IMG/VR virus record: IMGVR_UViG_3300035664_000014
Location: 1-63,308 of that record
Source of the DNA: a virus
Length of the DNA: 63,308 nt
Reading direction: 5' to 3' (one strand)
Part shown: positions 1-63,308 of the stretch, piece by piece
Layout: the number at the start of each line of letters is the position of its first letter
How positions within the stretch are numbered: the stretch's first letter is position 1
Position numbers and translations under genes: made by a program
Notes under the pieces: model-generated
The model's database searches: none
Seen by the model: only the letters and a program-made list of their open reading frames with translations
What the model was told of the DNA's origin: nothing

Positions 1-315
1 CACCGGAAACGCGTCCGATTCCTGACGCAATACAATGACGCATCATGGATACTTGCCAGCAGCAGCAGCAACGGAGCAGCAGCAGCGGAGCAACGCAGCA
101 AGCCCGAATCCAGGTAGGGGGGGAGGGGGTCGAGTCCAGGTTGGGCGAGAGAGCTGCGACGCATCCCCACCCATACAATTTTTCCACCAAACGCGAGCCC
201 GTCCGCGCATGGCTCCGTGCAGCACATCGAAAGGAAACTGCCATTTCCTTTCAATAGGGTGCTGACATAGCAAGGTTGCTTTCATTTGCCCCCATGTGCT
301 AGCGTAGGCGCATAT
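1..315 (+). other. Left edge, no supported gene
   Basis: Only short, low-complexity frames are present, with a CAG-type repeat (about 57-95) and a G-run at 117-127. A frame open from base 1 to a TGA at 36-38 (ending ...PDAIQ) could be the 3' end of a gene cut by the window edge. Nothing else can be supported. Confidence 0.3.
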
Positions 316-744
316 ATGGCTACATACATCAATAGGAAGCAAGCAATGACGCAGTACGGCGTGGATGTCCGCAAGCACGAGTGGACGAGCGAGCAAGTGC
401 AGGAGCGCAAGAAGGGCACTGGCATGGAGAAGTGGTACGACGAGGAGGCAGTGCGTGCAGTGGCAATGACGAAGCCAGTGGTGGCAGTGCCTGTGGCTGT
501 AGAGCCAGCGGAAGTGGCCGAGGTGATCCCTGCATTGCCGCAAATGGAGCAGGCTGAGGCTGAAGAGCCTGGGGATTATGTGGAGGTGAAGATTGCGAAG
601 AAAGCGATGAACTACCGTTTTGTGATTGGGACGAAGGGCGAGGTGGTGCGGGTGCAGGACAATGCTAGGATCAAGGTGGGGATGAGGCTCATTGCGAAGC
701 GGAACGAGCGTGGGCAGTATGACACGAAGGAGGTGGTACGATGA
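316..744 (+). CDS. Hypothetical phage protein
   Basis: A 142-residue protein that I do not recognise. The middle (about residues 45-85) is rich in Ala, Val, Pro and Glu and looks like a flexible linker. The C-terminal 50 residues are Lys/Val-rich and probably form a small beta domain. An in-frame upstream start at 286 is possible; I prefer 316 because the sequence from there is more protein-like. Its stop overlaps the next start (ATGA at 741-744), so the two genes are probably translated together. No function can be assigned. Confidence 0.6.
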   Translation: MATYINRKQAMTQYGVDVRKHEWTSEQVQERKKGTGMEKWYDEEAVRAVAMTKPVVAVPVAVEPAEVAEVIPALPQMEQAEAEEPGDYVEVKIAKKAMNYRFVIGTKGEVVRVQDNARIKVGMRLIAKRNERGQYDTKEVVR

Positions 745-1055
745 CGCCTCCAGCAGCAGCAGGGGACGTGGCCGACAAGCTGGGCCTAAAGACGAAGCAA
801 GGGCGGGAGCTATTGTACGCAGCCGTGCAGCTTGTGCAGCTAATGGACAAGAAGCAGCAGGATTATGGGCCACGGAACATTGACGAGTTTGGGATATTGG
901 GCGTTGTGGTGCGGATGAACGACAAGATGGAGCGCATCAAGAATCTGCTTCGGAAGGATAAGCAAGCGGCATGTGAGGCGTATATGGACTCGTTCAAGGA
1001 CATGGCTGGCTACGCGCTCATTGGAGTGCTGCTTGAAGAGAAGAAGTGGAGCTAG
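741..1055 (+). CDS. DUF1599 / Nmad1-like protein
   Basis: A 104-residue, probably all-helical protein. The pattern QQDYG near residue 40, then DEFGILG, then R.NDKMERIKNL, and a C-terminal DSFKDMAGYA resembles the DUF1599 family (nucleotide-modification-associated domain 1, related to MazG-like all-alpha NTP pyrophosphatases). By analogy it may bind or process modified nucleotides during infection, but that is inference. It is translationally coupled to the upstream gene and followed after 3 bp by a tiny membrane peptide gene. Confidence 0.6.
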   Translation: MTPPAAAGDVADKLGLKTKQGRELLYAAVQLVQLMDKKQQDYGPRNIDEFGILGVVVRMNDKMERIKNLLRKDKQAACEAYMDSFKDMAGYALIGVLLEEKKWS

Positions 1056-1058
1056 AGG

Positions 1059-1127
1059 ATGGATAAGGACATAGCTATCCCTTTGCTATGTGCTTTGTAT
1101 GTGGCTTACTTCATCCTACGGAGATGA
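1059..1127 (+). CDS. Tiny predicted membrane peptide
   Basis: A 22-residue reading frame with a purine-rich ribosome site (TAGAGG) directly upstream and only 3 bp after the previous stop. The peptide has a short acidic start, a hydrophobic stretch (about residues 5-19) and ends in two arginines, the layout of a single short membrane helix. Very short phage genes of this kind are often missed. Context and hydrophobicity are the only support. Confidence 0.4.
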   Translation: MDKDIAIPLLCALYVAYFILRR

Positions 1128-1649
1128 AGTGAGCTTAAGGGGCGAAGTCGGGTTCTTGCGATAAGCAAGAAGCAGACGCAGCATGGAGGTGATGCAGGTG
1201 AGAGGTGGGAGAGGTGAACTTCGCAAACGCTGCTCGCTTCGCTCACCCGCGCTTTGCTTGCGCATGTTGAACCTTATGCCTCCGCCCATTCGGGCTTCGA
1301 GCATAAGCCTCAACATTTGCACGGTGTAGCTATTCTCTTGCGAAGCAACCACATCCAGAGCGTGAGCGATGGAGATGAGTGAGCAGAATAAGCCCCTTCC
1401 CATAAAGAAGGAGCTTTATCATGCTTGGAAACAACGACATCCGTCGCGGTCGCGCATCGAATCGTTTCGCATTTTTGCCGTGGCACGAGCGAGGGTTTAC
1501 CCATCAATGTACTCTAGTCTACTCTAGCGGACTCCACGGAAAGCAGTGCTTATGAGGCACTTCTATTAAGAGTGTGGGGCAAACCCACTCTCCCTCCCTT
1601 AGCCGGTATGACGATTTTACTCGTAGCATGACGGTTACGCTGGTTCTAT
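1128..1649 (+). other. Mostly non-coding leader before terL of phage A
   Basis: About 520 bp between the early genes and the terminase. It holds a long imperfect inverted repeat (arms 1264-1279 and 1301-1316, 14 of 16 positions matching) around an inner GCCC-ATTC-GGGC hairpin (1284-1295). It also has a small candidate gene (1421-1555) and a GTGTGGG/CCCAC hairpin near 1570-1592. Minus-strand reading frames here look like low-complexity shadows. A regulatory leader or a packaging (pac/cos) region are both possible; nothing in the sequence decides between them. Confidence 0.45.
1421..1555 (+). CDS. Small hypothetical protein
   Basis: A 44-residue reading frame preceded by a good Shine-Dalgarno (AAGGAG, spacing about 8). 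The product is basic at the N terminus (IRRGRASNRF) and carries two cysteines. I do not recognise it. It sits in the leader before the terminase gene, and the ribosome site is the main reason to list it. Confidence 0.35.
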   Translation: MLGNNDIRRGRASNRFAFLPWHERGFTHQCTLVYSSGLHGKQCL

Positions 1650-1667
1650 TTGAACCGAAGCCAAGAT

Positions 1668-3386
1668 ATGCAAGAGATAGACAAAGAGCAAGAGGAAAAG
1701 CTGGTGGAGCAGATACTCCGGCTCAAGCAAGAGCCGCATCCGATTATCCCCATGTTGAGCGTGGAGGAGCGCAGGCGGATGATTGGGAATGTGGGCGCGT
1801 TTCGGACAATCGAGTTGCTTGAGCTGCGGGAGAACAGAATCCGCGCAGAGCAGTCTGACCCGATACGCTACGGCACAGAGTTCGATTCATGGGCGGACTC
1901 AGACAAGCTGCTCTCCGAATACAACGAGATGATTATCTTGGGCGGAAACAGGGCAGGCAAGACGGAGTACGCTGCAAAGAGGGCCGCGCAGATGTTTGTT
2001 GGCGCAGACTTGGGCGGCATGCCCGACTGGATCAAGGAACGTATCGAGAAGCGCAATCTGCGGATATGGATGCTCCATACGAGCCATTTCACCTCCGTGT
2101 CAGCGCAGCAGAACGTCTTCTACAAGTATTTGCCCAAAGAGCTAAAGAACCTCAAGAAGAGCGTTCACACCCAGATTGGCTACAGCCAGAAGAACGGGTT
2201 TACAGACAACACGGCGGTATACATGGGAAACCAGGTGTGGTTTATGAATTACTTCCAAGACATCAAGGTGATTGAAGGTGGTGAGGTGGACTTCATCTGG
2301 TGCGACGAGCTTGTGCCGCAGGATTGGCTAGAGACGCTAAGATACCGTTTGGTGACAAGGAACGGCAAGATGCTCATCACGTTCACCCCTGTCGAGGGCT
2401 ATACATCCGTTGTGAAGGAGTACGTCAACTCAGCCAAGATTACGCACTGGAAAGAGTCCGACTTGCTCCCGAATAGCAACGTCATCGGTGTTCCAGCGGG
2501 GCACATGCCGTACATGGCCAAGAACGTGTTCGGGAAACACGCCTGCATTTGGTATCATTCGAGGGACAACCCCTACAACAACTGGAGCCGGATGAAGGAG
2601 ACGCTCCGAGGGAAAACAACGAACGAGATTAAGATTCGCGCCTACGGCTGGGCTGAAGCAACAGCAGGAAGCCAGTTCCCTCTGTTCAATGACCACAACA
2701 TCTTTAGCAAAGACCCAAGGGAGATTGAAGGCACGAACTACATGGTGGTTGACCCAGCAGGGGCACGAAACTGGTTCATGCTCTGGGTGAGAGTGGACAA
2801 GAACGGAGTGCTCTGGGTGTACAGAGAGTGGCCTGACCAAAGCTATGGCGAGTGGGCGTTGCCGTGCGAGAAGCCGGACGGGAAACCTGGGCCAGCGCAG
2901 CGCAGTTCAGCAGGCAGAGGCGTGGACGAGTACAGTCTGCTTATCCAGACGCTGGAGATTAACGACAAGGATAAAGAAGAGATAGCAGAGCGATATATCG
3001 ACCCAAGAAGTGCTGGAACAGCCGCTATGACGAAAGAAGGCGGGGTTACGCTGCTTGATATGCTAGCAGACGCCGAGATACCGACATACTTCATCCCCGC
3101 AGCTTCGGCCAACGTGGACGAGCGTGTGCTCATCATTAACGACCTGCTATGTTACGACAGGGAAAAACCCCTAGAAGAAGGGGTGAACCATCCAAGGCTT
3201 ATGGTGCATGAGACGTGTCAGAACCTGATTTACTCGCTTCGGGAGTGGACAGGCGCAGACGGGCAAAAAGGAGCTAGTAAAGACCCTATTGACGCACTAG
3301 GATATTTGGTAATGATGAACCCGCAGCATTCGGATGCGACGGATGAGCTTATGAAGGCGGGACAAAAATTTGCAGGAGCGTACTAA
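1668..3386 (+). CDS. terL: Terminase large subunit, phage A
   Basis: The packaging motor ATPase and nuclease that pumps genome into the prohead. Walker A is GGNRAGKT (about residues 92-99) and Walker B is FIWCDE (about 208-213). The C-terminal half has the conserved acidic residues expected of an RNase H-like nuclease (for example VVDPAG near residue 364). The length of about 572 residues is normal. An alternative TTG start at 1650 would add six residues. The stop overlaps the portal start (TAATG). It is clearly different from the second terminase at 43854-45299, which is one reason to infer two phages in the window. No small subunit is recognisable just upstream. Confidence 0.93.
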   Translation: MQEIDKEQEEKLVEQILRLKQEPHPIIPMLSVEERRRMIGNVGAFRTIELLELRENRIRAEQSDPIRYGTEFDSWADSDKLLSEYNEMIILGGNRAGKTEYAAKRAAQMFVGADLGGMPDWIKERIEKRNLRIWMLHTSHFTSVSAQQNVFYKYLPKELKNLKKSVHTQIGYSQKNGFTDNTAVYMGNQVWFMNYFQDIKVIEGGEVDFIWCDELVPQDWLETLRYRLVTRNGKMLITFTPVEGYTSVVKEYVNSAKITHWKESDLLPNSNVIGVPAGHMPYMAKNVFGKHACIWYHSRDNPYNNWSRMKETLRGKTTNEIKIRAYGWAEATAGSQFPLFNDHNIFSKDPREIEGTNYMVVDPAGARNWFMLWVRVDKNGVLWVYREWPDQSYGEWALPCEKPDGKPGPAQRSSAGRGVDEYSLLIQTLEINDKDKEEIAERYIDPRSAGTAAMTKEGGVTLLDMLADAEIPTYFIPAASANVDERVLIINDLLCYDREKPLEEGVNHPRLMVHETCQNLIYSLREWTGADGQKGASKDPIDALGYLVMMNPQHSDATDELMKAGQKFAGAY

Positions 3387-5494
3387 TGACTTACGACAAA
3401 GATCCACTAGCGATTGCAGGAGCAACGCCCGATATTGGCGACCTTCTGGACGAGTATAACCGCTCCATGGTGAACTCAAGCCAAGGCAACTTGGCGACAA
3501 AGTTCGATAACATCCGTTTTTGCAGGTGGTCTGGACAGACAGACGACGGCAAGAAATGGAGCAAATGGCGTGAAGAAGGCAATCCAGCGTGGCCTTTCGA
3601 GGGTGCAAGCGACGTTAGGCTCCGGCTTGTTGACAGCACCTGCAACGAGTTGTCCGCCCTGCTAGTTACAGCCTACCAGAGAGCTGACATCAACACGCAA
3701 GCTGCAAACCTGCAAGACCTCCCGCTATCGACGATTGCGAACAGCCTAATGAACTGGGTTCGCGACAACAAGATGGCGAACGAGCTTCGCAAAGAAGCAG
3801 AGCTAGCAGCGCAATACGCTCTTCAATACGGCTGGACAGCATTCTACGTTGGCTGGGAGCAGCACATCAGCAAGCGTCCACAGTCCATTTCCATGGAACA
3901 AATCATGGGCCTAGCGCAGCAAGCAGGCAGCGAGCAACTATCGCAGCTTCCCATGCTGATTGTGGAACAGCCAGACGTAGCAGCGTCCATCGTGCAAGCT
4001 GCTCTGGGGATTGACCTCTCTGAATGCAAGCGCATGGTTAAGGAGCTAGCTGAGACAGGTGAAACTTCATACGACGAAGAGTATGTCTCTCGCAACTTGC
4101 CAACCGTGCAAGCTCTCAAGCCTTGGGACGAAATCATCTTCCCGCCTGAGACAGCAGACTTGCAGAGAAGCAGGGTTATTTTCCGCAGAACGTGGATGAG
4201 CGAAGTGGAGCTACGCGAGAAAATCACCACAGACGGTTGGGATCCAGACTGGGTTGAGAGAGCATTACAGCAGATTGGCAAGAGCAGCACGCTCTACAAC
4301 ATCAACCTGCTCCCTACGACGACGATGCTCGTCTACAACGGGGTCAACTACAACAACATGGTTGAAGTGGTGTATGCATACCAGAAGAGCTTGGACGGAA
4401 AAGCTCCCTGCATTTACTACACCGTGTTCTGTCCGCAGGCTGCGAGCAATAGGCGTGAGGATGACGCAAGCTGGGCTATCTACGAAAAGCTGGACTACGC
4501 ACATGGCGAGTATCCGTTCGTGGAGTTCCGCAGAGAACAGCTCCGCAGAGCGATTGCAGATAGTCGCGGGATTCCTGAGCTGGCGATGACCGATCAAGAC
4601 GAGATTAAGGCGCAGCACGACTCTATCCGCGATTACACAGCATTCGCAACGCTGCCTCCCATCAAGGTGGTCAAGCGCATCGGAGCCATCAACAAGGTTG
4701 GCCCAGGCGTGCAACTGCCAGTGACGCAGCGGGACGATTACACATGGATGGAGCCTCCGGCACGGGAGCCAAGCACAGCGTTCAACCTCATCAAGTCCGT
4801 GGAGATGCGGCACTGCGCGTACTTCGGAGTCTCGCACGAGCTTGTGAATCCGGTCAGGACGCAAACGCTCCAGCAGTTGCTCGTGAACAACTGGCTTATG
4901 AGCTGGAGAGGCGTGTTCCGGCAAGTGTTTGCTCTGTGCTCACAGTTCCTCTCACCAGAAGAGATTGCAGCGATTACTGGAGGCTTCCAGATTCCGCAGA
5001 ACCTGTCGGCTATCCACAACGAGTTCGACATCAACATCCGCTTTGATGTCAAGGACATGAACCCTGACTACATCGACAAGAAGATTCAGTTCTTGCAAGT
5101 CATTAGCCAGATGGATGCTGGCGGGGCCATTGATAAGAACGCCTTAACCCGCATGATGCTGCAAGCTGTGGCACCAGAGGTTGCGAACCAGCTTATCGTG
5201 AACCAAGCGCAAGCAAGCCAGCAGATGTACAAGGACGTGCAGAGCGACATTGCCAACATGCTGCTAGGCAACGAGGCCATTTACTCTGAGAACGATCCAG
5301 CCGCACAGACCAAGATGCAGTTTGTGCAGGACATCATGTCAAAGAACCCGAAAGCGCAAGCGGCATTGCAGCAGGACGAGAACTTCAAAGCTCTGTTTGA
5401 GAACTATGTGAAGAACATCCAGATGAGCCTCATGCAACAGCAGAACGCTCAGATTGGGAGATTGGGAGTGAACCAAGTTAACAGTCCTGCGTAA
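3386..5494 (+). CDS. Portal protein, phage A
   Basis: A 702-residue protein directly after terL, in the position and size range of large podovirus portals, which form the dodecameric DNA channel at one head vertex. The N terminus has an aromatic/charged stretch (RFCRWSGQTDDGKKWSKW, about residues 44-61) like portal proteins that bind terminase. The C-terminal 150 residues are Gln-rich and helical, like a barrel. It is coupled by TAATG overlaps to terL before it and to the HEXXH protein after it. The assignment rests on context and overall features rather than a catalytic motif. Confidence 0.85.
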   Translation: MTYDKDPLAIAGATPDIGDLLDEYNRSMVNSSQGNLATKFDNIRFCRWSGQTDDGKKWSKWREEGNPAWPFEGASDVRLRLVDSTCNELSALLVTAYQRADINTQAANLQDLPLSTIANSLMNWVRDNKMANELRKEAELAAQYALQYGWTAFYVGWEQHISKRPQSISMEQIMGLAQQAGSEQLSQLPMLIVEQPDVAASIVQAALGIDLSECKRMVKELAETGETSYDEEYVSRNLPTVQALKPWDEIIFPPETADLQRSRVIFRRTWMSEVELREKITTDGWDPDWVERALQQIGKSSTLYNINLLPTTTMLVYNGVNYNNMVEVVYAYQKSLDGKAPCIYYTVFCPQAASNRREDDASWAIYEKLDYAHGEYPFVEFRREQLRRAIADSRGIPELAMTDQDEIKAQHDSIRDYTAFATLPPIKVVKRIGAINKVGPGVQLPVTQRDDYTWMEPPAREPSTAFNLIKSVEMRHCAYFGVSHELVNPVRTQTLQQLLVNNWLMSWRGVFRQVFALCSQFLSPEEIAAITGGFQIPQNLSAIHNEFDINIRFDVKDMNPDYIDKKIQFLQVISQMDAGGAIDKNALTRMMLQAVAPEVANQLIVNQAQASQQMYKDVQSDIANMLLGNEAIYSENDPAAQTKMQFVQDIMSKNPKAQAALQQDENFKALFENYVKNIQMSLMQQQNAQIGRLGVNQVNSPA

Positions 5495-6513
5495 TGCCAA
5501 AGCCTGCCCCAAAAGAAGACTTCTTAAGCAGGGTTACGCAGGCAATAGAGCGAACACGGCAAGCGTACCTAGAGAACAAGACAACGGCAGAAGACCCGTA
5601 TGGACTGCCACTAGAACTCAGGAGAGGGGGTTCCGTTTCGCCGCTGGAGCTTGCTCAGAGATACTACGGCTCCGCTCTAGAAGAGCAGATGGCAGCAGCA
5701 CGGCAGTATGCACTGGAGGCGCAGCAGAAACGCGAGACAAGCCCAGAGGATTATCCGTTTGTTGTTCCACAGGCATACTACGATGCGATGTCACAGCAAG
5801 TGCCAGTCCGTTTCGCAAGATTAGGCACAGTTGCACACTACGATCCAGAAACCAATGTCGCGGCGATACCAGTGCCAACGGATTACATCAAACAGCAAAG
5901 CGGAGGGTATTTGCAAGAATCAGAAAGAGAGCAGCACGCAAGAGCCAATGACCTAATTGACCAAGAAATGAACATGCGCTCAATTGTAGAGAACCTGCCA
6001 GAGAGATATGCAGGAACAATTGAACACGAAGTAATGCACTCCGTTGCTCCGTTCAAAATGGAGACAGGCAAAATCTCCTCAAGGGACGCAGGCTACATGG
6101 GAGATGAAGGACACCTTGCCTTGGGGCTTACGAAGATTCAAAGAGAGTACTACAGAAACATGGGCGAGCGGCTAGACCCGCAGAAGTTCAACGACCTGGT
6201 GATGAATCTTGCTAGCATGGAGAACCCAGAGGAAGCCATGAGCGAGTATTCCACAGAGGCAAAAAGAGCACTCAGGACGCAAATCAAGAACGCCAAGCCT
6301 ATCCTGGAGTACAAGCGGAATCTAGAGGAGTACAACAGCAAGCTAAAGGAGTACGAACAACTACCAAGGTGGAAGCAGTTCCTACAGGGCAGACCGTACC
6401 GCTCGCCTAGCAAGCTCTCAGCTCCAACACGAAACATGCTTTTCCTCAACCAGAGCGCAAACCTTATCCCTGCGCTAGTTAGCACGGGCTCAAACAGAAA
6501 CACAACAGCATGA
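5494..6513 (+). CDS. HEXXH metalloprotease-like protein, possible prohead protease
   Basis: A 339-residue protein with an HEVMH motif (residues 178-182) in the helix TIEHEVMHSV, the signature of zinc metallopeptidases (zincins). Downstream acidic residues (for example the EEAMSEYSTE region, about 247-256) could supply a third zinc ligand. The gene lies between portal and scaffold, coupled by TAATG, exactly where phages usually encode the prohead maturation protease, which is normally a serine protease. A role in scaffold or capsid processing is therefore an attractive inference. The protein could instead be a minor virion protein with a peptidoglycan- or protein-degrading domain. The C-terminal 90 residues are helical and charged. 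Confidence 0.6.
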   Translation: MPKPAPKEDFLSRVTQAIERTRQAYLENKTTAEDPYGLPLELRRGGSVSPLELAQRYYGSALEEQMAAARQYALEAQQKRETSPEDYPFVVPQAYYDAMSQQVPVRFARLGTVAHYDPETNVAAIPVPTDYIKQQSGGYLQESEREQHARANDLIDQEMNMRSIVENLPERYAGTIEHEVMHSVAPFKMETGKISSRDAGYMGDEGHLALGLTKIQREYYRNMGERLDPQKFNDLVMNLASMENPEEAMSEYSTEAKRALRTQIKNAKPILEYKRNLEEYNSKLKEYEQLPRWKQFLQGRPYRSPSKLSAPTRNMLFLNQSANLIPALVSTGSNRNTTA

Positions 6514-6761
6514 CCGAAGAACAAGCACTAGCATTCAGCTTCACTGGCGAGAACAAGCTATGGGACAATATTTTGGCTGTAGTTGACTCGTACATTGAGC
6601 GTGAAGTTTTCTCTGCAATCGACAGAAATACCGCTGGAGAAGCCAGAATACACGCTGCCGGACGAGCGGACGGGGCTAATGGACTCAAGGAAACTTTGCT
6701 ATGGTTTAGAGAGGAAGCCCTTAAAAAAAGAGGGTTGACAGATACAGATTTGACCGCATAG
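6510..6761 (+). CDS. Small hypothetical protein of the head operon
   Basis: An 83-residue acidic, helical protein overlapping the end of the metalloprotease-like gene by 4 bp (ATGA). No family is recognised. The pattern of Ala/Glu/Arg helices with GEARIHAAGRADG suggests a small oligomeric or adaptor protein. The location between portal and scaffold genes implies a head-assembly role. Confidence 0.65.
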   Translation: MTEEQALAFSFTGENKLWDNILAVVDSYIEREVFSAIDRNTAGEARIHAAGRADGANGLKETLLWFREEALKKRGLTDTDLTA

Positions 6762-6842
6762 TGCGGTTAATTGCCTGCTAGTCTGGGCAACAACAAACAG
6801 ACTTGGTTAATGATAGCGGTTCTTGCACCGCAATAAAACAGC
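6753..6842 (+). promoter_or_regulatory. Short hairpins before the scaffold gene
   Basis: This gap holds two small inverted repeats: ACCGCA-TAG-TGCGGT followed by TAATT (6753-6772), and GCGGT-TCTTGC-ACCGC (6816-6831) followed by AATAAAA. Either could attenuate transcription so that scaffold and capsid genes are expressed at a different level from portal. They are weak terminators at best. Confidence 0.3.
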
Positions 6843-7841
6843 ATGCCACAAGATGAAACACAACCTGTGTCGCAGTCGCAGGGGGAAGAAAGTTCTGCGG
6901 AACAAGTCGGTTTGCTCGATGAGTATTCGCTTAGTGCGATGATCAAAGACACGTTCCTATCCGACGAGGGACAAGCACAAGCTCCCGCTCAAGAGGAGCA
7001 ATCGGCAGAGGAGGAGGAAGAGCCGCAGGCTGAAGAAGCCGAAGCTGAAGAATCCGAATCTGAAACGCAGGAAGAATCGGAAGAAGAATCCGAAGAATCC
7101 AGCGACGATGTGTCCAAGGGCGTTCAAAAGCGAATCAACAAGTTAGTTGCCGCTAAGAAAGCTGCCCTTGCTGAAGCGCAAGCCTACAAGGAGAAACTCA
7201 CGGAGCTTGAGAGCAAGCTCAGTCAGGCTCCAGCCCAGGTCGCAAAGCAGGAGAATATCTCTGATGCAGTTGCCAAGCTCACGAGTGTTGAGCAGGTGGA
7301 TGCAGAGTGGAGAAAAGCTACTGAGGTGCTGATGTGGTGCGAGGAGAATCCAGATGGCGGCGTTATTCAGATGCCTAATGGCGAAGAAGCTGATGTGGAT
7401 GAATCCCAAGTGCGGCAAATGAAGAAACTTGCGCTCCGGCGTAGGGAACTGGAGTTGCCAGCACGAAGACAATATCTGCTAGTTGAGCGAGAAGCTGAAG
7501 CTCAGACGGTGAAGGAGTTCCCATGGTGGAAAGACCCTTCTACGAAAGAGTATCAGACCGCCCAGCAGGTGTTGAGGGACTTCCCAGAGATTCGGGCCAA
7601 AAGAGCAGACTACAAACACATCGCTGGGATTGTTGTTCTGGGACTCCAAGCATACCAAAACATGCATGGGAAACAGGCAGCAGCACCCAAGCCTATCAAG
7701 CGAGCACCAAGCCAACCCGCAATCAAGGCTGCGCCTATGGTTAAGGACAATGGCAAAAAGGTGTTTGATAGCTTCGCTAGAAACAACGGTGACTCAAAGC
7801 TGTTCTCTGACCTGCTCAAAGCCAAAGGTTTCGTAGATTAA
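6843..7841 (+). CDS. Scaffolding protein, phage A
   Basis: A 332-residue protein that is extremely acidic in residues 40-90 (runs of Glu, Ser and Ala). A predicted coiled coil follows (about 100-135), then a Lys/Pro-rich tail. This composition and the position immediately upstream of the major capsid gene are typical of phage scaffolding proteins, which template prohead assembly and are then lost. A basic C-terminal tail (GKKVFDSFARNNGDSKLF) could be the coat-binding segment. It may be a substrate of the neighbouring HEXXH protein. Confidence 0.8.
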   Translation: MPQDETQPVSQSQGEESSAEQVGLLDEYSLSAMIKDTFLSDEGQAQAPAQEEQSAEEEEEPQAEEAEAEESESETQEESEEESEESSDDVSKGVQKRINKLVAAKKAALAEAQAYKEKLTELESKLSQAPAQVAKQENISDAVAKLTSVEQVDAEWRKATEVLMWCEENPDGGVIQMPNGEEADVDESQVRQMKKLALRRRELELPARRQYLLVEREAEAQTVKEFPWWKDPSTKEYQTAQQVLRDFPEIRAKRADYKHIAGIVVLGLQAYQNMHGKQAAAPKPIKRAPSQPAIKAAPMVKDNGKKVFDSFARNNGDSKLFSDLLKAKGFVD

Positions 7842-7853
7842 CAACTCAATACT

Positions 7854-8933
7854 ATGCCTCTATTAACTGAACCCAACCTCTCTGGTCGCGGTAAACGCGA
7901 AGACCTCATGGACATGATTGCCTTGGTGGATGCCAAGGACACGCCATTTACTTCAATGGCGCGTAAAGGCTCCAAGCCTGGCAACATGTACTTCCGCTGG
8001 CAAGCTGACCAGAACCCTGGTGTTACTGTCGGTGGTGTCGTAGACGGAACGGATGTGACTTCGTACTCCAACTTTGTTGTTGGGTATCGCAAGGAACTCG
8101 CCAACTACGCGCAGATTTTCCGGCAAACCGTTCGTGTGTCCAAGCTCACGCAGGACATCGCAGACGTTGCAGGGATTCGCGACGAGTTGAGCGACAACAT
8201 CGCCAAGGCCATCATCGCCATCAAGCGTTCGATGGAAGCGACGTTCACGTCCGACCAGCTTGGTCAACCCGACAACGGCACGACAAATCCTTACCTCACG
8301 GCAGGGGTACAAGCGTGGATTGGCGGCGACAACATCGGCACTGGGCTGAACATCGGCACGACCGCTCCGGTTGGCGCACCGTCGTTCATCACTCCTGCAA
8401 ACAGCATCGTTGGAACTGGCACTGCCCTTGGCACGAGCCTGACCGACACGGTTGTACAGAACCTGCTCAAGTCGATCTACGACCAGACGGGCAAGTACAA
8501 GTCCTTCGACGCGATTGTTGGAACTGACCTCAAGCGTGCATTCACGAGCTTGCTCGGCACGACTGCGCTCACGACCACGACCACCGCTGGTGTGACTGGC
8601 TCTGGCGCAACGAAGGTGCAGACCTTCCAGCGTGATGCTGCTGCTGACACGTTCATCCAGAGCGTTGACGTGTTCCAAGGGGACTTCGGGACGGTGCGCT
8701 TGCACCCAACGACGTTCTTGGGAACTATCTCCGGCTCCACTTGGACGCAGAACACGGCTCGTGGGCTTGTGCTCGACATGGACTTGATTGAAGTCCGCTA
8801 CGGTGGGAACGTCGCCAATGTCACGGCATTGCCTGACTACGGTGCTGGCCCTGCTCGCCTTGTTGAAGCAGTTGCTGGCCTTGTGGTTGGCAACCCGCTC
8901 GGACTTGGCAAGTTCAACTACACTGGGGCTTAA
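7854..8933 (+). CDS. Major capsid protein, DUF5309/SU10 type
   Basis: A 359-residue protein with the hallmarks of the DUF5309 (SU10-like) major head protein family: an N-terminal GKREDLMDMIALVDAKDTPF segment, then an FRWQAD motif, VV.GTDVTSYS, and a conserved block resembling NYAQIFRQTVRVS (about residues 85-97). Members of this family adopt the HK97 fold. It lies 12 bp after the scaffold gene. It is unrelated to the P22-type coat protein at 48375-49688. Confidence 0.88.
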   Translation: MPLLTEPNLSGRGKREDLMDMIALVDAKDTPFTSMARKGSKPGNMYFRWQADQNPGVTVGGVVDGTDVTSYSNFVVGYRKELANYAQIFRQTVRVSKLTQDIADVAGIRDELSDNIAKAIIAIKRSMEATFTSDQLGQPDNGTTNPYLTAGVQAWIGGDNIGTGLNIGTTAPVGAPSFITPANSIVGTGTALGTSLTDTVVQNLLKSIYDQTGKYKSFDAIVGTDLKRAFTSLLGTTALTTTTTAGVTGSGATKVQTFQRDAAADTFIQSVDVFQGDFGTVRLHPTTFLGTISGSTWTQNTARGLVLDMDLIEVRYGGNVANVTALPDYGAGPARLVEAVAGLVVGNPLGLGKFNYTGA

Positions 8934-9016
8934 TCGCCTTCCGCGACACCTGCGTGGCTCGACTAAGGTTGAGCTAAAAGTGGTGCGACAGCTCGGAGAG
9001 ACGAGCACATTTTCTT

Positions 9017-9328
9017 ATGATACACATTCCAGAAGAGTTCCGTGAGCGAGCACATGGCATGATGGATGCCAAGTGGCAGAAGTCCCGCATCGACGCAAAG
9101 AAAGCTGCTGAAGAACTCGGCAAGCTCAACTCACAGGAGCACAAGTCCGTTGAAGGCATTGGCGAACTTACAGCCCGTATCCCTGGGGTTGCCTTCCATT
9201 TCTGGGGACAAAAGCTGGGCTACGATTGCTGGAAAGACCAAGAATTTTTGCGAGAGTTTTTGCGCGACAATCCCGAATGCAGAGTGAATAGTAAAGGGAC
9301 GAAGTTGCAGGTAGGATTCGGAAACTAA
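9017..9328 (+). CDS. Hypothetical head/neck protein
   Basis: A 103-residue protein between the capsid and connector genes. The N-terminal half is helical and charged. The C-terminal half contains WGQKLGYDCWKDQEFLREF and ends in a Gly-rich strand. No family is recognised. The stop overlaps the start of the next gene (TAATG), so it belongs to the head-neck operon. Confidence 0.7.
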   Translation: MIHIPEEFRERAHGMMDAKWQKSRIDAKKAAEELGKLNSQEHKSVEGIGELTARIPGVAFHFWGQKLGYDCWKDQEFLREFLRDNPECRVNSKGTKLQVGFGN

Positions 9329-10509
9329 TGAAAACTGTCCCGTATAGCGACATCTTGAACGCAACCCTGCAACTCGCTGGCGTTGATAGGGTAAGCCTGA
9401 GCAACAAGACGTTCGCAACCTTTCGGGACTTTTTTAGCAAGCGGATTGCAGAAGCGTGGAACAGAGAACGCTGGCCAGACTTCGTCCAGTATATCACAAG
9501 ATACCCAGGACTCCAGATGTACTCGCTGGACTATGCTCCAGCTACAGGCACACTGACCCTGCGCTTCTCTAGCGACGAGAGCAGTCCGTACTACGAGGAC
9601 ACCACGTTCACAAGCTACAGCGTTGGCGGGTCTGTTTCTGTGCAGATTCCAAAGGGAGTGCTCACGCTCACGCCAAATGATGCGGATGTAAGCCAAGCCT
9701 GCACCATCTCAGCAGGGCCAACAACGGTGACATCCAACGGGATGACGTGCATCCAGATTGTGGCGCAAGCTGACGAGCTTATCAACTCGGCATCCACGGC
9801 AACGGAGACGGTCGTTATCACGGCAAGCCAGTTTCAGCGGTATCCGTACAACAACTACATCGGCTCTTGCTTACACACCAAGAACGGAACTGACGGAGCG
9901 CAAATCCTGCCAATTAACCGTATCAAGCTGCCAGAGGACGCGGACACAGTGCAGGGGGTGTACTCACGCGATCCACGCACGACGACACGGACGCAAGAGG
10001 TGGCATTCATTTTGGAGGATAGCGGCGTGGCATCCGGCTATGTCGCAGCGTCGGAACAGAAGTTCCTCATCACCCAAAACACGGATAGCGTGTGCATCGA
10101 GTACTCCATCGAGAATCCTGTTGTATGGGGAGACGTGTATAACCAATCCACCCTCTATCAACCTGGAGCACAATTCTTCTACTTCCGCTTTCACGACCCA
10201 TCCGCTGACCATTTGAACCCGTCAAATGACAGGCAGATGCGCGGGGACTTCTATTCGCCAATCGTCTCGACCCTAAGCGGACAGTCTCCCTACACGAACC
10301 CGCAGAACTACAAGCTCATCCCGATTCCCGACCTGTTCAAGGACTTCCTCATCAACGCCATGCTGTCAGATTGGCTCAAGTCTGAAGGACAGTTTGAAGC
10401 AGCCATAATGGCAGATCAGCTTGCAGAGAAAGGGATTCAAGACGCTATCGACAAGGTGCTGCGCCAAGAAGGACAAGTGCAGCGAATGAACATGCAATAC
10501 ACCTACTAG
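9328..10509 (+). CDS. Head-tail connector / neck protein
   Basis: A 393-residue protein immediately after the capsid genes, where podoviruses encode the adaptor or neck ring. The N-terminal 60 residues are helical (FRDFFSKRIAEAWNRERWP), as in gp4-type adaptors. The rest is beta-rich, and the C terminus returns to helices (KDFLINAMLSDWLKSEGQ). The assignment is by position and architecture; no diagnostic motif is visible. Confidence 0.65.
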   Translation: MKTVPYSDILNATLQLAGVDRVSLSNKTFATFRDFFSKRIAEAWNRERWPDFVQYITRYPGLQMYSLDYAPATGTLTLRFSSDESSPYYEDTTFTSYSVGGSVSVQIPKGVLTLTPNDADVSQACTISAGPTTVTSNGMTCIQIVAQADELINSASTATETVVITASQFQRYPYNNYIGSCLHTKNGTDGAQILPINRIKLPEDADTVQGVYSRDPRTTTRTQEVAFILEDSGVASGYVAASEQKFLITQNTDSVCIEYSIENPVVWGDVYNQSTLYQPGAQFFYFRFHDPSADHLNPSNDRQMRGDFYSPIVSTLSGQSPYTNPQNYKLIPIPDLFKDFLINAMLSDWLKSEGQFEAAIMADQLAEKGIQDAIDKVLRQEGQVQRMNMQYTY

Positions 10510-10510
10510 T

Positions 10511-11926
10511 ATGCCTGACGTAAAGATTTCAGCACTCCCGACAGCAACCACCATTGCCGATGCGGATATTCTTGTCGTAAACCAAGGTTCGCCTGCTGTA
10601 ACGAAGAAGATTTCGTATGGAACTCTGCTGCCAGTTGCAGCGACAAATACGGGCACTTTTGGCAATGATCACGAAGTTGCACAGGTGACTATCGACTCCA
10701 AGGGCAGGACAACCGCAGCGGCATCAGTGCCCATCAATGCGTCCAACATCTCTGTTGGCACACTCCCAGTAGACCACGGAGGCACTGGGGCTGCAACGCA
10801 CACGGCTGGAGCTTATCTAAAGGGGAACGGGACAGCAGCAATTACAACGGCAGCAACAGTTCCAGTTGCAGATATTGCAGGGACACTGCCTGTAGCCAAA
10901 GGCGGGACTGGAGCAGCAACACTCACGGGGTTCGTCAAAGCAAGCGGCACGAATGCCATGACGGCATCCGCAACCGTTGCGCTAGGCAGCGAGGTATCCG
11001 GCACATTGCCAGTGGCAAACGGAGGCACGGGCGCAGCAACGCTCACAGCAAGCGGATATCTCAAAGGCAACGGAACTAGCGCAATTACCTCCCAAACTGG
11101 AGTGCCAGCGGCAGACATCACAGGAACGCTAGGGATTCCGGCAGGAGGCACGGGGCAAACAACGCAGCAGGCAGCATTGAACGCTCTAGCTGGAGCGGCA
11201 ACGAACGCGCAGTATCTGCGAGGCAACGGCACGAACGTAGTGATGTCTGCACTGCAAGCGGCAGACTTGAGCGGCACAATTTCGTCCTCAAACTTGGCTG
11301 ACACTGGCGTATCCGCAACGTCATACGGATCATCAACTCAAGTTGGGACATTCACGGTAGATTCAAAAGGGAGATTAACAACAGCAGCTTCAGTTGCAAT
11401 TTCAGCATCTGGGATTGGCGCAATAACGACGACTACTGGAGGAACCATTTCAAGTGCTGGAATCACTGGAACAGCCTTGGCTATCAATTGTCCAAACTCG
11501 TTATTCGGAATAACGTCAACGACGACGATTGCCTCGCCAACCCTGTTTGCCTCATCGGACAACTTGACGGGGACGACGATTACGACAAACGGCGTGTCGC
11601 TCAAAGCATCCGCTGGAATCACATTCGGCTCATCAGGGACTCAGACAGTCCCATATATAGCTCCGCTGAAATTCTCAACAACCCTTGGGATATTGAGTCT
11701 GAACCCAGGGGCAACAATGTCGATTACAATTACAGGTTCGGGACTATTGAAAACATATCCAGTGCTTGTGGCGATAAATCAAACGTCAAATATACCAAAT
11801 TACCTGCTACTTACAGCGTACTGCTCAAGCTCGACGACAATCTCCGTTACAATAAGAAACTCCTCATCAGCAACGACAGCCAACTTTGACTCTGGCGCAA
11901 CAATAGAAGCTACGGTATTTAGATAG
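10511..11926 (+). CDS. Tail fibre protein with GGTGAAT repeats
   Basis: A 471-residue protein built of repeats of the form LPVANGGTGAAT (about residues 80-220), well known from phage tail fibre stems, preceded by a short N-terminal attachment region (MPDVKISALP). The C-terminal 130 residues are Thr/Ser-rich beta structure and likely the tip. Base composition drifts lower in G+C toward the 3' end, as is common in receptor-binding tips acquired by recombination. Confidence 0.85.
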   Translation: MPDVKISALPTATTIADADILVVNQGSPAVTKKISYGTLLPVAATNTGTFGNDHEVAQVTIDSKGRTTAAASVPINASNISVGTLPVDHGGTGAATHTAGAYLKGNGTAAITTAATVPVADIAGTLPVAKGGTGAATLTGFVKASGTNAMTASATVALGSEVSGTLPVANGGTGAATLTASGYLKGNGTSAITSQTGVPAADITGTLGIPAGGTGQTTQQAALNALAGAATNAQYLRGNGTNVVMSALQAADLSGTISSSNLADTGVSATSYGSSTQVGTFTVDSKGRLTTAASVAISASGIGAITTTTGGTISSAGITGTALAINCPNSLFGITSTTTIASPTLFASSDNLTGTTITTNGVSLKASAGITFGSSGTQTVPYIAPLKFSTTLGILSLNPGATMSITITGSGLLKTYPVLVAINQTSNIPNYLLLTAYCSSSTTISVTIRNSSSATTANFDSGATIEATVFR

Positions 11927-11950
11927 AAGAAACTCTGCAAAGCTCTACTA

Positions 11951-12247
11951 ATGGCTAAGATCACAAAGTTCATTCGCAAGCGGAATGCTAATCCGGCATT
12001 GACGCAGAACAAGCTATCTGCAAGAGTGCAGGTATCTGGGAGCAATCTGACTTTCCGCTTCAAGAAGACTTCGGGGACTCCAACTCCTCCACAAACAGAT
12101 TCATACTATATCAGACCAGCATCTGGATACTATATCAGACCGGATGGGTTCAAATATGTTCGTCCAGCATCGGCAGTATATGAATTTACAGCACCGAATG
12201 GCGACGTATATACCTCTCCAACAGGCGACCAATACATTGCACCGTAA
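11951..12247 (+). CDS. YIRP-repeat small protein, phage A copy
   Basis: A 98-residue protein with a basic N-terminal half and a C-terminal half made of short repeats (YYIRP, YYIRP, KYVRP, then VYTSPTGDQYIAP). A shorter homologue with the same tyrosine/arginine/proline repeats lies at the same relative place in phage B (51451-51609), directly before the glycine-rich fibre. The repeated tyrosines suggest a small beta structure attached to the fibre. The function is unknown. Confidence 0.7.
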   Translation: MAKITKFIRKRNANPALTQNKLSARVQVSGSNLTFRFKKTSGTPTPPQTDSYYIRPASGYYIRPDGFKYVRPASAVYEFTAPNGDVYTSPTGDQYIAP

Positions 12248-12249
12248 TT

Positions 12250-13455
12250 ATGCCAGACATCCAAGTTTCATCAGATATTGATTCCTTCATGCTGTCTGCC
12301 AATCGGCAGGCCGCAATGGACAATCTTGCAGGATCAACAACCTCTGGAAGATACCTTCGTGGGAATGGAACGGATGTGGTCATGTCCACAATCCAGGCAG
12401 CGGATGTCCCAACGCTCAACCAGAACACCACTGGAACTGCTTCAAACGTCACTGGAACGGTTGCCACTGCAAACGGCGGAACAGGGCAGACGACTTACAG
12501 CAACGGGCAGCTTCTAATCGGCAACACCGCAGGCGGGCTTACAAAGGCAACGCTGACGGCTGGGAGTAATGTCACCATCACGAACGGCAATGGAGCTATC
12601 ACCATTGCATCTTCTGGCGGCAGTGTAACCCCGACCGACGTGCAGATATTCACATCGAACGGAACGTGGACAAAGCCTGCTGGGGCTGTATCGGTTAACA
12701 TTCAACTCTTCGGCGCAGGCGGAGGAGGTTCGAGTGGGCAGAAAAATAACAACACAACAATCGCTCGCGTTGCAGGTGGTGGAGGCTGTGGAGGTTCCTA
12801 TTTAAATGCAAACATCAGGGCTTCAGATTTAGGGGCAACGGAATCTGTTCTCATTGGCCTTGGTGGCGCAGGCGGGGCTGGACAAACAACAAACGGTGGA
12901 AGTCAAATTGCAGGCACAGCTGGAGGCAATACAACCTTTGGGTCGCTTATTGCTTTGGGAGGAGTTGCTGGTCAGGCCAACGGAACTGCTGGCACTGGAG
13001 GGCTGCAAGCGAATCCTGGTGGATCTGCTTCTGGAACAGGCTCAACTGGCGCGGCTGGATCTCCTTCGCTTGTAACTGTTTTAGCTGCGTATGGTGGTGC
13101 TGGTGGAGCAGGAGGAGGCGGCCTTACCAACACATCAGTGACTTCTGCTGGAGGAGCAGGCGGACGGTCTCATGCATTAAATTTAGCTGGTGGAGCAGCA
13201 GGAGCGCAAAGCAATGGCCCAGCTAACGCAGGGGCAGGGGGAGCGGGATTGTCTGCTCCAGCGAACATTTTTGCAGTTGGTTCTGGCGGAGGAGGCGGAG
13301 GAGGTGCAAAAGGTGGCGGAAGCGGAGGAGCAGGTGGAGCAGGTGGATTCCCAGCAGGCGGCGGGGGTGGTGGTGGAGCGACCGAAGATGGAGCAACAAG
13401 CGGCGCAGGCGGCACAGGCGCAAATGGGTTTGCTATTATAACAACTTACTTCTAA
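12250..13455 (+). CDS. Glycine-rich tail fibre, phage A/B junction copy
   Basis: A 401-residue fibre. The N terminus (MPDIQVSSDIDSFM) is an attachment segment, then come GGTGQTT repeats and a domain beginning TSNGTWTKPAGAVSVNI that is typical of glycine-rich tip proteins. The last 270 residues hold many GGGG-type runs, comparable with polyglycine-II receptor-binding domains of phage adhesins. From residue 126 on, the DNA is identical to the gene at 51615-52820. In the composite model the 5' part belongs to phage A and everything after the 960-bp repeat belongs to phage B. Confidence 0.88.
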   Translation: MPDIQVSSDIDSFMLSANRQAAMDNLAGSTTSGRYLRGNGTDVVMSTIQAADVPTLNQNTTGTASNVTGTVATANGGTGQTTYSNGQLLIGNTAGGLTKATLTAGSNVTITNGNGAITIASSGGSVTPTDVQIFTSNGTWTKPAGAVSVNIQLFGAGGGGSSGQKNNNTTIARVAGGGGCGGSYLNANIRASDLGATESVLIGLGGAGGAGQTTNGGSQIAGTAGGNTTFGSLIALGGVAGQANGTAGTGGLQANPGGSASGTGSTGAAGSPSLVTVLAAYGGAGGAGGGGLTNTSVTSAGGAGGRSHALNLAGGAAGAQSNGPANAGAGGAGLSAPANIFAVGSGGGGGGGAKGGGSGGAGGAGGFPAGGGGGGGATEDGATSGAGGTGANGFAIITTYF

Positions 13456-13586
13456 GCAATGAAATACGCAGTCGTTGATGAGGCTACCAAAGTGGTAATG
13501 AACATGACTGTGTGGGACGGGGTGACACCTTGCACTCCACCACATGGCACAACTTTCGTTAATGTCACTGATACCCCATGTGGCAT
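12627..13586. repeat. 960-bp direct repeat, left copy
   Basis: Identical over its length to 51992-52951, as judged by matching the two copies and their translations in several frames. It covers the tip of the glycine-rich fibre and most of the following small gene. Just outside the repeat the copies remain homologous but diverge (about nine in ten bases just to the left; a T/G difference at 13587 versus 52952). The interval between copies is 39,365 bp, the size of a complete P22-like genome. Confidence 0.95.
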
Positions 13587-13641
13587 TGGCTGGATTGAGC
13601 AACCAGACGGAACCTTTGCCCCTCCTCCTGAAGATGCCTAA
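13459..13641 (+). CDS. Fibre-associated small protein (GWI..DGTF.PPP family)
   Basis: A 60-residue protein directly after the glycine-rich fibre. It ends with IGWIEQPDGTFAPPPEDA, a motif shared with two other small proteins in the window (52824-53003 and 54939-55124), each also directly after a glycine-rich fibre. The constant pairing suggests a fibre assembly chaperone or tip accessory, by analogy with Tfa or gp38 proteins that follow fibre genes. That role is inference. Confidence 0.75.
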   Translation: MKYAVVDEATKVVMNMTVWDGVTPCTPPHGTTFVNVTDTPCGIGWIEQPDGTFAPPPEDA

Positions 13642-13906
13642 GAAGCAAGTCAACCTCTCGGTCTCTCGCGGCGAGAAGCTCCCAGTGTCCCAAGGCGCTG
13701 GGCTCACCGCGAAAGGCCGCGCAAAGTACAACCGCGCCACAGGCTCGAATCTGAAGGCTCCAGCACCCAACCCAAAGACGAAGGCAGACGAGGGCCGCAA
13801 GGCGTCGTTCTGTGCGCGTATGAGCGGGATGCCTGGGCCCATGAAAGACGAGAAAGGTCGCCCCACCCGCAAAGCTGCTTCACTTAAACGCTGGAACTGC
13901 AAATGA
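13634..13906 (+). CDS. Small basic conserved phage protein
   Basis: A 90-residue basic protein starting inside the end of the previous gene. Key features are SVSRGEKLPVSQGAGLTAKG, a YNRATG motif, KASFCARMSGM with a conserved cysteine, and a C terminus KAASLKRWNC. This belongs to a widespread family of small podovirus proteins (I believe DUF6321-like, name not certain). A paralogue with the same motifs is at 55117-55377 in phage A. The function is unknown; a small virion or DNA-binding role is plausible from its charge. Confidence 0.75.
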   Translation: MPKKQVNLSVSRGEKLPVSQGAGLTAKGRAKYNRATGSNLKAPAPNPKTKADEGRKASFCARMSGMPGPMKDEKGRPTRKAASLKRWNCK

Positions 13907-14049
13907 AAAAAGGACTCTACGCCAACATCCACGCCAAACGCGAACGTATCGAAGCCGGTAGCAAGGAGAAGATGCGCAAGCCAGGCTCCAAGGGCGCCCC
14001 GACCGCTGCTGCGTTTAAGGCTTCTGCCAAGACCGCCAAGAAGAAGTAA
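13903..14049 (+). CDS. Tiny basic conserved phage protein
   Basis: A 48-residue, strongly basic protein with KKGLYANIHAKR at the start and EKMRKPGSKGAP in the middle, then alternating Ala/Lys at the end. It overlaps the previous stop (ATGA) and the gp10-like start (TAATG), so all three are translationally coupled. The same motif is familiar from many podovirus genomes, where its function is unknown. Confidence 0.7.
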   Translation: MKKGLYANIHAKRERIEAGSKEKMRKPGSKGAPTAAAFKASAKTAKKK

Positions 14050-15452
14050 TGCAAGTCCCACTGCTCAGCGGTATCTACACGGACGGGGCCGGCGACTTTC
14101 GCCGAAGCTACCCGCGCAACTTGGTGCCCGTCGTTCAGCCATCCGGCTTGAGCGAAGGCTACCTGAGACCGGCTGACGGGATTAAGCAGTTCGCGGTAGG
14201 CCCAGGGCTCGACCGTGGTGGCATTGAGTGGAACAACGTGCTCTACCGCGTGATGGGCACGAAGCTCGTCTCGGTGAGTTCGCTTGGGAACGTGGTGGTG
14301 CTCGCGGACGTTGGCGGCAGTGGTCAAGTGACCTTTGACTACTCGGAGACGCTGCTAGCGATTCTCTCCAGCGGAACGCTGTACTACTGGAACGGCTCAA
14401 CGCTCACCAGCCTCACGCCTGACCCTGCCATGGGGCCAATCACAGACTTCTGCTGGGTGGATGGGTACTTCTTTCTGACGGACGGGTTTTTCATCGCTAC
14501 GACGAACTTGGTCAACCCGACCATCGTTCAGGCCAAGGCGACATCCGAAGCTGATCCAGACCCCATCGTCTCGATTCAGAAGTTCCGGAACGAGGTCTAT
14601 GCGATTAACCGACATACCATTGAGCTCTTCAACAACGTCGGTGGAGACATCCTATCCTTCCCGTTCGCTCGCATCGAAGGAGCCCAGATTCAACGGGGTG
14701 GAATCGGAACGTACTCCTGCTGCGTATATCTGGATTCTGTGGCTTTCGTCGGAGGCGGACGCAACGAGGCGCCATCGGTATGGTTGGCGTCCGGAGCCAA
14801 CACCGTCAAAATCGCTACACGGGAGATTGACCAGATTCTGGCAACTTACTCTGAAGCTGCTCTGGCTTCGACTATCTGTGAAACACGTCTGTACAACGGA
14901 CTTAACCACCTCTACATCCACCTTCCGGACCACACGCTAGTCTACGACGGCGCGATCTCGCAGGTCGCCGGCCAAGCCATCTGGTTCACGCTGGCTGACG
15001 GTCTCTACGGCAACAGCAGCTACCGCGCACGCAACTTTGTGTACGCTTACGACAAGTGGGTTTGCGGGGACACCTCAGCACCCAATCTCGGCTACGCGGT
15101 TCAAGACATCTCCTCGCTTTGGGGCGAGCGCGTTGGCTGGCAGTTCGAGACGCAAATCTTCTACAACGAAGGCAAGGGCGCCATCTTCCACGAACTGGAG
15201 CTCGTTGCCCTGCCTGGGCGCGTGGCTATTGGCATAAACCCAACCATCTTCGCGAGCTACTCGACTGATGGCGTCACCTACTCGCAAGAGCGTGGTATCA
15301 GCGCCGGTAAGACTGGGGACCGCAACAAGCGCCTGACGTGGATGCGCAACGGTCGCATGGGAGACTGGAGAACGTATCGCTTTCGCGGGACGAGCGACGC
15401 GCACTTGTCAATGGCCCGCTTGGAGGCGCGGCTTGAGCCGCTTGTGTGGTAA
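14049..15452 (+). CDS. P22 gp10-like tail hub / DNA stabilisation protein
   Basis: A 467-residue protein that resembles P22 gp10 along its length: a SGYLRP-like segment near the start (EGYLRPADG), a repeated beta-propeller-like pattern, QRGGIGTYS near residue 220, HLPDHTLVYD near residue 295, and RNKRLTWMRNGRMG near the C terminus. P22 gp10 (472 residues) is a ring of the tail hub that closes the portal after packaging. In phage B this gene logically follows the gp4-like gene at 50238 through the fibre cassette once the genome is closed at the 960-bp repeat. Confidence 0.9.
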   Translation: MQVPLLSGIYTDGAGDFRRSYPRNLVPVVQPSGLSEGYLRPADGIKQFAVGPGLDRGGIEWNNVLYRVMGTKLVSVSSLGNVVVLADVGGSGQVTFDYSETLLAILSSGTLYYWNGSTLTSLTPDPAMGPITDFCWVDGYFFLTDGFFIATTNLVNPTIVQAKATSEADPDPIVSIQKFRNEVYAINRHTIELFNNVGGDILSFPFARIEGAQIQRGGIGTYSCCVYLDSVAFVGGGRNEAPSVWLASGANTVKIATREIDQILATYSEAALASTICETRLYNGLNHLYIHLPDHTLVYDGAISQVAGQAIWFTLADGLYGNSSYRARNFVYAYDKWVCGDTSAPNLGYAVQDISSLWGERVGWQFETQIFYNEGKGAIFHELELVALPGRVAIGINPTIFASYSTDGVTYSQERGISAGKTGDRNKRLTWMRNGRMGDWRTYRFRGTSDAHLSMARLEARLEPLVW

Positions 15453-16199
15453 ATGGCCAACTCCATCAAGCCCAATCGGAATGACCTTGCCAAGTTCTTG
15501 CCCGACCAGCGCCTCATCCGCGCCTTCGAGCAACTCTTCGAGTACGTTCCAGCTGGCATCGACGCCAACACCATTGACTCGTATAACTCTCAGACGTCTG
15601 CACAACAGGCGCTTGACACGGTTGAAGCCCTTCGCAGCGTCATCGAGCTCGCTTCTACAGCGCCTACTGCGCAGGCTAACCAGATTGCTGAACTGGCCCA
15701 GCAGGTAGCTCTGCTCTCGCAGGCGCCACCGGTAGAGCAGCAGAAGAACCCGAGGTACGGCACCTTCTACGACACCACAACGCAGACCGCAGCGGCCATA
15801 AACACGGCATACGCCGTCACGTTCAACTCGACTGACCTCAGCTTCGGCGTGAGCACTGGAACGCCTGCAAGCCGCATTTACGTTGATTCTGAGGGCATCT
15901 ACAATTTCCAGTTCTCCATGCAGCTAGACAAGACCGCTGGAGGCGTTGGTCTGTTCTACTTGTGGGCGCGAATCAACGGCGTTGACCAAGCCAACTCGGC
16001 CACCCAAATCCGCATTCAGGGCAACAACGCAGAAAGTGTTGCGGCATGGAACTTCGTGTATAGAATGAACGCGGGAGATTACTTTGAGCTCATGTGGTCT
16101 GTGGACACAACAGACATCGAAATCAAAGCCTTTACCGCAGCCCCACCGGTGCCTGACATTCCGTCAGTCCTTTTGAGCGTCACCAACAACATCTCCTGA
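15453..16199 (+). CDS. Virion protein with C-terminal jelly-roll-like domain
   Basis: A 248-residue protein. Residues 1-100 are helical, probably a coiled-coil trimer stalk (Ala/Gln-rich). Residues 105-240 form a beta-rich domain with YNFQFSMQLDKT and FYLWARINGVDQ, similar in pattern to C1q/TNF-like jelly rolls found in phage tail proteins. It starts one base after the gp10-like stop. It is probably a tail or head decoration component; the exact role is unknown. Confidence 0.7.
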   Translation: MANSIKPNRNDLAKFLPDQRLIRAFEQLFEYVPAGIDANTIDSYNSQTSAQQALDTVEALRSVIELASTAPTAQANQIAELAQQVALLSQAPPVEQQKNPRYGTFYDTTTQTAAAINTAYAVTFNSTDLSFGVSTGTPASRIYVDSEGIYNFQFSMQLDKTAGGVGLFYLWARINGVDQANSATQIRIQGNNAESVAAWNFVYRMNAGDYFELMWSVDTTDIEIKAFTAAPPVPDIPSVLLSVTNNIS

Positions 16200-16201
16200 C
16201 A

Positions 16202-16537
16202 ATGGCTGTAACCGTCAAAAACATCATCCCGCCCAAGCAGGCCGAGGCTGCTGCGACAGCCCAGTATCAGGCATCGAACTGCAAGTGCATCATCGACAAG
16301 TTCACGGTGACCAACACCTCTGCGGCGAATGCGTCCATCACGGTGAACCTGATTACGCCCTCGGGGACAGCCGGCAACAGCAACAGGATTCTTTCCTCGA
16401 AGGTCGTTGTGCCCAATGAGACCTACACCTGCCCAGAGCTCGTCGGGCAGGTTCTTGAGTCCGGTGGCATCATCTCCACAACCGCAAGCGCAGCGACCTC
16501 GCTGACCATCATGGCTTCTGGGAGGGAAGTGACCTAG
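16202..16537 (+). CDS. Small beta-rich virion protein
   Basis: A 111-residue protein with a Thr/Ser/Asn-rich beta pattern (VTNTSAANASITVNLITPSG) that is common among tail-associated podovirus proteins. It lies 2 bp after the previous gene and 2 bp before a GNAT-like gene. In fold pattern it resembles the 97-residue protein at 51161. No specific function can be given. Confidence 0.65.
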   Translation: MAVTVKNIIPPKQAEAAATAQYQASNCKCIIDKFTVTNTSAANASITVNLITPSGTAGNSNRILSSKVVVPNETYTCPELVGQVLESGGIISTTASAATSLTIMASGREVT

Positions 16538-16539
16538 AG

Positions 16540-16986
16540 ATGGAGTTTCAGCGTGAAATCTTTACCGAGCAACTTGGCAATGAAGCAGAAGAACTCATTG
16601 GGATTCATCACGAAGAAGTTTCTGGCGAAATCGCAGACCTTCCTGCAAGGGTTCCGTACGATAAGTATGGAGCTTTTGAGCAACTTGGACTGCTTCGCGT
16701 TTTCACTGCGCGACATGAGTCAAGGTTGGTTGGATACAACGTATTCGCGTTCGTTGAACACCATCAGCACGGCGTCAACTTTGCGTCCCACGACACCTTA
16801 TTTCTTCACAAGGACTTCAGAAAAGGAACAACTGGCATCAAGTTTCTTAAGTGGTGTGATGAACAACTTAAAAACGACGGCGCACTTTTTGTTACCCAGC
16901 ACTCATCAGCATCGATTGATCTTGAAAAGCTTCTTTTAAGGATGGGATACAAACTTGCAGAGAAGATTTACCTTAAACGATTCTAA
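16540..16986 (+). CDS. GNAT-like acetyltransferase in virion gene cluster
   Basis: A 148-residue protein with the pattern of a GNAT fold: LVGYNVFAFVEHH (strand), DTLFLHKDFRKGTTGIKFLKWCDEQLK (the acetyl-CoA loop and helix, residues about 85-111) and LLLRMGYKLAEKIYLKRF at the C terminus. GNAT-like proteins commonly sit just before ejection-protein genes in podoviruses, and this one directly precedes 16990. Base composition is lower in G+C than in the genes upstream. Whether it is enzymatically active is unknown. Confidence 0.75.
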   Translation: MEFQREIFTEQLGNEAEELIGIHHEEVSGEIADLPARVPYDKYGAFEQLGLLRVFTARHESRLVGYNVFAFVEHHQHGVNFASHDTLFLHKDFRKGTTGIKFLKWCDEQLKNDGALFVTQHSSASIDLEKLLLRMGYKLAEKIYLKRF

Positions 16987-16989
16987 ATT

Positions 16990-18084
16990 ATGGGATTAGA
17001 TCCTCTTACAGGCACCGCTCTCGCATTGGGAGGAGCATCAATTTATTCTGGAAGACGTTCTGCTAAAGCTGCTCAAGCAGCAGCAAAAGCGCAGCAAAAA
17101 GGCATTGACCAAGGCATTGAAGAGCAAAGGCGTCAGTTTGATTTTGTTCAAAAAATCCTTGCTCCATACGTCTCGGCTGGACGGCCTGATTTGACGCAGC
17201 CGTACATCGCGGCTGGCCCAGGGGCGATTCAGCAGATGCAACGGCTTGTTGGTCTCGGCGGCGAACAAGCACGCCAACAGGCACTCTTCAATGTATATCA
17301 GGGGACAGATTACAGGCAGTTATCTGACATCACTGAGCAAAACATTGATGAGTACGAGCGCAATAGAAAGCAGGAACTAGAGCTCTTTAAGAAGTCAGCA
17401 GCGTACAAAAAACCAACTCTTGCAGAAGGGCAAAAGGGCAAAACGGCAATCAAACAAGCTCGTGAAGACCTTATTTCCAACTTCCAGCTTGCCACAGATA
17501 AGGGCATTCGAGACATCGAAACGCAGGGGTATAATCAACAGCAGGCTCTCCTTAAACCAGTCCTTGAGGACAAGCAGTACGAGCAGATGGGCATGGAGCA
17601 ACAGCGCCAAGCCATCCAGCAGATTGAGCAGGGGCCACTGTTCCAAGAGCTCGCTCGTCAAGGGGAGGCCGGTTTGCTCGCAACCGCATCTGCCACCGGT
17701 CGAAGGGGAGCTGATGACACGCAAAGCGCGATTGCGCGTTTCCGTCCGCAGCTTCTCAACTCGCTCATCGATCAAACGTATGCGCGACTTGGGGGATTGA
17801 CCAACGTCGGTCAAACAGCAGCGCAAAGCCTGCTCAACATCGGTCAAGCTTCAGCCGCTGGAACCGGGGCTGCGGCAACATCAGCAGGCAATGCAATCGC
17901 CGGTCTCTACTCGGATAGAGGCGCTGCTGGAGCGGCTGGAATCATTGGCGCAGCAAACGCTCAAAACCAAGGTCTCATGGGTGCTGTTGGCGCTCTTGGT
18001 GATTACGCACAGACATTCGGGGCACAAAACTTCGTTCGTGAAATGAAAGGTATGCCCCAGAAAAAGATGTTCGGATTCTTCTAA
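16990..18084 (+). CDS. Ejection (internal virion) protein 1, phage B
   Basis: A 364-residue protein with Ala/Gly/Gln-rich ends and a long helical middle. Residues 1-25 (MGLDPLTGTALALGGASIYSG) look like a membrane-active segment. The C-terminal 110 residues are Ala/Gly-rich and hydrophobic. Size, composition and position after the tail hub genes fit a P22 gp7-like ejection protein, which leaves the head with the DNA to build a conduit across the cell envelope. The assignment is by context. Confidence 0.75.
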   Translation: MGLDPLTGTALALGGASIYSGRRSAKAAQAAAKAQQKGIDQGIEEQRRQFDFVQKILAPYVSAGRPDLTQPYIAAGPGAIQQMQRLVGLGGEQARQQALFNVYQGTDYRQLSDITEQNIDEYERNRKQELELFKKSAAYKKPTLAEGQKGKTAIKQAREDLISNFQLATDKGIRDIETQGYNQQQALLKPVLEDKQYEQMGMEQQRQAIQQIEQGPLFQELARQGEAGLLATASATGRRGADDTQSAIARFRPQLLNSLIDQTYARLGGLTNVGQTAAQSLLNIGQASAAGTGAAATSAGNAIAGLYSDRGAAGAAGIIGAANAQNQGLMGAVGALGDYAQTFGAQNFVREMKGMPQKKMFGFF

Positions 18085-18090
18085 AAGCGT

Positions 18091-19686
18091 ATGGCCTCTA
18101 AGTTCGATTACTCGATAAACATACCGCAACCAACAGGTTTTGGCGCTGGTATGATGCAGAAAATTGGAGCGTTGCAGAACATTGTTGAGGCCCAAGACAG
18201 GTCGGCTTTGATGCAGCAACTTGCTCCTTTGCAAGTTCAACAGGCGCAGGCAAACCTTGCTTCTACTCAACAGCAGATGTCTCAGAGCGCGGCTGCGGCG
18301 TCCCGAGAAGAAGCAAGGTTTGGAGAGTTCACAAAACAACAGGAGGCAGACAGGAATCTTGCGATTGCAATCTCTGAAGGCAAAAGCCCAGCAGAAATTG
18401 CCACACTGCTTCCAAATGCAAGCCCAGGGTTTGTTTCAAAGTTCCCACAACTTGCTCAAGCCATTACTGCGACAAAGATTGGCCCTCTGCTTGAGCGAGG
18501 GGAGATACGTCCTGAAGACAAGAAAACGGTAAACGATGCGCTTGTTCTCTCGTTTATGCTCAACCCGCAAGAGGGTAATGTGTTTCGGAGCGCGATTGCT
18601 GCAGTCCCAGACCCAGTTCGATCCGAATTTGGAAAACAGATTTCAATGGTAACGACAGCGGGGCTTGGCGGTGACAATGCAACTGCAATCAATCGTCTTC
18701 AAAGCCTTGTGGATGGATTGAAGAACAGTGAAAATCCTCAAAACAAAAATCTTGGAGAAATTGTATCAAAAGAACTGGAGAGCATTAAGAAGCAAAACAA
18801 AGAAGGAACTCTTGATCAAACAAGATGGTATCTTCGTGGCACAGAACTTTCCAATTTGCTTGGTCAATCTGCGATAGGAAAGATGATTGGAGAGACCGCT
18901 GAAACGTATTTCAAGCTCAAGAAAACCAAGGCTGAAGCAGAAAGGGAAACAGCTTTTGGAAAAAAAGCTCAAGGAGAATCAGGTGTTGGAAGACCTCTCG
19001 ATAAAATAGACGAGAAGGTGGTTGAGAGTTATGCGGATTCATCAATCAAAATGAATGAAACTGCAAACAATGCTCTTGATCTTTACAAGAAAGCAGAGGA
19101 ATTGAATTTAGACAGTGGTGCTCCCGCTCAAGTAAAAGAAGCAATTACTCGGTTTTTTGGCGGGGATGATGTGACGCAATTCAGAACGCAGATAGGCGGA
19201 ATGCTTGACGCTCAGGCTCTGCGTAACTGGAAACAAGCAGCTCCTGGCTCTGGAACAATGTCGAACACTGAAACGGCTCGTGCATTAAGCGCAATGCCAT
19301 CAAAAACGGCATCTCCCGTTATCTTGAAAGATTATCTGAAGGCAGTAGTAAACACCACTGCAAGAGCCGAAAATTACGAACAAGCACAAGTTGAGTGGGC
19401 TACAAACATTGGGTTGGCGCGAAAAGCTCAAGAGGACACCAGTATTGCTGGAATCCCTATCAAGAAGGGAGAATCCTTTCCTGATTTCAAAAAAAGAATC
19501 GTAAAACAACTAGGCTCAACGGACTTCTTTGAACAGATGCGGGAAGAGTCTAATGCAGTTGAGAAGCGTAAGATGGATGCTATTAGTCAACGGCCTCCAG
19601 AAGGTGGTCAAGCGCCTGATTTCAAAAATGTTGGAAATGATATTTTTGAGATAGCAGCAGAATACCTTCGGAAAGGAGGTAAGTAG
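18091..19686 (+). CDS. Ejection (internal virion) protein 2, phage B
   Basis: A 531-residue, largely helical protein, Gln/Ala-rich in residues 20-90 and charged afterwards. It sits between two other large helical virion proteins, matching the three-gene ejection clusters of P22-like phages (gp7, gp20, gp16). G+C is lower than in the neighbouring head genes. No enzymatic motif is seen. Confidence 0.7.
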   Translation: MASKFDYSINIPQPTGFGAGMMQKIGALQNIVEAQDRSALMQQLAPLQVQQAQANLASTQQQMSQSAAAASREEARFGEFTKQQEADRNLAIAISEGKSPAEIATLLPNASPGFVSKFPQLAQAITATKIGPLLERGEIRPEDKKTVNDALVLSFMLNPQEGNVFRSAIAAVPDPVRSEFGKQISMVTTAGLGGDNATAINRLQSLVDGLKNSENPQNKNLGEIVSKELESIKKQNKEGTLDQTRWYLRGTELSNLLGQSAIGKMIGETAETYFKLKKTKAEAERETAFGKKAQGESGVGRPLDKIDEKVVESYADSSIKMNETANNALDLYKKAEELNLDSGAPAQVKEAITRFFGGDDVTQFRTQIGGMLDAQALRNWKQAAPGSGTMSNTETARALSAMPSKTASPVILKDYLKAVVNTTARAENYEQAQVEWATNIGLARKAQEDTSIAGIPIKKGESFPDFKKRIVKQLGSTDFFEQMREESNAVEKRKMDAISQRPPEGGQAPDFKNVGNDIFEIAAEYLRKGGK

Positions 19687-19689
19687 AAA

Positions 19690-22600
19690 ATGGCAACGGT
19701 AGAAGATTTGGCGAAGGCGTTTGACCTTGCCAGAGAGAATGGAGATACCGAAAACGCGACTTACTTCGCGCAGGAATTGGTAAAATTCAAACAGGCTCAG
19801 GATCGCGCCCGCCAAGAAGCCGCTCTTCCAGCTGGAGAATCCGGTATCGAGCGACCTCCAGAAGAACTCCAGCCGCAACTGTTCTATGGTGAAGCGGCAA
19901 GGCAAGAGGCGAATCTGAACAAGAACGTATCGCGGGAACTCATCGCAGAACTTCGTAAGGCGCAGACCGGCGAGACTCCAACCGCAACGGAAGTTGAGTC
20001 GTTCAAAAAGACAGCTGGCAGCAAGTCCACAAGGGACTTTTTCGACAACCTTGTAGCCAAAGGCGGCATCGACATCGCATCTTCGTTTGATCCACAAGCC
20101 TCGCCAACGCTTGCCGGCGCGTGGGAGAAGTACAAGCAGGAGATGAAGCCAAGTGTGCTTGGAGCTGCTGCAAGAGGCGCGTCAGAGCAGATTCTTCCCA
20201 CAATCGGTGGAGCTTTGGGTGGGTTTGCTGCCGGAACAATGACTGCGAATCCAGTTGTTGGCATTGCTGGTGGAGTGGCTGGCGCAAAGCTCGGTGCAGA
20301 GCTTCAACAGTCAATACTTCCGCCAAGCGAGGCGGACTTGGCTCAACGCCGGTTTGACGAAGCTGCTGCTGCAACGCGGTACGCGAGAGCGGCTGGTGAG
20401 TTTGCGCCAGGTCTTGCCACCGGCGTCCCATCGCCTTCTCGCATCGGCGCAATAGCCGGCATGGGTTCTCAAGCCGCTGTCGCAGCCGCACGTAATATGG
20501 CCCTTAGAGAAGGCGCTATTGGGGCTGGAGCATCGTTTGCGGCGGCAGGCATGGAAGGCAGGCTTCCAACGGCTCAGGAGATGGCTGAAGGAGCCATCAT
20601 GGGCGCTATCACTCGCCCAACAAAGTTGGGAACGGCAATGATGATGCCGCGCGAGCAACGCACCCAGCTTGCTGGAAGAAGAAGCGCCGAGCAAACGATG
20701 CAGGAGTTTGCTGGCGGCGAAAAACCAGCGGAACTGGCCGCGACTGCAATCGAGAAGGGTATCCCAACGTCCCCAGGGGCGACGTTCTTCGCCGGTGAGA
20801 TTTCAGGCAACGAAGGGCTGCTTGGGTTGCAGGAAGCCTTGGCAACAACGAATGCTGGACTGCGCAGCATCCGCCAGCAAACACGCGAAGCGGTTGCTTC
20901 TGATTTGGGCGCAACGCTCCAGCCGCAGGGAGGCGCCGGTATTGAGGCCGCTCAAGGCGTTATCCAAGCCCAACACGACAAGCTTATCAGAGCTGCTGAA
21001 GCCGCCAGAGACAGCGCCATTGAAAAAGGCAACCGCGAAGCGGTAAGTGCCTTAAACGATGCTCTCGCCGAGTCCAGAAACAACTTTAATGCAGCCAAGC
21101 AGGGAGCGATTGCCGCTGATGCTGCTCTTGAAGCCAGCGCGGCGCGTCTAAAGCAGGCTGGTCAGCAGTTTGCTCAAGCGCAGAAAAGCCGGTCTCGGTC
21201 GGACCAAAGCATAACCGTTGAACAGGTGCTGCTGAGGAACGCTAAGGAGGAAAAGGCACTGCACGATGAGGCATATGCAAAAGCTCGCCAGGAGACCGGT
21301 GATCTTGTCGTTGACTACGCGAACACCATCGAGGCACTAAAAAAGGTTCAGAAGCAGGCTGGAGAGCGTGGAAATATTCCAGAGCACATCTCAAAGATGA
21401 TTGAAGATCTGATTGAGAATCCAGACAAAAATAAGGTCAACAGGGTTGAGGACATTGATTCTGATTACCGGAGCATTTCTGGAGAACTTTCAGACACCAA
21501 AAATATCGCCTATCAAAAATGGCTGGGGATGGTGAAAGATTCGCTTAAGGCAGACCTAGAAACTGCCGGTAACGCTTCTCCTCTGTTTGCAAGGGCCAAC
21601 AAACTGTATTTTGAATACGCACGCAAGTATTTCGATGGTCCTGCTTGGGGTGTTATTTATGGACGAGGCGACAAAAAGACGCCACCAAGCAAAACAATCG
21701 ACGCGTACACGTCCGACCTTGAATCCTTAATACAGCTTAAGGAGTCGATCAAAGGAGACCCTGCCGCGCAGCAGGCTATCGATAACTGGTTTGTCGATAT
21801 GTTCTCTCAAAAAGTTGAGTCTGCGCCGACTGTCAAGAGCATGGAAAACTGGGCCATGAAAGGGGATGCCAGAGATTTTTCCAGAGTGTTCCCATCTGCA
21901 AGGGCGGCTGTCGATAAAGCTCAATCGGACATCCGTACAGCGGAAGCTGGCGTTGAGCGTGCGCAGCAAGAGAAAACACTTGCCCGTGAACTTGCCGCCG
22001 AGGCAAAAGCTGAACTTACTGAAAAAAAGGTCGACGCAAAACAGCGCGAAACGGTTATTGAAAAAGAGAAGAGGCAACAGGCCAAGGAAGCGTTTAGGAA
22101 CGAGCAGGAGCGCATCCAAGGCATGGCTGTGAACAAGATTCTCGGCAAGGACGCTAAAATGGCTTTCACCAACATTTTCAAGTCCGACGACCCTGTTGGA
22201 ATGACCTCTGAAATCATGGCGACTCTGCGTGGCAACAAGCAGGCTGAAGAAGGGTTCAAGAATGCGCTTAGCAGCTATCTCAATGAAAATCTGCGGAGCA
22301 ATTCACGGGTTGAGACAACGCTAAACAAAGCGGAGCCGGTAAAGCCAGACGAGTTTGCTGCTCTTTTTGGAAAGCTGAACGACTTCCTTACTGAGGGATT
22401 GAGAGAGCGGGCCGTGCTGGAGAAGGTGTACGGCAAAGATTCCAAGGAGATGAAAGCCTTGGACATCATTCGCAAGCAGTACGAACTGCTCGCTCGTCCA
22501 ACAAGAACGACCCAAGGCCAATCACAGACAGCTCTCAGAACCGCGATTGGCAGCAATCTCTCCGACATAAACAAGAACAACTCACTCGGGGCGCTGCAAC

Positions 22601-22848
22601 GCATCGCTGCCGGTCTTGATGAGAAAGTTGGAGCTGGGGCAAGGTTCTTCACCGCTGTTTCGTCGCTGCTTCGATTCGCTTCAAAAGGAGACCCGTCTAA
22701 AGTTGCCTTGAACATCCTTGTTGAAGCGCAAACCAACCCGAAATTAGCCGCCGAGCTTCTCAGGGGCCAAACACCTGATAGTATCAAGAAACTACGCCCC
22801 TACGCTAAGTTCTACGGCCAGAAACAATCCGAAAAGGAGGAAAAGTAA
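19690..22848 (+). CDS. Ejection (internal virion) protein 3, phage B
   Basis: A 1052-residue protein. Residues 1-110 are charged helices. About residues 165-300 contain Gly/Ala-rich hydrophobic stretches (GGALGGFAAGTMTANPVVGI) able to enter membranes. Residues 400-900 are long coiled-coil helices rich in Ala, Glu, Lys and Gln. It is the largest ejection protein and lies last in the cluster, as in P22-like phages. I see no lytic transglycosylase motif, so cell-wall cutting is not supported. Confidence 0.75.
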   Translation: MATVEDLAKAFDLARENGDTENATYFAQELVKFKQAQDRARQEAALPAGESGIERPPEELQPQLFYGEAARQEANLNKNVSRELIAELRKAQTGETPTATEVESFKKTAGSKSTRDFFDNLVAKGGIDIASSFDPQASPTLAGAWEKYKQEMKPSVLGAAARGASEQILPTIGGALGGFAAGTMTANPVVGIAGGVAGAKLGAELQQSILPPSEADLAQRRFDEAAAATRYARAAGEFAPGLATGVPSPSRIGAIAGMGSQAAVAAARNMALREGAIGAGASFAAAGMEGRLPTAQEMAEGAIMGAITRPTKLGTAMMMPREQRTQLAGRRSAEQTMQEFAGGEKPAELAATAIEKGIPTSPGATFFAGEISGNEGLLGLQEALATTNAGLRSIRQQTREAVASDLGATLQPQGGAGIEAAQGVIQAQHDKLIRAAEAARDSAIEKGNREAVSALNDALAESRNNFNAAKQGAIAADAALEASAARLKQAGQQFAQAQKSRSRSDQSITVEQVLLRNAKEEKALHDEAYAKARQETGDLVVDYANTIEALKKVQKQAGERGNIPEHISKMIEDLIENPDKNKVNRVEDIDSDYRSISGELSDTKNIAYQKWLGMVKDSLKADLETAGNASPLFARANKLYFEYARKYFDGPAWGVIYGRGDKKTPPSKTIDAYTSDLESLIQLKESIKGDPAAQQAIDNWFVDMFSQKVESAPTVKSMENWAMKGDARDFSRVFPSARAAVDKAQSDIRTAEAGVERAQQEKTLARELAAEAKAELTEKKVDAKQRETVIEKEKRQQAKEAFRNEQERIQGMAVNKILGKDAKMAFTNIFKSDDPVGMTSEIMATLRGNKQAEEGFKNALSSYLNENLRSNSRVETTLNKAEPVKPDEFAALFGKLNDFLTEGLRERAVLEKVYGKDSKEMKALDIIRKQYELLARPTRTTQGQSQTALRTAIGSNLSDINKNNSLGALQRIAAGLDEKVGAGARFFTAVSSLLRFASKGDPSKVALNILVEAQTNPKLAAELLRGQTPDSIKKLRPYAKFYGQKQSEKEEK

Positions 22849-22854
22849 CACACC

Positions 22855-24957
22855 ATGTCATACATCATCGAGTCACCTTTCCCGTCGTTCAACGACACCG
22901 ACGGCTCTCCGCTCAACAACGGTTACGTCTACGTTGGATCCCCCAACCTGAACCCTGTCACGGACCCGATACCGGTCTACTGGGACGCGGCCCTCACACA
23001 GCCGGCTGCGCAGCCCATCCGGACCATCAACGGCTACCTCTCGCGTAACGGCTCCCCAGGGCGCATCTACACGAACTTCATCACCTACTCCTTCCGCGTT
23101 ACCAACAACAAGGGCGAGCAGGTGTTCTCAGACCTCAACTACACCGATCCCAGCTCCAGCGCCGGCAGTACCTACCAGCAGGTCATCACGGCGATTGCAG
23201 GACAGACGGTGTTCAACTTGAGCCGCACCTACATCCCTGGGACCAACAACCTGTTCGTCTACCGCAACGGTCTTCGCCTCATCGCCGGTCAAGACTACAA
23301 CGAGACCGGCTACAGCCAAGTCACGCTGACGGCTGGGGCTGCTAACGGTGACGAGTTCGTCTTCGACATCGGCTACAACTACGACAGCGCAGCCAGCGTT
23401 GACGCGCAGGACGTCACCTACAAGCTGCCTGCGGTTGACTCGGTGTTCACCAACGTCGAAGCGAAGCTGTCGGAAATCATCAGCGTGAAGGACTTTGGTG
23501 CAGTCGGGGATGGCGGCACGAATGATACGGCGGCGATTCAGGCGGCGATTAACGCAGCGCAAGCAGTGGGACAAGGGTGCGTGTATTTTCCAGCAGGAAC
23601 TTACAGGGCCAATTCTGGGCTGACCATTACAAGCAACAACATTCACCTTGCTGGCGCTGGTACTTCTGCAACTTTTCTATACGGCTTTCAGGCAAGTGGA
23701 AACTTCTTGTCATACGAAGGAACCGTATCAACTCCAATTTCTGGTGGCGGTATTCGCGAGATGACAATTATTGGAGGTGCTCAAGATCAGACAAGCGGAT
23801 CCTTGGTAAGATTTTCAAATTGCAACGCGATTCGATGCAGTAATGTGGATATTCGGCAATACTTTGGGTGCTTACACCTAGAAAGCGTCACTGACTCGTT
23901 GTTTACATCAGTCACACTGCGCTCAGACAGCAACTTTACTTCACTAAAAACTGGAAGCTACCTGCTCAAGGTATCAAAGGCATCTGGTGGAGTTACACCA
24001 TCAGAAATTCATTTTACTGGAGTTGACTGGAGAGGGCAGCGGGCCGGTGGGGCAAACTATCTCGACTACGGAATTATCCTAAACTGCTTTGATGGCGTTT
24101 GGATCAATGGTGGCCATGTTGGATTCTGTCAAAGTGCCGCTATCCTAGTGCAGCCACAGGACACAACTGCTCTGTGTACTGCGCTCAACACTAGCAACAC
24201 ATACATTGATTCGGTTCCAAATGGACGTGGCGTGCACATTAAAGAACCAGTAGGCTACACAGGGAATCAGGGAGCACACTCCATTCGACTGGCTCAAGTT
24301 TACAACTGCAATCGTGGAGTTGAAATTGAATGTCTAACAAATAATCCCTTTACAGTATCAATTGCTCAGGCTTTTTACATTGTTCTTGATGCAGTATTGA
24401 TCCTTAAAGGTAACAACATAACTGTAAATCTAGAATCTGCTTACAACATAAATACAGCAGGCACTTCTGGATGTGGAATTGTTATTGGTGGAAGCGGCAC
24501 TGGATACAAACTTTTTGCATGCGTTGAAGAGTCAGGAATGTTTACTCCAGCATTCGGAGTTTACCTTGCTGGCACAGTAGACCAAGTAAGCATCAGCGGT
24601 AGATTTAAGGGCACTACCAAAGACATTGTAAACGACTCTACTGGTCGAAACATTCGGGTTGGGACAGTTTTAACAGACAAGATGATGTCGTCTGTTTCTG
24701 CTAACGGTTCTAATGTTTTGTCAGTACCTCTTGCTGAAAATACTGTTTATCTTGCTGGAGCAAACAATGTGACTAGTATTGATGCAAACTCAGCAGCAAA
24801 GGGACGCATTGTTACGTTTATTGGAAATGCAACGCTTTCAGTCTTTGATGGAAACAATTTGAAACTTAACGGTGGATGGACATGTGCTGCGTCATACACG
24901 CTTACACTGATCTGTGACGGCACAAACTGGTACGAGCTATCTCGCAGCGCAAACTAA
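22855..24957 (+). CDS. Tailspike 1 with P22-like head-binding domain
   Basis: A 700-residue tailspike. Residues 1-105 resemble the P22 gp9 head-binding domain (NNGYVYVGSPNLNPV, IPVYWD, QPIRTINGYLSRNG). A short beta adaptor follows (about 105-185). Then ISVKDFGAVGDGGTNDTAAI (about 204-223) marks the start of a pectate-lyase-type right-handed beta-helix that presumably binds or cleaves host polysaccharide. G+C falls sharply after about 23600, inside the gene, a sign that the receptor domain was exchanged while the attachment domain was kept. Confidence 0.88.
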   Translation: MSYIIESPFPSFNDTDGSPLNNGYVYVGSPNLNPVTDPIPVYWDAALTQPAAQPIRTINGYLSRNGSPGRIYTNFITYSFRVTNNKGEQVFSDLNYTDPSSSAGSTYQQVITAIAGQTVFNLSRTYIPGTNNLFVYRNGLRLIAGQDYNETGYSQVTLTAGAANGDEFVFDIGYNYDSAASVDAQDVTYKLPAVDSVFTNVEAKLSEIISVKDFGAVGDGGTNDTAAIQAAINAAQAVGQGCVYFPAGTYRANSGLTITSNNIHLAGAGTSATFLYGFQASGNFLSYEGTVSTPISGGGIREMTIIGGAQDQTSGSLVRFSNCNAIRCSNVDIRQYFGCLHLESVTDSLFTSVTLRSDSNFTSLKTGSYLLKVSKASGGVTPSEIHFTGVDWRGQRAGGANYLDYGIILNCFDGVWINGGHVGFCQSAAILVQPQDTTALCTALNTSNTYIDSVPNGRGVHIKEPVGYTGNQGAHSIRLAQVYNCNRGVEIECLTNNPFTVSIAQAFYIVLDAVLILKGNNITVNLESAYNINTAGTSGCGIVIGGSGTGYKLFACVEESGMFTPAFGVYLAGTVDQVSISGRFKGTTKDIVNDSTGRNIRVGTVLTDKMMSSVSANGSNVLSVPLAENTVYLAGANNVTSIDANSAAKGRIVTFIGNATLSVFDGNNLKLNGGWTCAASYTLTLICDGTNWYELSRSAN

Positions 24958-24961
24958 GGCC

Positions 24962-25030
24962 ATGAACACCCAACAGCAAGCCCCGCCTCCAATAGACATC
25001 GACATCCTCTGGTTCGACCCACGCAGCTAA
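24962..25030 (+). CDS. Conserved micropeptide after tailspike 1
   Basis: A 22-residue gene 4 bp after the tailspike stop, with AAGG just upstream of the ATG. Its C-terminal 15 residues are PPPIDIDILWFDPRS. A second gene at 27089-27160, after the second tailspike, ends PPPIDIELLWFDPRN-like (DPPPIDIELLWFDPRN). The two copies differ mostly at synonymous positions (ATA/ATC, CTC/CTT, CCA/CCT, CGC/AGG), which argues that the peptide itself is under selection. The function is unknown. Confidence 0.65.
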   Translation: MNTQQQAPPPIDIDILWFDPRS

Positions 25031-25049
25031 CACAACAAACAGATACCCT

Positions 25050-27083
25050 ATGAGCAGCAAAGCATTTCAGAACGCAGACAAGCTGAATGGAATCGTCTCG
25101 GTTCTACAGTTCGGAGCCATGGGAGATGGAGTGACAGATGACACCGCAGCGATTCAGGCGGCGATTGATTACGTTGCGTCAATTAAGGGAGGAACTGTTA
25201 CGTTTACAGAACGTCACCTTATAGATGGAGTTTTGACGGTAAAGGATTACGTTTCCCTGCAAGGCCCGTTAGGGATGCCTGACGAGTTACTTCCTGCGGT
25301 ATCAGCAGATTATGATTCGCAAAGTGGAGTTCTGATTCTGAATCAAACCGCAACAATCTACACCAACGATGGAGCTTCCGTTTGCAACTGTCTGATAATT
25401 CGCAAGGGACTCAATCTCCCATTTGCAGACGCTGCTGCCGCTGCGGCTGGAATTGCAGCCTTTGCTGGAACCGCTCTTACCGTTGCTGGAGCTGGATCTT
25501 ATTTCCACCACTTGCTGATTCTTGGATTCAATCAAGCTATTTACTCAAATGCTTATGAAAGGATTCGTTGTGAGTATGTACTAGGAGATTGTACAAACGG
25601 CATTCATCTTAGAGAGGTTTACGATATTGCATATGTTGAGAACTGCCATTTTTGGCCTTGGACAACAACACACAACACTTGGACGATTGGCTCGCCAGCG
25701 GTATTGTTAAAGCGTAGCGGAACAGCCTACAAGTTCTCTGACGTTTGCGATTGGGGAAAACTTACAAACTGTTTCAGCTATGGTTACGAAGTTGGTTTTG
25801 CGGTTGAATCATGCGACCATGTAAACATCATCGGATGCGGAGCAGACCACTACAGTCCTGACGCAAACTTAACTTCTGTTGGATTTGCAATCACAGGCAC
25901 ATCCGAGAACACACTGTTGCTTGGATGCCAAGCAGCGGCTCAATCGTCTGGAGTTGTGATAAACACAACAGAGCCAATAACGGTAAACTCTCACCGCATA
26001 CAGAGCTGCAACTTTTGGGAGAATGATTCATCGGCAATAGCTGTAGTGCGCGGACGCGCAATCATCAGCGGGTGCGAGATGAAAAGCACAGTTGCCGCAG
26101 CTAACGGTATCGTTTTATACGATACTTCAGATGGGATTACCGCAACTGGAAACGATTTTTCGAGCTTTGCGACTACTGTTGCTTTTGTAGGAGCTTCTTC
26201 TGCTGCTGTTTTAAGAAAGTCTACATTTCATGCAAATCGCTTTACAAACTGCATTGATGTAACTGGACAAACACTATCCATACCGCAAGGCACGCTGAAC
26301 TTTTTGAGAGCAACAGTAACAGCGTCAATAGCTAATGGATTTTACTTTGACGCAAGGACATCCAGAGGAACTTTTGATGCGCCAACAGCAAGTCAAATAG
26401 CAGATACCGCCATAGGTTTTCGAGGATACTTGTGGGATGGCAACGATTACCGGACGTGCGCTTTGCTTCGCGCTCAATCCTCCGTGAATGCCTCGGCTGG
26501 AAATGCGGGCGGGCAATGGATTATTTCCACAACTCCATCAGGCAGCGTGTCTCCTGTTGATAGGTTGAGCTTGCTTGATAGCGGACATCTTGCTCCTCTG
26601 GCTGACAATGCGTACTTAAATGGAATCAACGGCAACAGATGGTCTGCAATCTGGGCAGCAAATGGCACTATCCAAACTTCAGACGCACGCGAAAAAACCG
26701 ACATTGCAGACGCTTCGTTAGGCTTGAGCTTCATAAACGCTTTGCGTCCCGTATCCTACAAGTGGATTGAAGGAAGCAAGGAGGTTGTTCGGCAGGTCTT
26801 TAGGGATGCGCAAGGAAACGAGTGTGAGGCGACGGCAGATGGGGCTATTCCTTCTGAAATCATCACCAAGTCAATCCCAGGCAAACGAACCCACTGGGGC
26901 TTGCTGGCGCAAGATGTAAAAGCGGCTTGCGATGCTGCTGGGGTTGATTTTGGCGGCTGGGTATTAACGGAAAAGGACAACCAAGACAGTCAACAGGCGC
27001 TGAGATACGATCAGTTCATTGCTCCGCTAATCAAGGCAGTGCAAGAGCTTTCCAAGAGAGTCGCAGAACTTGAATCGAAGTAA
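25050..27083 (+). CDS. Tailspike 2 with S74 self-cleaving chaperone domain
   Basis: A 677-residue beta-helix tailspike. It lacks a head-binding domain and begins almost at once with FGAMGDGVTDDTAAIQAAID (residues 23-42), the pectate-lyase-like motif. The C-terminal 140 residues form a peptidase S74 intramolecular chaperone: TSDAREK contains the expected Ser544/Lys549 pair, followed by HWGLLAQDV and a coiled-coil end (VQELSKRVAELESK). Cleavage would release the chaperone after trimer folding. Without its own attachment domain it may dock onto tailspike 1 or another tail protein. Confidence 0.87.
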   Translation: MSSKAFQNADKLNGIVSVLQFGAMGDGVTDDTAAIQAAIDYVASIKGGTVTFTERHLIDGVLTVKDYVSLQGPLGMPDELLPAVSADYDSQSGVLILNQTATIYTNDGASVCNCLIIRKGLNLPFADAAAAAAGIAAFAGTALTVAGAGSYFHHLLILGFNQAIYSNAYERIRCEYVLGDCTNGIHLREVYDIAYVENCHFWPWTTTHNTWTIGSPAVLLKRSGTAYKFSDVCDWGKLTNCFSYGYEVGFAVESCDHVNIIGCGADHYSPDANLTSVGFAITGTSENTLLLGCQAAAQSSGVVINTTEPITVNSHRIQSCNFWENDSSAIAVVRGRAIISGCEMKSTVAAANGIVLYDTSDGITATGNDFSSFATTVAFVGASSAAVLRKSTFHANRFTNCIDVTGQTLSIPQGTLNFLRATVTASIANGFYFDARTSRGTFDAPTASQIADTAIGFRGYLWDGNDYRTCALLRAQSSVNASAGNAGGQWIISTTPSGSVSPVDRLSLLDSGHLAPLADNAYLNGINGNRWSAIWAANGTIQTSDAREKTDIADASLGLSFINALRPVSYKWIEGSKEVVRQVFRDAQGNECEATADGAIPSEIITKSIPGKRTHWGLLAQDVKAACDAAGVDFGGWVLTEKDNQDSQQALRYDQFIAPLIKAVQELSKRVAELESK

Positions 27084-27088
27084 CCCAT

Positions 27089-27160
27089 ATGGTTCGACCC
27101 ACACACCAAGACCCACCGCCAATCGACATCGAGCTTCTTTGGTTCGACCCTAGGAACTAA
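27089..27160 (+). CDS. Conserved micropeptide after tailspike 2
   Basis: A 23-residue gene 5 bp after the second tailspike, paralogous to 24962-25030: both end in the pattern PPPIDI..LWFDPR. No clear ribosome site lies upstream, so it may rely on re-initiation after the tailspike stop. Conservation of the peptide despite synonymous DNA changes is the main evidence that it is translated. Confidence 0.6.
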   Translation: MVRPTHQDPPPIDIELLWFDPRN

Positions 27161-27171
27161 CCCACACACCC

Positions 27172-27339
27172 ATGAAATACATCCTCGCACGTTTAATGGA
27201 GCCATCCACATGGCGCGGCATCATCAGCCTGCTCACGGTCTTTGGAGTTAAGATTGCGCCTGACCAAGCGGACGCTATCCTCACGGCCGGCGTGAGCGTT
27301 TACTCAGCCATCAACATCTTCAGGAAAGAAAAACCGTGA
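27172..27339 (+). CDS. Holin-like small membrane protein, phage B
   Basis: A 55-residue protein with an N-terminal KYILARLMEPSTWRGII segment and one or two hydrophobic helices (about residues 15-47), ending in a basic tail (FRKEKP). It is paralogous to the phage A gene at 55387-55554, where the same gene order (this protein, a second small membrane protein, an endolysin) recurs. This points to a holin or pinholin function. The stop overlaps the GTG start of the next gene. Confidence 0.75.
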   Translation: MKYILARLMEPSTWRGIISLLTVFGVKIAPDQADAILTAGVSVYSAINIFRKEKP

Positions 27340-27521
27340 TTGCCGACATCTCGTTTGAACCCATGGTGAACCAACTTGTTGCTCAAGGTCCGCTGGCGTG
27401 CGCGATGGCAATCGCTATCTGGTATCTCTCACAGAAGATTCGCGAGTGCGAGGACGACCGGAAGGAGCTGTGGAAGAAGGTGAGCGAAATCTCTGAGCGG
27501 TTCTTCACCGAGCACAAATGA
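27336..27521 (+). CDS. Second small membrane protein of lysis cassette, phage B
   Basis: A 61-residue protein starting at GTG in the overlap GTGA. It has one membrane helix (about residues 17-33, PLACAMAIAIWYLS) followed by a charged amphipathic helix. A close homologue lies at 55554-55715 in phage A, again between the holin-like gene and the endolysin. It may be a holin partner, antiholin or spanin-like component; the exact role is open. Confidence 0.72.
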   Translation: MIADISFEPMVNQLVAQGPLACAMAIAIWYLSQKIRECEDDRKELWKKVSEISERFFTEHK

Positions 27522-28144
27522 ACATCTCAGACGCGGGTCTAAAGCTCATCATCGATTTCGAGGTGGGCGGCGGTGAGGAGTACTACCGCAAGTTCCTTCA
27601 GAGCCCGACGTGGCCTGGGGAGCAAAGCGGAGTCACGATTGGGATTGGCTACGACTTGGGCTACGCCACATCGCAACAGTTCTCGGAAGCGTGGGAGGAA
27701 CTGCTCCCCGAGTCCGATTACCTTGCGCTCACCGCCGCCCTCGGAGTCAAGGCAAACGCAGCCCGTGAACTCCTGCACGCCTCGCCCACAATGCGCTCCG
27801 TCGTAGTGCTTTGGCATAAGGCAGTACAGGTTTTTGAAAATCATACCTTGCCGAAGTTTTACCTTCAGATGTTGCGCATTTACCCGCAGGCCGAAGACCT
27901 GCCAGACGAGGCGCGGGACGCTCTTATCTCGTTGGTATTCAACCGTGGCACAGCCCTCGCAGGGGACAGGCGGTCCGAGATGCTTGGCATCCAGAACGCG
28001 ATGCGCGACCGCCGGTTCTATGACGTACCGGAACTCATCCGGTCGATGAAGCGTTTGTGGCCGAACACCAAAGGCTTACAACGCCGCAGAGACGCTGAGG
28101 CGGCTCTGTTCGAGAAAGCGCTTGAGCCTAAGCGTAAGCGATAA
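27518..28144 (+). CDS. Endolysin, lysozyme/pesticin-like muramidase
   Basis: A 208-residue endolysin starting in an ATGA overlap. Glu15 in IIDFEVGGG, then SGVTIGIGYDLG (residues 37-48) with Asp46, match the catalytic E/D layout of GH24 and pesticin-type lysozymes that cut the glycan strand of peptidoglycan. ALISLVFNRG and RRRDAEAALF further on are also typical. There is no signal peptide, so release depends on the holin. Phage A uses an unrelated M15 endopeptidase at the same position. Confidence 0.85.
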   Translation: MNISDAGLKLIIDFEVGGGEEYYRKFLQSPTWPGEQSGVTIGIGYDLGYATSQQFSEAWEELLPESDYLALTAALGVKANAARELLHASPTMRSVVVLWHKAVQVFENHTLPKFYLQMLRIYPQAEDLPDEARDALISLVFNRGTALAGDRRSEMLGIQNAMRDRRFYDVPELIRSMKRLWPNTKGLQRRRDAEAALFEKALEPKRKR

Positions 28145-28361
28145 ACTCAAGGCCCTTGCCTTTGATTTGCGGGAGCATACCGTTCTCGTCGTAAATCCCT
28201 GCGCCTTTGGGGATAATGGTGTCCGGAGGCAGTGCACTGCCCATGGTGGCAATGGGCCCCGAGTCGGAGTGTACCTTCGGGGCGAGCACAACCATCCCCG
28301 CTTGGATGCCGTGAACACCGGTGTATTTCTCAATCAGAGCGTCAAAAGAGACAGGTTCCAT
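28128..28361 (-). CDS. Small minus-strand hypothetical protein
   Basis: A 77-residue reading frame opposite to its neighbours, overlapping the end of the lysozyme gene by 17 bp tail to tail. The sequence looks protein-like (IEKYTGVHGIQAGMVVLAP, ending KGLEFIAYA) and fills a 215-bp gap that otherwise has no gene. Its ATG shares the palindrome CCATGG with a possible plus-strand start at 28360. No good ribosome site is visible, so it could be a chance frame. Confidence 0.4.
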   Translation of the reverse strand: MEPVSFDALIEKYTGVHGIQAGMVVLAPKVHSDSGPIATMGSALPPDTIIPKGAGIYDENGMLPQIKGKGLEFIAYA

Positions 28362-28407
28362 GGCTCAACACGTTGCAAGGAAGCAGCTTGCGACAAAAGG
28401 AAAAAAG

Positions 28408-28746
28408 ATGTTGCGATACGCAAAAAATGCGTACATCTTCATCCCCGCCATGAGCTACCAAATAGATGCGAGGCACATGGTCTTCCGGTTCGGGGGAAAG
28501 AACCTGCTCTGGAAGAAGTTGGTGTTGTCGGGGGTACTTGTACAACCGAGAACAATATCAACATGGATTCGCAGACGGAAAATCCCGCTGGAGAAGTTTG
28601 CGGCGCTTGTGGCGCTTGCACACCGCGAAGGCTGGGTGCTTCGGCTCGAAGACGTGTGCCATAAACTGAAACGTGAACTAGAAAATGAACCTGAAAAAAA
28701 TGCGGGAGGAGATAGCCAAACGGCTCACAAAAATCTCCGCCCTTGA
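28408..28746 (+). CDS. Possible helix-turn-helix regulator
   Basis: About 112 residues from the ATG at 28408, which has a fair ribosome site (AAAGG, spacing 7); an in-frame start at 28360 is also possible. Residues 48-80 (VQPRTISTWIRRRKIPLEKF, then ALAHREGW) resemble the recognition-helix region of Cro/CI-like or small activator proteins. The C-terminal tail is charged. It is the first gene of the replication block, a sensible place for a phage regulator. The 3' end overlaps the next gene by 62 bp. Confidence 0.55.
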   Translation: MLRYAKNAYIFIPAMSYQIDARHMVFRFGGKNLLWKKLVLSGVLVQPRTISTWIRRRKIPLEKFAALVALAHREGWVLRLEDVCHKLKRELENEPEKNAGGDSQTAHKNLRP

Positions 28747-29086
28747 AGAAGAGATAGGGATATTGGAGCAGGCCGTCATGCAGCAGCATGGGGCGAACCT
28801 CCAGAACCTGCTCGCAGAGTCAGGCCGTGGATACGGTCAACTCACAACGGAAGTGGACGGAGTCAAACTGACGTATGAGGTCAAGGCGACCTACCTGTGG
28901 GATCAGGGCAAGTTGCAGGCTCTGTACGAGTCGCTGCCGCTGGCTGACGCACGGGAGCTTGTCACCACTAAGATGTCGGTGTCGGCTAAGACCATTGAGC
29001 GCATCGGCAACGAAGACGTGCTGAGGCGCGTTATGGAGGCGCGTACCACCAAGTTCAGTGAGCCCCGTATCACCTTCATCAAATGA
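28685..29086 (+). CDS. Hypothetical protein upstream of Sak4-like gene
   Basis: A 133-residue protein: an N-terminal coiled coil (residues 1-35, KKMREEIAKRLTKISALEEE), then a mixed alpha/beta region ending PRITFIK. No family is recognised. The stop overlaps the start of the Sak4-like ATPase (ATGA), so a recombination- or replication-linked role is likely from context only. Confidence 0.65.
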   Translation: MNLKKMREEIAKRLTKISALEEEIGILEQAVMQQHGANLQNLLAESGRGYGQLTTEVDGVKLTYEVKATYLWDQGKLQALYESLPLADARELVTTKMSVSAKTIERIGNEDVLRRVMEARTTKFSEPRITFIK

Positions 29087-29928
29087 GCCTGCGCATCATT
29101 AAGGCAGACGAGCGCCTAAAGCGCACCTCGGACTGCATTAAGGCAGTTGTGTTCGGCCCTGCCGGTGTTGGCAAAACATACCAAGCCCGCACGCTGGACG
29201 CGAAGAGCACCCTGTTCGTTGACCTCGAGGCCGGTACGTTGGCGCTGGGCAAAGACTGGAAGGGCGACTGCCTCGACATTCGCGGCACGTCAAACGAGAT
29301 GGGGGCTCATCCGTGGGAGCTGGCGAAGGCCATCGCCCTGTGGCTGGGTGGACCGGATCCTGCCGACGCCAACGGCTCTTACTCGAAGTCGGCGTACGAG
29401 TCCGTTGTGAAGGCGTTCGGGCCGGCGTCCGGTCATGAGCAGTATGAAACGCTGTTCGTTGACTCCATCACCGTGGCGAGTCGGATGTGCTTCGCATGGT
29501 GTCAGCAGCAGCCCGAGGCGTTCAGCGACAAGACCGGTAAGCCCGACACCCGTGGGGCCTACGGGCTTCTTGGACGCGAAATGATTCGCTGGGTAACCCA
29601 ACTACAGCACTGCCACAAGAACGTGGTGCTGGTGGGGATTCTGGAGCAGCAGGAGGATGAGTTAAAGAGGAAGTACTGGGACGTTCAAATCGAGGGCTCG
29701 AAGACGGGCCGCGAGTTGCCTGGTATCTTTGACCTCGTCCTGACGCTTCAGAACTTCGAGGCAGAGGACAAGTCGCAATACCGCGCATTCGTCTGTCATC
29801 AACAGAACCCGTGGGGCTACCCCGCCAAAGACCGCTCCGGTACGCTGGAGCTTCAAGAACCCGCTGACCTTGGGAAGGTGCTCGCCAAGATTCGCGCAGG
29901 TAAACGCATCGACACCGCCAAACACTAA
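29083..29928 (+). CDS. Sak4/RecA-like ATPase (AAA_24)
   Basis: A 281-residue ATPase with Walker A GPAGVGKT (about residues 25-32), Walker B-like LFVDSIT (about residues 126-132) and a RecA-type core. This layout matches the phage Sak4 / AAA_24 single-strand annealing proteins that help recombination-dependent replication. An SSB-like DUF669 gene follows after 18 bp, and a Cas4/RecB-like nuclease lies further on, which supports a recombination module. Confidence 0.82.
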   Translation: MSLRIIKADERLKRTSDCIKAVVFGPAGVGKTYQARTLDAKSTLFVDLEAGTLALGKDWKGDCLDIRGTSNEMGAHPWELAKAIALWLGGPDPADANGSYSKSAYESVVKAFGPASGHEQYETLFVDSITVASRMCFAWCQQQPEAFSDKTGKPDTRGAYGLLGREMIRWVTQLQHCHKNVVLVGILEQQEDELKRKYWDVQIEGSKTGRELPGIFDLVLTLQNFEAEDKSQYRAFVCHQQNPWGYPAKDRSGTLELQEPADLGKVLAKIRAGKRIDTAKH

Positions 29929-29946
29929 ACAAAAATCGAAAGCAGT

Positions 29947-30519
29947 ATGTTCAACGCACAATCAACAAACGTCGGGTCAACAGAGATGGAACTCATTCCC
30001 AAGGGGACAGTGGCGAAAGCCGTCCTTGTGGTGAAGGAGCGCAAGAGCAGTCAGTCCACCGGTGGAGACTACCTCTCCATCGAGCTCGCCATCCAAGGGG
30101 GACAATACAACAACCGGCGTGTGTTCGGGATGGTCTGCAACCCGTTCGATGAGAACAACAGCGAGGTGTGGCGCCAGATGGGAATCGGGGCAATCACTCG
30201 CATTCTTGAGAGCCGTGGCGTCTTTAACTACGAAGACCCATCCTCATACGAGAAGTTCAATGACGGTGATTTCAACTCAATCATTGAGGCGCTCAACGGC
30301 GCTGAGGTCGTCATCAAAGTCGGCATCGACAAGGGCAAGGACGGACGCGCTGACCGCAACTCCATCAGCGACTGGGGTTCACCCAACCCAAGCAGCAACG
30401 GGCACAAGCTCTGGAACCAAGCCAATGAGAGTGCGCCCGAGGCGAAAGCACCGGTGCCAGTAGCGAAGACCGCCGCGCCTGCGGCGACGGCTGGCAAGAA
30501 ACCTGCTTGGTTGAAGTAG
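29947..30519 (+). CDS. DUF669 single-strand DNA-binding-like protein
   Basis: A 190-residue protein with an N-terminal beta domain (MELIPKGTVAKAVLVVKERK, LSIELAIQGG, RRVFGMVCNPFDE) and an Ala/Pro/Lys-rich C-terminal tail (AKAPVPVAKTAAPAATAG). This is the DUF669 pattern, a phage ssDNA-binding protein family often beside Sak-type annealing proteins. A strong terminator follows 17 bp after the stop. Confidence 0.8.
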   Translation: MFNAQSTNVGSTEMELIPKGTVAKAVLVVKERKSSQSTGGDYLSIELAIQGGQYNNRRVFGMVCNPFDENNSEVWRQMGIGAITRILESRGVFNYEDPSSYEKFNDGDFNSIIEALNGAEVVIKVGIDKGKDGRADRNSISDWGSPNPSSNGHKLWNQANESAPEAKAPVPVAKTAAPAATAGKKPAWLK

Positions 30520-30535
30520 TACAGTTTGGGGTTGT

Positions 30536-30575
30536 GGGGGGCGGGGCAATAATGATTGTCTCGCCCCCCTTTTTT
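30536..30575 (+). terminator. Strong rho-independent terminator
   Basis: A 15-bp stem (30536-30550 with 30555-30569) closed by an AATG loop, pairing completely in RNA if two G-U pairs are allowed, followed by six T (30570-30575). It separates the Sak4/SSB genes from the helicase operon. Confidence 0.88.
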
Positions 30576-30672
30576 GAGGTAGAACCAGCGGCATTCTCAA
30601 GCCGCATGGTGTGCAGGGAGATCCTGCAACGACGCTTTTTCATTTTTGCGTCAGTGAAACAAAGGCCACAAC

Positions 30673-32316
30673 ATGATTTTACGACCAAGGCAGGCGCAGT
30701 TCGTTGACGCCTGTATCGACGCACTGGGCAAGTGCGGCAACACATTAGGAATCGCGCCAACTGGCGCAGGTAAGACGGTCATGGGCAGCGCGATTCTTGC
30801 GCCGTTCGTGAAGAAAGCACCGGTGCTCGTCATCCAGCACCGCGACGAGCTTGTCACCCAAAACAAAGAGACCTTCAAGCGGTACAACCCGTCGGCCAAG
30901 GTTGATGTGTTCAACGCTGAACGCAAGGCGTGGTCCAGCGGGGCGACCTTCGGGATGGTGCAGACGCTGTGCCGGCCGCTCAACTTGGCAACGATGCCAA
31001 GCGGGATGTCGGCGCTCTTCTGTGATGAGTGCCACCACATAGCGGCTGACAGTTACATGAGGATTGTGGAGGCGTTCCGCGAGAAGTCTCCGAAAGGAGT
31101 CATCTTGGGGCTCACCGCAACTCCGGAGCGAGGCGATAAGCAGGCGCTCACGGCGGTGTTTAACAACGTGGCCGACAAAATCACCGTGGGCGAGCTTATC
31201 GCAGCGGGGAACTTGGTTCAGCCGCGTGCGTTCCGCATGGACATCGGGCTCAACGACCAGCTCCAGAACGTGCAGAAGACCGGTGCAGAGTTCGACATGG
31301 GCGAAGTCGAGGCCATCATGGACAAGCGTGCGGTTCACTCGGAGATTCTGAGGCACTGGCGCGAGAAGGCGTCAGACCGGTCCACCGTGGTCTTCTGCTC
31401 GACCATCCAACACGCGCAACACTTGGCTGAGGCGTTCCGCGACGACGGTATCTCCGCCGAGGCCGTCCACTCCGAGATGTCGGACGACGACAACGCCACC
31501 ATCCTGCGCCGGTTCGACCAAGGGAAAATCAAGGTGCTCCTCAACGTGATGAAGCTGACGGAGGGTTGGGACTGCCAACGTGTGGGGTGCGTTGTTCTGG
31601 TGCGCCCATGCAGCCAGAAGAGCACCATGATCCAGATGATTGGGCGAGGGCTCAGACCGTGCATCGACGCGAAGCGATACCCTGGGGTCATTAAGAGCGA
31701 TTGCATCGTTCTCGACTTCGGCGCATCGCTGCTCACGCACGGGGACATCGACGCTGGAGATCGGTTGTTCGTGCGCCAGAGCGAGACCGGCGAGGCGCCC
31801 ATGAAGAAGTGCCCCGAGTGCGGTATTCAGGTGCCGGCAGCGGTCGGGAGCTGCCCCGTGTGCGGCTACATCTTCCCCGTGCGGGTCAACGGCGTTGAGA
31901 CCATCGAATCGTTTGAGATGTCGGAGATGCAAATCATCGAGATGTCGCCGTTCCGGTGGGAGTCGATGTACAGCGATGCGGTGCGAATGGCGAACGCGCT
32001 CACTGCGTGGGGCGCGGTCATCAGACTTGGCGAGGTGTACAACGCCATTGGCGGCGTCACTGGAGGCGCGGTCACCATCATCACCCGCACAAACTCGAAG
32101 GAACTTGCGCTTGCTCAGGCTGACGACTTCCTTCGTAGCAACGGTGATAGAACGAACTCCCGCAAGACGCGCAGTTGGATTAAGCTGCCACCAACGGACT
32201 CACAACTGAAGCATATGGCTGATGTTCCGATGTTTGGGATGTCGCGCTACCGCGCAAGCTGCGTGCTCACGTGGAAGTTCAACGAGGCACGCATAAAAAA
32301 AGCGATTCTTGGCTAA
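30673..32316 (+). CDS. Superfamily II DEAD/DEAH-like helicase
   Basis: A 547-residue helicase. A Q-like motif LRPRQAQFVD sits at the start, motif I is APTGAGKT (about residues 28-35), motif II is DECHH (about 117-121), motif III-like GLTATPERGD follows, and motif VI-like MIGRGLRP lies near residue 324. A zinc ribbon (CPEC...CPVCGY, about 379-396) is inserted near the C terminus. Such helicases in phage replication modules act in DNA unwinding or recombination. The gene follows a strong terminator, so it probably has its own promoter in 30576-30672. Confidence 0.88.
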   Translation: MILRPRQAQFVDACIDALGKCGNTLGIAPTGAGKTVMGSAILAPFVKKAPVLVIQHRDELVTQNKETFKRYNPSAKVDVFNAERKAWSSGATFGMVQTLCRPLNLATMPSGMSALFCDECHHIAADSYMRIVEAFREKSPKGVILGLTATPERGDKQALTAVFNNVADKITVGELIAAGNLVQPRAFRMDIGLNDQLQNVQKTGAEFDMGEVEAIMDKRAVHSEILRHWREKASDRSTVVFCSTIQHAQHLAEAFRDDGISAEAVHSEMSDDDNATILRRFDQGKIKVLLNVMKLTEGWDCQRVGCVVLVRPCSQKSTMIQMIGRGLRPCIDAKRYPGVIKSDCIVLDFGASLLTHGDIDAGDRLFVRQSETGEAPMKKCPECGIQVPAAVGSCPVCGYIFPVRVNGVETIESFEMSEMQIIEMSPFRWESMYSDAVRMANALTAWGAVIRLGEVYNAIGGVTGGAVTIITRTNSKELALAQADDFLRSNGDRTNSRKTRSWIKLPPTDSQLKHMADVPMFGMSRYRASCVLTWKFNEARIKKAILG

Positions 32317-32321
32317 AGAAC

Positions 32322-32600
32322 ATGGAAAACCAACCGAAAGAGACAGTATGTACTCAAAACTGTGGCGCGAAATCATCCAACCCGTCCTCGACCAGCGCCG
32401 TCGAACACCCAGCGCATTACAACAAGCATCCGAGCGGAATCGAATGCATAGACATTGCAGAGGCATTTTCGTTCAACCTTGGAAACGTGATAAAGTACGT
32501 GTTCAGGGCTGGGTTCAAGGACAATGAAGTTCAAGACCTTGAAAAAGCGGCATGGTACCTGAGAAGAGAGATTTCACGCAGAGCAACAACAACAAAATGA
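32322..32600 (+). CDS. DUF3310 (SaV-like) protein
   Basis: A 92-residue protein. From residue 30 it carries the DUF3310 signature: EHPAHYNKHPSGIECIDI, FNLGNVIKYVFRAGFK and DLEKAAWYLRREI. DUF3310 proteins are common small phage early proteins, linked to nucleotide kinase domains in some phages; their role is unsettled. I chose the ATG at 32322 because an upstream in-frame start lies within the helicase gene. Confidence 0.82.
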   Translation: MENQPKETVCTQNCGAKSSNPSSTSAVEHPAHYNKHPSGIECIDIAEAFSFNLGNVIKYVFRAGFKDNEVQDLEKAAWYLRREISRRATTTK

Positions 32601-32743
32601 AAAACAGACTAGAACAAGAAGCCACTGAGCTTCTGGCACTGACGGAGACGCTACTTCAGTCGCACCCAAACCGGCGTGCGTTCGAGGCAACATTTAAACG
32701 CATCGAGGCCGAAATCATTCGCCTCAGAAAGGAGACAAAATGA
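32597..32743 (+). CDS. Small helical hypothetical protein
   Basis: A 48-residue helical protein (KNRLEQEATELLALTETLLQ, then KRIEAEIIRLRKETK) starting in an ATGA overlap with the DUF3310 gene and ending in another ATGA overlap. It is probably a coiled-coil dimer. No function can be assigned. Confidence 0.65.
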   Translation: MKNRLEQEATELLALTETLLQSHPNRRAFEATFKRIEAEIIRLRKETK

Positions 32744-32904
32744 ACCTCCCAAGCTGGTACGATAGCTGGCTCACCAACGACGAGAGCGAGGCAGAGAAGC
32801 AGTGCAACTGCGGTAACGTCATGGAGTGGAGCGTGCGCTCTGAGATGTGGTTTTGCCCAGACTGCGACACGCAAGTGCCAAGAGAAGAGGAGGTGCATCC
32901 GTGA
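32740..32904 (+). CDS. Small zinc-ribbon protein
   Basis: A 54-residue protein with CNCGNVMEW and FCPDCDTQ, forming a probable four-cysteine zinc ribbon, after an acidic N terminus. It ends EEEVHP, because its last codons are the first copy of an 18-bp junction (32887-32904) that serves as ribosome site and start for the next gene. Confidence 0.7.
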   Translation: MNLPSWYDSWLTNDESEAEKQCNCGNVMEWSVRSEMWFCPDCDTQVPREEEVHP

Positions 32905-33137
32905 ATGGGTACTACTACAAATCCGGCGAAGATGCGCTCAAAGGGCCGTTTAAGTCGATGCGCGAAGTCAAAAAGGAAATCCTCAAAGAAGCGAAAGAGT
33001 GTTTCGATGAATCGTGCAACTGCCTGAAACGCGAGGAAAACCGAAACTGGTTTGATGTTGTTGAAATCTTTCAGCGTGTCGCAGTATTCCGTCCTACGGT
33101 CACAAGCAAGCTGAAGCTAGAGGAGGTGCAGCCATGA
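32901..33137 (+). CDS. Small hypothetical protein of cassette array
   Basis: A 78-residue protein starting at GTG (NGYYYKSGEDALKGPFKSM). It is helical and charged, with two cysteines (CNC region), and ends LEEVQP. A reading frame extends further upstream, but the GTG is placed ideally after the GAGGAGGTG ribosome site. It is part of a run of small genes joined by an identical junction. Confidence 0.68.
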   Translation: MNGYYYKSGEDALKGPFKSMREVKKEILKEAKECFDESCNCLKREENRNWFDVVEIFQRVAVFRPTVTSKLKLEEVQP

Positions 33138-33469
33138 CCAACCAGCAAATGAATGTGGCGATTGCCGAAGCGTGTGGATGGACTGACATCCATGACAGTG
33201 GGCCTTGGCACAATCACAAGCTGTGGGGCTATCCGCCAGAACTCCCAGGACAAGGCGGCAACGCATATAAGTATATGCCAGACTACTGCAACGACCTCAA
33301 CGCGATGCACGAAGCGGAGGAGGTGCTGACTGACGACCAGCGTGAGGTGTTTTACCCTAGAAACCTTGGTGCTTGGCAAAGCCCATTCAACGTCATTTAC
33401 GCCCCCGCCCGTCAACGGGCAGAGGCGTTTCTGCGCACGGTAGGCAAGTGGGAGGAGGTGCAGCCGTGA
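33134..33469 (+). CDS. Hypothetical protein, ABA-sandwich-like
   Basis: A 111-residue protein with IAEACGWTDIHD, then YMPDYCNDLNAMHEAEEVL (about residues 47-65), a pattern like the small phage 'ABA sandwich' proteins that begin with an aromatic helix and contain a P.Y..DLNAM motif. It ends WEEVQP through the repeated junction. The function is unknown. Confidence 0.72.
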   Translation: MTNQQMNVAIAEACGWTDIHDSGPWHNHKLWGYPPELPGQGGNAYKYMPDYCNDLNAMHEAEEVLTDDQREVFYPRNLGAWQSPFNVIYAPARQRAEAFLRTVGKWEEVQP

Positions 33470-33690
33470 GCAGTCACAACATAGAGCAGGTTGTTGGGTG
33501 CATCCCCTCGCTTGTGCAGGCGCAGACAAACGCACAGGTCGTTGTTTTGCTTGTGCGGGACAGTAATGACGAGAACCACATTGTCGCAAAGGGACGGGGA
33601 TGGAAGTCACTGCTCACATCTGCTGCGGCTAAGGTGTTTAATGAAACTGCCGAGGATTCCTCGGTGGTTGGAGAGGAGGTGCAGCCGTGA
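33466..33690 (+). CDS. Small hypothetical protein of cassette array
   Basis: A 74-residue protein from GTG at 33466 (SSHNIEQVVGCIPSLVQAQ). It is a mixed alpha/beta protein that ends GEEVQP through the fourth copy of the junction. No family is recognised. Confidence 0.65.
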   Translation: MSSHNIEQVVGCIPSLVQAQTNAQVVVLLVRDSNDENHIVAKGRGWKSLLTSAAAKVFNETAEDSSVVGEEVQP

Positions 33691-33938
33691 GTGAGTACTG
33701 CACATCCTGCGGTGTTGCGTGGGAGAACCACTTCGGGCTGGCATACACCTGCCGGTCTTTAAGCGAAGCCGCTGAAGAGCGCGACGAGTACAAGGCGCGG
33801 CTGAACACCGCGACTGAAACCATCAAGCGCCTCGAGTCCGAGATCGCCGAATGGCGGCTAGCCAGCGGTGTTGAGGGCCCTCTATTCTTGAAACATGAAA
33901 CTGCTGGCAACCCTGTTCGCAGCCATCGCCATAGCTGA
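33687..33938 (+). CDS. Small Cys-containing coiled-coil protein
   Basis: An 83-residue protein starting at GTG. CTSCG near the N terminus suggests half a zinc site, followed by a coiled coil (AEERDEYKARLNTATETIKRL). It overlaps the next small membrane gene by 44 bp. It is the last gene of the junction-linked array. Confidence 0.62.
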   Translation: MSEYCTSCGVAWENHFGLAYTCRSLSEAAEERDEYKARLNTATETIKRLESEIAEWRLASGVEGPLFLKHETAGNPVRSHRHS

Positions 33939-34056
33939 CACCGTGAAACTCTACCAACAGGAGGACAAAGCCTCCGTAACCGCGTATCTGCTGGTGTTGC
34001 TCTTGGCAATCTTCGGCATCTTCTACGCCCTTAAGAACGACGATGAGCATCTTTAA
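33895..34056 (+). CDS. Small two-helix membrane protein
   Basis: A 53-residue protein with two hydrophobic helices (residues 2-15 and 29-46) separated by a charged loop (YQQEDKAS). Its frame overlaps the preceding gene by 44 bp and the following nuclease by 14 bp. Such peptides can be membrane-acting phage early proteins; the function is unknown. Confidence 0.5.
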   Translation: MKLLATLFAAIAIADTVKLYQQEDKASVTAYLLVLLLAIFGIFYALKNDDEHL

Positions 34057-34840
34057 GCCAGAGACCAAGAAGGTCATCGGGAATGAGCCAGCACAAGCCG
34101 CTATCGCAGCCGTCATCGACGGCGCGATTTTGGCGCGTCAGGCAAACCAAGAAAAGCGGGACTATCTCGGGGCTTCGCGCTGGGGGGAGGCGTGCGAGCG
34201 CCGGCTCCGGTACGAGTACGAACACGCCCCCGAGGACGAAGGCGCCGGCTTCCCGCCGGAGGTGCTGCGCATCTTCGACATGGGGCACGACGGCGAAGAC
34301 CGCATGGCGAAGTATATCCGCGCTGCGGGTTTCGACCTGCTCACCGAGAAGAGCGACGGCAAACAGTTCGGCTTCCGCGCTGCTGACGGGCGCCTCGGTG
34401 GACACATCGACGGCATCATCGCCGGCGGCCCCACCATCACCGGTGTTGAGTACCCGCTCCTTTGGGAGAACAAGGCGCTCAACGATAAAAGCTGGAACGA
34501 CACCAAGAACAAAGGCGTGAAGGCATCAAAGCCGGTGTACTACGCCCAGATGCAAATCTACTGCGCCTACCTTGACATTCCCGCAGGCGGTATGTTCACG
34601 GCGCTCAACCGCGACACCGGTGAGGTGCTTGTTGAGCTTGTGCCCTTTGATGCGCTCGCAGCCCAAGAAGCCTCGGATCGTGCGGTGCGCGTCATCGACG
34701 CTCAATCGCCTAAGGAACTCCCGCGCCTCGGCAAAGACCGCACCGACTTTCGGTGCAAGTTCTGCTCGTTCAAGAGCACCTGTTGGGAGGATGCTCCCAC
34801 TCAGGCACCCAACACCACAAAGCCGTTCTGGCTGAAGTAA
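34043..34840 (+). CDS. PD-(D/E)XK nuclease, Cas4/RecB-like with four-Cys cluster
   Basis: A 265-residue protein with the PD-(D/E)XK core: HIDGII (Asp123) and WENKA (Glu142, Lys144). One cysteine lies early (GEACERRL, Cys51) and three late (CKFCSFKSTC, Cys238/241/247), the spacing seen in Fe-S nucleases of the Cas4/AddB/Exo5 type. It probably trims DNA ends to produce single strands for Sak4-like annealing. No CRISPR array or other cas gene is present. Confidence 0.8.
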   Translation: MSIFKPETKKVIGNEPAQAAIAAVIDGAILARQANQEKRDYLGASRWGEACERRLRYEYEHAPEDEGAGFPPEVLRIFDMGHDGEDRMAKYIRAAGFDLLTEKSDGKQFGFRAADGRLGGHIDGIIAGGPTITGVEYPLLWENKALNDKSWNDTKNKGVKASKPVYYAQMQIYCAYLDIPAGGMFTALNRDTGEVLVELVPFDALAAQEASDRAVRVIDAQSPKELPRLGKDRTDFRCKFCSFKSTCWEDAPTQAPNTTKPFWLK

Positions 34841-34863
34841 GACAGACTACTACCCCAAACAAA

Positions 34864-37374
34864 ATGCAGCCATTGACAGACCGTCGTGGCTTGGTTGACC
34901 TACGCCAAGCCCAAGAGCATCTTCGCCTCATATTCGGAGAGCGAGACTGGAAGGAGAACGAGTTTATCTGCGTTCGCGGTATCGGAGAGAAGGGCACCGA
35001 GCAAGAAGGCGTCTTCCGCGAAGACATCTTCGTTGAGCCAGCCAAGGAGGGCTTCGCCCCCGTGTTATCAGCCACCGAGCGGTGGGCGCAGTACAACGTG
35101 GCGACGTTTGTTGTCCCAGGCATCCTGAGCGACCGAAGGGCAACAAGCGCCAACGTGGCGCGGATGCGCTCGCTTGTCGCAGACCTCGATGCGGGGGACA
35201 CCGACGCAAAGATGCGCGAGCTCACCGAGCAACTAGGCGAGCCGTCGCTGGTGGTGTGCTCCGGTGGGACAACCGATGAGGGAACACCGAAGCGGCACGT
35301 CTGGTACGCGCTGGATGATGAGGTTCCCGTGGAGCAGGCCATCCGGATGCGGGACGCTCTTGCAAAGGTATCAGGCGGTGACTCCGCCATGGGCCTCGGG
35401 GTGGACTCAAACCCGTACGGACGCGCTCACCAACCGATCCGGCTCGCCGGTAGCGTCCACGCCAAACAGGGCCGACCGGTGCAGACCGTCATCGAGTGGC
35501 AGTCTGAGAGCGTGTACAACGCGGGAGCTCTGGGGGAGCGGCTGCGCACGTTGCTGCCGGCAGGCGAGGCCATGGCGCCGGAGGCGGGGCTGTTTGGAGT
35601 CGGCAGCGGGAACGTGCTCCGTCAGGAGCCGGCGTTCCAGCGGGACGTGTTCGAGGGTGGCGCCGGCGGGGAGACTCGGTGGGATGCGTTCAACTCGGTG
35701 GCTGGCGCGAATCTGGGGATGGTTCGGCGGGGCGTCATCACGATGGATGAGGCACGCGAGCAAACGCGGGGCTGGATGCTGCAACGGATGCACCCAGCAT
35801 GGACGGACGCACGGTTTGCTTCGGAGTGGCAGGGGCTCGTCAACGCGGACATCCGCCGCAACGGAAAGCCAGAGGCACCGGCTCCAGTATCCCCCGTGCG
35901 CCAGCTCCCGCAGAGTACACCGGCGGAGTCTTGGTTCTCCGCATGGGAAGCGCACCGGTGGATCAAGTACCCCAAGCCCGAGCACACCTACCTTGTTGAG
36001 GCGCTTGTTGTCAAAGGCGAGCCGCATCTGTTCATCGCCGAGGGAGGAGCCGGTAAGACCGGTCTTATCGCGGATTTGGCGCTAAAAGTGGCCGCTTATC
36101 CCGAGTTCGGCGGGGATTTGGACTGGTGTGGGCAGCGAATCACCAACGGTGGTACCGCTGTTCTCTTGCTCTGCGAGGACAGCCAGACCGAGATGCACCG
36201 GCGCATCTTGGAGATTGACCAAGGAGGGCTCATCGCGAAGGCCGGTCGGCGCCTTGTCGTCATACCGCTCTCAGCGGTTGGCGGGGCGTTCCCGCTCGTT
36301 GAGCGCGACCCCAAGAGCGGGGCACCGGTGGCGTCTTCCAAGTGGGAGGCTGTCATCACTGAGCTCAAGCGAGTGCCTGACCTGTGCCTTGTGTGTGTGG
36401 ACACCTTCAACGCGGTATCCCACGGGGACGAGAACAACGCGCTGGCGGTAGCCGAAATGATGCGCGAGGCAGGGCGCGTGTGCGGGGAACTTCGGGCTGC
36501 GCTCATGATAACGCACCACATCCGAAAGCCTGGGGCGGAGCCAATCCGCACGCTCAAGGACATGAAGAACTCGATTCGTGGGAGCAGCGCCATCCCGTCC
36601 TACTTCCGCATCAACTTGGGGTTCTGGCACGCCACCGATTACGAGCGCCGTATGAAGGGCATGGGCCTCGCACCGCGTGTGGACTCCTGCTACCGGTTCG
36701 GTGTTCTGAAGGCCAACATCTCGGGCCTCATGCGTGGCGAGCGTACCCTGCTTCGGGACGCCAACGGACTGCTTCAGGACGTCACCAAGCTGGACGTCTA
36801 CAGCGCGATTAACGTGACCGAGCGTCTTGCGTGGCTCGTCTTGGCAGTGCGTGAGGCAGCAGGGAACCTGCACCCGTACACGCTGGGGAACAAGAACGCG
36901 GCCAACGGGCTCTACAAGCGCCGGTCTGAACTTCCACCGGTGCTGCGTGCAGTCGGAGCGAGCGAGTTCGGGCACCTCATCGAGGAGGGCTTGCAGAAGG
37001 AGCTCATCGTCTCCTGCGCGGTCAAAGGCTCCAAGTCGAAGAGCTACCTTGATGTCCCAGGCGGTGTGCTGGCGGGGGATGAAACCGGTGCCACCATCCA
37101 AGCTGGAGCGTACTCGTCCCTTCCGGACTGGAACGAGTACGTCTTCGACGCGGAGACCGGCACCTGCGTAGGCAAGGCCGGTAGGGCCGCATGGGGGGCT
37201 ACCTTCTCATCCACGGGGGCGCAGGCTTTTGATCAGCCAGATCCACAGGATGAATCGCCGGAGGAGCCTGAGGAGCTACCGGTGTCCCTGCCTTTAATGC
37301 GGTCTCGATTCGCTCAAGGCGAGCGGATTGGTCTGCCGAGAGCCGCTCGACCATCTTCTCCAGATGACGAATAG
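34864..37374 (+). CDS. Primase-helicase (RepB-type primase plus RecA-like helicase)
   Basis: An 836-residue protein. The N-terminal half (about residues 1-260) has features of RepB-type/archaeo-eukaryotic primases: RSLVADLDAGD (catalytic acidic pair), LVVCSGGTTDEG, and NPYGRAHQPIRLAGSVH. The C-terminal half has Walker A AEGGAGKT (about 391-398), then LLLCEDSQTEMHRRI and a RecA/RepA-like AAA_25 core with ITHHIRKPG. It would prime and unwind at the origin. The ATG at 34864 is preferred to upstream frames inside the nuclease gene. Its last 176 bp overlap a minus-strand gene. Confidence 0.83.
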   Translation: MQPLTDRRGLVDLRQAQEHLRLIFGERDWKENEFICVRGIGEKGTEQEGVFREDIFVEPAKEGFAPVLSATERWAQYNVATFVVPGILSDRRATSANVARMRSLVADLDAGDTDAKMRELTEQLGEPSLVVCSGGTTDEGTPKRHVWYALDDEVPVEQAIRMRDALAKVSGGDSAMGLGVDSNPYGRAHQPIRLAGSVHAKQGRPVQTVIEWQSESVYNAGALGERLRTLLPAGEAMAPEAGLFGVGSGNVLRQEPAFQRDVFEGGAGGETRWDAFNSVAGANLGMVRRGVITMDEAREQTRGWMLQRMHPAWTDARFASEWQGLVNADIRRNGKPEAPAPVSPVRQLPQSTPAESWFSAWEAHRWIKYPKPEHTYLVEALVVKGEPHLFIAEGGAGKTGLIADLALKVAAYPEFGGDLDWCGQRITNGGTAVLLLCEDSQTEMHRRILEIDQGGLIAKAGRRLVVIPLSAVGGAFPLVERDPKSGAPVASSKWEAVITELKRVPDLCLVCVDTFNAVSHGDENNALAVAEMMREAGRVCGELRAALMITHHIRKPGAEPIRTLKDMKNSIRGSSAIPSYFRINLGFWHATDYERRMKGMGLAPRVDSCYRFGVLKANISGLMRGERTLLRDANGLLQDVTKLDVYSAINVTERLAWLVLAVREAAGNLHPYTLGNKNAANGLYKRRSELPPVLRAVGASEFGHLIEEGLQKELIVSCAVKGSKSKSYLDVPGGVLAGDETGATIQAGAYSSLPDWNEYVFDAETGTCVGKAGRAAWGATFSSTGAQAFDQPDPQDESPEEPEELPVSLPLMRSRFAQGERIGLPRAARPSSPDDE

Positions 37375-37525
37375 TCTCATCGCGGCTCGTAATCGTCTTT
37401 TGAAGGGCTGTGTTCGCCTCGAGCGCAGCCTTCAAATCTGCCTTAATGTGGTCGGCCTCGGTACTGACTTCAGCGGCTTTTGCGCGCTTCTTTGCGCGCC
37501 ATTCACGGTAGTATTCTGCTCTCAT
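37199..37525 (-). CDS. Coiled-coil hypothetical protein, antisense to primase-helicase end
   Basis: A 108-residue minus-strand protein: a basic N terminus (RAEYYREWRAKKRAK), a long coiled coil (about residues 25-80) and a Pro-rich tail ending PPWMRR. Composition and helical pattern look like a genuine small DNA-associated phage protein. It overlaps the primase-helicase 3' end by 176 bp on the opposite strand. Its start faces the repeat-rich intergenic region, so it may be transcribed from a promoter there. Confidence 0.6.
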   Translation of the reverse strand: MRAEYYREWRAKKRAKAAEVSTEADHIKADLKAALEANTALQKTITSRDETIRHLEKMVERLSADQSARLERIETALKAGTPVAPQAPPAIHPVDLADQKPAPPWMRR

Positions 37526-37993
37526 TGTAAGTTGCTGTTTTTTAGTTGGTTGTTACTGTTGCGCAAAACGCGCAGTTTCATGTTTGCAAAGTTCGCAAAG
37601 TTTGTGAAGCGTTTTTTACAGAGTATTTTGCGCGAGGGGTGCGCACTGTTGCGCGAGAAAATCAAAAGCTCAAAAAACGGCTCAAAAAACAGCCCAAAAA
37701 CGGCCCTTGTAAGTCGTTCATGTTCAACGGGGAACAACTTGCACAACACTAGTGCAAGAAAGTTCGCAAAGTTCGCAAGCATTGTACCATGCCGTTTTAC
37801 AGAGATTTTGCGCCACTTTCGCACGACACTTTGCGCGATTGCACAACAAAAATTTTTTCGCGTTGGAAAAAACAGTGAAAAAGGACGCTACGTAAGTGCC
37901 TGAAAACCGTATGATTTGCGAAAGAAAACCGATGTTTGAGGACATGAGCCCTTATATAGAGAGTAGCGTACTCATCGCTTACGCTCTTCCTAC

Positions 37994-38050
37994 TATCCCC
38001 TCTCTCTTCTCTCAGTCTAACGCGTTGCTTGCCTGAGAGGAGAGGGGATA
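37994..38050. repeat. Large inverted repeat (hairpin)
   Basis: The left arm 37994-38015 (TATCCCCTCTC...CTCAG) pairs with 38033-38050 (CTGAGAG...GGGGATA), with a 4-nt bulge on the left side and a 17-nt loop. There is no T-run after it, so it is not a standard terminator. A cruciform at an origin or an RNA structure are both possible. Confidence 0.75.
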
Positions 38051-38147
38051 CTGCTTCGCAGGCTGCCTTCCTCTATATTGACCGTTGATGACCTTGTTTT
38101 TTTTCTCGTTGTGTTTGCTGACCGTTTTATCCCGCCGCGCCGCTCGC

Positions 38148-38159
38148 ATTGTATACAAT
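38148..38159. promoter_or_regulatory. Perfect 12-bp palindrome ATTGTATACAAT before rusA
   Basis: A perfect palindrome 14 bp upstream of the rusA-like start. It contains TATACA/TATACAAT, which could serve as a -10 element, and its symmetry suits a dimeric repressor. It is the only such site seen close to a start in this block. Confidence 0.45.
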
Positions 38160-38173
38160 CCCGATAGACTTTT

Positions 38174-38623
38174 ATGACGTTCACTTTCTTCGTTTCCGGA
38201 ACTCCTCGCCCACAGCCAAGACCGCGCTTTGTGCGTGGGAGAGCGGTGTCCACCTTGGATGCTGGCTCGAGCGCGTGGAAGGGGCTGTTGCGCTCGTCTG
38301 CGGGGGTTGTTTTAAGCAAGGCCGGCAAGACGGCTGAGTCGCTTGGGTTGACTGAGGCGATTTCGATGGAGCTGACCTTCCACTTTGCGACCAAGGAGGA
38401 GGCGCGTCACGGTCAGCCGCACACGCACAAACCGGATGCGGACAACCTGGCGAAGCTGGTGATGGACGCGCTGGTGGATGGCGGTATGTGGGTTGGGGAC
38501 GACAGCCGTGTGGCGGATTTGACCGTGCGCAAGCGTTGGTGCAAGGCCGGCAGTGAGGGAGTCGCGGTGAGCATCTATGTCGACGCGCCGGCGGAGGAGA
38601 AGCCACCGGAGTGGCTTTTGTGA
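38174..38623 (+). CDS. rusA: RusA-family Holliday junction resolvase
   Basis: A 149-residue protein with the RusA signature: TPRPQPRPRF near the N terminus, KPDADNLAKLVMDAL (residues 86-100) and DDSRVADLTVRKRW (about 109-122), supplying the conserved aspartates and lysine. RusA dimers cut four-way junctions. Here it would resolve recombination or replication intermediates before packaging, together with the Sak4-like and nuclease proteins upstream. Confidence 0.88.
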   Translation: MTFTFFVSGTPRPQPRPRFVRGRAVSTLDAGSSAWKGLLRSSAGVVLSKAGKTAESLGLTEAISMELTFHFATKEEARHGQPHTHKPDADNLAKLVMDALVDGGMWVGDDSRVADLTVRKRWCKAGSEGVAVSIYVDAPAEEKPPEWLL

Positions 38624-38679
38624 TTGGTGAAAGATTTTGCTAAAGGGCGGAGGGGAAGTGGCCGAAAGAAGGAGTACCA

Positions 38680-39147
38680 ATGAACAGCGCAATACACGGC
38701 TTCAACGCCGACGAGATACGCTCCATCGTGAGCAAGATGGTCAACACCGGTCGCATCAGCAAACCGCCCGAGAAGCCCAAGCGCGGCAAGTACAGCGGAC
38801 GCACCAAGAGCCAGAACAAGCTGCGCGTCATCGCGTGCGACCAGTGTGGCACGAAGTTCATGAAGCGGTGCGCGGTGCAGATTCGTTGCTCACCGGAGTG
38901 CTCGCGAAAGGCGAACACCGAGTCGGTGAGGCGATGGCACGTTAGGCACGGTCTGAGGGGAGTACCGCATGGGGTCTTGCCGTGCGCTTACTGCGGGCAG
39001 AGCTTCCAGAAGACAACACGCGGCCACCGGTTCTGCTCAGTGGATTGCAGGAGGATTGGCATCAAGATTGAGAAGGCAACGAAACCAACAACAACAACAC
39101 CAACAACCAAACCAACAACAACAACACACCATGGTCACACCAAATAA
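38680..39147 (+). CDS. Protein with two tandem four-Cys zinc fingers
   Basis: A 155-residue protein with two zinc sites of identical spacing, C-x2-C-x13-C-x3-C: Cys53/56/70/74 and Cys102/105/119/123. The N-terminal 45 residues are basic. The C terminus is a low-complexity Lys/Pro/Thr tail encoded by ACA-type repeats (about 39077-39130), which contain the start of the next gene. It resembles HNH-less zinc proteins or recombination endonuclease-like DNA binders. It probably binds DNA; no catalytic residues are obvious. Confidence 0.72.
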   Translation: MNSAIHGFNADEIRSIVSKMVNTGRISKPPEKPKRGKYSGRTKSQNKLRVIACDQCGTKFMKRCAVQIRCSPECSRKANTESVRRWHVRHGLRGVPHGVLPCAYCGQSFQKTTRGHRFCSVDCRRIGIKIEKATKPTTTTPTTKPTTTTHHGHTK

Positions 39148-39514
39148 CGACGAGCAGTACAGCGCACACGGTCCAGCCCACTCCCCAGGCATCCACGACA
39201 CCGGTCTGCCGGTCATGGAGCCCGAGGACATCATCCGCAACTTGATGCGGGCGCTGGAGCGGATGGAGAAGCGCCTCGACCGCGAGATAGCCGCTGCAAG
39301 CGACCTGCGCGGGAAGCTGATGGAGGCGGAGAAGCTGGTGGCGGATGGCACGCACGTTGTCAGCGAGCTTAAGGAGAGGCTTCTGTCGCGGGTTGTGGCG
39401 GATCTGGAGTGGAGGGGCGGGGACAAGGGGCTGCTGCTGGACGCGGACCGGTGGATGCAGGCGTGTGTGCCGACCGTTGTGCGTGTGACCATGGCCGAGG
39501 AGTTCGGGTTATGA
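39131..39514 (+). CDS. Hypothetical protein with coiled coil
   Basis: A 127-residue protein starting inside the 3' end of the zinc-finger gene. Residues 28-80 form a coiled coil (IIRNLMRALERMEKRLDREI) and the rest is a small helical region ending EEFGL. The function is unknown. Its stop overlaps the next start (ATGA). Confidence 0.62.
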   Translation: MVTPNNDEQYSAHGPAHSPGIHDTGLPVMEPEDIIRNLMRALERMEKRLDREIAAASDLRGKLMEAEKLVADGTHVVSELKERLLSRVVADLEWRGGDKGLLLDADRWMQACVPTVVRVTMAEEFGL

Positions 39515-39807
39515 CCGCGCGTCCCCAAACCACAGCCCAAAACCACCCCAAAAGCCCCGAGTTTACTCTGTTGGGCGCGTTTGAGGACGAGGGGGTAATA
39601 CAGCAGTCAAACAACCGCAGGACGCCAGCGCCAGCGCCAGCGCACGCAGAACATTCGCTGAGTGCAGGCGTCGCCCAAGTCGACGCACTCATCAGGTTGC
39701 TACAGGCAAGAAAAGCAGGGAGCACAGCGGCGCAGGCCGCTGCCGTCAACAGTGCCATCAGCAGGCTCAGGAGAACTCTGTTGCCAGAGAACGCCAGCGT
39801 GCGGTAA
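39511..39807 (+). CDS. Hypothetical protein
   Basis: A 98-residue protein: a Thr/Gln/Pro-rich first half including an alternating Pro-Ala stretch (TPAPAPAHAEH) and a helical second half (VDALIRLLQARKAG, then AISRLRRTLL). No family is recognised. It is the last plus-strand gene before the DUF2829 gene. Confidence 0.58.
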   Translation: MTARPQTTAQNHPKSPEFTLLGAFEDEGVIQQSNNRRTPAPAPAHAEHSLSAGVAQVDALIRLLQARKAGSTAAQAAAVNSAISRLRRTLLPENASVR

Positions 39808-39832
39808 AGGGTAGCGAGACTGCAAAAAAAAC

Positions 39833-40213
39833 ATGAACACCTACATCGAAACCAAAATCATCAACGGCAAGCAAATGACGCTTCGTGAGTACAACGACCT
39901 GCGCGGTTGGAAGATGCTGCCAAACGAGAATCCGGCACAAGAAGGCTATCTCGTTGAATACACGGACGGGTGCGACTTCAATGGCTACATCTCATGGATT
40001 CCAAAGGACGTGTTTGAGAGGATGTATCGGCCAGCGCAGGGGATTACGTTCGGCGCGGCCATCGAGGCCATGAAGATGGGCAAGCGCGTTGCACGCGCTT
40101 GTTGGAGCGATAAGGGGATGCATCTGCGGCTTGTGTCGGGAACGATTGTTCCCAACGGTTGGCTTGCTTCGCAGACAGATATGCTCTCGGAAGACTGGTG
40201 CATCGTGGAGTAA
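39833..40213 (+). CDS. DUF2829 protein, Tad2-like anti-defence candidate
   Basis: A 126-residue protein. Residues 71-126 match the DUF2829 pattern: ITFGAAIEAMKMGKRVARACW, GMHLRL and GWLASQTDMLSEDWCIVE. The N-terminal 70 residues (EGYLVEYTDGCDFNGYISWI, PKDVFERMYRP) match the extension often fused to this domain in phages. Tad2, a DUF2829 protein, sequesters the signalling nucleotide of the Thoeris defence system. The central part between GMHLRL and the C-terminal motif is short here compared with many family members, so ligand specificity may differ. Its leader is A-rich rather than Shine-Dalgarno-like. Confidence 0.82.
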   Translation: MNTYIETKIINGKQMTLREYNDLRGWKMLPNENPAQEGYLVEYTDGCDFNGYISWIPKDVFERMYRPAQGITFGAAIEAMKMGKRVARACWSDKGMHLRLVSGTIVPNGWLASQTDMLSEDWCIVE

Positions 40214-40620
40214 TAAATCTTGCGACACCTGCCGCTCGCGGTCACGGGTAATGCCGATGGCGACGCATAAGAGTGGTGTGACAGGCCGGAGAGACGGCCA
40301 ACCAAAAAACCGGATTAATGTTCCAGTTTCAAAAAGGCTGACGGGATTTTCAGATTCGTGAAAAGTTTTCCAAAACCCACAAAATCGGAAAACCATCCCA
40401 CCCAGAAAACAGGACGTAAATCCGTTTGTCCTGTTGCGCAGTGAGCGGTAAGCGCCGGTCAGCTCCCACGGGACGGGACGGGACGGCGGAACGGATCAGG
40501 CGGGGGATGAGGCGGGGGACGGGATGAGGGATATGGCATAGAGCATGGCATAGGTCAGGAACGCGCAGAAAGGCACCGAGAACGCGGCGAAGGGCGCGGC
40601 GCGGGTGAGGAGCGCAGGGC
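40214..40620. other. Gap after DUF2829 gene with repeat and small candidate frame
   Basis: About 400 bp. It contains the first copy of a duplicated ~90-bp element (40304-40393), a possible 36-residue frame (40251-40361) that ends in the conserved KNRIN.P motif, and a GGGAC-type short tandem repeat near 40469-40485. Minus-strand frames here are Arg/Pro-rich and look like shadows. Confidence 0.45.
40304..40393. repeat. Duplicated ~90-bp element, copy 1
   Basis: Imperfect copy of 41085-41175. Both share AAAACCGGATTAA, ATTTTC and TTCGTGAAAA. Both end in a pair of inverted arms (here TTTTCAGATT 40347-40356 and AATCGGAAAA 40383-40392). Read on the plus strand, both encode KNRIN.P..KRL..FS.S followed by TGA. 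Confidence 0.7.
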
Positions 40621-40650
40621 AAAAGAAAAGCCGCCCACAACGGGGCGGCT
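40621..40650 (-). terminator. Rho-independent terminator of minus-strand Cys-rich gene
   Basis: On the minus strand AGCCGCCCC, a short loop, then GGGCGGCT followed by TTTCTTTT. It lies 33 bp downstream of the minus-strand gene 40683-40979. Confidence 0.85.
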
Positions 40651-40682
40651 CGGCTAGGTCAGGAGAGAGAGAGGGGGCGGTG

Positions 40683-40979
40683 TTAAATCGTGCAGCACCC
40701 GCAACAGGGCGCGTCAATGCACCGCCCACGGCGATTGCGCGTGAAGCGCGCGCCGGTTGAGAAAGCAATGCCGTAGGAAACCGCGTTGCCCTTGCTCCAA
40801 GAAAGCGCCTCAGCAGAGGCCTCAGAGGGCGCGTCACCGCACCGGTCAACGCAGTCAGGGCAATGCACAGCCCAGCCAGACCGCGCACGCGAGAGCGTGC
40901 CGGTGTTAGCGGGGACACGGCACCCACAGCCGACGCAGTCGGCGGGGTATTTGTTGGAGCGTTTGTTCAGGGTTTGCAT
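40683..40979 (-). CDS. Small cysteine-rich protein
   Basis: A 98-residue minus-strand protein. CVGCGC (residues 15-20) and CPDC (40-43) make a probable zinc site, and a second cluster CIDAPCCGCC closes the C terminus. The middle is charged. Similar small zinc proteins occur in phage accessory regions. It has its own terminator downstream and a long leader upstream with tandem repeats, so it is probably a separate transcript. The function is unknown; its neighbours are anti-defence genes. Confidence 0.7.
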   Translation of the reverse strand: MQTLNKRSNKYPADCVGCGCRVPANTGTLSRARSGWAVHCPDCVDRCGDAPSEASAEALSWSKGNAVSYGIAFSTGARFTRNRRGRCIDAPCCGCCTI

Positions 40980-41422
40980 GGTTTGTTTCTGGTTTGGGGT
41001 TGTCTTGGGTTTGTCGGCAACTCCGACGGAAAGCTTTAGGGGAAAGTTTGCGAAAAGTTTGCGAAAGGGGTGGGGTTTGTGGCGGAAAAACCGGATTAAC
41101 GAACCAAATCCGAAACGGTTGGCGAGATTTTCGATTTCGTGAAAAAGTTTCTAAAAGGCAGAAAATCGAAAAACGGTTTCAGGTGGAAAATGCGGGTTTC
41201 AGAGGGGTTCGGGAGCGTGAATGGCGCACTAAGTTGAGTTTGCTTAGGTTGGATTTAAGGCGGGAAAGGTGAACGCGTGCAGAGAAGAGGAAAGAAACAT
41301 GGGCCTAGAACGAGCGGAAAGTGGGTGAGAACGCGAGGAAGGAAGCGGTGAAGGTGGCCGTATCGGACAAGGGGTGAGAAGCGCGGGAAGGGGTAAAGGG
41401 GAAGCGGGACGGATGGAGACAC
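40980..41422. other. Non-coding leader between minus-strand accessory genes
   Basis: About 440 bp without a convincing gene. It holds a perfect tandem 11-bp repeat AAGTTTGCGAA (41044-41065), related to the iteron-like units at 37.6-37.8 kb, and the second copy of the ~90-bp element. A purine-rich plus strand (41250-41420) follows. This is presumably the promoter and leader region for the minus-strand gene at 40683-40979. Confidence 0.5.
41085..41175. repeat. Duplicated ~90-bp element, copy 2
   Basis: Homologous to 40304-40393. Here the inverted arms are perfect (TTTTCGATTT 41128-41137 and AAATCGAAAA 41163-41172). The two copies differ in both arms in a matching way, which hints that the pairing is conserved. 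Confidence 0.7.
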
Positions 41423-41453
41423 AAAAAAAGCCGAACCCGTGAGGGCTCGGCTT
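41423..41453 (-). terminator. Rho-independent terminator of minus-strand accessory operon
   Basis: On the minus strand AGCCGAGCCC, loop TCAC, GGGTTCGGCT, then seven T. It lies 23 bp downstream of 41476-41658 and so ends the ardA/GP88 transcript. Confidence 0.88.
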
Positions 41454-41475
41454 GGATTGGGGAGGGGAGTGGGGG

Positions 41476-41658
41476 TCAGTGTCGGTACAAACGGCCGTCA
41501 GAGCCGACTCTCCACGCGTCAACGGGGGGCGGGGGGGTGGGGCGGACGGTGCACTGGATTATCAGCGCTTTGTCTACGGCAGCCTGAGCCGACTCGAGAG
41601 AGGAGGCCGTTATGGTTCCAAGATATCGCTCGGAACAGTAAACGTAGAAAGTTTGCAT
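41476..41658 (-). CDS. Small hypothetical protein
   Basis: A 60-residue minus-strand protein: FYVYCSERYLGTITASSLES forms a likely beta-beta-alpha start, and the C terminus is Pro-rich (RPTPPPPVDAW). It lies 12 bp downstream of the GP88-like gene and before a strong terminator, so it is the last gene of that transcript. The function is unknown. Confidence 0.6.
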   Translation of the reverse strand: MQTFYVYCSERYLGTITASSLESAQAAVDKALIIQCTVRPTPPPPVDAWRVGSDGRLYRH

Positions 41659-41670
41659 GGGTGCGGGAGT

Positions 41671-42399
41671 TTAGTTTGCAATGTCGACAACGAATCCTGA
41701 GCGGTCTCGCTTGGCCTTTCCCTTCGCCTTTAATCCGACAACGTAACCGGAACGGCCTGCCTTTGCACGGCGGTCTAAGAAACGAAGATCGGTTATGTCG
41801 CCGTTCAACACGGGCCGGTGTTTCCAAGTTGCGGGAAGGGAATCGCGGAACACGACGGAGACATTCCCGCCAGCGCGAAGAACTTGTTCACATTCACTCT
41901 CGTTCGCTGCTGAATCACGGGAGAACGTAACCGAGTAGTTCTGGGGGTGGAGGCCGCGTGCGTTGTCTAAGGCCTTTTTGACCGACTTGGAATAATCGTA
42001 GAACGGAACGTCCGGAAACAACTCCATCAGCGTCATGCCTTTTGAAGGTACGACAAGGCGGTGGAAGGCCAAGTCGGACGTTCCGTTAAGGCGAATGCAT
42101 GGAAGCATTCCCGCGCGTTTAGCCTTGCGCACCAAGGCCTTGCAATCTTCATACAGCGCTTCCATGAAGGCGTTGCGGTTGGTGAAGAAGAAGCGGGTCT
42201 TCTTCACTCTGGCTGCCTGAACAGAGTTGAAAGCACCTCGTCCTGCAGAGTTTAGGCAAGCTTCTTTGCAGGTACCGGCCCATGGGCAGACGTTGCCAGC
42301 GCCGGAAAGGTCGGAAGGGGAAAGGTAAAGAATGCCGGTGAGGTAGCTAAGTGATTCACCTTTAACGGTCTTTGCCGAGTTTGTTCCTAGGAGTTTCAT
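41671..42399 (-). CDS. GP88-family phage protein
   Basis: A 242-residue minus-strand protein from the ATG at 42399 (an extended frame upstream would overlap ardA). LTGILYLSPSDLSGAGNVCP, then AGTCKEACLNSAGRG, gives a cysteine triad Cys38-x5-Cys44-x3-Cys48. Later come IRLNGTSDLAF and PFYDYSKSVKKAL, all typical of the 'gene product 88' family of phage proteins. The family has no settled function. The cysteine triad suggests a metal or Fe-S site, and the repeated strand-helix pattern could be a TIM-barrel-like fold. Its leader is A-rich (ACAAAATG), like that of ardA. Confidence 0.78.
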   Translation of the reverse strand: MKLLGTNSAKTVKGESLSYLTGILYLSPSDLSGAGNVCPWAGTCKEACLNSAGRGAFNSVQAARVKKTRFFFTNRNAFMEALYEDCKALVRKAKRAGMLPCIRLNGTSDLAFHRLVVPSKGMTLMELFPDVPFYDYSKSVKKALDNARGLHPQNYSVTFSRDSAANESECEQVLRAGGNVSVVFRDSLPATWKHRPVLNGDITDLRFLDRRAKAGRSGYVVGLKAKGKAKRDRSGFVVDIAN

Positions 42400-42431
42400 T
42401 TTGTTTTTTTTGGTAGTTAAAGGGTTCTGGT

Positions 42432-42956
42432 TTAGTGGTTTGAGTAGAAAAAGCACCCGTTGTGCTCGCAAAAGTCGAAGCGTAGCATGCTGTTCCAGAC
42501 CGCTTGCCAGTCGATACAAGCGGTTAGGTAAGAAGGCATTGAGTTTAGGTCTTCGTGCTCGAAAACGTACTCTTCAGCGAATGCTTCTGGGGAGTCATAG
42601 TCGCCAACGTACGCCTCAAGGGCTTGGGAGAGAGAGGTTTCCTCGAAGGAATACCCGAAACACTCGGTAAAGGCTTCCCAAATAGCTTGTTCCGCATCAT
42701 TGCAGTCAATCCATTCCCAAAGACTTGAGGACAAGGCGCTTTCGGAGTAGAAGGTGCGAGGGAAGCCTTCGAAGTCTTGAAACATCAGTTCGGGGTCTGA
42801 CTCGTCCGAATGGAGCTCTAGGCAGGCAGCGTGAAAGGTTTCGGGCGTGTGTCCTTCCAGCTTAATCCACGCGCCTTTGATGGAGCCTGAGTTGTACTTG
42901 GCGAAGGTGCCAACGTATACGGCGGGAGACACTTCGGTGCAGTTTTCGGTTTTCAT
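42432..42956 (-). CDS. ardA: ArdA-like antirestriction protein
   Basis: A 174-residue, strongly acidic minus-strand protein. PAVYVGTFAKYNSGSIKGAW (residues 11-30), LEGHTPETFHAACLELHSDE and DPELMFQDFEGFP (about 54-66) match ArdA, a DNA mimic that blocks type I restriction-modification enzymes. The C-terminal half keeps the acidic pattern (DYDSPEAFAEEY). It is upstream of the GP88-like gene in the same transcript. A TTTGG tandem repeat lies immediately before its start. Confidence 0.92.
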   Translation of the reverse strand: MKTENCTEVSPAVYVGTFAKYNSGSIKGAWIKLEGHTPETFHAACLELHSDESDPELMFQDFEGFPRTFYSESALSSSLWEWIDCNDAEQAIWEAFTECFGYSFEETSLSQALEAYVGDYDSPEAFAEEYVFEHEDLNSMPSYLTACIDWQAVWNSMLRFDFCEHNGCFFYSNH

Positions 42957-42960
42957 TTTG

Positions 42961-42990
42961 TTTTTTGGTTTGGTTTGGTTTGGTTTGGTT
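42961..42990. repeat. Short tandem repeat upstream of ardA
   Basis: Five units of TTTGG (plus strand; AACCA-type on the coding strand) within 10 bp of the ardA start codon, in the leader and possibly promoter region. The number of units could change by slippage. Confidence 0.8.
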
Positions 42991-43010
42991 ATGGGTTGAG
43001 GGTGAGGGGT

Positions 43011-43166
43011 TTATGAGAGGAGTGAACGCCACAGCAGGACAGTGGACCAGATGAAAAGCGCCATCACGCAGAGGGCTTCCGGTAAGGTGAGGGTGAGTTG
43101 AGACAGCGCGAGGGTGTCGACAGCGGTGAGGGTGAGGAATCCGAGGGATAAGAGGTTGTGTTTCAT
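43011..43166 (-). CDS. Small hydrophobic membrane protein
   Basis: A 51-residue minus-strand protein with two hydrophobic stretches (residues 4-17 and 27-47, ending VLLWRSLLS). It is the first gene of the minus-strand accessory transcript, upstream of ardA. Its leader is also A/C-rich without a Shine-Dalgarno site. The function is unknown. Confidence 0.5.
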   Translation of the reverse strand: MKHNLLSLGFLTLTAVDTLALSQLTLTLPEALCVMALFIWSTVLLWRSLLS

Positions 43167-43328
43167 GGGTTTGTGGGGTTTTTGTTTCGCTTGCACATTG
43201 CAAGCTTGGTGCAAGGTTGGCGCAATACGTGAGGGTTGGCAATGAGAAAAATGCGCATTTTTTGCGTATCAGAAGGAAAGGGAATCTTGAATCAGGCTCT
43301 ATAGAGAGTAGAGCCATATCCGATATGG
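43167..43328. promoter_or_regulatory. Divergent control region with four inverted repeats
   Basis: Between the minus-strand accessory genes and terS. It contains GCTTGCA-CAT-TGCAAGC (43189-43205), the perfect 16-bp palindrome AAAAATGCGCATTTTT (43247-43262), GGCTCTA-x7-TAGAGCC (43295-43315) and CCATAT-CCG-ATATGG (43314-43328), the last covering the terS start codon. It is probably a bidirectional promoter/terminator and operator region. Confidence 0.65.
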
Positions 43329-43690
43329 CATCGCCTGCACAGTTGGCTAACCTGATTCACACGGGTAGACCAAAGGGAACACAGAACAAGACGACAACGG
43401 CGCTCAAAGACGCGCTGATGCTGTCCTTTGAGAGGCTAGGCGGCGCCGCGTACCTTGAGGAAGTGGCGCGTAGAGATCCGCGCACCTATTGTGCGCTCCT
43501 GGGCAAGGTGCTGCCACGCAATCCACTTGCTCCCGAGTCGGGAGCGGGAGCCGTCTCCACGCTATCAGACGCTGAGATTCGGCAAAGGGTCGCTGGTATG
43601 TTGCGCGAAGGGTTGTCTCCCGCTGGCATTGAAACAGGCGAAGTCGTTGATGCTGTGGAGGTTGCAGTTAAACCGAATGCGTCTCGATAG
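43325..43690 (+). CDS. Probable terminase small subunit, phage B
   Basis: A 121-residue protein with an N-terminal GRPKGTQNKTTTALKDALM segment (about residues 13-31), a basic DNA-binding start seen in small proteins directly before phage terL genes, followed by helices and an acidic C terminus. The small subunit recognises the packaging site. I use the ATG at 43325, although the frame is open upstream to about 43217 and no clear ribosome site precedes either. Confidence 0.72.
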   Translation: MASPAQLANLIHTGRPKGTQNKTTTALKDALMLSFERLGGAAYLEEVARRDPRTYCALLGKVLPRNPLAPESGAGAVSTLSDAEIRQRVAGMLREGLSPAGIETGEVVDAVEVAVKPNASR

Positions 43691-43853
43691 GTATCCATGT
43701 CGGTTATTGTATTGCGTAATAGGCCAAACTGATAAACGCTGAGTGATTCCAATGGATTCCAATACCGGATTAGGAGGGGGGCAAGACCCCCAAGGGTGGC
43801 GCCGGAACTTACAGCGGAGACGGCGGCGTCTCCGTGAATGTCGCTATTAGACC

Positions 43854-45299
43854 GTGAAAGAACTCAGTCCAGAAGAGAAAGCAGAACTGGTCATGTGCCT
43901 CGAGGAACTCCAGAGGCGCAAGCGCGAGCGCCGTTTACTCGGTTACTACCCAGACACCGGACCCCTCAGACGGGAGCTCTACAAAAAGCACCTAGCCTTC
44001 TTCGAGGCGGGGGCAAAGTACAAGGAGCGTCTGATGATGGCAGCCAACCGCGTCGGCAAGACCGAGGGCATCGGCGGCTTCGAGATGGCGGTACACTTGA
44101 CGGGCCGGTACCCCTCATGGTGGACGGGCCGCCGGTTCGACCGCCCCATCTCGGCATGGGCGGCGGGGGACACCGGTAAGACCTCACGGGACATCTTGCA
44201 GACGAAGCTGCTGGGACCGGCTGGGAGTCACGGCACGGGCCTCATCCCGAAGGAAGACATCCTGCGGGTGTCGGCCAAGGCCGGTATCGCTGACGCGGTG
44301 GAAATCATCGTGGTCCGGCACGCCTCAGGCGGAGAGTCGCGGTTAACGCTCAAGAGCTACGACCAGCGTCGCGAGAGCTTTCAGGGAACGGAGCAGGACA
44401 TCATCTGGCTGGACGAGGAGCCACCGCTGGACATCTACACGGAGTCGCTGCTGCGAACGATGACGAACGACGGTATGGTGATGCTGACGTTCACGCCGCT
44501 CTTGGGGATGAGCGAGACGGTGATGGCGTTCTTAAGGGACGGTGAGGTGTGTGAGAGGGCGGAGGGGACGAAGTTCGTGGGGATGGCGACGTGGGACGAC
44601 GTACCGCACCTGAGCCAAAAGCAGAAGGAGGACCTGTGGTCGAGCATACCGCCTTTCCAGAGGGATGCACGGTCGAAGGGTGTGCCGCAGTTGGGGGCGG
44701 GGGCGATATATCCGGTACCCGAGAGCGAGCTTGTGGTGCCGGACTTCGAGGTACCGGTGCACTGGCCGAGGGTGTTTGGGATGGACGTGGGCTGGAACAA
44801 GACAGCGGCGGTGTTTGGAGCGTTGGACCAGCAGAGTGACACGCTGTATTTGTACTCGGAGCATTACAGAGGGCAGGCGGAGCCGGCGATTCACGCGGAG
44901 GCGATTAACGCGAGGGGGCGTGGTATCCCTGGGGTGATTGACCCAGCGAGCCGTGGCAGAACACAGGTAGACGGGCAGCAGTTGTTTGTGAGGTACCGGC
45001 AGATGGGGTTGGATTTGACGGTGGCGAACAACGCGGTGGAGACGGGGATATACGACGTGTGGCAGCGGATGTCGACGGGTCGGCTGAAGGTGTTTAAGAG
45101 CATGACGAACTGGGTGGCGGAGTTCCGGTTGTACCGGCGGGACGACAAGGGTCGGGTTGTGAAGGAGAACGACCACTTGATGGATGCGACGCGGTATTTG
45201 GTGGTGAGCGGGCTGAACCGAGCGGCCTTGAGTCTGAAGAAGCGGATGCAGAAGCTCATTGACGTGGTACCGGTGATGAACTTCTTCTCGAGGAAGTAG
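43854..45299 (+). CDS. terL: Terminase large subunit, phage B
   Basis: A 481-residue packaging ATPase/nuclease starting at GTG. Walker A is AANRVGKT (about residues 63-70), Walker B is IIWLDEE (about 183-189). The nuclease domain begins near VFGMDVGWNKTA (about 304-315), with further acidic residues at VIDPASRG and DHLMDATRY. It differs in size and motif wording from the phage A enzyme. It follows the terS candidate and precedes the portal gene. Confidence 0.93.
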   Translation: MKELSPEEKAELVMCLEELQRRKRERRLLGYYPDTGPLRRELYKKHLAFFEAGAKYKERLMMAANRVGKTEGIGGFEMAVHLTGRYPSWWTGRRFDRPISAWAAGDTGKTSRDILQTKLLGPAGSHGTGLIPKEDILRVSAKAGIADAVEIIVVRHASGGESRLTLKSYDQRRESFQGTEQDIIWLDEEPPLDIYTESLLRTMTNDGMVMLTFTPLLGMSETVMAFLRDGEVCERAEGTKFVGMATWDDVPHLSQKQKEDLWSSIPPFQRDARSKGVPQLGAGAIYPVPESELVVPDFEVPVHWPRVFGMDVGWNKTAAVFGALDQQSDTLYLYSEHYRGQAEPAIHAEAINARGRGIPGVIDPASRGRTQVDGQQLFVRYRQMGLDLTVANNAVETGIYDVWQRMSTGRLKVFKSMTNWVAEFRLYRRDDKGRVVKENDHLMDATRYLVVSGLNRAALSLKKRMQKLIDVVPVMNFFSRK

Positions 45300-45423
45300 C
45301 AAGCTCCACGAATGCCCCAGCAAGCCCCAAAGCCCCCAAGCCACCACAACCCCCAAGCCCCCGAGCCCCTGCAACCTACCCAAGCCCCTACCCAGCCCCA
45401 TTGACACAAGCCCTTAAACCCGC
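45300..45423. repeat. C-rich AAGCCCC repeat tract, possible G-quadruplex
   Basis: About ten imperfect units of AAGCCCC or similar between terL and the portal gene. The minus strand therefore carries many GGGG runs at short spacing, able to form G-quadruplexes. Any reading frame through it is Pro-rich and unlikely to be a real gene. TTGACA at 45401 could be a promoter element, but no -10 is evident. Confidence 0.7.
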
Positions 45424-47472
45424 ATGATGATGAGCATGAAGAACGATCCGGTTAAGGTCCACGCGGACGCGCTTGCGGAGTTTGACCGCATACAAGAGGT
45501 GCTCAGGAACGAGCGTTTGCAGTGCCTGCAAGACCGTCGGTTTTGTTCGATCCCAGGGGCTCAGTGGGAGGGGCCGCTCTCTGAGCAGTACGAGAACCGG
45601 CCGAGGTTCGAGGTGAACAAGACGCAGCTGGCGGTGATGCGTATCATCAACGACTACCGGTCGAACCGCATCACGGTGGAGTACGTCCCCAAGGAGAAAG
45701 AGTACGAGTCACTGGCGGAGACGTGCAACGGTCTCTTTCGGGCGACGGAAGTGGACTCGAGCGCGGAAGAGGCGTACGACAACGCCTTTGAAGAGGCGGT
45801 GACCGGTGGGTTTGGGGCGCTGCGCCTGCGCAATGAGTACGAGGACGAGTACAGCGGTGAGAGCGACGAGCAGCGCATATGTATTGAGCCGATTTACGAC
45901 GCGGACTCCTCGGTGTACTTTGACTTGAACGCGAAGCGGCAAGATAAGGCAGACGCGAAGCGGTGTTTTGTGATTACGGCCTTAACCCGTGAGGACTACG
46001 AAGCGGAGTGGGGGGACGACCCCACGACGTGGCCGAAAGAGATTACGCGCACCCAGTTCGACTGGCAGACGCCGGATGTGGTGTATGTGGCGGAGTACTA
46101 CCGTGTGGAGGAGACGACGGACTACATGGTGACGTTTGAGGGGCTTACGGGGGATGAGGAGAAGGAGCTTTTGTCGGTGCTCAAGGAAGGCAAGATGGAG
46201 GAGATGGAGGCGCTTGGGTACAAGGAAGTTAAGCGCAAGAAGATTAAGCAGAAGAAGGTGCACAAGTGGATTATGTCTGGGGGGAAGATCCTTGAGGACT
46301 GCGGGTACATTGCTGGGAAGTGCATCCCGATTGTGCCGGTGTACGGGAAGCGGTGGTTTGTGGACAACGTGGAGCGGTGCATGGGGCATGTGCGGCTCGC
46401 CAAAGACATGCAGCGCCTAAAGAACATGCAGCTCTCTAAGCTCGCAGAGATTTCGGCGCTCTCGTCCATGGAGAAGCCCATCTTCATGCCCGAGCAGGTG
46501 GCGGGGCATCAGGTGATGTGGGCGGAAGATAACCTCAAGAACTACCCGTACCTGCTGGTGAATGGGATTACGGACGCGCAAGGCGCGGTGCAACCGGCGC
46601 CGCCGTTGGCGTACACAAAAGCCCCGCAGGTGCCCCCTGCGATGGCGGCGTTGTTGGGGGTTACGGACATTGATATGCAGCAGCTCCTTGGGAGCCAAGG
46701 CAACGGGGACAAGATGGTGTCCCACGTTACCAGTAAGGCTGTGGACTTGGTGATGCAGCGCCTCGACATGCAGAGCTACATCTACGTCTCCAACATGGCG
46801 AAGGCCATTAAGCGCGTGGGCGAGATTTGGCTGTCCATGGCCAAAGACGTGTTCGTGGAAGATAAGCGCAAGATGAAGGTTGTGACGTCCAACGGCGAAC
46901 AGGACGAGATTGAGCTCATGACACCGGTGATTAACCCAGAGACCGGTGAGCTTGAGTACGACAACGACCTATCAGAAGCCGAGTTTGACGTGGCGGTGGA
47001 CGTGGGACCGTCTTCAACAACGAAGCGGCAAGCGACGGTGCAGGCGCTGCTCTCGATGATGGCGGTGACGCAAGACCCTGAGACGATGAACGTGCTCTCG
47101 TCCATGGCGATGATGAACATGGAAGGCGAAGGGCTTGGGGACGTGCGCAGCTACTTCCGCAAGAAGCTGCTGAAGATGGGCGCGGTTAAACCCACTGAGC
47201 AAGAGGCCCAGGAGCTCCTTGCCGAGGCCCAGAACGCCCAACCGGACGCACAGACGCAGTACTTCGCAGCAGAGGCGCAAAGGGCAAATGCGCTCGCTAC
47301 AAAGGCACAGGCCGACACGGTGCTTACGCTGGCAAGGGCCGAGGAGACGCGAGCGAAGACCGAGGAAACGATTGCAAAAGCTGGTCAGATTGATCAGGAC
47401 AAGGCGATGAAGCTGGCGGACCGCATCGAGGACGATGTGCAGAAGCTGGTAGCGCCGGTGCAAACATTTTAG
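45424..47472 (+). CDS. P22-like portal protein, phage B
   Basis: A 682-residue protein with the pattern of P22 gp1-type portals: an N-terminal FCSIPGAQWEGPL segment, then NRPRFEVNKTQLAVMRIIND (about residues 58-77), NRITVEYVPKEKEYE, and a stem/crown region. The C-terminal 100 residues are a long Ala/Gln/Glu helix like the portal barrel. Several ATG codons lie at the start (ATGATGATGAGCATG), so the exact start is uncertain by a few residues. Confidence 0.9.
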   Translation: MMMSMKNDPVKVHADALAEFDRIQEVLRNERLQCLQDRRFCSIPGAQWEGPLSEQYENRPRFEVNKTQLAVMRIINDYRSNRITVEYVPKEKEYESLAETCNGLFRATEVDSSAEEAYDNAFEEAVTGGFGALRLRNEYEDEYSGESDEQRICIEPIYDADSSVYFDLNAKRQDKADAKRCFVITALTREDYEAEWGDDPTTWPKEITRTQFDWQTPDVVYVAEYYRVEETTDYMVTFEGLTGDEEKELLSVLKEGKMEEMEALGYKEVKRKKIKQKKVHKWIMSGGKILEDCGYIAGKCIPIVPVYGKRWFVDNVERCMGHVRLAKDMQRLKNMQLSKLAEISALSSMEKPIFMPEQVAGHQVMWAEDNLKNYPYLLVNGITDAQGAVQPAPPLAYTKAPQVPPAMAALLGVTDIDMQQLLGSQGNGDKMVSHVTSKAVDLVMQRLDMQSYIYVSNMAKAIKRVGEIWLSMAKDVFVEDKRKMKVVTSNGEQDEIELMTPVINPETGELEYDNDLSEAEFDVAVDVGPSSTTKRQATVQALLSMMAVTQDPETMNVLSSMAMMNMEGEGLGDVRSYFRKKLLKMGAVKPTEQEAQELLAEAQNAQPDAQTQYFAAEAQRANALATKAQADTVLTLARAEETRAKTEETIAKAGQIDQDKAMKLADRIEDDVQKLVAPVQTF

Positions 47473-47498
47473 TGGACAGACCCACTAATTGAGAAAAA

Positions 47499-48371
47499 AT
47501 GGAGAACAACAACACGGCAGTAGATGCTGAAGTTGTCTTGGAAGATGAGGAAGCTCCCGTAGCGGAGGCTGTGGCTGAGGAGACCGGTACGCCGGCGACC
47601 TCGGAGCCAGCCAAAGACGGGGAAGCGACCGCTTCAGAAGAGATCGACGTCAGTATCGGGGATTCGCCAACCCAGAAAGAGGACGCAGAGAAAGCACCGG
47701 AATGGGTGCGTGAAGTGCGTAAAACGAATCGGGAACTGCACCGTAAGAATCGGGAGCTAGAAGAGAAGCTGAAGGCAATATCGGCAACTGAGAACAATCC
47801 GGTTGACCCTGGGCCAAAGCCGACACTTGAAGGCGCTGATTACGACACGGAGAAGTACGAGGCCAAGCTGGCAGAGTGGTTTGACCGGAAACGGAAAGCT
47901 ACTGAACTCCAAGCCAAGGCCGAGGAAGAGCAGCAAGCCCAACAAGCAGAGTGGCACAAGAAGCTTGAGAACTACGCGAAGTCGAAGACTGAGCTGAAGG
48001 TTCGAGACTACGAAGATGCCGAATCTGCGGTGCAAGAGGTGTTGAACACGACTCAACAAGGGATCCTGTTGCAGGGTTCAGACAACTCGGCATTGCTGGT
48101 GTACGCGCTGGGTAAAAACCCCAAGAAAGCGAAAGAACTCTCTGAGATAAAAGACCCAGTGAGGTTCGCGTTCGCGGTGGCAAAACTCGAAACACAACTC
48201 AAGGTGACAAAGAAAACTGCTCCTCCTCCAGAGAAGACCCCACCGTCCGGCGGGGCTAGGTCAACCGGTGGTTCCGACGAAGTGTTGGACAACCTACGCG
48301 CAAAGGCTGAGCGCACCGGTGACTACACGCAGGTAATCGCCTACAAACGTCAATTGCAGTCAAAAAAGTAA
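47499..48371 (+). CDS. Scaffolding protein, phage B
   Basis: A 290-residue, very acidic protein with an Ala/Glu/Val-rich first 70 residues, a coiled coil (about 70-95, VREVRKTNRELHRKNREL), more helices, and a basic end (QVIAYKRQLQSKK). The basic C-terminal helix is what P22 scaffold uses to bind coat protein. It lies between the P22-type portal and coat genes. Confidence 0.83.
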   Translation: MENNNTAVDAEVVLEDEEAPVAEAVAEETGTPATSEPAKDGEATASEEIDVSIGDSPTQKEDAEKAPEWVREVRKTNRELHRKNRELEEKLKAISATENNPVDPGPKPTLEGADYDTEKYEAKLAEWFDRKRKATELQAKAEEEQQAQQAEWHKKLENYAKSKTELKVRDYEDAESAVQEVLNTTQQGILLQGSDNSALLVYALGKNPKKAKELSEIKDPVRFAFAVAKLETQLKVTKKTAPPPEKTPPSGGARSTGGSDEVLDNLRAKAERTGDYTQVIAYKRQLQSKK

Positions 48372-48374
48372 CCT

Positions 48375-49688
48375 ATGGCTAACTCGTTCAATAAAGAAGA
48401 GCGCGTAGCGTTTGAAAACCTCCTTGAGGGGTTCAACGACGCGCTTGTCCTCTCCCGTAACGTCTCGATCTACAACACGGATCAGACGATGATGGAGCGC
48501 ACCAACAACGTCATCTGGCGCCCGCAGCCCTACATCGCGACTTCGCTCTCGAACGCCGGTGTGGGTACGGACATCACCAGCGTTGGTGGCTACGCCTCCT
48601 ACACCCAGCTCGCGGTTCCCGCCAGCATCAACCAGACGCGCACGGTCGCTTTCGAGCTCAACGCTCAAGAGCTTCGTGACGCTCTGCAAGAGCAACGCCT
48701 TGGCAACTCGGCCAAGCAGAAACTCGCTTCTGACATCAACGTGTCAGTGCTGAACATCGCGGCCAATCAGGGCACGCTGGTGGTTAAGCGCACGACGGCG
48801 GCTGGTGCTTCGAGTGGTTTCGATGACGTCGCCCAGTGCGAGGCCATCTTCAACGAGCAAGGCATCATGGACGGCGACCGCTACCTCGCGCTCAACACGC
48901 GGGACTACAACGGTCTTGCTAACGACCTTGCCAAGGCTTCGCGCTCCTTCGGGAACCAGAAGTCCGACAAGGCGTATGAGCGTGCATACGTTGGGATGGT
49001 AGCGTCCTTCGACATCTACAAGCTCGACTACGCGGTGCGGCTGTCTGCTGGGTCTGCTACGGCGACCATCAACACGACCGACGCGGCAGCGAACTACTAC
49101 ATCCCGAAAGCCATCTCGACCTCGCCAACGACGGCTGAGCGGCTCAACGTGGATAACCGCTTCCAGTCTCTGACGGTGGCAGTTTCTGCTGGCGCCTTGG
49201 CGGCAGGGGACGCGTTCACCATCGCTGGCATCAACGCAGTGCATCACATCACCAAAGGTGACACCGGTCAGCCTAAGACCTTCCGTGTTATCTCGGCGAG
49301 TGCGCCTGCTGCCGGTAGCCAAGCGATCGTCATCAGCCCTCCGATCATCTCGAACCAGGTTGCTAACGCGGCTTCTGCGCAGAACCAAAACTGCGTGGCG
49401 AACACGAAGGCATCCAACGCGGCAATCACGCTCCTCAACACGGCAGCAGCTCCTGTGAACTGCTTCTGGCACAAGGACGCGATTGAAATCCTCCCTGGCC
49501 GCTACTCGCTCCCCGACAACGCCGGCGTTGCGGTGATGCGCGGTTCAACCGACCAAGGGTTGGAGCTCGTCATGACCAAGCGTTTCGACCAGAACACTCT
49601 CACGACCAAGTATCGTGTGGACACGTTCTACGGGGTTGTCAACAAGCAGCCCGAAATGAGTGGTATCATCCTGTTCAATCAGGTATAG
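48375..49688 (+). CDS. P22-like major coat protein, phage B
   Basis: A 437-residue protein with the P22 gp5 layout: MANSFNKEERVAF, then NNVIWRPQPYI (about residues 43-53), a middle inserted beta domain (about 215-340), and a C terminus with GVAVMRGSTDQGLELVMTKR and a final strand. This HK97-fold family is distinct from the DUF5309 capsid of phage A. A terminator hairpin follows the stop by 12 bp. Confidence 0.92.
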   Translation: MANSFNKEERVAFENLLEGFNDALVLSRNVSIYNTDQTMMERTNNVIWRPQPYIATSLSNAGVGTDITSVGGYASYTQLAVPASINQTRTVAFELNAQELRDALQEQRLGNSAKQKLASDINVSVLNIAANQGTLVVKRTTAAGASSGFDDVAQCEAIFNEQGIMDGDRYLALNTRDYNGLANDLAKASRSFGNQKSDKAYERAYVGMVASFDIYKLDYAVRLSAGSATATINTTDAAANYYIPKAISTSPTTAERLNVDNRFQSLTVAVSAGALAAGDAFTIAGINAVHHITKGDTGQPKTFRVISASAPAAGSQAIVISPPIISNQVANAASAQNQNCVANTKASNAAITLLNTAAAPVNCFWHKDAIEILPGRYSLPDNAGVAVMRGSTDQGLELVMTKRFDQNTLTTKYRVDTFYGVVNKQPEMSGIILFNQV

Positions 49689-49700
49689 TTCCCGCAAACG

Positions 49701-49726
49701 GGGGGTGGCCCTTCGGGGCCATCCCC
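49701..49726 (+). terminator. Terminator-like hairpin after the coat gene
   Basis: GGGGGTGGCCC, loop TTCG, GGGCCATCCCC, followed by TTAACTT. The stem is strong with one G-U-type position, but the T-tract is weak. It may partly terminate transcription so that coat protein is made in excess. Confidence 0.65.
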
Positions 49727-49751
49727 TTAACTTAACTGAAACCAAGGACTT

Positions 49752-49913
49752 ATGCCGCTTAAGAAGGGTTATTCACAGAAGACAATCTCCTCGAACATCA
49801 GCAAGGAGATGAAGTCCGGCAAACCGCAGAAGCAAGCGATTGCAATCGCGCTCTCGACTGCTCGCAAAGCGAAGCAAGCGGCTGGAAAACCCGTCGGCAA
49901 ACTGAAAAAATGA
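49752..49913 (+). CDS. Small conserved basic phage protein
   Basis: A 53-residue basic protein with [40 protein letters not shown] and a Lys-rich end. This short sequence type is common in podovirus and myovirus genomes near capsid genes. It probably binds nucleic acid or the head; the function is not known. It overlaps the next gene by ATGA. Confidence 0.72.
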
Positions 49914-50233
49914 CTGATTTCCCCATCATGGTGTACCGCTCGCCAGGCAAAAGCCCTGCGCGATATGGCACCTACGACTACTGCGGCGTCGAATCACAAG
50001 ACGAACTCGATGAAGCCCTCTCTTTGGGCTGGAGTTTGAGTGTTGAAGAGGCTGTGGACACCTACAACAAGGCCGTTGAGGCCGCTGTAAGGCTCAAGAA
50101 CGAGCCGAAAGTGAAGATTGTGGTCAGTGAGCCCGAATCCGAGGCTGCGCCTGCTCCTGAGGCTGCCGGAGAGCCGGTTTTGCTGGCTGAAGAAGACGAA
50201 GAAGAAGACAAACCGCGCCGCAAGCGCAAATAA
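49910..50233 (+). CDS. Hypothetical head-associated protein
   Basis: A 107-residue protein. The N-terminal half holds PIMVYRSPG and [20 protein letters not shown], a small alpha/beta domain often seen after coat genes. The C-terminal half is an Ala/Pro/Glu linker ending in KPRRKRK. It may be a head decoration or stabilising protein; this is inference. Confidence 0.65.
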
Positions 50234-50237
50234 CCGC

Positions 50238-50714
50238 ATGGGATACACTAAACGCCAGTTCGTTGAGGCCGCTTTTGAGGAACTCGGGTTGGCGTCTTAT
50301 GTGTTTGACCTCACGCCCGACGAGCTTCAGTCAGCGGTGCGCCGGCTTGATGCCATGGTGGCGCAGTGGTACGCGAAAGCCATCCAGATTGGCTACCCTT
50401 TGACCAACTCGCCTGACAACGCTGACCTCGACACGCAGACCAATGTGCCGTTAACAGCCAACGAGGCGATCATCTTGAATCTGGCGATGCGTATCGCCCC
50501 GCAGTACGGCAAAGCGCCTTCGCCTGACACCAAGACAGGCGCGATTGCTGGCTACCAGACGCTCCTCATGCAGAGCGCCAACGTCCTTCAGCAGCAGTAC
50601 CCTTCGCAGATGCCTTCTGGCGCTGGCAACAAGGATGTGGACTGGCCGTTCTTGCCGGTTCCGTCTCTTGGCCCCATCGAGCAACAACCCAACGGTCAGC
50701 TTCTCTTCCTCTAA
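50238..50714 (+). CDS. P22 gp4-like head-tail adaptor
   Basis: A 158-residue protein. TKRQFVEAAFEELGLASYVF, LQSAVRRLDAMVAQWYAKAI (about residues 30-49), IGYPLTNSP and NEAIILNLAMRIAPQYGKA (about 74-92) match P22 gp4 and related adaptors, which bind the portal and start the tail. Start ATG at 50238. In P22 the gp10-type hub follows; here gp10 is reached at 14049 when phage B is closed into a circle. Confidence 0.88.
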   Translation: MGYTKRQFVEAAFEELGLASYVFDLTPDELQSAVRRLDAMVAQWYAKAIQIGYPLTNSPDNADLDTQTNVPLTANEAIILNLAMRIAPQYGKAPSPDTKTGAIAGYQTLLMQSANVLQQQYPSQMPSGAGNKDVDWPFLPVPSLGPIEQQPNGQLLFL

Positions 50715-50715
50715 C

Positions 50716-51159
50716 ATGGCTATTCAAAATCTCGATAACGTCGACAGCATCAGCCCCTCGACGTTGTTTGCTGTCAACCAGAACGGGCTCGACTACAACT
50801 GCACCGCAGCGGTGGTGGCTGACTTCATTGAGCAGAACGTCACGGTCAACGATGGCAAGGTCATCCAGTACTCCTCGCCGATTAGCGGCTCGACGGTCGC
50901 CATCAGCGGCACGAACAACAGCGTGTGGCTGGTGCTTACCCCCATTAGCACAGTGGCCTCGCTGACGATCCAACTCCCGCAGGTCTCAGGCTGCGTGGCA
51001 AACCAAGAGATTCTTGTCAACACCACTCAGACAATCACCGCTTTGACGGTGAACCTGAACGGTGCGGTCGGAGGCGGCGTTCCGACGACTCTCGCGGCAA
51101 ACGGCTTCTTCACACTCCGGTTCGAGCCGGTCATCCAAAAATGGTATCGCGTAGGCTAA
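50716..51159 (+). CDS. Hypothetical tail-associated protein
   Basis: A 147-residue protein that begins MAIQNLDNVDSISPSTLFAV and is beta-rich afterwards (LTIQLPQVSG, TITALTVNLNG, ending RFEPVIQKWYRVG). The C-terminal pattern resembles small domains attached to phage fibres. It lies 2 bp after the adaptor gene. Confidence 0.65.
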   Translation: MAIQNLDNVDSISPSTLFAVNQNGLDYNCTAAVVADFIEQNVTVNDGKVIQYSSPISGSTVAISGTNNSVWLVLTPISTVASLTIQLPQVSGCVANQEILVNTTQTITALTVNLNGAVGGGVPTTLAANGFFTLRFEPVIQKWYRVG

Positions 51160-51160
51160 T

Positions 51161-51454
51161 ATGACACTCCCATTCAATCCCTCTTACGGTAGCGGACAAA
51201 CCCAGTCAGCAACTGGAACCTCCGCCCAGTACAGCATCCAATCTGGCACCCGCAGCATCTGCGTGACCAACACCGGTTCAACCAATCCGGTGTACGTCCG
51301 CATCGGGCAGGGCACGATTACCGCAACGACCGCTGACTACATCGTCATGCCGAGCAGCCAAGTGTCCCTTGGCAAGTTCGAGGACGATAACGTCATTGCA
51401 ATCATCTCGCCTTCCGGAACGACGGTTAACTTCATCTGCGGCGCTGGCCTGTGA
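51161..51454 (+). CDS. Small beta-rich virion protein
   Basis: A 97-residue Thr/Ser/Gly-rich protein (RSICVTNTGSTNPVYVRIG, then SSQVSLGKFEDDNVIAIISP). The pattern is that of single-domain beta-sandwich virion proteins and resembles 16202-16537 of the same phage. Its stop overlaps the GTG start of the YIRP protein. Confidence 0.65.
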   Translation: MTLPFNPSYGSGQTQSATGTSAQYSIQSGTRSICVTNTGSTNPVYVRIGQGTITATTADYIVMPSSQVSLGKFEDDNVIAIISPSGTTVNFICGAGL

Positions 51455-51609
51455 TTCGTTACCTCTCAAGACGACGCTCGAAGACGCCTGCGGGGCCCAC
51501 GGTGACCCCTCCAGGGCCGCCTCCCGCTGCGTCGTTCTACCTGCGCCCTGGTGGCGGAACGAACTACTATCGCCGGCCAGGCGGCGTTGACCGGTACATC
51601 AGACCCTAA
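51451..51609 (+). CDS. YIRP-repeat small protein, phage B copy
   Basis: A 52-residue protein starting at GTG in a GTGA overlap. It has a basic N terminus (IRYLSRRRSK), a Pro-rich linker, then FYLRPGG, YYRRPGG and RYIRP at the end. It is the phage B counterpart of 11951-12247; both directly precede the glycine-rich fibre. It is easy to miss because of its size and GTG start. Confidence 0.62.
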   Translation: MIRYLSRRRSKTPAGPTVTPPGPPPAASFYLRPGGGTNYYRRPGGVDRYIRP

Positions 51610-51614
51610 AGCAT

Positions 51615-52820
51615 ATGCCTGACATTACAGTATCCTCTGACATCGACTCCTTCATGCAGTCTGCCAACCGGCAGGCCGCGATGGACAACCTCGCCGGCGC
51701 AACGACCTCCGGTCAGTACCTTCGCGGGAACGGATCGGACGTTGTTATGTCGGCAATCCAAGCCGCTGACGTCCCAACGCTCAACCAGAACACGACCGGC
51801 ACGGCGGCTGGTCTGTCCGCAACGCTGGCTGAGACGTCTGGCGGAACGGGGAAGACCAGCTACACGAACGGAGAGCTTCTCATCGGCAACGCCGCAGGCG
51901 GGCTTACAAAGGCTACGCTGACGGCAGGTAGCAATGTCACCATCACGAACGGCAACGGAGCTATCACCATTGCATCTTCTGGCGGCAGCGCAACCCCGAC
52001 CGACGTGCAGATATTCACATCGAACGGAACGTGGACAAAGCCTGCTGGGGCTGTATCGGTTAACATTCAACTCTTCGGCGCAGGCGGAGGAGGTTCGAGT
52101 GGGCAGAAAAATAACAACACAACAATCGCTCGCGTTGCAGGTGGTGGAGGCTGTGGAGGTTCCTATTTAAATGCAAACATCAGGGCTTCAGATTTAGGGG
52201 CAACGGAATCTGTTCTCATTGGCCTTGGTGGCGCAGGCGGGGCTGGACAAACAACAAACGGTGGAAGTCAAATTGCAGGCACAGCTGGAGGCAATACAAC
52301 CTTTGGGTCGCTTATTGCTTTGGGAGGAGTTGCTGGTCAGGCCAACGGAACTGCTGGCACTGGAGGGCTGCAAGCGAATCCTGGTGGATCTGCTTCTGGA
52401 ACAGGCTCAACTGGCGCGGCTGGATCTCCTTCGCTTGTAACTGTTTTAGCTGCGTATGGTGGTGCTGGTGGAGCAGGAGGAGGCGGCCTTACCAACACAT
52501 CAGTGACTTCTGCTGGAGGAGCAGGCGGACGGTCTCATGCATTAAATTTAGCTGGTGGAGCAGCAGGAGCGCAAAGCAATGGCCCAGCTAACGCAGGGGC
52601 AGGGGGAGCGGGATTGTCTGCTCCAGCGAACATTTTTGCAGTTGGTTCTGGCGGAGGAGGCGGAGGAGGTGCAAAAGGTGGCGGAAGCGGAGGAGCAGGT
52701 GGAGCAGGTGGATTCCCAGCAGGCGGCGGGGGTGGTGGTGGAGCGACCGAAGATGGAGCAACAAGCGGCGCAGGCGGCACAGGCGCAAATGGGTTTGCTA
52801 TTATAACAACTTACTTCTAA
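51615..52820 (+). CDS. Glycine-rich tail fibre, phage B/A junction copy
   Basis: A 401-residue fibre of the same design as 12250-13455: the N-terminal MPDITVSSDIDSFMQSANRQ segment, a GGTGKTS repeat, the TSNGTWTKPAGAV domain and a Gly-rich tip. Residues 1-125 are homologous but divergent from the other copy; the rest is encoded by identical DNA. In the composite model, the 5' part is phage B and the sequence after the repeat is phage A. Confidence 0.88.
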   Translation: MPDITVSSDIDSFMQSANRQAAMDNLAGATTSGQYLRGNGSDVVMSAIQAADVPTLNQNTTGTAAGLSATLAETSGGTGKTSYTNGELLIGNAAGGLTKATLTAGSNVTITNGNGAITIASSGGSATPTDVQIFTSNGTWTKPAGAVSVNIQLFGAGGGGSSGQKNNNTTIARVAGGGGCGGSYLNANIRASDLGATESVLIGLGGAGGAGQTTNGGSQIAGTAGGNTTFGSLIALGGVAGQANGTAGTGGLQANPGGSASGTGSTGAAGSPSLVTVLAAYGGAGGAGGGGLTNTSVTSAGGAGGRSHALNLAGGAAGAQSNGPANAGAGGAGLSAPANIFAVGSGGGGGGGAKGGGSGGAGGAGGFPAGGGGGGGATEDGATSGAGGTGANGFAIITTYF

Positions 52821-52951
52821 GCAATGAAATACGCAGTCGTTGATGAGGCTACCAAAGTGGTAATGAACATGACTGTGTGGGACGGGGTGACACCTTGCAC
52901 TCCACCACATGGCACAACTTTCGTTAATGTCACTGATACCCCATGTGGCAT
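51992..52951. repeat. 960-bp direct repeat, right copy
   Basis: Identical to 12627-13586; see that entry. The right boundary is the T/G difference at 52952, inside the small gene after the fibre. The left boundary is a C/T difference at 51991. Confidence 0.95.
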
Positions 52952-53003
52952 GGGCTGGATTGAACAACCAGACGGAACCTTTGCACCTCCACCAGAAGAA
53001 TAA
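52824..53003 (+). CDS. Fibre-associated small protein (GWI..DGTF.PPP family)
   Basis: A 59-residue protein, nearly identical to 13459-13641 but ending in GMGWIEQPDGTFAPPPEE. The identical part lies in the 960-bp repeat; the last 17 codons differ at several synonymous positions, showing that homology continues beyond the repeat. A fibre assembly or tip role is suggested only by position. Confidence 0.75.
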   Translation: MKYAVVDEATKVVMNMTVWDGVTPCTPPHGTTFVNVTDTPCGMGWIEQPDGTFAPPPEE

Positions 53004-53009
53004 AGCATT

Positions 53010-54935
53010 ATGGCACAAGTAGTTGTTTCAGCAAACATTGACACGTTTCTTCGCACAGCAAACAACGCTGCTGCCAGAACGAGCCTAGGGCTAGGGGACG
53101 CCGCAACCAAGAACACGGGGACGACCGCTAACACGGTAGCCGCAGGGGATGACTCGCGCATCACGGGGGCAGTCCAATCGACTCGCACGATTACTGCAGG
53201 CACTGGACTCACGGGCGGTGGCGACTTGTCCGCAAACAGGACGCTAACTGTCAGTTACGGATCAACCGCAGGAACAGCATGCGAAGGCAGCGATGCGCGT
53301 CTCTCCAATGCTAGAACCCCCACAGCACACGCAGCAACCCATGCCGCAGCGGGGAGCGATCCCATCACCATCACGGCAGCGCAGATCAGCGGGAGCCTCA
53401 CGCAGAACACCACAGGGACGGCATCGAACGTCACAGGAACGGTTGCAGCGGCAAACGGCGGGACAGGGCAGACGACCTACACCAATGGGCAGCTCTTGAT
53501 TGGGAACGCTGCGGGTGGACTGACAAAAGCCACATTGACCGCAGGCCCAAACGTAACCATCACGAACGGCAATGGCTCAATCACAATCGAGGCCACAGCA
53601 GGCGCAGCAGGCGTATCCTCATTCTCCGCAGGAACCACAGGGCTCACTCCAGCTACTGCATCCACAGGAGCAGTCACGCTAGCAGGGACGCTTGGAATCG
53701 CAAATGGCGGCACGGGGCAAACCACAGCAAACGCAGCAGTAAACGCTCTGCTTCCATCACAGAGTGGCAACAGCGGCAAGGTTCTCTCTACGGACGGCAC
53801 AAACACATCATGGATTACGTCAGGAGGCGTAGGCACGGTTACGAGCGTTGATGTCTCTGGAGGAACGACTGGGCTAACCACATCCGGTGGTCCTGTGACT
53901 GGTTCGGGCACGATTACCATTGCTGGGACGTTGGCTCTTGCAAACGGAGGCACAGGCGCAACTACTCAACCAGGAGCAGCCAATGCGGTGCTGCCATCAC
54001 AAGCGAGCAACAGCGGCAAGTTCCTGACAACGGACGGATCGAATGTATCGTGGGCTACGGCAGGCGGTGGAGGTGGCTCAACAACACAGGTAGCCAGATA
54101 TTTAACAACGCAGAACGTGTCGGTTCCGGCAGGTGCTAAAAAGCTAGACGTATTTTGCGTTGGAGGAGGAGGGGGCGGTGGGGGTGCGTCAGGCAGCAAT
54201 GGGGCATTAGCAAATCGCGGCGGCGGGGCAGGAGGAGGCGCAGGTGGATTCTCTACTGCATCATTCGACGCAACGGCTCTTCCAGCATCTATACAGGTTG
54301 TTATTGGCGCAGCGGGAGCCGCTGGAACAGGTGGGGTTGGACTGAACGACGGCACGGCAGGAGGATCGGCTGGAAGGTCAGGGGTTACAACTGTTGGAGC
54401 TGATATAGCGACATTCCCATCTTTAATTTGTGCATTTGGAGGAAATGGCGGTGGAGCAGGACTTACAAATGGATCAGGAGGGTCAACTGGCAATGCAGCG
54501 ACATCAGCACTTTTTCCAGGAACAAACGGAGGAAGTGGTGGGAGTAGCGGTGGAGTAGGTTCTGCAGGGTCAAATCAAAATGCAACCGCTGGAGTTAGAG
54601 GGCCAACAGGAGGCGGTGGGGGAGGAGCAATATCAACAACTACATTTGCAAATGGAGGCACTGGAGGAAATCTTGTGCTGCAAAGTTTTGGAGGGGGCGG
54701 CACGGCAGGAACAACAAATGGCGCAAACGGTGGAAACGGATGGACTGCGCTTTATGATGGGCAAACAACAGCAGGAGGTGGAGGTGGTGCGGGATCAACC
54801 ACGGGAACGGGAGGAACAGGTGGAGCAGGTGGGTTCCCTGGCGGTGGTGGTGGAGGAGGCGGGGCTGGGATTAACAACGGAGGGAATGGAGGAGCAGGTG
54901 GCGCGGGTATTGTCGTATTAACTTGGTATTTCTAA
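53010..54935 (+). CDS. Large glycine-rich tail fibre, phage A
   Basis: A 641-residue fibre. The N-terminal MAQVVVSANIDTFLRTANNA resembles the attachment segment of the other fibres. Repeats of GGTGQTT or GGTGATT (about residues 140-330) form the stem. A domain starting near LTTQNVSVPAGAKKLDVFCV leads into a 280-residue Gly-rich tip with GGGGGGGGA-type runs. The tip is probably a polyglycine-type receptor-binding structure. It has the same modules as the junction fibre but is independent of the 960-bp repeat. Confidence 0.87.
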   Translation: MAQVVVSANIDTFLRTANNAAARTSLGLGDAATKNTGTTANTVAAGDDSRITGAVQSTRTITAGTGLTGGGDLSANRTLTVSYGSTAGTACEGSDARLSNARTPTAHAATHAAAGSDPITITAAQISGSLTQNTTGTASNVTGTVAAANGGTGQTTYTNGQLLIGNAAGGLTKATLTAGPNVTITNGNGSITIEATAGAAGVSSFSAGTTGLTPATASTGAVTLAGTLGIANGGTGQTTANAAVNALLPSQSGNSGKVLSTDGTNTSWITSGGVGTVTSVDVSGGTTGLTTSGGPVTGSGTITIAGTLALANGGTGATTQPGAANAVLPSQASNSGKFLTTDGSNVSWATAGGGGGSTTQVARYLTTQNVSVPAGAKKLDVFCVGGGGGGGGASGSNGALANRGGGAGGGAGGFSTASFDATALPASIQVVIGAAGAAGTGGVGLNDGTAGGSAGRSGVTTVGADIATFPSLICAFGGNGGGAGLTNGSGGSTGNAATSALFPGTNGGSGGSSGGVGSAGSNQNATAGVRGPTGGGGGGAISTTTFANGGTGGNLVLQSFGGGGTAGTTNGANGGNGWTALYDGQTTAGGGGGAGSTTGTGGTGGAGGFPGGGGGGGGAGINNGGNGGAGGAGIVVLTWYF

Positions 54936-54938
54936 CAT

Positions 54939-55124
54939 ATGAGCGCAGCATCTTATCTTTGGATTGACCAAAACGGAGTTGTAACCAACATAGTCATGTT
55001 TGACCCATCAAACGAGCTTACGCTTCCAGCAGGGCATGAGCTAGTTCTCTGCACGGGCCAAGCCGACATTGGCTGGATTCGCAACGAAGACGGCAGTTTC
55101 ACTCCTCCTCCTCAAGATGCCTAA
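54939..55124 (+). CDS. Fibre-associated small protein, second phage A copy
   Basis: A 61-residue protein directly after the large glycine-rich fibre. It starts SAASYLWIDQNGVVTNIVMF and ends IGWIRNEDGSFTPPPQDA, which aligns with the small proteins after the other glycine-rich fibres although the middle differs. The constant pairing supports a fibre-specific accessory role. Confidence 0.75.
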   Translation: MSAASYLWIDQNGVVTNIVMFDPSNELTLPAGHELVLCTGQADIGWIRNEDGSFTPPPQDA

Positions 55125-55377
55125 ATCCGTATCACTCTCCGTAGGGCGCGGCGAAAAGCTCCCAGCATCGAAAGGTGCAGGGCTCACAGCCAAGGGTCGC
55201 GCCAAATACAACGCAGCCACAGGCTCCAAGCTCAAGCCTCCAGCTCCTAGCCCCAAGACCAAGGCAGATGCAGGCCGGAAAGCCTCCTTCTGCGCGAGGA
55301 TGAAAGGTGTGGTCGCCAAAGCCAAGGGGCCAGCAGAACGAGCCAAAGCAAGCCTTCGCAGGTGGAAATGCAGCTAG
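55117..55377 (+). CDS. Small basic conserved phage protein, phage A copy
   Basis: An 86-residue basic protein paralogous to 13634-13906: SVGRGEKLPASKGAGLTAKG, the YNAATG motif, KASFCARMKGV and a C terminus RRWKCS. It overlaps the preceding stop. Presence in both phages next to the fibre cassette points to a shared late-gene module. Confidence 0.75.
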   Translation: MPKSVSLSVGRGEKLPASKGAGLTAKGRAKYNAATGSKLKPPAPSPKTKADAGRKASFCARMKGVVAKAKGPAERAKASLRRWKCS

Positions 55378-55386
55378 AACACGACT

Positions 55387-55554
55387 ATGAAATACATCTT
55401 CGACCGTCTCTTTGAGCCCTCCACATGGAGAGGACTTGTCTCCCTTGCAACCCTGCTAGGCATCAAGATTGCGCCAGACCATGCAGACGCAGTTTTCACC
55501 GCAGGAGCCAGTGTTTACTCGGCAATAAACATCCTCCGAAAGGAGCGCAAATAA
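55387..55554 (+). CDS. Holin-like small membrane protein, phage A
   Basis: A 55-residue protein homologous to 27172-27339: KYIFDRLFEPSTWRGLVSL, a hydrophobic middle, and a basic end (LRKERK). It is the first gene of the phage A lysis cassette. The stop overlaps the next start (TAATG). Confidence 0.75.
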   Translation: MKYIFDRLFEPSTWRGLVSLATLLGIKIAPDHADAVFTAGASVYSAINILRKERK

Positions 55555-55715
55555 TGGACAAAGCAATGGAGCAGATTGTCGCTCAAGGCCCATTAGCCGC
55601 AGCAATGGCAGTCGCCATCTGGTGGCTTGCTTCCAAGATTAAGGACTGCGAAATCGACCGTCAGAAGCTCTGGGACAAAATCTCTGAGATAGCCAGCAGG
55701 CACGACAATGCTTGA
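55554..55715 (+). CDS. Second small membrane protein of lysis cassette, phage A
   Basis: A 53-residue protein homologous to 27336-27521: QIVAQGPLAAAMAVAIWWLA forms a membrane helix, followed by a charged helix (KIKDCEIDRQKLWDKISEI). It sits between the holin-like gene and the endopeptidase. Confidence 0.72.
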   Translation: MDKAMEQIVAQGPLAAAMAVAIWWLASKIKDCEIDRQKLWDKISEIASRHDNA

Positions 55716-56172
55716 TCCTCGCACAGAGAAGACGCTAGGCACGCTGCATGAGAAGGTGCAGCCCAAGTTCCGTGCATTCATGGAAGACGCGCAAAGGCTT
55801 GCTGCGATGAAAGGGCTTGAATACCGCGCCATATCTGGGCTACGCACGTTCGATGAACAAGCAGCTATTTACGCGCAAGGACGCACGAAACCTGGCCGAA
55901 TCGTATCAAATGCAAAGCCTGGAACGAGTTACCACAACTATGGCCTCGCCATTGATTGCGGGGTTTTTCGTGGCGGGAAGTATCTTGATAGCGATGAGCC
56001 TAAGACAGCTAGTGCTTTCCACAAAGAAGCAGGACTCCTAGCGGACAGCTACGGACTCACATGGGGCGGCACATTCAAGAACATGGTGGATGAGCCACAT
56101 TTCGAGTTGAGTAAAGGGCTTCCAATCCTAACACTGCTGGACAAACACAACAAAGGCCAAGACATCCTATGA
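55708..56172 (+). CDS. Endolysin, M15 L-alanyl-D-glutamate-type endopeptidase
   Basis: A 154-residue endolysin with the M15 (VanY/Ply500-like) pattern: SGLRTFDEQAAIYAQGR (about residues 43-59), PGTSYHNYGLAIDC with zinc ligands His76 and Asp83, and DEPHFEL with the third ligand His131 and catalytic acid. It cleaves peptide cross-links in peptidoglycan, unlike the muramidase of phage B. There is no signal peptide. Confidence 0.87.
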   Translation: MLDPRTEKTLGTLHEKVQPKFRAFMEDAQRLAAMKGLEYRAISGLRTFDEQAAIYAQGRTKPGRIVSNAKPGTSYHNYGLAIDCGVFRGGKYLDSDEPKTASAFHKEAGLLADSYGLTWGGTFKNMVDEPHFELSKGLPILTLLDKHNKGQDIL

Positions 56173-56405
56173 GCAAACTTGAAGACTTAATGAATGCGCT
56201 TGTCGGTGGCGGCGAGAGCGAGGAAGAGGGCGGCGAGCACATGGAGAAGATGAAGAAAGCCTACAAGCTGATGAAGAAGGCTACAGAGCTTATTGGAGAG
56301 TGCTGCGGCGAAGGCGAGGAGGACGACTACGAAGAAGAGGATGAGGAAGAGGGCAAGGCCATGCCAGTGGCAACCACGTTCGTCATTCAGAAGAGCAAAC
56401 GCTAA
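56169..56405 (+). CDS. Small acidic hypothetical protein
   Basis: A 78-residue protein with two acidic blocks (residues 16-22 and about 50-62, runs of Asp/Glu) separated by a Lys-rich helix with a CC pair. It overlaps neighbours on both sides by a few bases. Composition suggests a DNA mimic or assembly chaperone, but nothing specific is seen. Confidence 0.62.
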   Translation: MSKLEDLMNALVGGGESEEEGGEHMEKMKKAYKLMKKATELIGECCGEGEEDDYEEEDEEEGKAMPVATTFVIQKSKR

Positions 56406-58423
56406 TGGCATACCAGCAACAGACTGATGGGGATATGGGGTTCAAGGGATTTGCGTCCCGACTCAACCCTATCGCTCTGGAGCCAGGGATGCTGCAACTC
56501 GCGCAGAATTGTCGATTGGAGAGAGGCGTTGTCACAGCCAGAAAGGGGCTGGAGAAGCTAACGGGGCAAACCCTAGCCAACGACACGCTCATTACCACAT
56601 TCGCCTATACGGACGACTCCAATGTAGACCAGATCATGCTCGTCTGCATGGACGGGCTCTACATCTACACGCCAGAGCAATACGGTCAGCCTGGGTCGTT
56701 GTCAGCCAAGAAGAGCTTTGCTGCTGGCAGATACATGTCCACGACATTCCTGCTCACAACCGAAGCAGGCGACAACTTGACCGCAGAGGACGGCTCAAGG
56801 CTCACGGAAGGCAATCCGGCATCCATCAAGTTCGATGTGCAAGGCCCGTTTCCATCCAACGGAGAGAACCACTTCGTTATCTTCCGTGGACGCACAGACG
56901 AGCCAAGGCTCACAGGCACATTCTCCAAGCCAAACGGAACGAACGTCCCAGTAACCGTCACAACAGAATCCGCTCACGGATACTCCGTTGGCGAGGAAGT
57001 CAGCTTCTATTCCTTCGATAACAACGCCCAGCCAATCAATAACAACTACATTGTAGCTAGCGTTCCGTCATCGACGACATTCACGTTCCTTTACACAGGA
57101 GCAACTACAACGCAGCACAACAACACCGCTTGCTACACTCAGCGTGGAAGACCGCCTTTATTCTGGAATGGCGTATCATCAACCGTTGACATTGTTCCGC
57201 AAACAAGTCCTGCGTTTATGATTGGCGTTGTCGGGTTTTCCGCAGGCGCATGTTCAGTGCCTCCAGGTGACTTCGGACTCCAGTTCCAGAACAGGCTCGT
57301 TGTAGCCTACAAACGCGACAAGCTAGCGGTATCCGACATCCTTGAGTATCGCACATTCGATCTCACGCTAAACAACTTCACCATCAACACGGGACTTAAC
57401 GACACGCTCGTGGGCGTATTGCCTTGGGTGCAAGACCAGTTCCTCGTGTTCATGCAGAAGAGCATCTACATCTGCTATATCGAGACGAGCAGCTATGCGG
57501 TTGGCGCAGCCCCAGGGGTAAACTCATCCATCACGGTGGTGACAACAGAGCTAGGCTGCATTGCCAGAAAGAGCATCGTCTCTGCCGGACAGTTCGTGTT
57601 CTTCCTCTCAAACAGAGGCATCAACATGCTTACACCGCAGCTTGACCTCAAGCTCATCGGCAACACAAAGACGCTCTCTGACAACATCGACGACTGGATT
57701 CAGCGAATCAACTACAACTTTGTTTTCGGAGCCTGCGCTGCGTATTTCAACAACCGCTTGTGGGTATCCATGCCAATCGACGGGGCTCAGAGCAACAGCC
57801 ACATGTTCATCTGGAACATGCTGAACGAAGCATGGGAGAGCATTGACACTTACCAGCCAGTTGCCCCTGACACCATCATGGGATCGGACGAGTTGCAGGT
57901 TGCCCAGTTCAAGGCGGCAAAGCAGTTGTTTGTCATCCGCAGGTTCGACCAATCAGGCACGGTTACAACGGACAACGGCGGCGTGTATGTGAGCGACCAG
58001 AAGGCTGATGGCGACTACGTCAAAAACGAAACTGGAGATGGTCCAGTCCTCACGTTCACCCTGCCTGCAACGCTCACTGTAGGCACTTCCGTTCCTTCAG
58101 CAATCTTGTCCTCACTCAAGAGCAGGCAGTATACACTTGGGACTTTGCAGGAGAAGTATTACTCCAACGTGCAGGTTGTCTCGAAAGCGAGCACATCCCA
58201 AGACCAGATTGCAGTGTCGATTAGCACGAGCAACCAAGACATCACGCAGAACAATGGCGTTATCTCCTTCACCGACGCTACGGACAAGACCTATCGCGAC
58301 CGTATTGGTTTGCGTGGGTATGCAGTTGATGCGACTCTCTCCTTGCAGAAGGGCCAGCCAGAGGTGCGTGCAATCACCATCACGGGCAGCGTGGCATCTA
58401 GAGCAATGATTTCCCAGCAATAG
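56405..58423 (+). CDS. Tail nozzle-like protein, phage A
   Basis: A 672-residue beta-rich protein. The N terminus (LNPIALEPGMLQLAQNCRLE, about residues 22-41) and the repeated propeller-like strands resemble large nozzle or hub proteins of podovirus tails (T7 gp12 or P22 gp10 analogues). FQNRLVVAYKRDKLAVSDI and RKSIVSAGQFVFFLSNRGI are typical propeller motifs. It is probably the phage A counterpart of the gp10-like protein in phage B, but much larger. Confidence 0.72.
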   Translation: MAYQQQTDGDMGFKGFASRLNPIALEPGMLQLAQNCRLERGVVTARKGLEKLTGQTLANDTLITTFAYTDDSNVDQIMLVCMDGLYIYTPEQYGQPGSLSAKKSFAAGRYMSTTFLLTTEAGDNLTAEDGSRLTEGNPASIKFDVQGPFPSNGENHFVIFRGRTDEPRLTGTFSKPNGTNVPVTVTTESAHGYSVGEEVSFYSFDNNAQPINNNYIVASVPSSTTFTFLYTGATTTQHNNTACYTQRGRPPLFWNGVSSTVDIVPQTSPAFMIGVVGFSAGACSVPPGDFGLQFQNRLVVAYKRDKLAVSDILEYRTFDLTLNNFTINTGLNDTLVGVLPWVQDQFLVFMQKSIYICYIETSSYAVGAAPGVNSSITVVTTELGCIARKSIVSAGQFVFFLSNRGINMLTPQLDLKLIGNTKTLSDNIDDWIQRINYNFVFGACAAYFNNRLWVSMPIDGAQSNSHMFIWNMLNEAWESIDTYQPVAPDTIMGSDELQVAQFKAAKQLFVIRRFDQSGTVTTDNGGVYVSDQKADGDYVKNETGDGPVLTFTLPATLTVGTSVPSAILSSLKSRQYTLGTLQEKYYSNVQVVSKASTSQDQIAVSISTSNQDITQNNGVISFTDATDKTYRDRIGLRGYAVDATLSLQKGQPEVRAITITGSVASRAMISQQ

Positions 58424-58425
58424 TT

Positions 58426-59739
58426 ATGGCACAGATTCAAGCAGGACAAACCTATCAGACAGGGATGGCTGTAACAGCAGCCAACCTAAACGCGCATGTC
58501 AACAATGCCTCACTGCTGCCAGGGTGTATCGCAGAGCAAGTGGTCGCGCCTTCTGTGTCCAGCACGGACAGCATTCTTATCAGCAACGGAAGTTCGCTCA
58601 ACAAGACAACGCTGGCATCCATCGTTTCCCCGCTTGGTTTGTTCGATAAGACCCAGCCGCAGACGCTAGGCCAGAACGTGACTTTCGCAAGCGGAGCCGA
58701 CATTGCCTTGTCATCCGGCAGCATCATGGCCCTGTCGTCAGGGGCGCAAATTACCCTTGCATCTGGATCGTCAATGACGCTCTCCTCTGGAGCCATCCTC
58801 ACCTTGGGACAAGACCCAGTGTCTGCTTTCCAAGCAGTGCCGAAGCAGTATGTGGATAATGGATTTCTGAACAGGTCAACTGGCGGACTTGTCAGCGGCT
58901 CAATCTCGATGATTGGCACGTCATCCATCCTGACGCTATCAGCAGACCCAGTGCAACCGCTTCAAGCCGCAACGAAGCAATACATAGAGAACTTTGCTGC
59001 AAATGAAGTTGCAAGGATTCGCCTTCAGACGACCACTGGCATCGGCGGAGCAAACACGCTGATTACAACAGCTCAAATCAACGCAACATATTCACAAACA
59101 GGGAGTACTGGAACTGTTTCCGTTCCAGATGCTTCATTCTGGGCATCAGACACAGCCCCATTCTTCTTGGCTGGCCAATACATCGGAGTGCTGTCTGGTG
59201 GAACTCCAGCGTTAACGGCAAGGCTGTACAAAATCCAAACCGTAAATTACACAGCAAAAACATTCACTATCACTGGGCCAGATTCAACAACAAGAACAGG
59301 CTCGATTGTCTTAAGCTGCGTGTATCGCAATACAACTCCGCCAGCAGCAGACACAAAGATAGACTCAAATGGGAACAAGAACATCAAGAGCGTGTACTTG
59401 TGCGTAGCGTCAAATAAGCACTACATCAACTATTGGTACGATACCAAGGGAACTGCCTTAAATGCTTCACCAACAGAACTAGACAGTGGTGTTGATGATG
59501 ACCAAAAGGTGCTCGTGCAAGGGTCTGGCTGCAATGGAACAACTGCTCCAGAACTACTATCTGTAAACTTAATGTCAAAAATTGCAGGGTCAGTAGCAGC
59601 AACAAACATATACGCACAGGATCAGCCAATGGGATTTGGTGCTACATCAAAAGGAGTGCATATAGGGTTTTTCTACACATACAACAACGGATCAGCTAGG
59701 CAGTATATATGGGACTCTAACATCTATATTTCTAGATGA
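58426..59739 (+). CDS. Tail fibre protein, phage A
   Basis: A 437-residue protein with an N-terminal attachment-like segment, short strand repeats of the type ALSSGSIMALSSG (about residues 85-125), and two DP..PLQA..KQY motifs (near residues 127-141 and 172-186) common in phage fibres. The C-terminal 220 residues are Thr/Asn-rich with lower G+C, likely the tip. Confidence 0.78.
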   Translation: MAQIQAGQTYQTGMAVTAANLNAHVNNASLLPGCIAEQVVAPSVSSTDSILISNGSSLNKTTLASIVSPLGLFDKTQPQTLGQNVTFASGADIALSSGSIMALSSGAQITLASGSSMTLSSGAILTLGQDPVSAFQAVPKQYVDNGFLNRSTGGLVSGSISMIGTSSILTLSADPVQPLQAATKQYIENFAANEVARIRLQTTTGIGGANTLITTAQINATYSQTGSTGTVSVPDASFWASDTAPFFLAGQYIGVLSGGTPALTARLYKIQTVNYTAKTFTITGPDSTTRTGSIVLSCVYRNTTPPAADTKIDSNGNKNIKSVYLCVASNKHYINYWYDTKGTALNASPTELDSGVDDDQKVLVQGSGCNGTTAPELLSVNLMSKIAGSVAATNIYAQDQPMGFGATSKGVHIGFFYTYNNGSARQYIWDSNIYISR

Positions 59740-60131
59740 CCGTATGGGACAAAATCCTTGAAGCAGAACTAGCCGCTGCGAGGCGTCATCCCAAGCTCTG
59801 GGACGGCACAAGCGAAGCGGAGATAAGGAACATACTGATATATTACGGACTGCATGGAGGGCTATTCTACTCCATAAACCAAGAGGATGAGATTGAAGCT
59901 GTGATGCTCGCGCACCCTGGCTGCAAGCTGCCGGATTGGGAGTGGGACGAACTCACGAACGACTGGACAATCTACACGCTTTGGGCCAAGAACCGAAAGG
60001 CGTTTGAGGACATGGTTGGACGTGCAATCCAAGACAAGAAACCCGACTTGATTTACGCCGTAAGAAACGGAATCATCAGGGAAGTAACACCGGAAAAACT
60101 ACTGCGACTATTCTATGGGCGGATCTCCTAA
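59736..60131 (+). CDS. Hypothetical protein before ejection genes
   Basis: A 131-residue alpha/beta protein (IRNILIYYGLHGGLFYSINQ, then WEWDELTNDWTIYTLWAKN). It occupies the slot just before the first ejection protein, as the GNAT-like protein does in phage B (16540), so it may play the same role with a different sequence. No GNAT motif is visible. It overlaps the next gene by 17 bp. Confidence 0.62.
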   Translation: MTVWDKILEAELAAARRHPKLWDGTSEAEIRNILIYYGLHGGLFYSINQEDEIEAVMLAHPGCKLPDWEWDELTNDWTIYTLWAKNRKAFEDMVGRAIQDKKPDLIYAVRNGIIREVTPEKLLRLFYGRIS

Positions 60132-60984
60132 AATCAACATGCCTGCGGCTCCGACGTACACTGGCTCGATGGAGGAGATTCTCCGCGCCCAGCTCAAGTA
60201 TGCTCCAGAGGTATACGCAGCGGAGCAGCAGTATCAGCCTTTATATGGAGCCTTGCAGCAGCGGATGATGCAAGATGAGGCAGCAGCACAGCTCAAGATG
60301 TATCAAGGCTTGCAGCCAGAGCTATCAAAGCTAGAGGAGAGCTATCAGACAGCAGATCAATTAGCGCAGGCTAGAGCTTTGAAAGAAAGGGCTCCTGATT
60401 TCGTGCAGCAGTTTCAAAGGGCTCAAGGGACTGAAGGCATTCTCTCTGGATTGCAAAAGTACGCGCAAGAACAACAGGCGATTGCACCTCAATACGATCT
60501 CAACCCCGAAGAAGAACGGGCTATCCAGCAGAGTACCCGCGCAGCTTATGCAGCACGGGGAACGGTAATGGGAGATCAATCGGTTCTAAGCGAGATTCTC
60601 AATCGCCACCAATTCCAGCGGCAACGCAGACTGGAGGAAGACCAGCTTGCAGCGCAGCGTCAGCAAATGGCATCAGGAATAGCAGGGGTGCTGCAACAGC
60701 AAGCCGCGCCAGCCATGCAGAGTTTCTACAGGCAACCAATGTACGGAGGCAACTTTGCCGGAAACGCTGTGCAGAGCGCACTCATGGGCCAGCAGCAAGC
60801 TGGATCGCAATACTTCAACCCAGAATCGCAAACAGGGATGGGACTTATTGGCGGCACATACAACTCCAAGGTTCAAGCAGCAATGGCGCAAGCGCAAGCG
60901 AAAGCGGCGGCTGGCGCAGGAGGGATGGGGCTTGGAGGGTCGCTTGGCGGGTCGGCTATAATGGCGACTGGGATGGTTTTGTAA
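60115..60984 (+). CDS. Ejection (internal virion) protein 1, phage A
   Basis: A 289-residue protein rich in Gln, Ala and Met: helical in the middle (AEQQYQPLYGALQQRMMQDE) and Gly/Ala-rich at the C terminus (AAGAGGMGLGGSLGG). Composition and place parallel the phage B protein at 16990. It probably enters the cell with the DNA. Confidence 0.7.
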   Translation: MGGSPKINMPAAPTYTGSMEEILRAQLKYAPEVYAAEQQYQPLYGALQQRMMQDEAAAQLKMYQGLQPELSKLEESYQTADQLAQARALKERAPDFVQQFQRAQGTEGILSGLQKYAQEQQAIAPQYDLNPEEERAIQQSTRAAYAARGTVMGDQSVLSEILNRHQFQRQRRLEEDQLAAQRQQMASGIAGVLQQQAAPAMQSFYRQPMYGGNFAGNAVQSALMGQQQAGSQYFNPESQTGMGLIGGTYNSKVQAAMAQAQAKAAAGAGGMGLGGSLGGSAIMATGMVL

Positions 60985-61865
60985 TGAAAAATAAAACGGA
61001 ACATACAATACAGAAAGCACTAGCTAGAGCAAAACGTCCCGCAGTTCTATGGAGCGGCGGCAAAGACTCGACTGTCCTTTTGGATATCGCTCGTCGTCTA
61101 AAGCCAGACATTGAGGTAATCCACTTCAAGCTGCCATTCCTGCCAAACAAGTATCGGCATCACCACAACGTGCAAGAGCAGACAGGACTCACCGTCCATG
61201 ACTGGCTTCCGCAGCGAGTTGCGCTAACCCACGGAAACGACCGCATCGATGTGTGCGAAACATACGACATTGGATCAGGAACACTGAGCGTCATGCGTGG
61301 CACGGAACCTTTTGATGAGCGCAGACCCTGGGTGTGTGGGCTGGATTGGCTGAATCGTCCAACTTCAAAGACGTTCTCAAACTTCGATGTGCTTTTGTGC
61401 GGTCACAAGTCCGTCGATATTGACCCGCTTACAGGAGGCATGCCACTGCACATTGACATGAAACGCCTTGGCGCGTTGACTGAGATGTGGTTCCCATTAA
61501 GGGAATGGACGGACGAAGACGTAGCTGAATACATACTGGCAAACGGCATTCCTTACGACAAGTACCGCTACGACGAGGAGGTGGTCAGCAAGCCTGACAA
61601 ACACTTCAACTCTGACTATGTGCATTCATGCATGCGGTGCGTGGATAAGAGGGAGGGCAAGTTTGTCCATTGCCCAAAATTACATGCAGACATTGAAAAC
61701 ATCTCCGAGTTCGTATTGCACGAACAGCCCCGACACGACTACTGCAATGTCCGATCTGGATTGCCAGACGTGCGGAGCGTGTTGCAGCCACAAGTGGTCA
61801 TGGCCGATTCTCAAGAAGGATCGGTCGGATGCGAGTGGAATCCCAGCGGAGATGCAGCGAGATGA
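60984..61865 (+). CDS. PAPS-reductase-like PP-loop protein
   Basis: A 293-residue protein with the PP-loop motif WSGGKDSTVLL (about residues 23-33) of the adenine nucleotide alpha hydrolase/PAPS reductase superfamily, then LREWTDEDVAEYILANGIPY (about 172-191), typical of this family, and cysteines SCMRC and HCP near 214-233. Known members reduce PAPS/APS or activate sulfur for nucleic acid modification (for example DndC). About the last 38 residues are read from DNA that also encodes the YkgJ-like protein in another frame and look unstructured. The gene lies inside the ejection-protein cluster, where a metabolic enzyme is unexpected. Confidence 0.8.
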   Translation: MKNKTEHTIQKALARAKRPAVLWSGGKDSTVLLDIARRLKPDIEVIHFKLPFLPNKYRHHHNVQEQTGLTVHDWLPQRVALTHGNDRIDVCETYDIGSGTLSVMRGTEPFDERRPWVCGLDWLNRPTSKTFSNFDVLLCGHKSVDIDPLTGGMPLHIDMKRLGALTEMWFPLREWTDEDVAEYILANGIPYDKYRYDEEVVSKPDKHFNSDYVHSCMRCVDKREGKFVHCPKLHADIENISEFVLHEQPRHDYCNVRSGLPDVRSVLQPQVVMADSQEGSVGCEWNPSGDAAR

Positions 61866-62094
61866 TTACCCGCTACTAAAGACGTGCAACAATAGATGCA
61901 TTGCTTTGCAAGGTATAGTTGGAGTACAAACATCTTGTTCGATATACAGCAACAGGCCACAGGCTTGCAGGAATTTCAAGAAAGGCAGTGAACTTTGTTT
62001 AGAAGCTAGGAGACATCTATATGGCAAAACCACAAATGTTGTTCGGGCAACAAGCCCCGCAGTCAATATCCATGATGGGTCAGGGTGTCGCTGA
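61747..62094 (+). CDS. YkgJ-family CxxCxxCC protein
   Basis: A 115-residue protein with CQTCGACC (Cys6/9/12/13), RCIAL, CSIYSNRPQACRNFKKGSE and a final cysteine, the YkgJ-type zinc- or iron-chelating signature. Its first 119 bp overlap the PP-loop gene in a +1 frame, and its last 74 bp overlap the next ejection gene. The partner enzyme directly upstream suggests a joint redox or metal-linked reaction; that is inference. An upstream extension of the frame exists but overlaps the PP-loop domain. Confidence 0.75.
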   Translation: MSDLDCQTCGACCSHKWSWPILKKDRSDASGIPAEMQRDDYPLLKTCNNRCIALQGIVGVQTSCSIYSNRPQACRNFKKGSELCLEARRHLYGKTTNVVRATSPAVNIHDGSGCR

Positions 62095-62497
62095 TTCAGG
62101 AGCAAGGATGGCGCAGATGTACGCGCAGGGTCTTGAGTCCATAGGCAAGAATGTTGGCAACGCAATTCTTCAAACTGCTGGCATTTACGAGAACGAGCAG
62201 CAGACGAACCAGGCAGCAGATGCTGTTAAGAAGTTTATCTCGGTCATGCCAGACAAAGAAACCGAAGGCTCGATGGGGTTCATGCTCAATCAGTATGTAA
62301 AGGATCCGAATGTATCGAATGCTCAGATTGCCAAGTTTGGCACTGGAGCGATTAGCGAGTACATGAAGAGCGTCTTCGATATGCAACGGATTCGCGAGCA
62401 AAACAAGGGACGCTTGGATGTTGCAGGGATGAGACAACCAGGAGCCACTGGAGGATTGATTAGTCCTTTTGCTCCATCACAAAACCCTCAGCAATGA
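62021..62497 (+). CDS. Ejection (internal virion) protein 2, phage A
   Basis: A 158-residue protein with Gln/Met/Ala-rich helices (ISMMGQGVADSGARMAQMYA) and a flexible C terminus (GATGGLISPFAPSQNPQQ). Its position and composition fit a small internal virion protein. Its stop overlaps the next start (ATGA). Confidence 0.65.
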   Translation: MAKPQMLFGQQAPQSISMMGQGVADSGARMAQMYAQGLESIGKNVGNAILQTAGIYENEQQTNQAADAVKKFISVMPDKETEGSMGFMLNQYVKDPNVSNAQIAKFGTGAISEYMKSVFDMQRIREQNKGRLDVAGMRQPGATGGLISPFAPSQNPQQ

Positions 62498-63308
62498 ACG
62501 AGCAACAGAAAGCCTTTTACGAGGATGCGGTATACCCAGAAACATGGGATTTACCAACGCCGCCTGCCAAGATTCGTATTCCAGAAGGATATGACGAGTC
62601 TAATCCAGCGCACGTCGCGGCTCTGCAAGAGACATATTCAAAGGCATACAACCCTGTAGAACTAAACCAGAACGCTCTCACTTACCTTGCTGACATCAAG
62701 AGCCAAGGACAACGTGTTGCAGCGCAAACGCAAGCAGTTCAATCGGCCCTTAAAGAGCTAGAGACCGTCCAAAGGGACAAGTATGTGCCAGTAGCAGGAG
62801 GAAGGTTTGAGCGTCCTAGGATGAGCGCAGAAGAAGCTGCGAAGTACGGACTGGCAGTTGCCAAGGCAAAAGAAAAGCTCTCAGCAGCAGAAGCCGATTT
62901 AGCTGCCGCCAACAAGCCTATTGAGCCGAAGGTCTTTGAAGTTCAATTGCCGCAGCCTCAAGCACAGGAAGCCAAGCCAGAGGAAGCTCCCAAACAGGCA
63001 CAAGCCGGATTGCCAAGCAAGGCAAGCGCAGAGGGAGTGGGTGTATCCGACCAAGAAAAGTGGTATCGCGGAGAATTGGATAGGCTTGGCAAGTGGACGC
63101 AGCAGCAGATTGCAGGTGGCGCAGACCCGTCAAAAGTTCGTGCAGCTAGAGAGATGTACCTGGCAGACATCGAAAGCCAGTGGATTCCAGAAATCAAACG
63201 CTACGGTGGAAAGACATGGAGGGTGGATTTGCCAAACAAGCATGTTGAGGTCAGTAACGATGCAGCAGCGCTTAAAGAGCCGTTCACTCACTCCGTTCAG
63301 AAAGCCAC
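62494..63308 (+). CDS. Ejection (internal virion) protein 3, phage A, partial
   Basis: The reading frame stays open to the right edge (at least 271 residues), so the 3' end is missing. It has a Pro-rich start (ETWDLPTPPAKIRIPEGYDE), a coiled-coil middle (about residues 60-145), a Pro/Gln-rich linker and another helical part. It is probably the large ejection protein that ends the cluster, as in phage B (19690-22848). Confidence 0.7.
   Translation, partial: MNEQQKAFYEDAVYPETWDLPTPPAKIRIPEGYDESNPAHVAALQETYSKAYNPVELNQNALTYLADIKSQGQRVAAQTQAVQSALKELETVQRDKYVPVAGGRFERPRMSAEEAAKYGLAVAKAKEKLSAAEADLAAANKPIEPKVFEVQLPQPQAQEAKPEEAPKQAQAGLPSKASAEGVGVSDQEKWYRGELDRLGKWTQQQIAGGADPSKVRAAREMYLADIESQWIPEIKRYGGKTWRVDLPNKHVEVSNDAAALKEPFTHSVQKA

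Follow-up and report, generated by a model that had tools for sequence, protein, structure and literature searches.

Short conserved sequences at the module borders of lambdoid phages were proposed as sites of homologous exchange, and at most phage mosaic joints such conserved borders cannot be identified (PMC3029335). In cluster K mycobacteriophages, the SAS, with the sequence GGGATAGGAGCCC, is located 3–7 bp from the start, and half of the SAS sites are accompanied by 17-bp inverted repeats, the ESAS, with translation initiation as the proposed role (PMC3203893). A long-standing question is whether the mosaics of phages come from homologous exchange at conserved borders or from random joints on which selection then acts. 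The PeSLs of T4-type phages, reportedly described by Arbiol in 2010 and Comeau in 2014, are said to be intergenic elements composed of a promoter and a stem-loop, and are taken to mediate modular shuffling.

The locus described here lies in an IMG/VR virus record of 63,308 bp, the whole of which is referred to as the window. An array of small genes was identified in a replication and recombination region, where the order is Sak4-like protein, SSB-like protein, helicase, DUF3310 protein, array, Cas4-type exonuclease, primase-helicase and RusA-like resolvase (Table 1). Besides the weak SSB families given in Table 1, the SSB-like gene matched phrog_2300 (E 5e-18), a family of unknown function. 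The array consists of a fixed left-end gene (UP), three cassettes (c5, c0 and c4) and a fixed right-end gene (DN), and its four boundaries carry an 18-bp junction with the consensus GAGGAGGTGCA(G/T)CC(G/A)TGA.

Table 1. Array genes, junctions and neighbouring genes in the window. Junctions were located by a scan within 3 mismatches.
Feature	Coordinates	Strand	Description	Match or occurrence
Sak4-like protein	29083–29928	+	single-strand annealing protein, candidate exchange agent	phrog_124, E 7.9e-39
SSB-like protein	29947–30519	+	adjoins Sak4	weak SSB families phrog_9002, E 0.005, and phrog_6015, E 0.012
DEAD-type DNA helicase	30673–32316	+	left neighbour	phrog_16, E 4.7e-85
DUF3310 protein	32322–32600	+	left neighbour	PF11753, E 7.5e-17
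UP	32740–32904	+	fixed left-end array gene, 54 aa, zinc-ribbon-like CxC...CPDC	first in 38 loci
Junction 1	32887–32904	+	GAGGAGGTGCATCCGTGA
Cassette c5	32901–33137	+	78 aa, GTG start at 32901, no known family	family elsewhere in arrays
Junction 2	33120–33137	+	GAGGAGGTGCAGCCATGA
Cassette c0	33134–33469	+	111 aa, ATG start at 33134	commonest family, 54 array members
Junction 3	33452–33469	+	GAGGAGGTGCAGCCGTGA
Cassette c4	33466–33690	+	74 aa, GTG start at 33466, no known family	family also elsewhere
Junction 4	33673–33690	+	GAGGAGGTGCAGCCGTGA
DN	33687–33938	+	fixed right-end array gene, 83 aa, GTG start at 33687	last in 34 loci
Cas4-domain exonuclease	34043–34840	+	right-hand anchor for the sampling independent of the 18-mer	phrog_1990, E 7.6e-71
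RusA-like protein	38174–38623	+	Holliday junction resolvase	phrog_140, E 9.4e-24

A sequence-only reading of the window had placed four copies of the 18-mer at these positions. The scan of the whole window confirmed all four and detected no further site, while only 0.07 copies are expected in shuffled sequence and four copies were reached in none of 100 shuffles. The two variants reported in that reading were partly correct: the G/A variant is present in copy 2, but the supposed C/T variant is a G-to-T change in copy 1 (CAG to CAT). As had been claimed, each copy comprises the end of the upstream gene (codons for E-E-V-Q/H-P), a ribosome site and the overlapping start of the next gene. A perfect Shine–Dalgarno core, AGGAGGTG, stands at a fixed spacing to the start, and the last four bases, RTGA, supply both the upstream stop and the downstream start, one base out of frame, in a 4-bp overlap. 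The protein end EEVHP was found in UP and EEVQP in the three cassettes, and all-against-all BLASTP assigned the three to three different families, in agreement with the earlier view that the genes between the copies are unrelated. We take the left nine bases, (G/A)AGGAGGTG, to be the complement of the 16S anti-Shine–Dalgarno sequence CACCUCCUU, with a leading A pairing and a leading G not pairing. Since the junction combines the last codons, a full-strength Shine–Dalgarno sequence and the overlapping start, any cassettes cut within the core could be joined in frame. The same junction was found at none of the other tabulated gene boundaries of the window (1650–34840), and the tabulated starts outside the array (1650–32600), which are mechanical calls, mostly lack a recognisable or strong Shine–Dalgarno sequence and show mixed spacing. 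RNA folding at the junction was no better than in shuffles (z-scores of −0.6 to +1.4).

The junction had been likened to SAS and to lambdoid boundary sequences. The cluster K SAS is the closest described element in anatomy: both are repeated sequences with a Shine–Dalgarno core, located just 5′ of unrelated small non-structural genes and conserved beyond the need of the ribosome. However, the SAS has no fixed overlap with an upstream stop and no proposed role in cassette exchange, and only the AGGAG core of the GGGATAGGAGCCC consensus is common to the junction; the likeness thus stands in principle and fails in sequence. Inverted repeats of the ESAS type were not detected at the junction, where nothing is conserved beyond −14 and no structure exceeds that of shuffles. 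The PeSLs are alike in that a regulatory sequence between genes is regarded as mediating shuffling, whereas the junction lies inside coding sequence and has no stem-loop.

To avoid circularity, contigs of relatives were fetched through the neighbouring nuclease (at least 86% identical), and 5.5 kb upstream of it was read. UP (38 loci) always followed the sequence AGAAAGGAGxxxAAATGA, and DN was separated from the nuclease gene by about 105 bp in most loci. Between UP and DN, 0 to 7 cassettes were present, and the 34 complete arrays comprised 26 distinct ones, among them UP followed straight by DN with zero cassettes (L121 and L143), UP-c7-DN, UP-c0-DN, UP-c6-c3-c7-DN, UP-c6-c3-c0-DN and UP-c3-c0-c19-c4-c5-DN, as compared with UP-c5-c0-c4-DN in the window. 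The exact 4-bp-overlap junction, with the Shine–Dalgarno sequence in one register, was found at 143 of 144 boundaries, the lone exception being a 295-bp gap in L112. The family of window cassette c5 recurred at other positions in the arrays of L108, L111, L142, L103 and L051, and that of c4 was also present in L108, L117 and L158 as well as in a different backbone, L106 (96.5% nucleotide identity). Both orders were seen for seven family pairs, indicating re-ordering and not loss alone. Different cassettes between flanks of 93–99% identity were found in 21 pairs, with both flanks in this range for L126/L129, L110/L113 and L108/window, for example. The same arrays recurred across different IMG datasets (L123/L124/L019, L126/L127/L128, L113/L115 and L110/L138). 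The gain, loss and shuffling of units that the sequence-only reading had asked to be looked for among relatives were thus observed, units also passed between unrelated backbones, and an identical gene order everywhere, with no exchange, was not seen in the relatives compared. In L144, with a nuclease of 62% identity, the array is located after RusA (10882–11630) and not before the nuclease; therefore the array site itself can move. In cassette c19 of L108 (1964–2443), an accessory-like N-terminus is combined by fusion with the tail collar domain of a phage.

A degenerate form of the 18-mer was detected in 106 stretches among 2.9 million viral contigs, and 29 of the 106 were multi-copy, with two to four exact copies at differing spacings. 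In contrast, a scan with a control 18-mer of equal composition, in which two bases of the spacer had been exchanged, detected 33 stretches, none of them with more than one copy. Family sorting indicated that the genes between the 18-mer copies belong to the same families in different orders. The core pattern occurred in one orientation only per record in the ten records checked, and the reversed control never occurred. Since most of the scrambled-spacer control sites were also located at ORF overlaps (28 of 33), the geometry of pattern-selected sites was dropped as evidence, and geometry was taken from the nuclease-anchored sample only. Neither chance nor convergence agrees with the shuffles, the control with the scrambled spacer or the comparisons among phages, and both are rejected.

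Break points were analysed in pairs of cassettes with at least 90% nucleotide identity and differing neighbours. For the 160 pairs with different upstream neighbours in the main set, which are counts of pairs and not of independent or phylogenetically independent events, identity always ended within 15 nt 5′ of the start codon, whereas it extended up to 5.6 kb where the upstream neighbour was the same. Likewise, identity always ended within 12 nt past the stop in the 52 pairs, counted in the same way, with different downstream neighbours. Over all loci, at least 45 upstream and at least 34 downstream neighbour switches are required, and in 88 of 97 comparisons the shared 5′ run did not exceed 15 nt; the nine longer runs (17–32 bases) probably reflect upstream genes that are related but were scored as different when compared without gaps. 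Among 99 unique junctions, the letters up to and including −14 were linked to the upstream family (z about 7 to 17), those from −2 onwards were linked to the downstream one (z about 3 to 14), positions −12 to −8 were invariant except in one sequence, and no conserved sequence was found upstream of −14. The last two amino acids of a cassette are therefore largely set by the following gene, and the c0 protein ends vary by neighbour (VQP, VQG, VAK, GAE, VQL and VQE). The exactly shared run between two junctions had a median of 9 nt and reached 12 or more in 25% of pairs.

The same cassettes were also found in phages with no, or only a distant, homologous terminase match. Across unrelated backbones, near-identical cassettes (99.4–100% nucleotide identity) mostly lost identity at −12 to −14 relative to the start and at 0 to +5 after the stop. 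Among the 47 ORFs compared, backbone C (L021/L070) has none homologous to the window outside the array and no terminase match, except that a separate search found the DUF3310 domain in common; its c7 matches that of L123 with 99.4% identity over a stretch that begins at −13 relative to the start and ends at +5 after the stop. The L103 backbone, which has some structural genes in common with the window, carries c5 (99.6%), c26 (99.7%) and the c0 of the window (99.4%), the last with different neighbours, and these matches end at −12 to −14 and at 0 to +4. Some full-length matches between backbones, such as that between L103 and L130 across several cassettes, run beyond the junction, indicating that blocks also move and that not every match is a single-cassette move. 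The array matches of L103 in record G004 (44.7 kb) lie at both ends, at 41.3–42.5 kb and 0.1–0.4 kb, as would be seen if a circular or permuted genome had been opened within the array. Cassette c21 (L116, 4233–4550), weakly similar to MazG nucleotide pyrophosphohydrolase, is also present in the unrelated backbone L021/L093 with about 95% nucleotide identity.

The commonest cassette, c0, is itself a mosaic, in which three conserved blocks alternate with two variable segments. Among 49 distinct sequences (copies in L109–L176), 13 N-side and 13 C-side segment types formed 28 combinations, including a complete cross-combination in which N types 1 and 3 each occur with C types 0, 1 and 2. These cross-combinations require recombination inside the gene, and exchange is therefore not confined to the junctions. 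The middle block, DLNAMHEAE, is nearly invariant, also at the DNA level. The structure model of c0 is confident (pLDDT 86.6) and matches uncharacterised phage proteins only. Searches for cassette functions in Pfam, PHROGs and PADLOC found little: DUF551, a weak MazG and one tail-collar match.

Taken together, these comparisons demonstrate, at the level of sequence, an exchange at the junction by which cassettes have been gained, lost, re-ordered and transferred as units. The modular array proposed in the sequence-only reading is supported by these changes and by the break points inside or near the junction. As at the lambdoid borders, a short conserved sequence is flanked on either side by modules that vary; it was found at the borders of different modules, and modules are replaced with break points there. 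The likeness is one of principle. In contrast to the lambdoid case, every single-gene border here has the same in-frame stop, Shine–Dalgarno and start, up to eight per genome, and the exchanges can be followed base by base. Integron cassettes are alike in forming a single-gene array of varying number and order between fixed ends, whereas the repeats here are plain direct repeats with no attC fold, and no tyrosine integrase was found in nine records, which may be partial. An identity with integrons or PeSLs was rejected by the defining tests, namely integrase and attC for the former and the stem-loop for the latter. A site-specific recombinase was also rejected, as neither tyrosine (PF00589 in 0 of 9) nor serine recombinases were found in these nine, possibly partial, records. 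We place the system among the conserved boundary sequences, as a variant in which an in-frame connector that couples translation is repeated through an array and serves a cassette pool common to different phages.

The explanation that we consider probable is an array of exchangeable cassettes, in which the junction would serve as the exchange site through phage annealing combined with selection. Each cassette is one small ORF, from the RTGA of one junction to the RTGA of the next, and cutting within the core would allow any cassette to join any other without loss of frame, translation or coupling. Annealing would take place at the short direct repeats while phage genomes replicate or co-infect a cell, with the Sak4-like annealing protein, the SSB-like protein, the Cas4-type exonuclease and RusA of the phage as candidate agents, and selection would retain only the joints that preserve translation. 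In phage HK620, Sak4 anneals single strands in an ATP-dependent manner and is stimulated by the SSB of that phage, and as many as 80% of sak4 genes adjoin an ssb gene (PMC5928155). Against this, no Sak4 match was found in the array backbones L103, L030 and L106, the records of which may be partial.

We infer homologous annealing at the repeat, as opposed to rarer illegitimate joining filtered by selection. The latter, in which joints are formed anywhere, the survivors keep a ribosome site and a start, and the shared sequence is the result, is unlikely but the most serious competitor. In its support, the core is complementary to the whole 16S tail and translation within a 4-bp overlap depends on it, and translation alone could conserve positions −14 to −6. 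The 18 bp of the junction repeat, which is the best case, is also below the pairing minima of 23–27 bp for Red-beta and 31–34 bp for RecA (quoted in PMC3945230), and spacer alleles other than CAGCC are present in the arrays (TGGCGAA, AGACGAA and AAGCACG). However, the boundaries show a single geometry, as compared with the mixed starts elsewhere in the window, and unrelated cassettes have in common spacer letters that the ribosome does not demand. Random joints should, moreover, often leave upstream remnants or truncated ends, while identity ended within 15 nt in all of the upstream switch pairs of the main set. All observations can be accommodated by a mixed model, in which selection for translatable operons enriches rare short-homology joints.

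The other alternatives have little to recommend them. Metagenome misjoins at 18-bp repeats are very improbable: all relatives are metagenome contigs and the 18-bp repeats recur in them, but identical arrays were found in contigs from different IMG datasets, as noted for L123/L124/L019. The k-mers usually used in assembly are longer than 18 bp, which also counts against such an artefact. We give scarcely any credence to convergent ribosome-binding sites in a vertically inherited cluster without exchange. The Shine–Dalgarno sequence at its ideal spacing agrees with such convergence and would account for the AGGAGGTG core, but it leaves the shared spacer, the single geometry and the break points unexplained; phages with near-identical flanks differ in gene content and order, and near-identical cassettes occur in unrelated backbones, so that the comparisons of arrays and backbones refute it. 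Equally improbable is a conserved C-terminal peptide, EEVQP, with a function in the protein; many cassette proteins do end in EEVQP or KEVQG, but within one family the ends vary with the next gene (VQP, VQG, VAE, VAK, VQL, VQE and GQA), and the letters from −2 to 0 follow the downstream gene.

In a search for the host, a nuclease profile run against 84,980 genomes detected only relatives, mainly alphaproteobacterial, with at most about 51% identity across most of the protein and one short segment at 59%. No chained array was present in the 74 nuclease loci scanned, including that of Acidithiobacillus phage AcaML1 (nuclease 50%), and the three window cassettes had no match in 50,697 phage records. 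The nearest terminase is that of EBPR podovirus 1 (62%), which is without the junction motif.

This system offers dozens of joints resolved to the base, donors and recipients that are near-identical, an empty site and candidate enzymes nearby, and so makes the question of how phage mosaics are formed directly testable. It also illustrates how one sequence can act both as a ribosome site and as a cloning site, and its cassettes form a pool of small early genes that move fast and merit a screen for activity against host defences. Tentatively, and with less confidence than in the exchange array itself, the junction may be viewed as a DNA-level adaptor, whereby unrelated phages would share a pool of single-gene cassettes that plug in at the stop/Shine–Dalgarno/start through their own annealing machinery, every recombinant being an in-frame, translated operon and the commonest cassette repeating this logic inside its gene. 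If true, this would be a natural assembly standard among unrelated phages.

Elsewhere in the window, two copies of a glycine-rich (GGAGG-rich) probable tail gene were found 39.4 kb apart (12250–13455 and 51615–52820), parts of which are 94% to 100% identical. Two 89-bp repeats (40305–40393 and 41086–41174) are 76% identical, lie where most genes run on the opposite strand, and are possibly regulatory sites.
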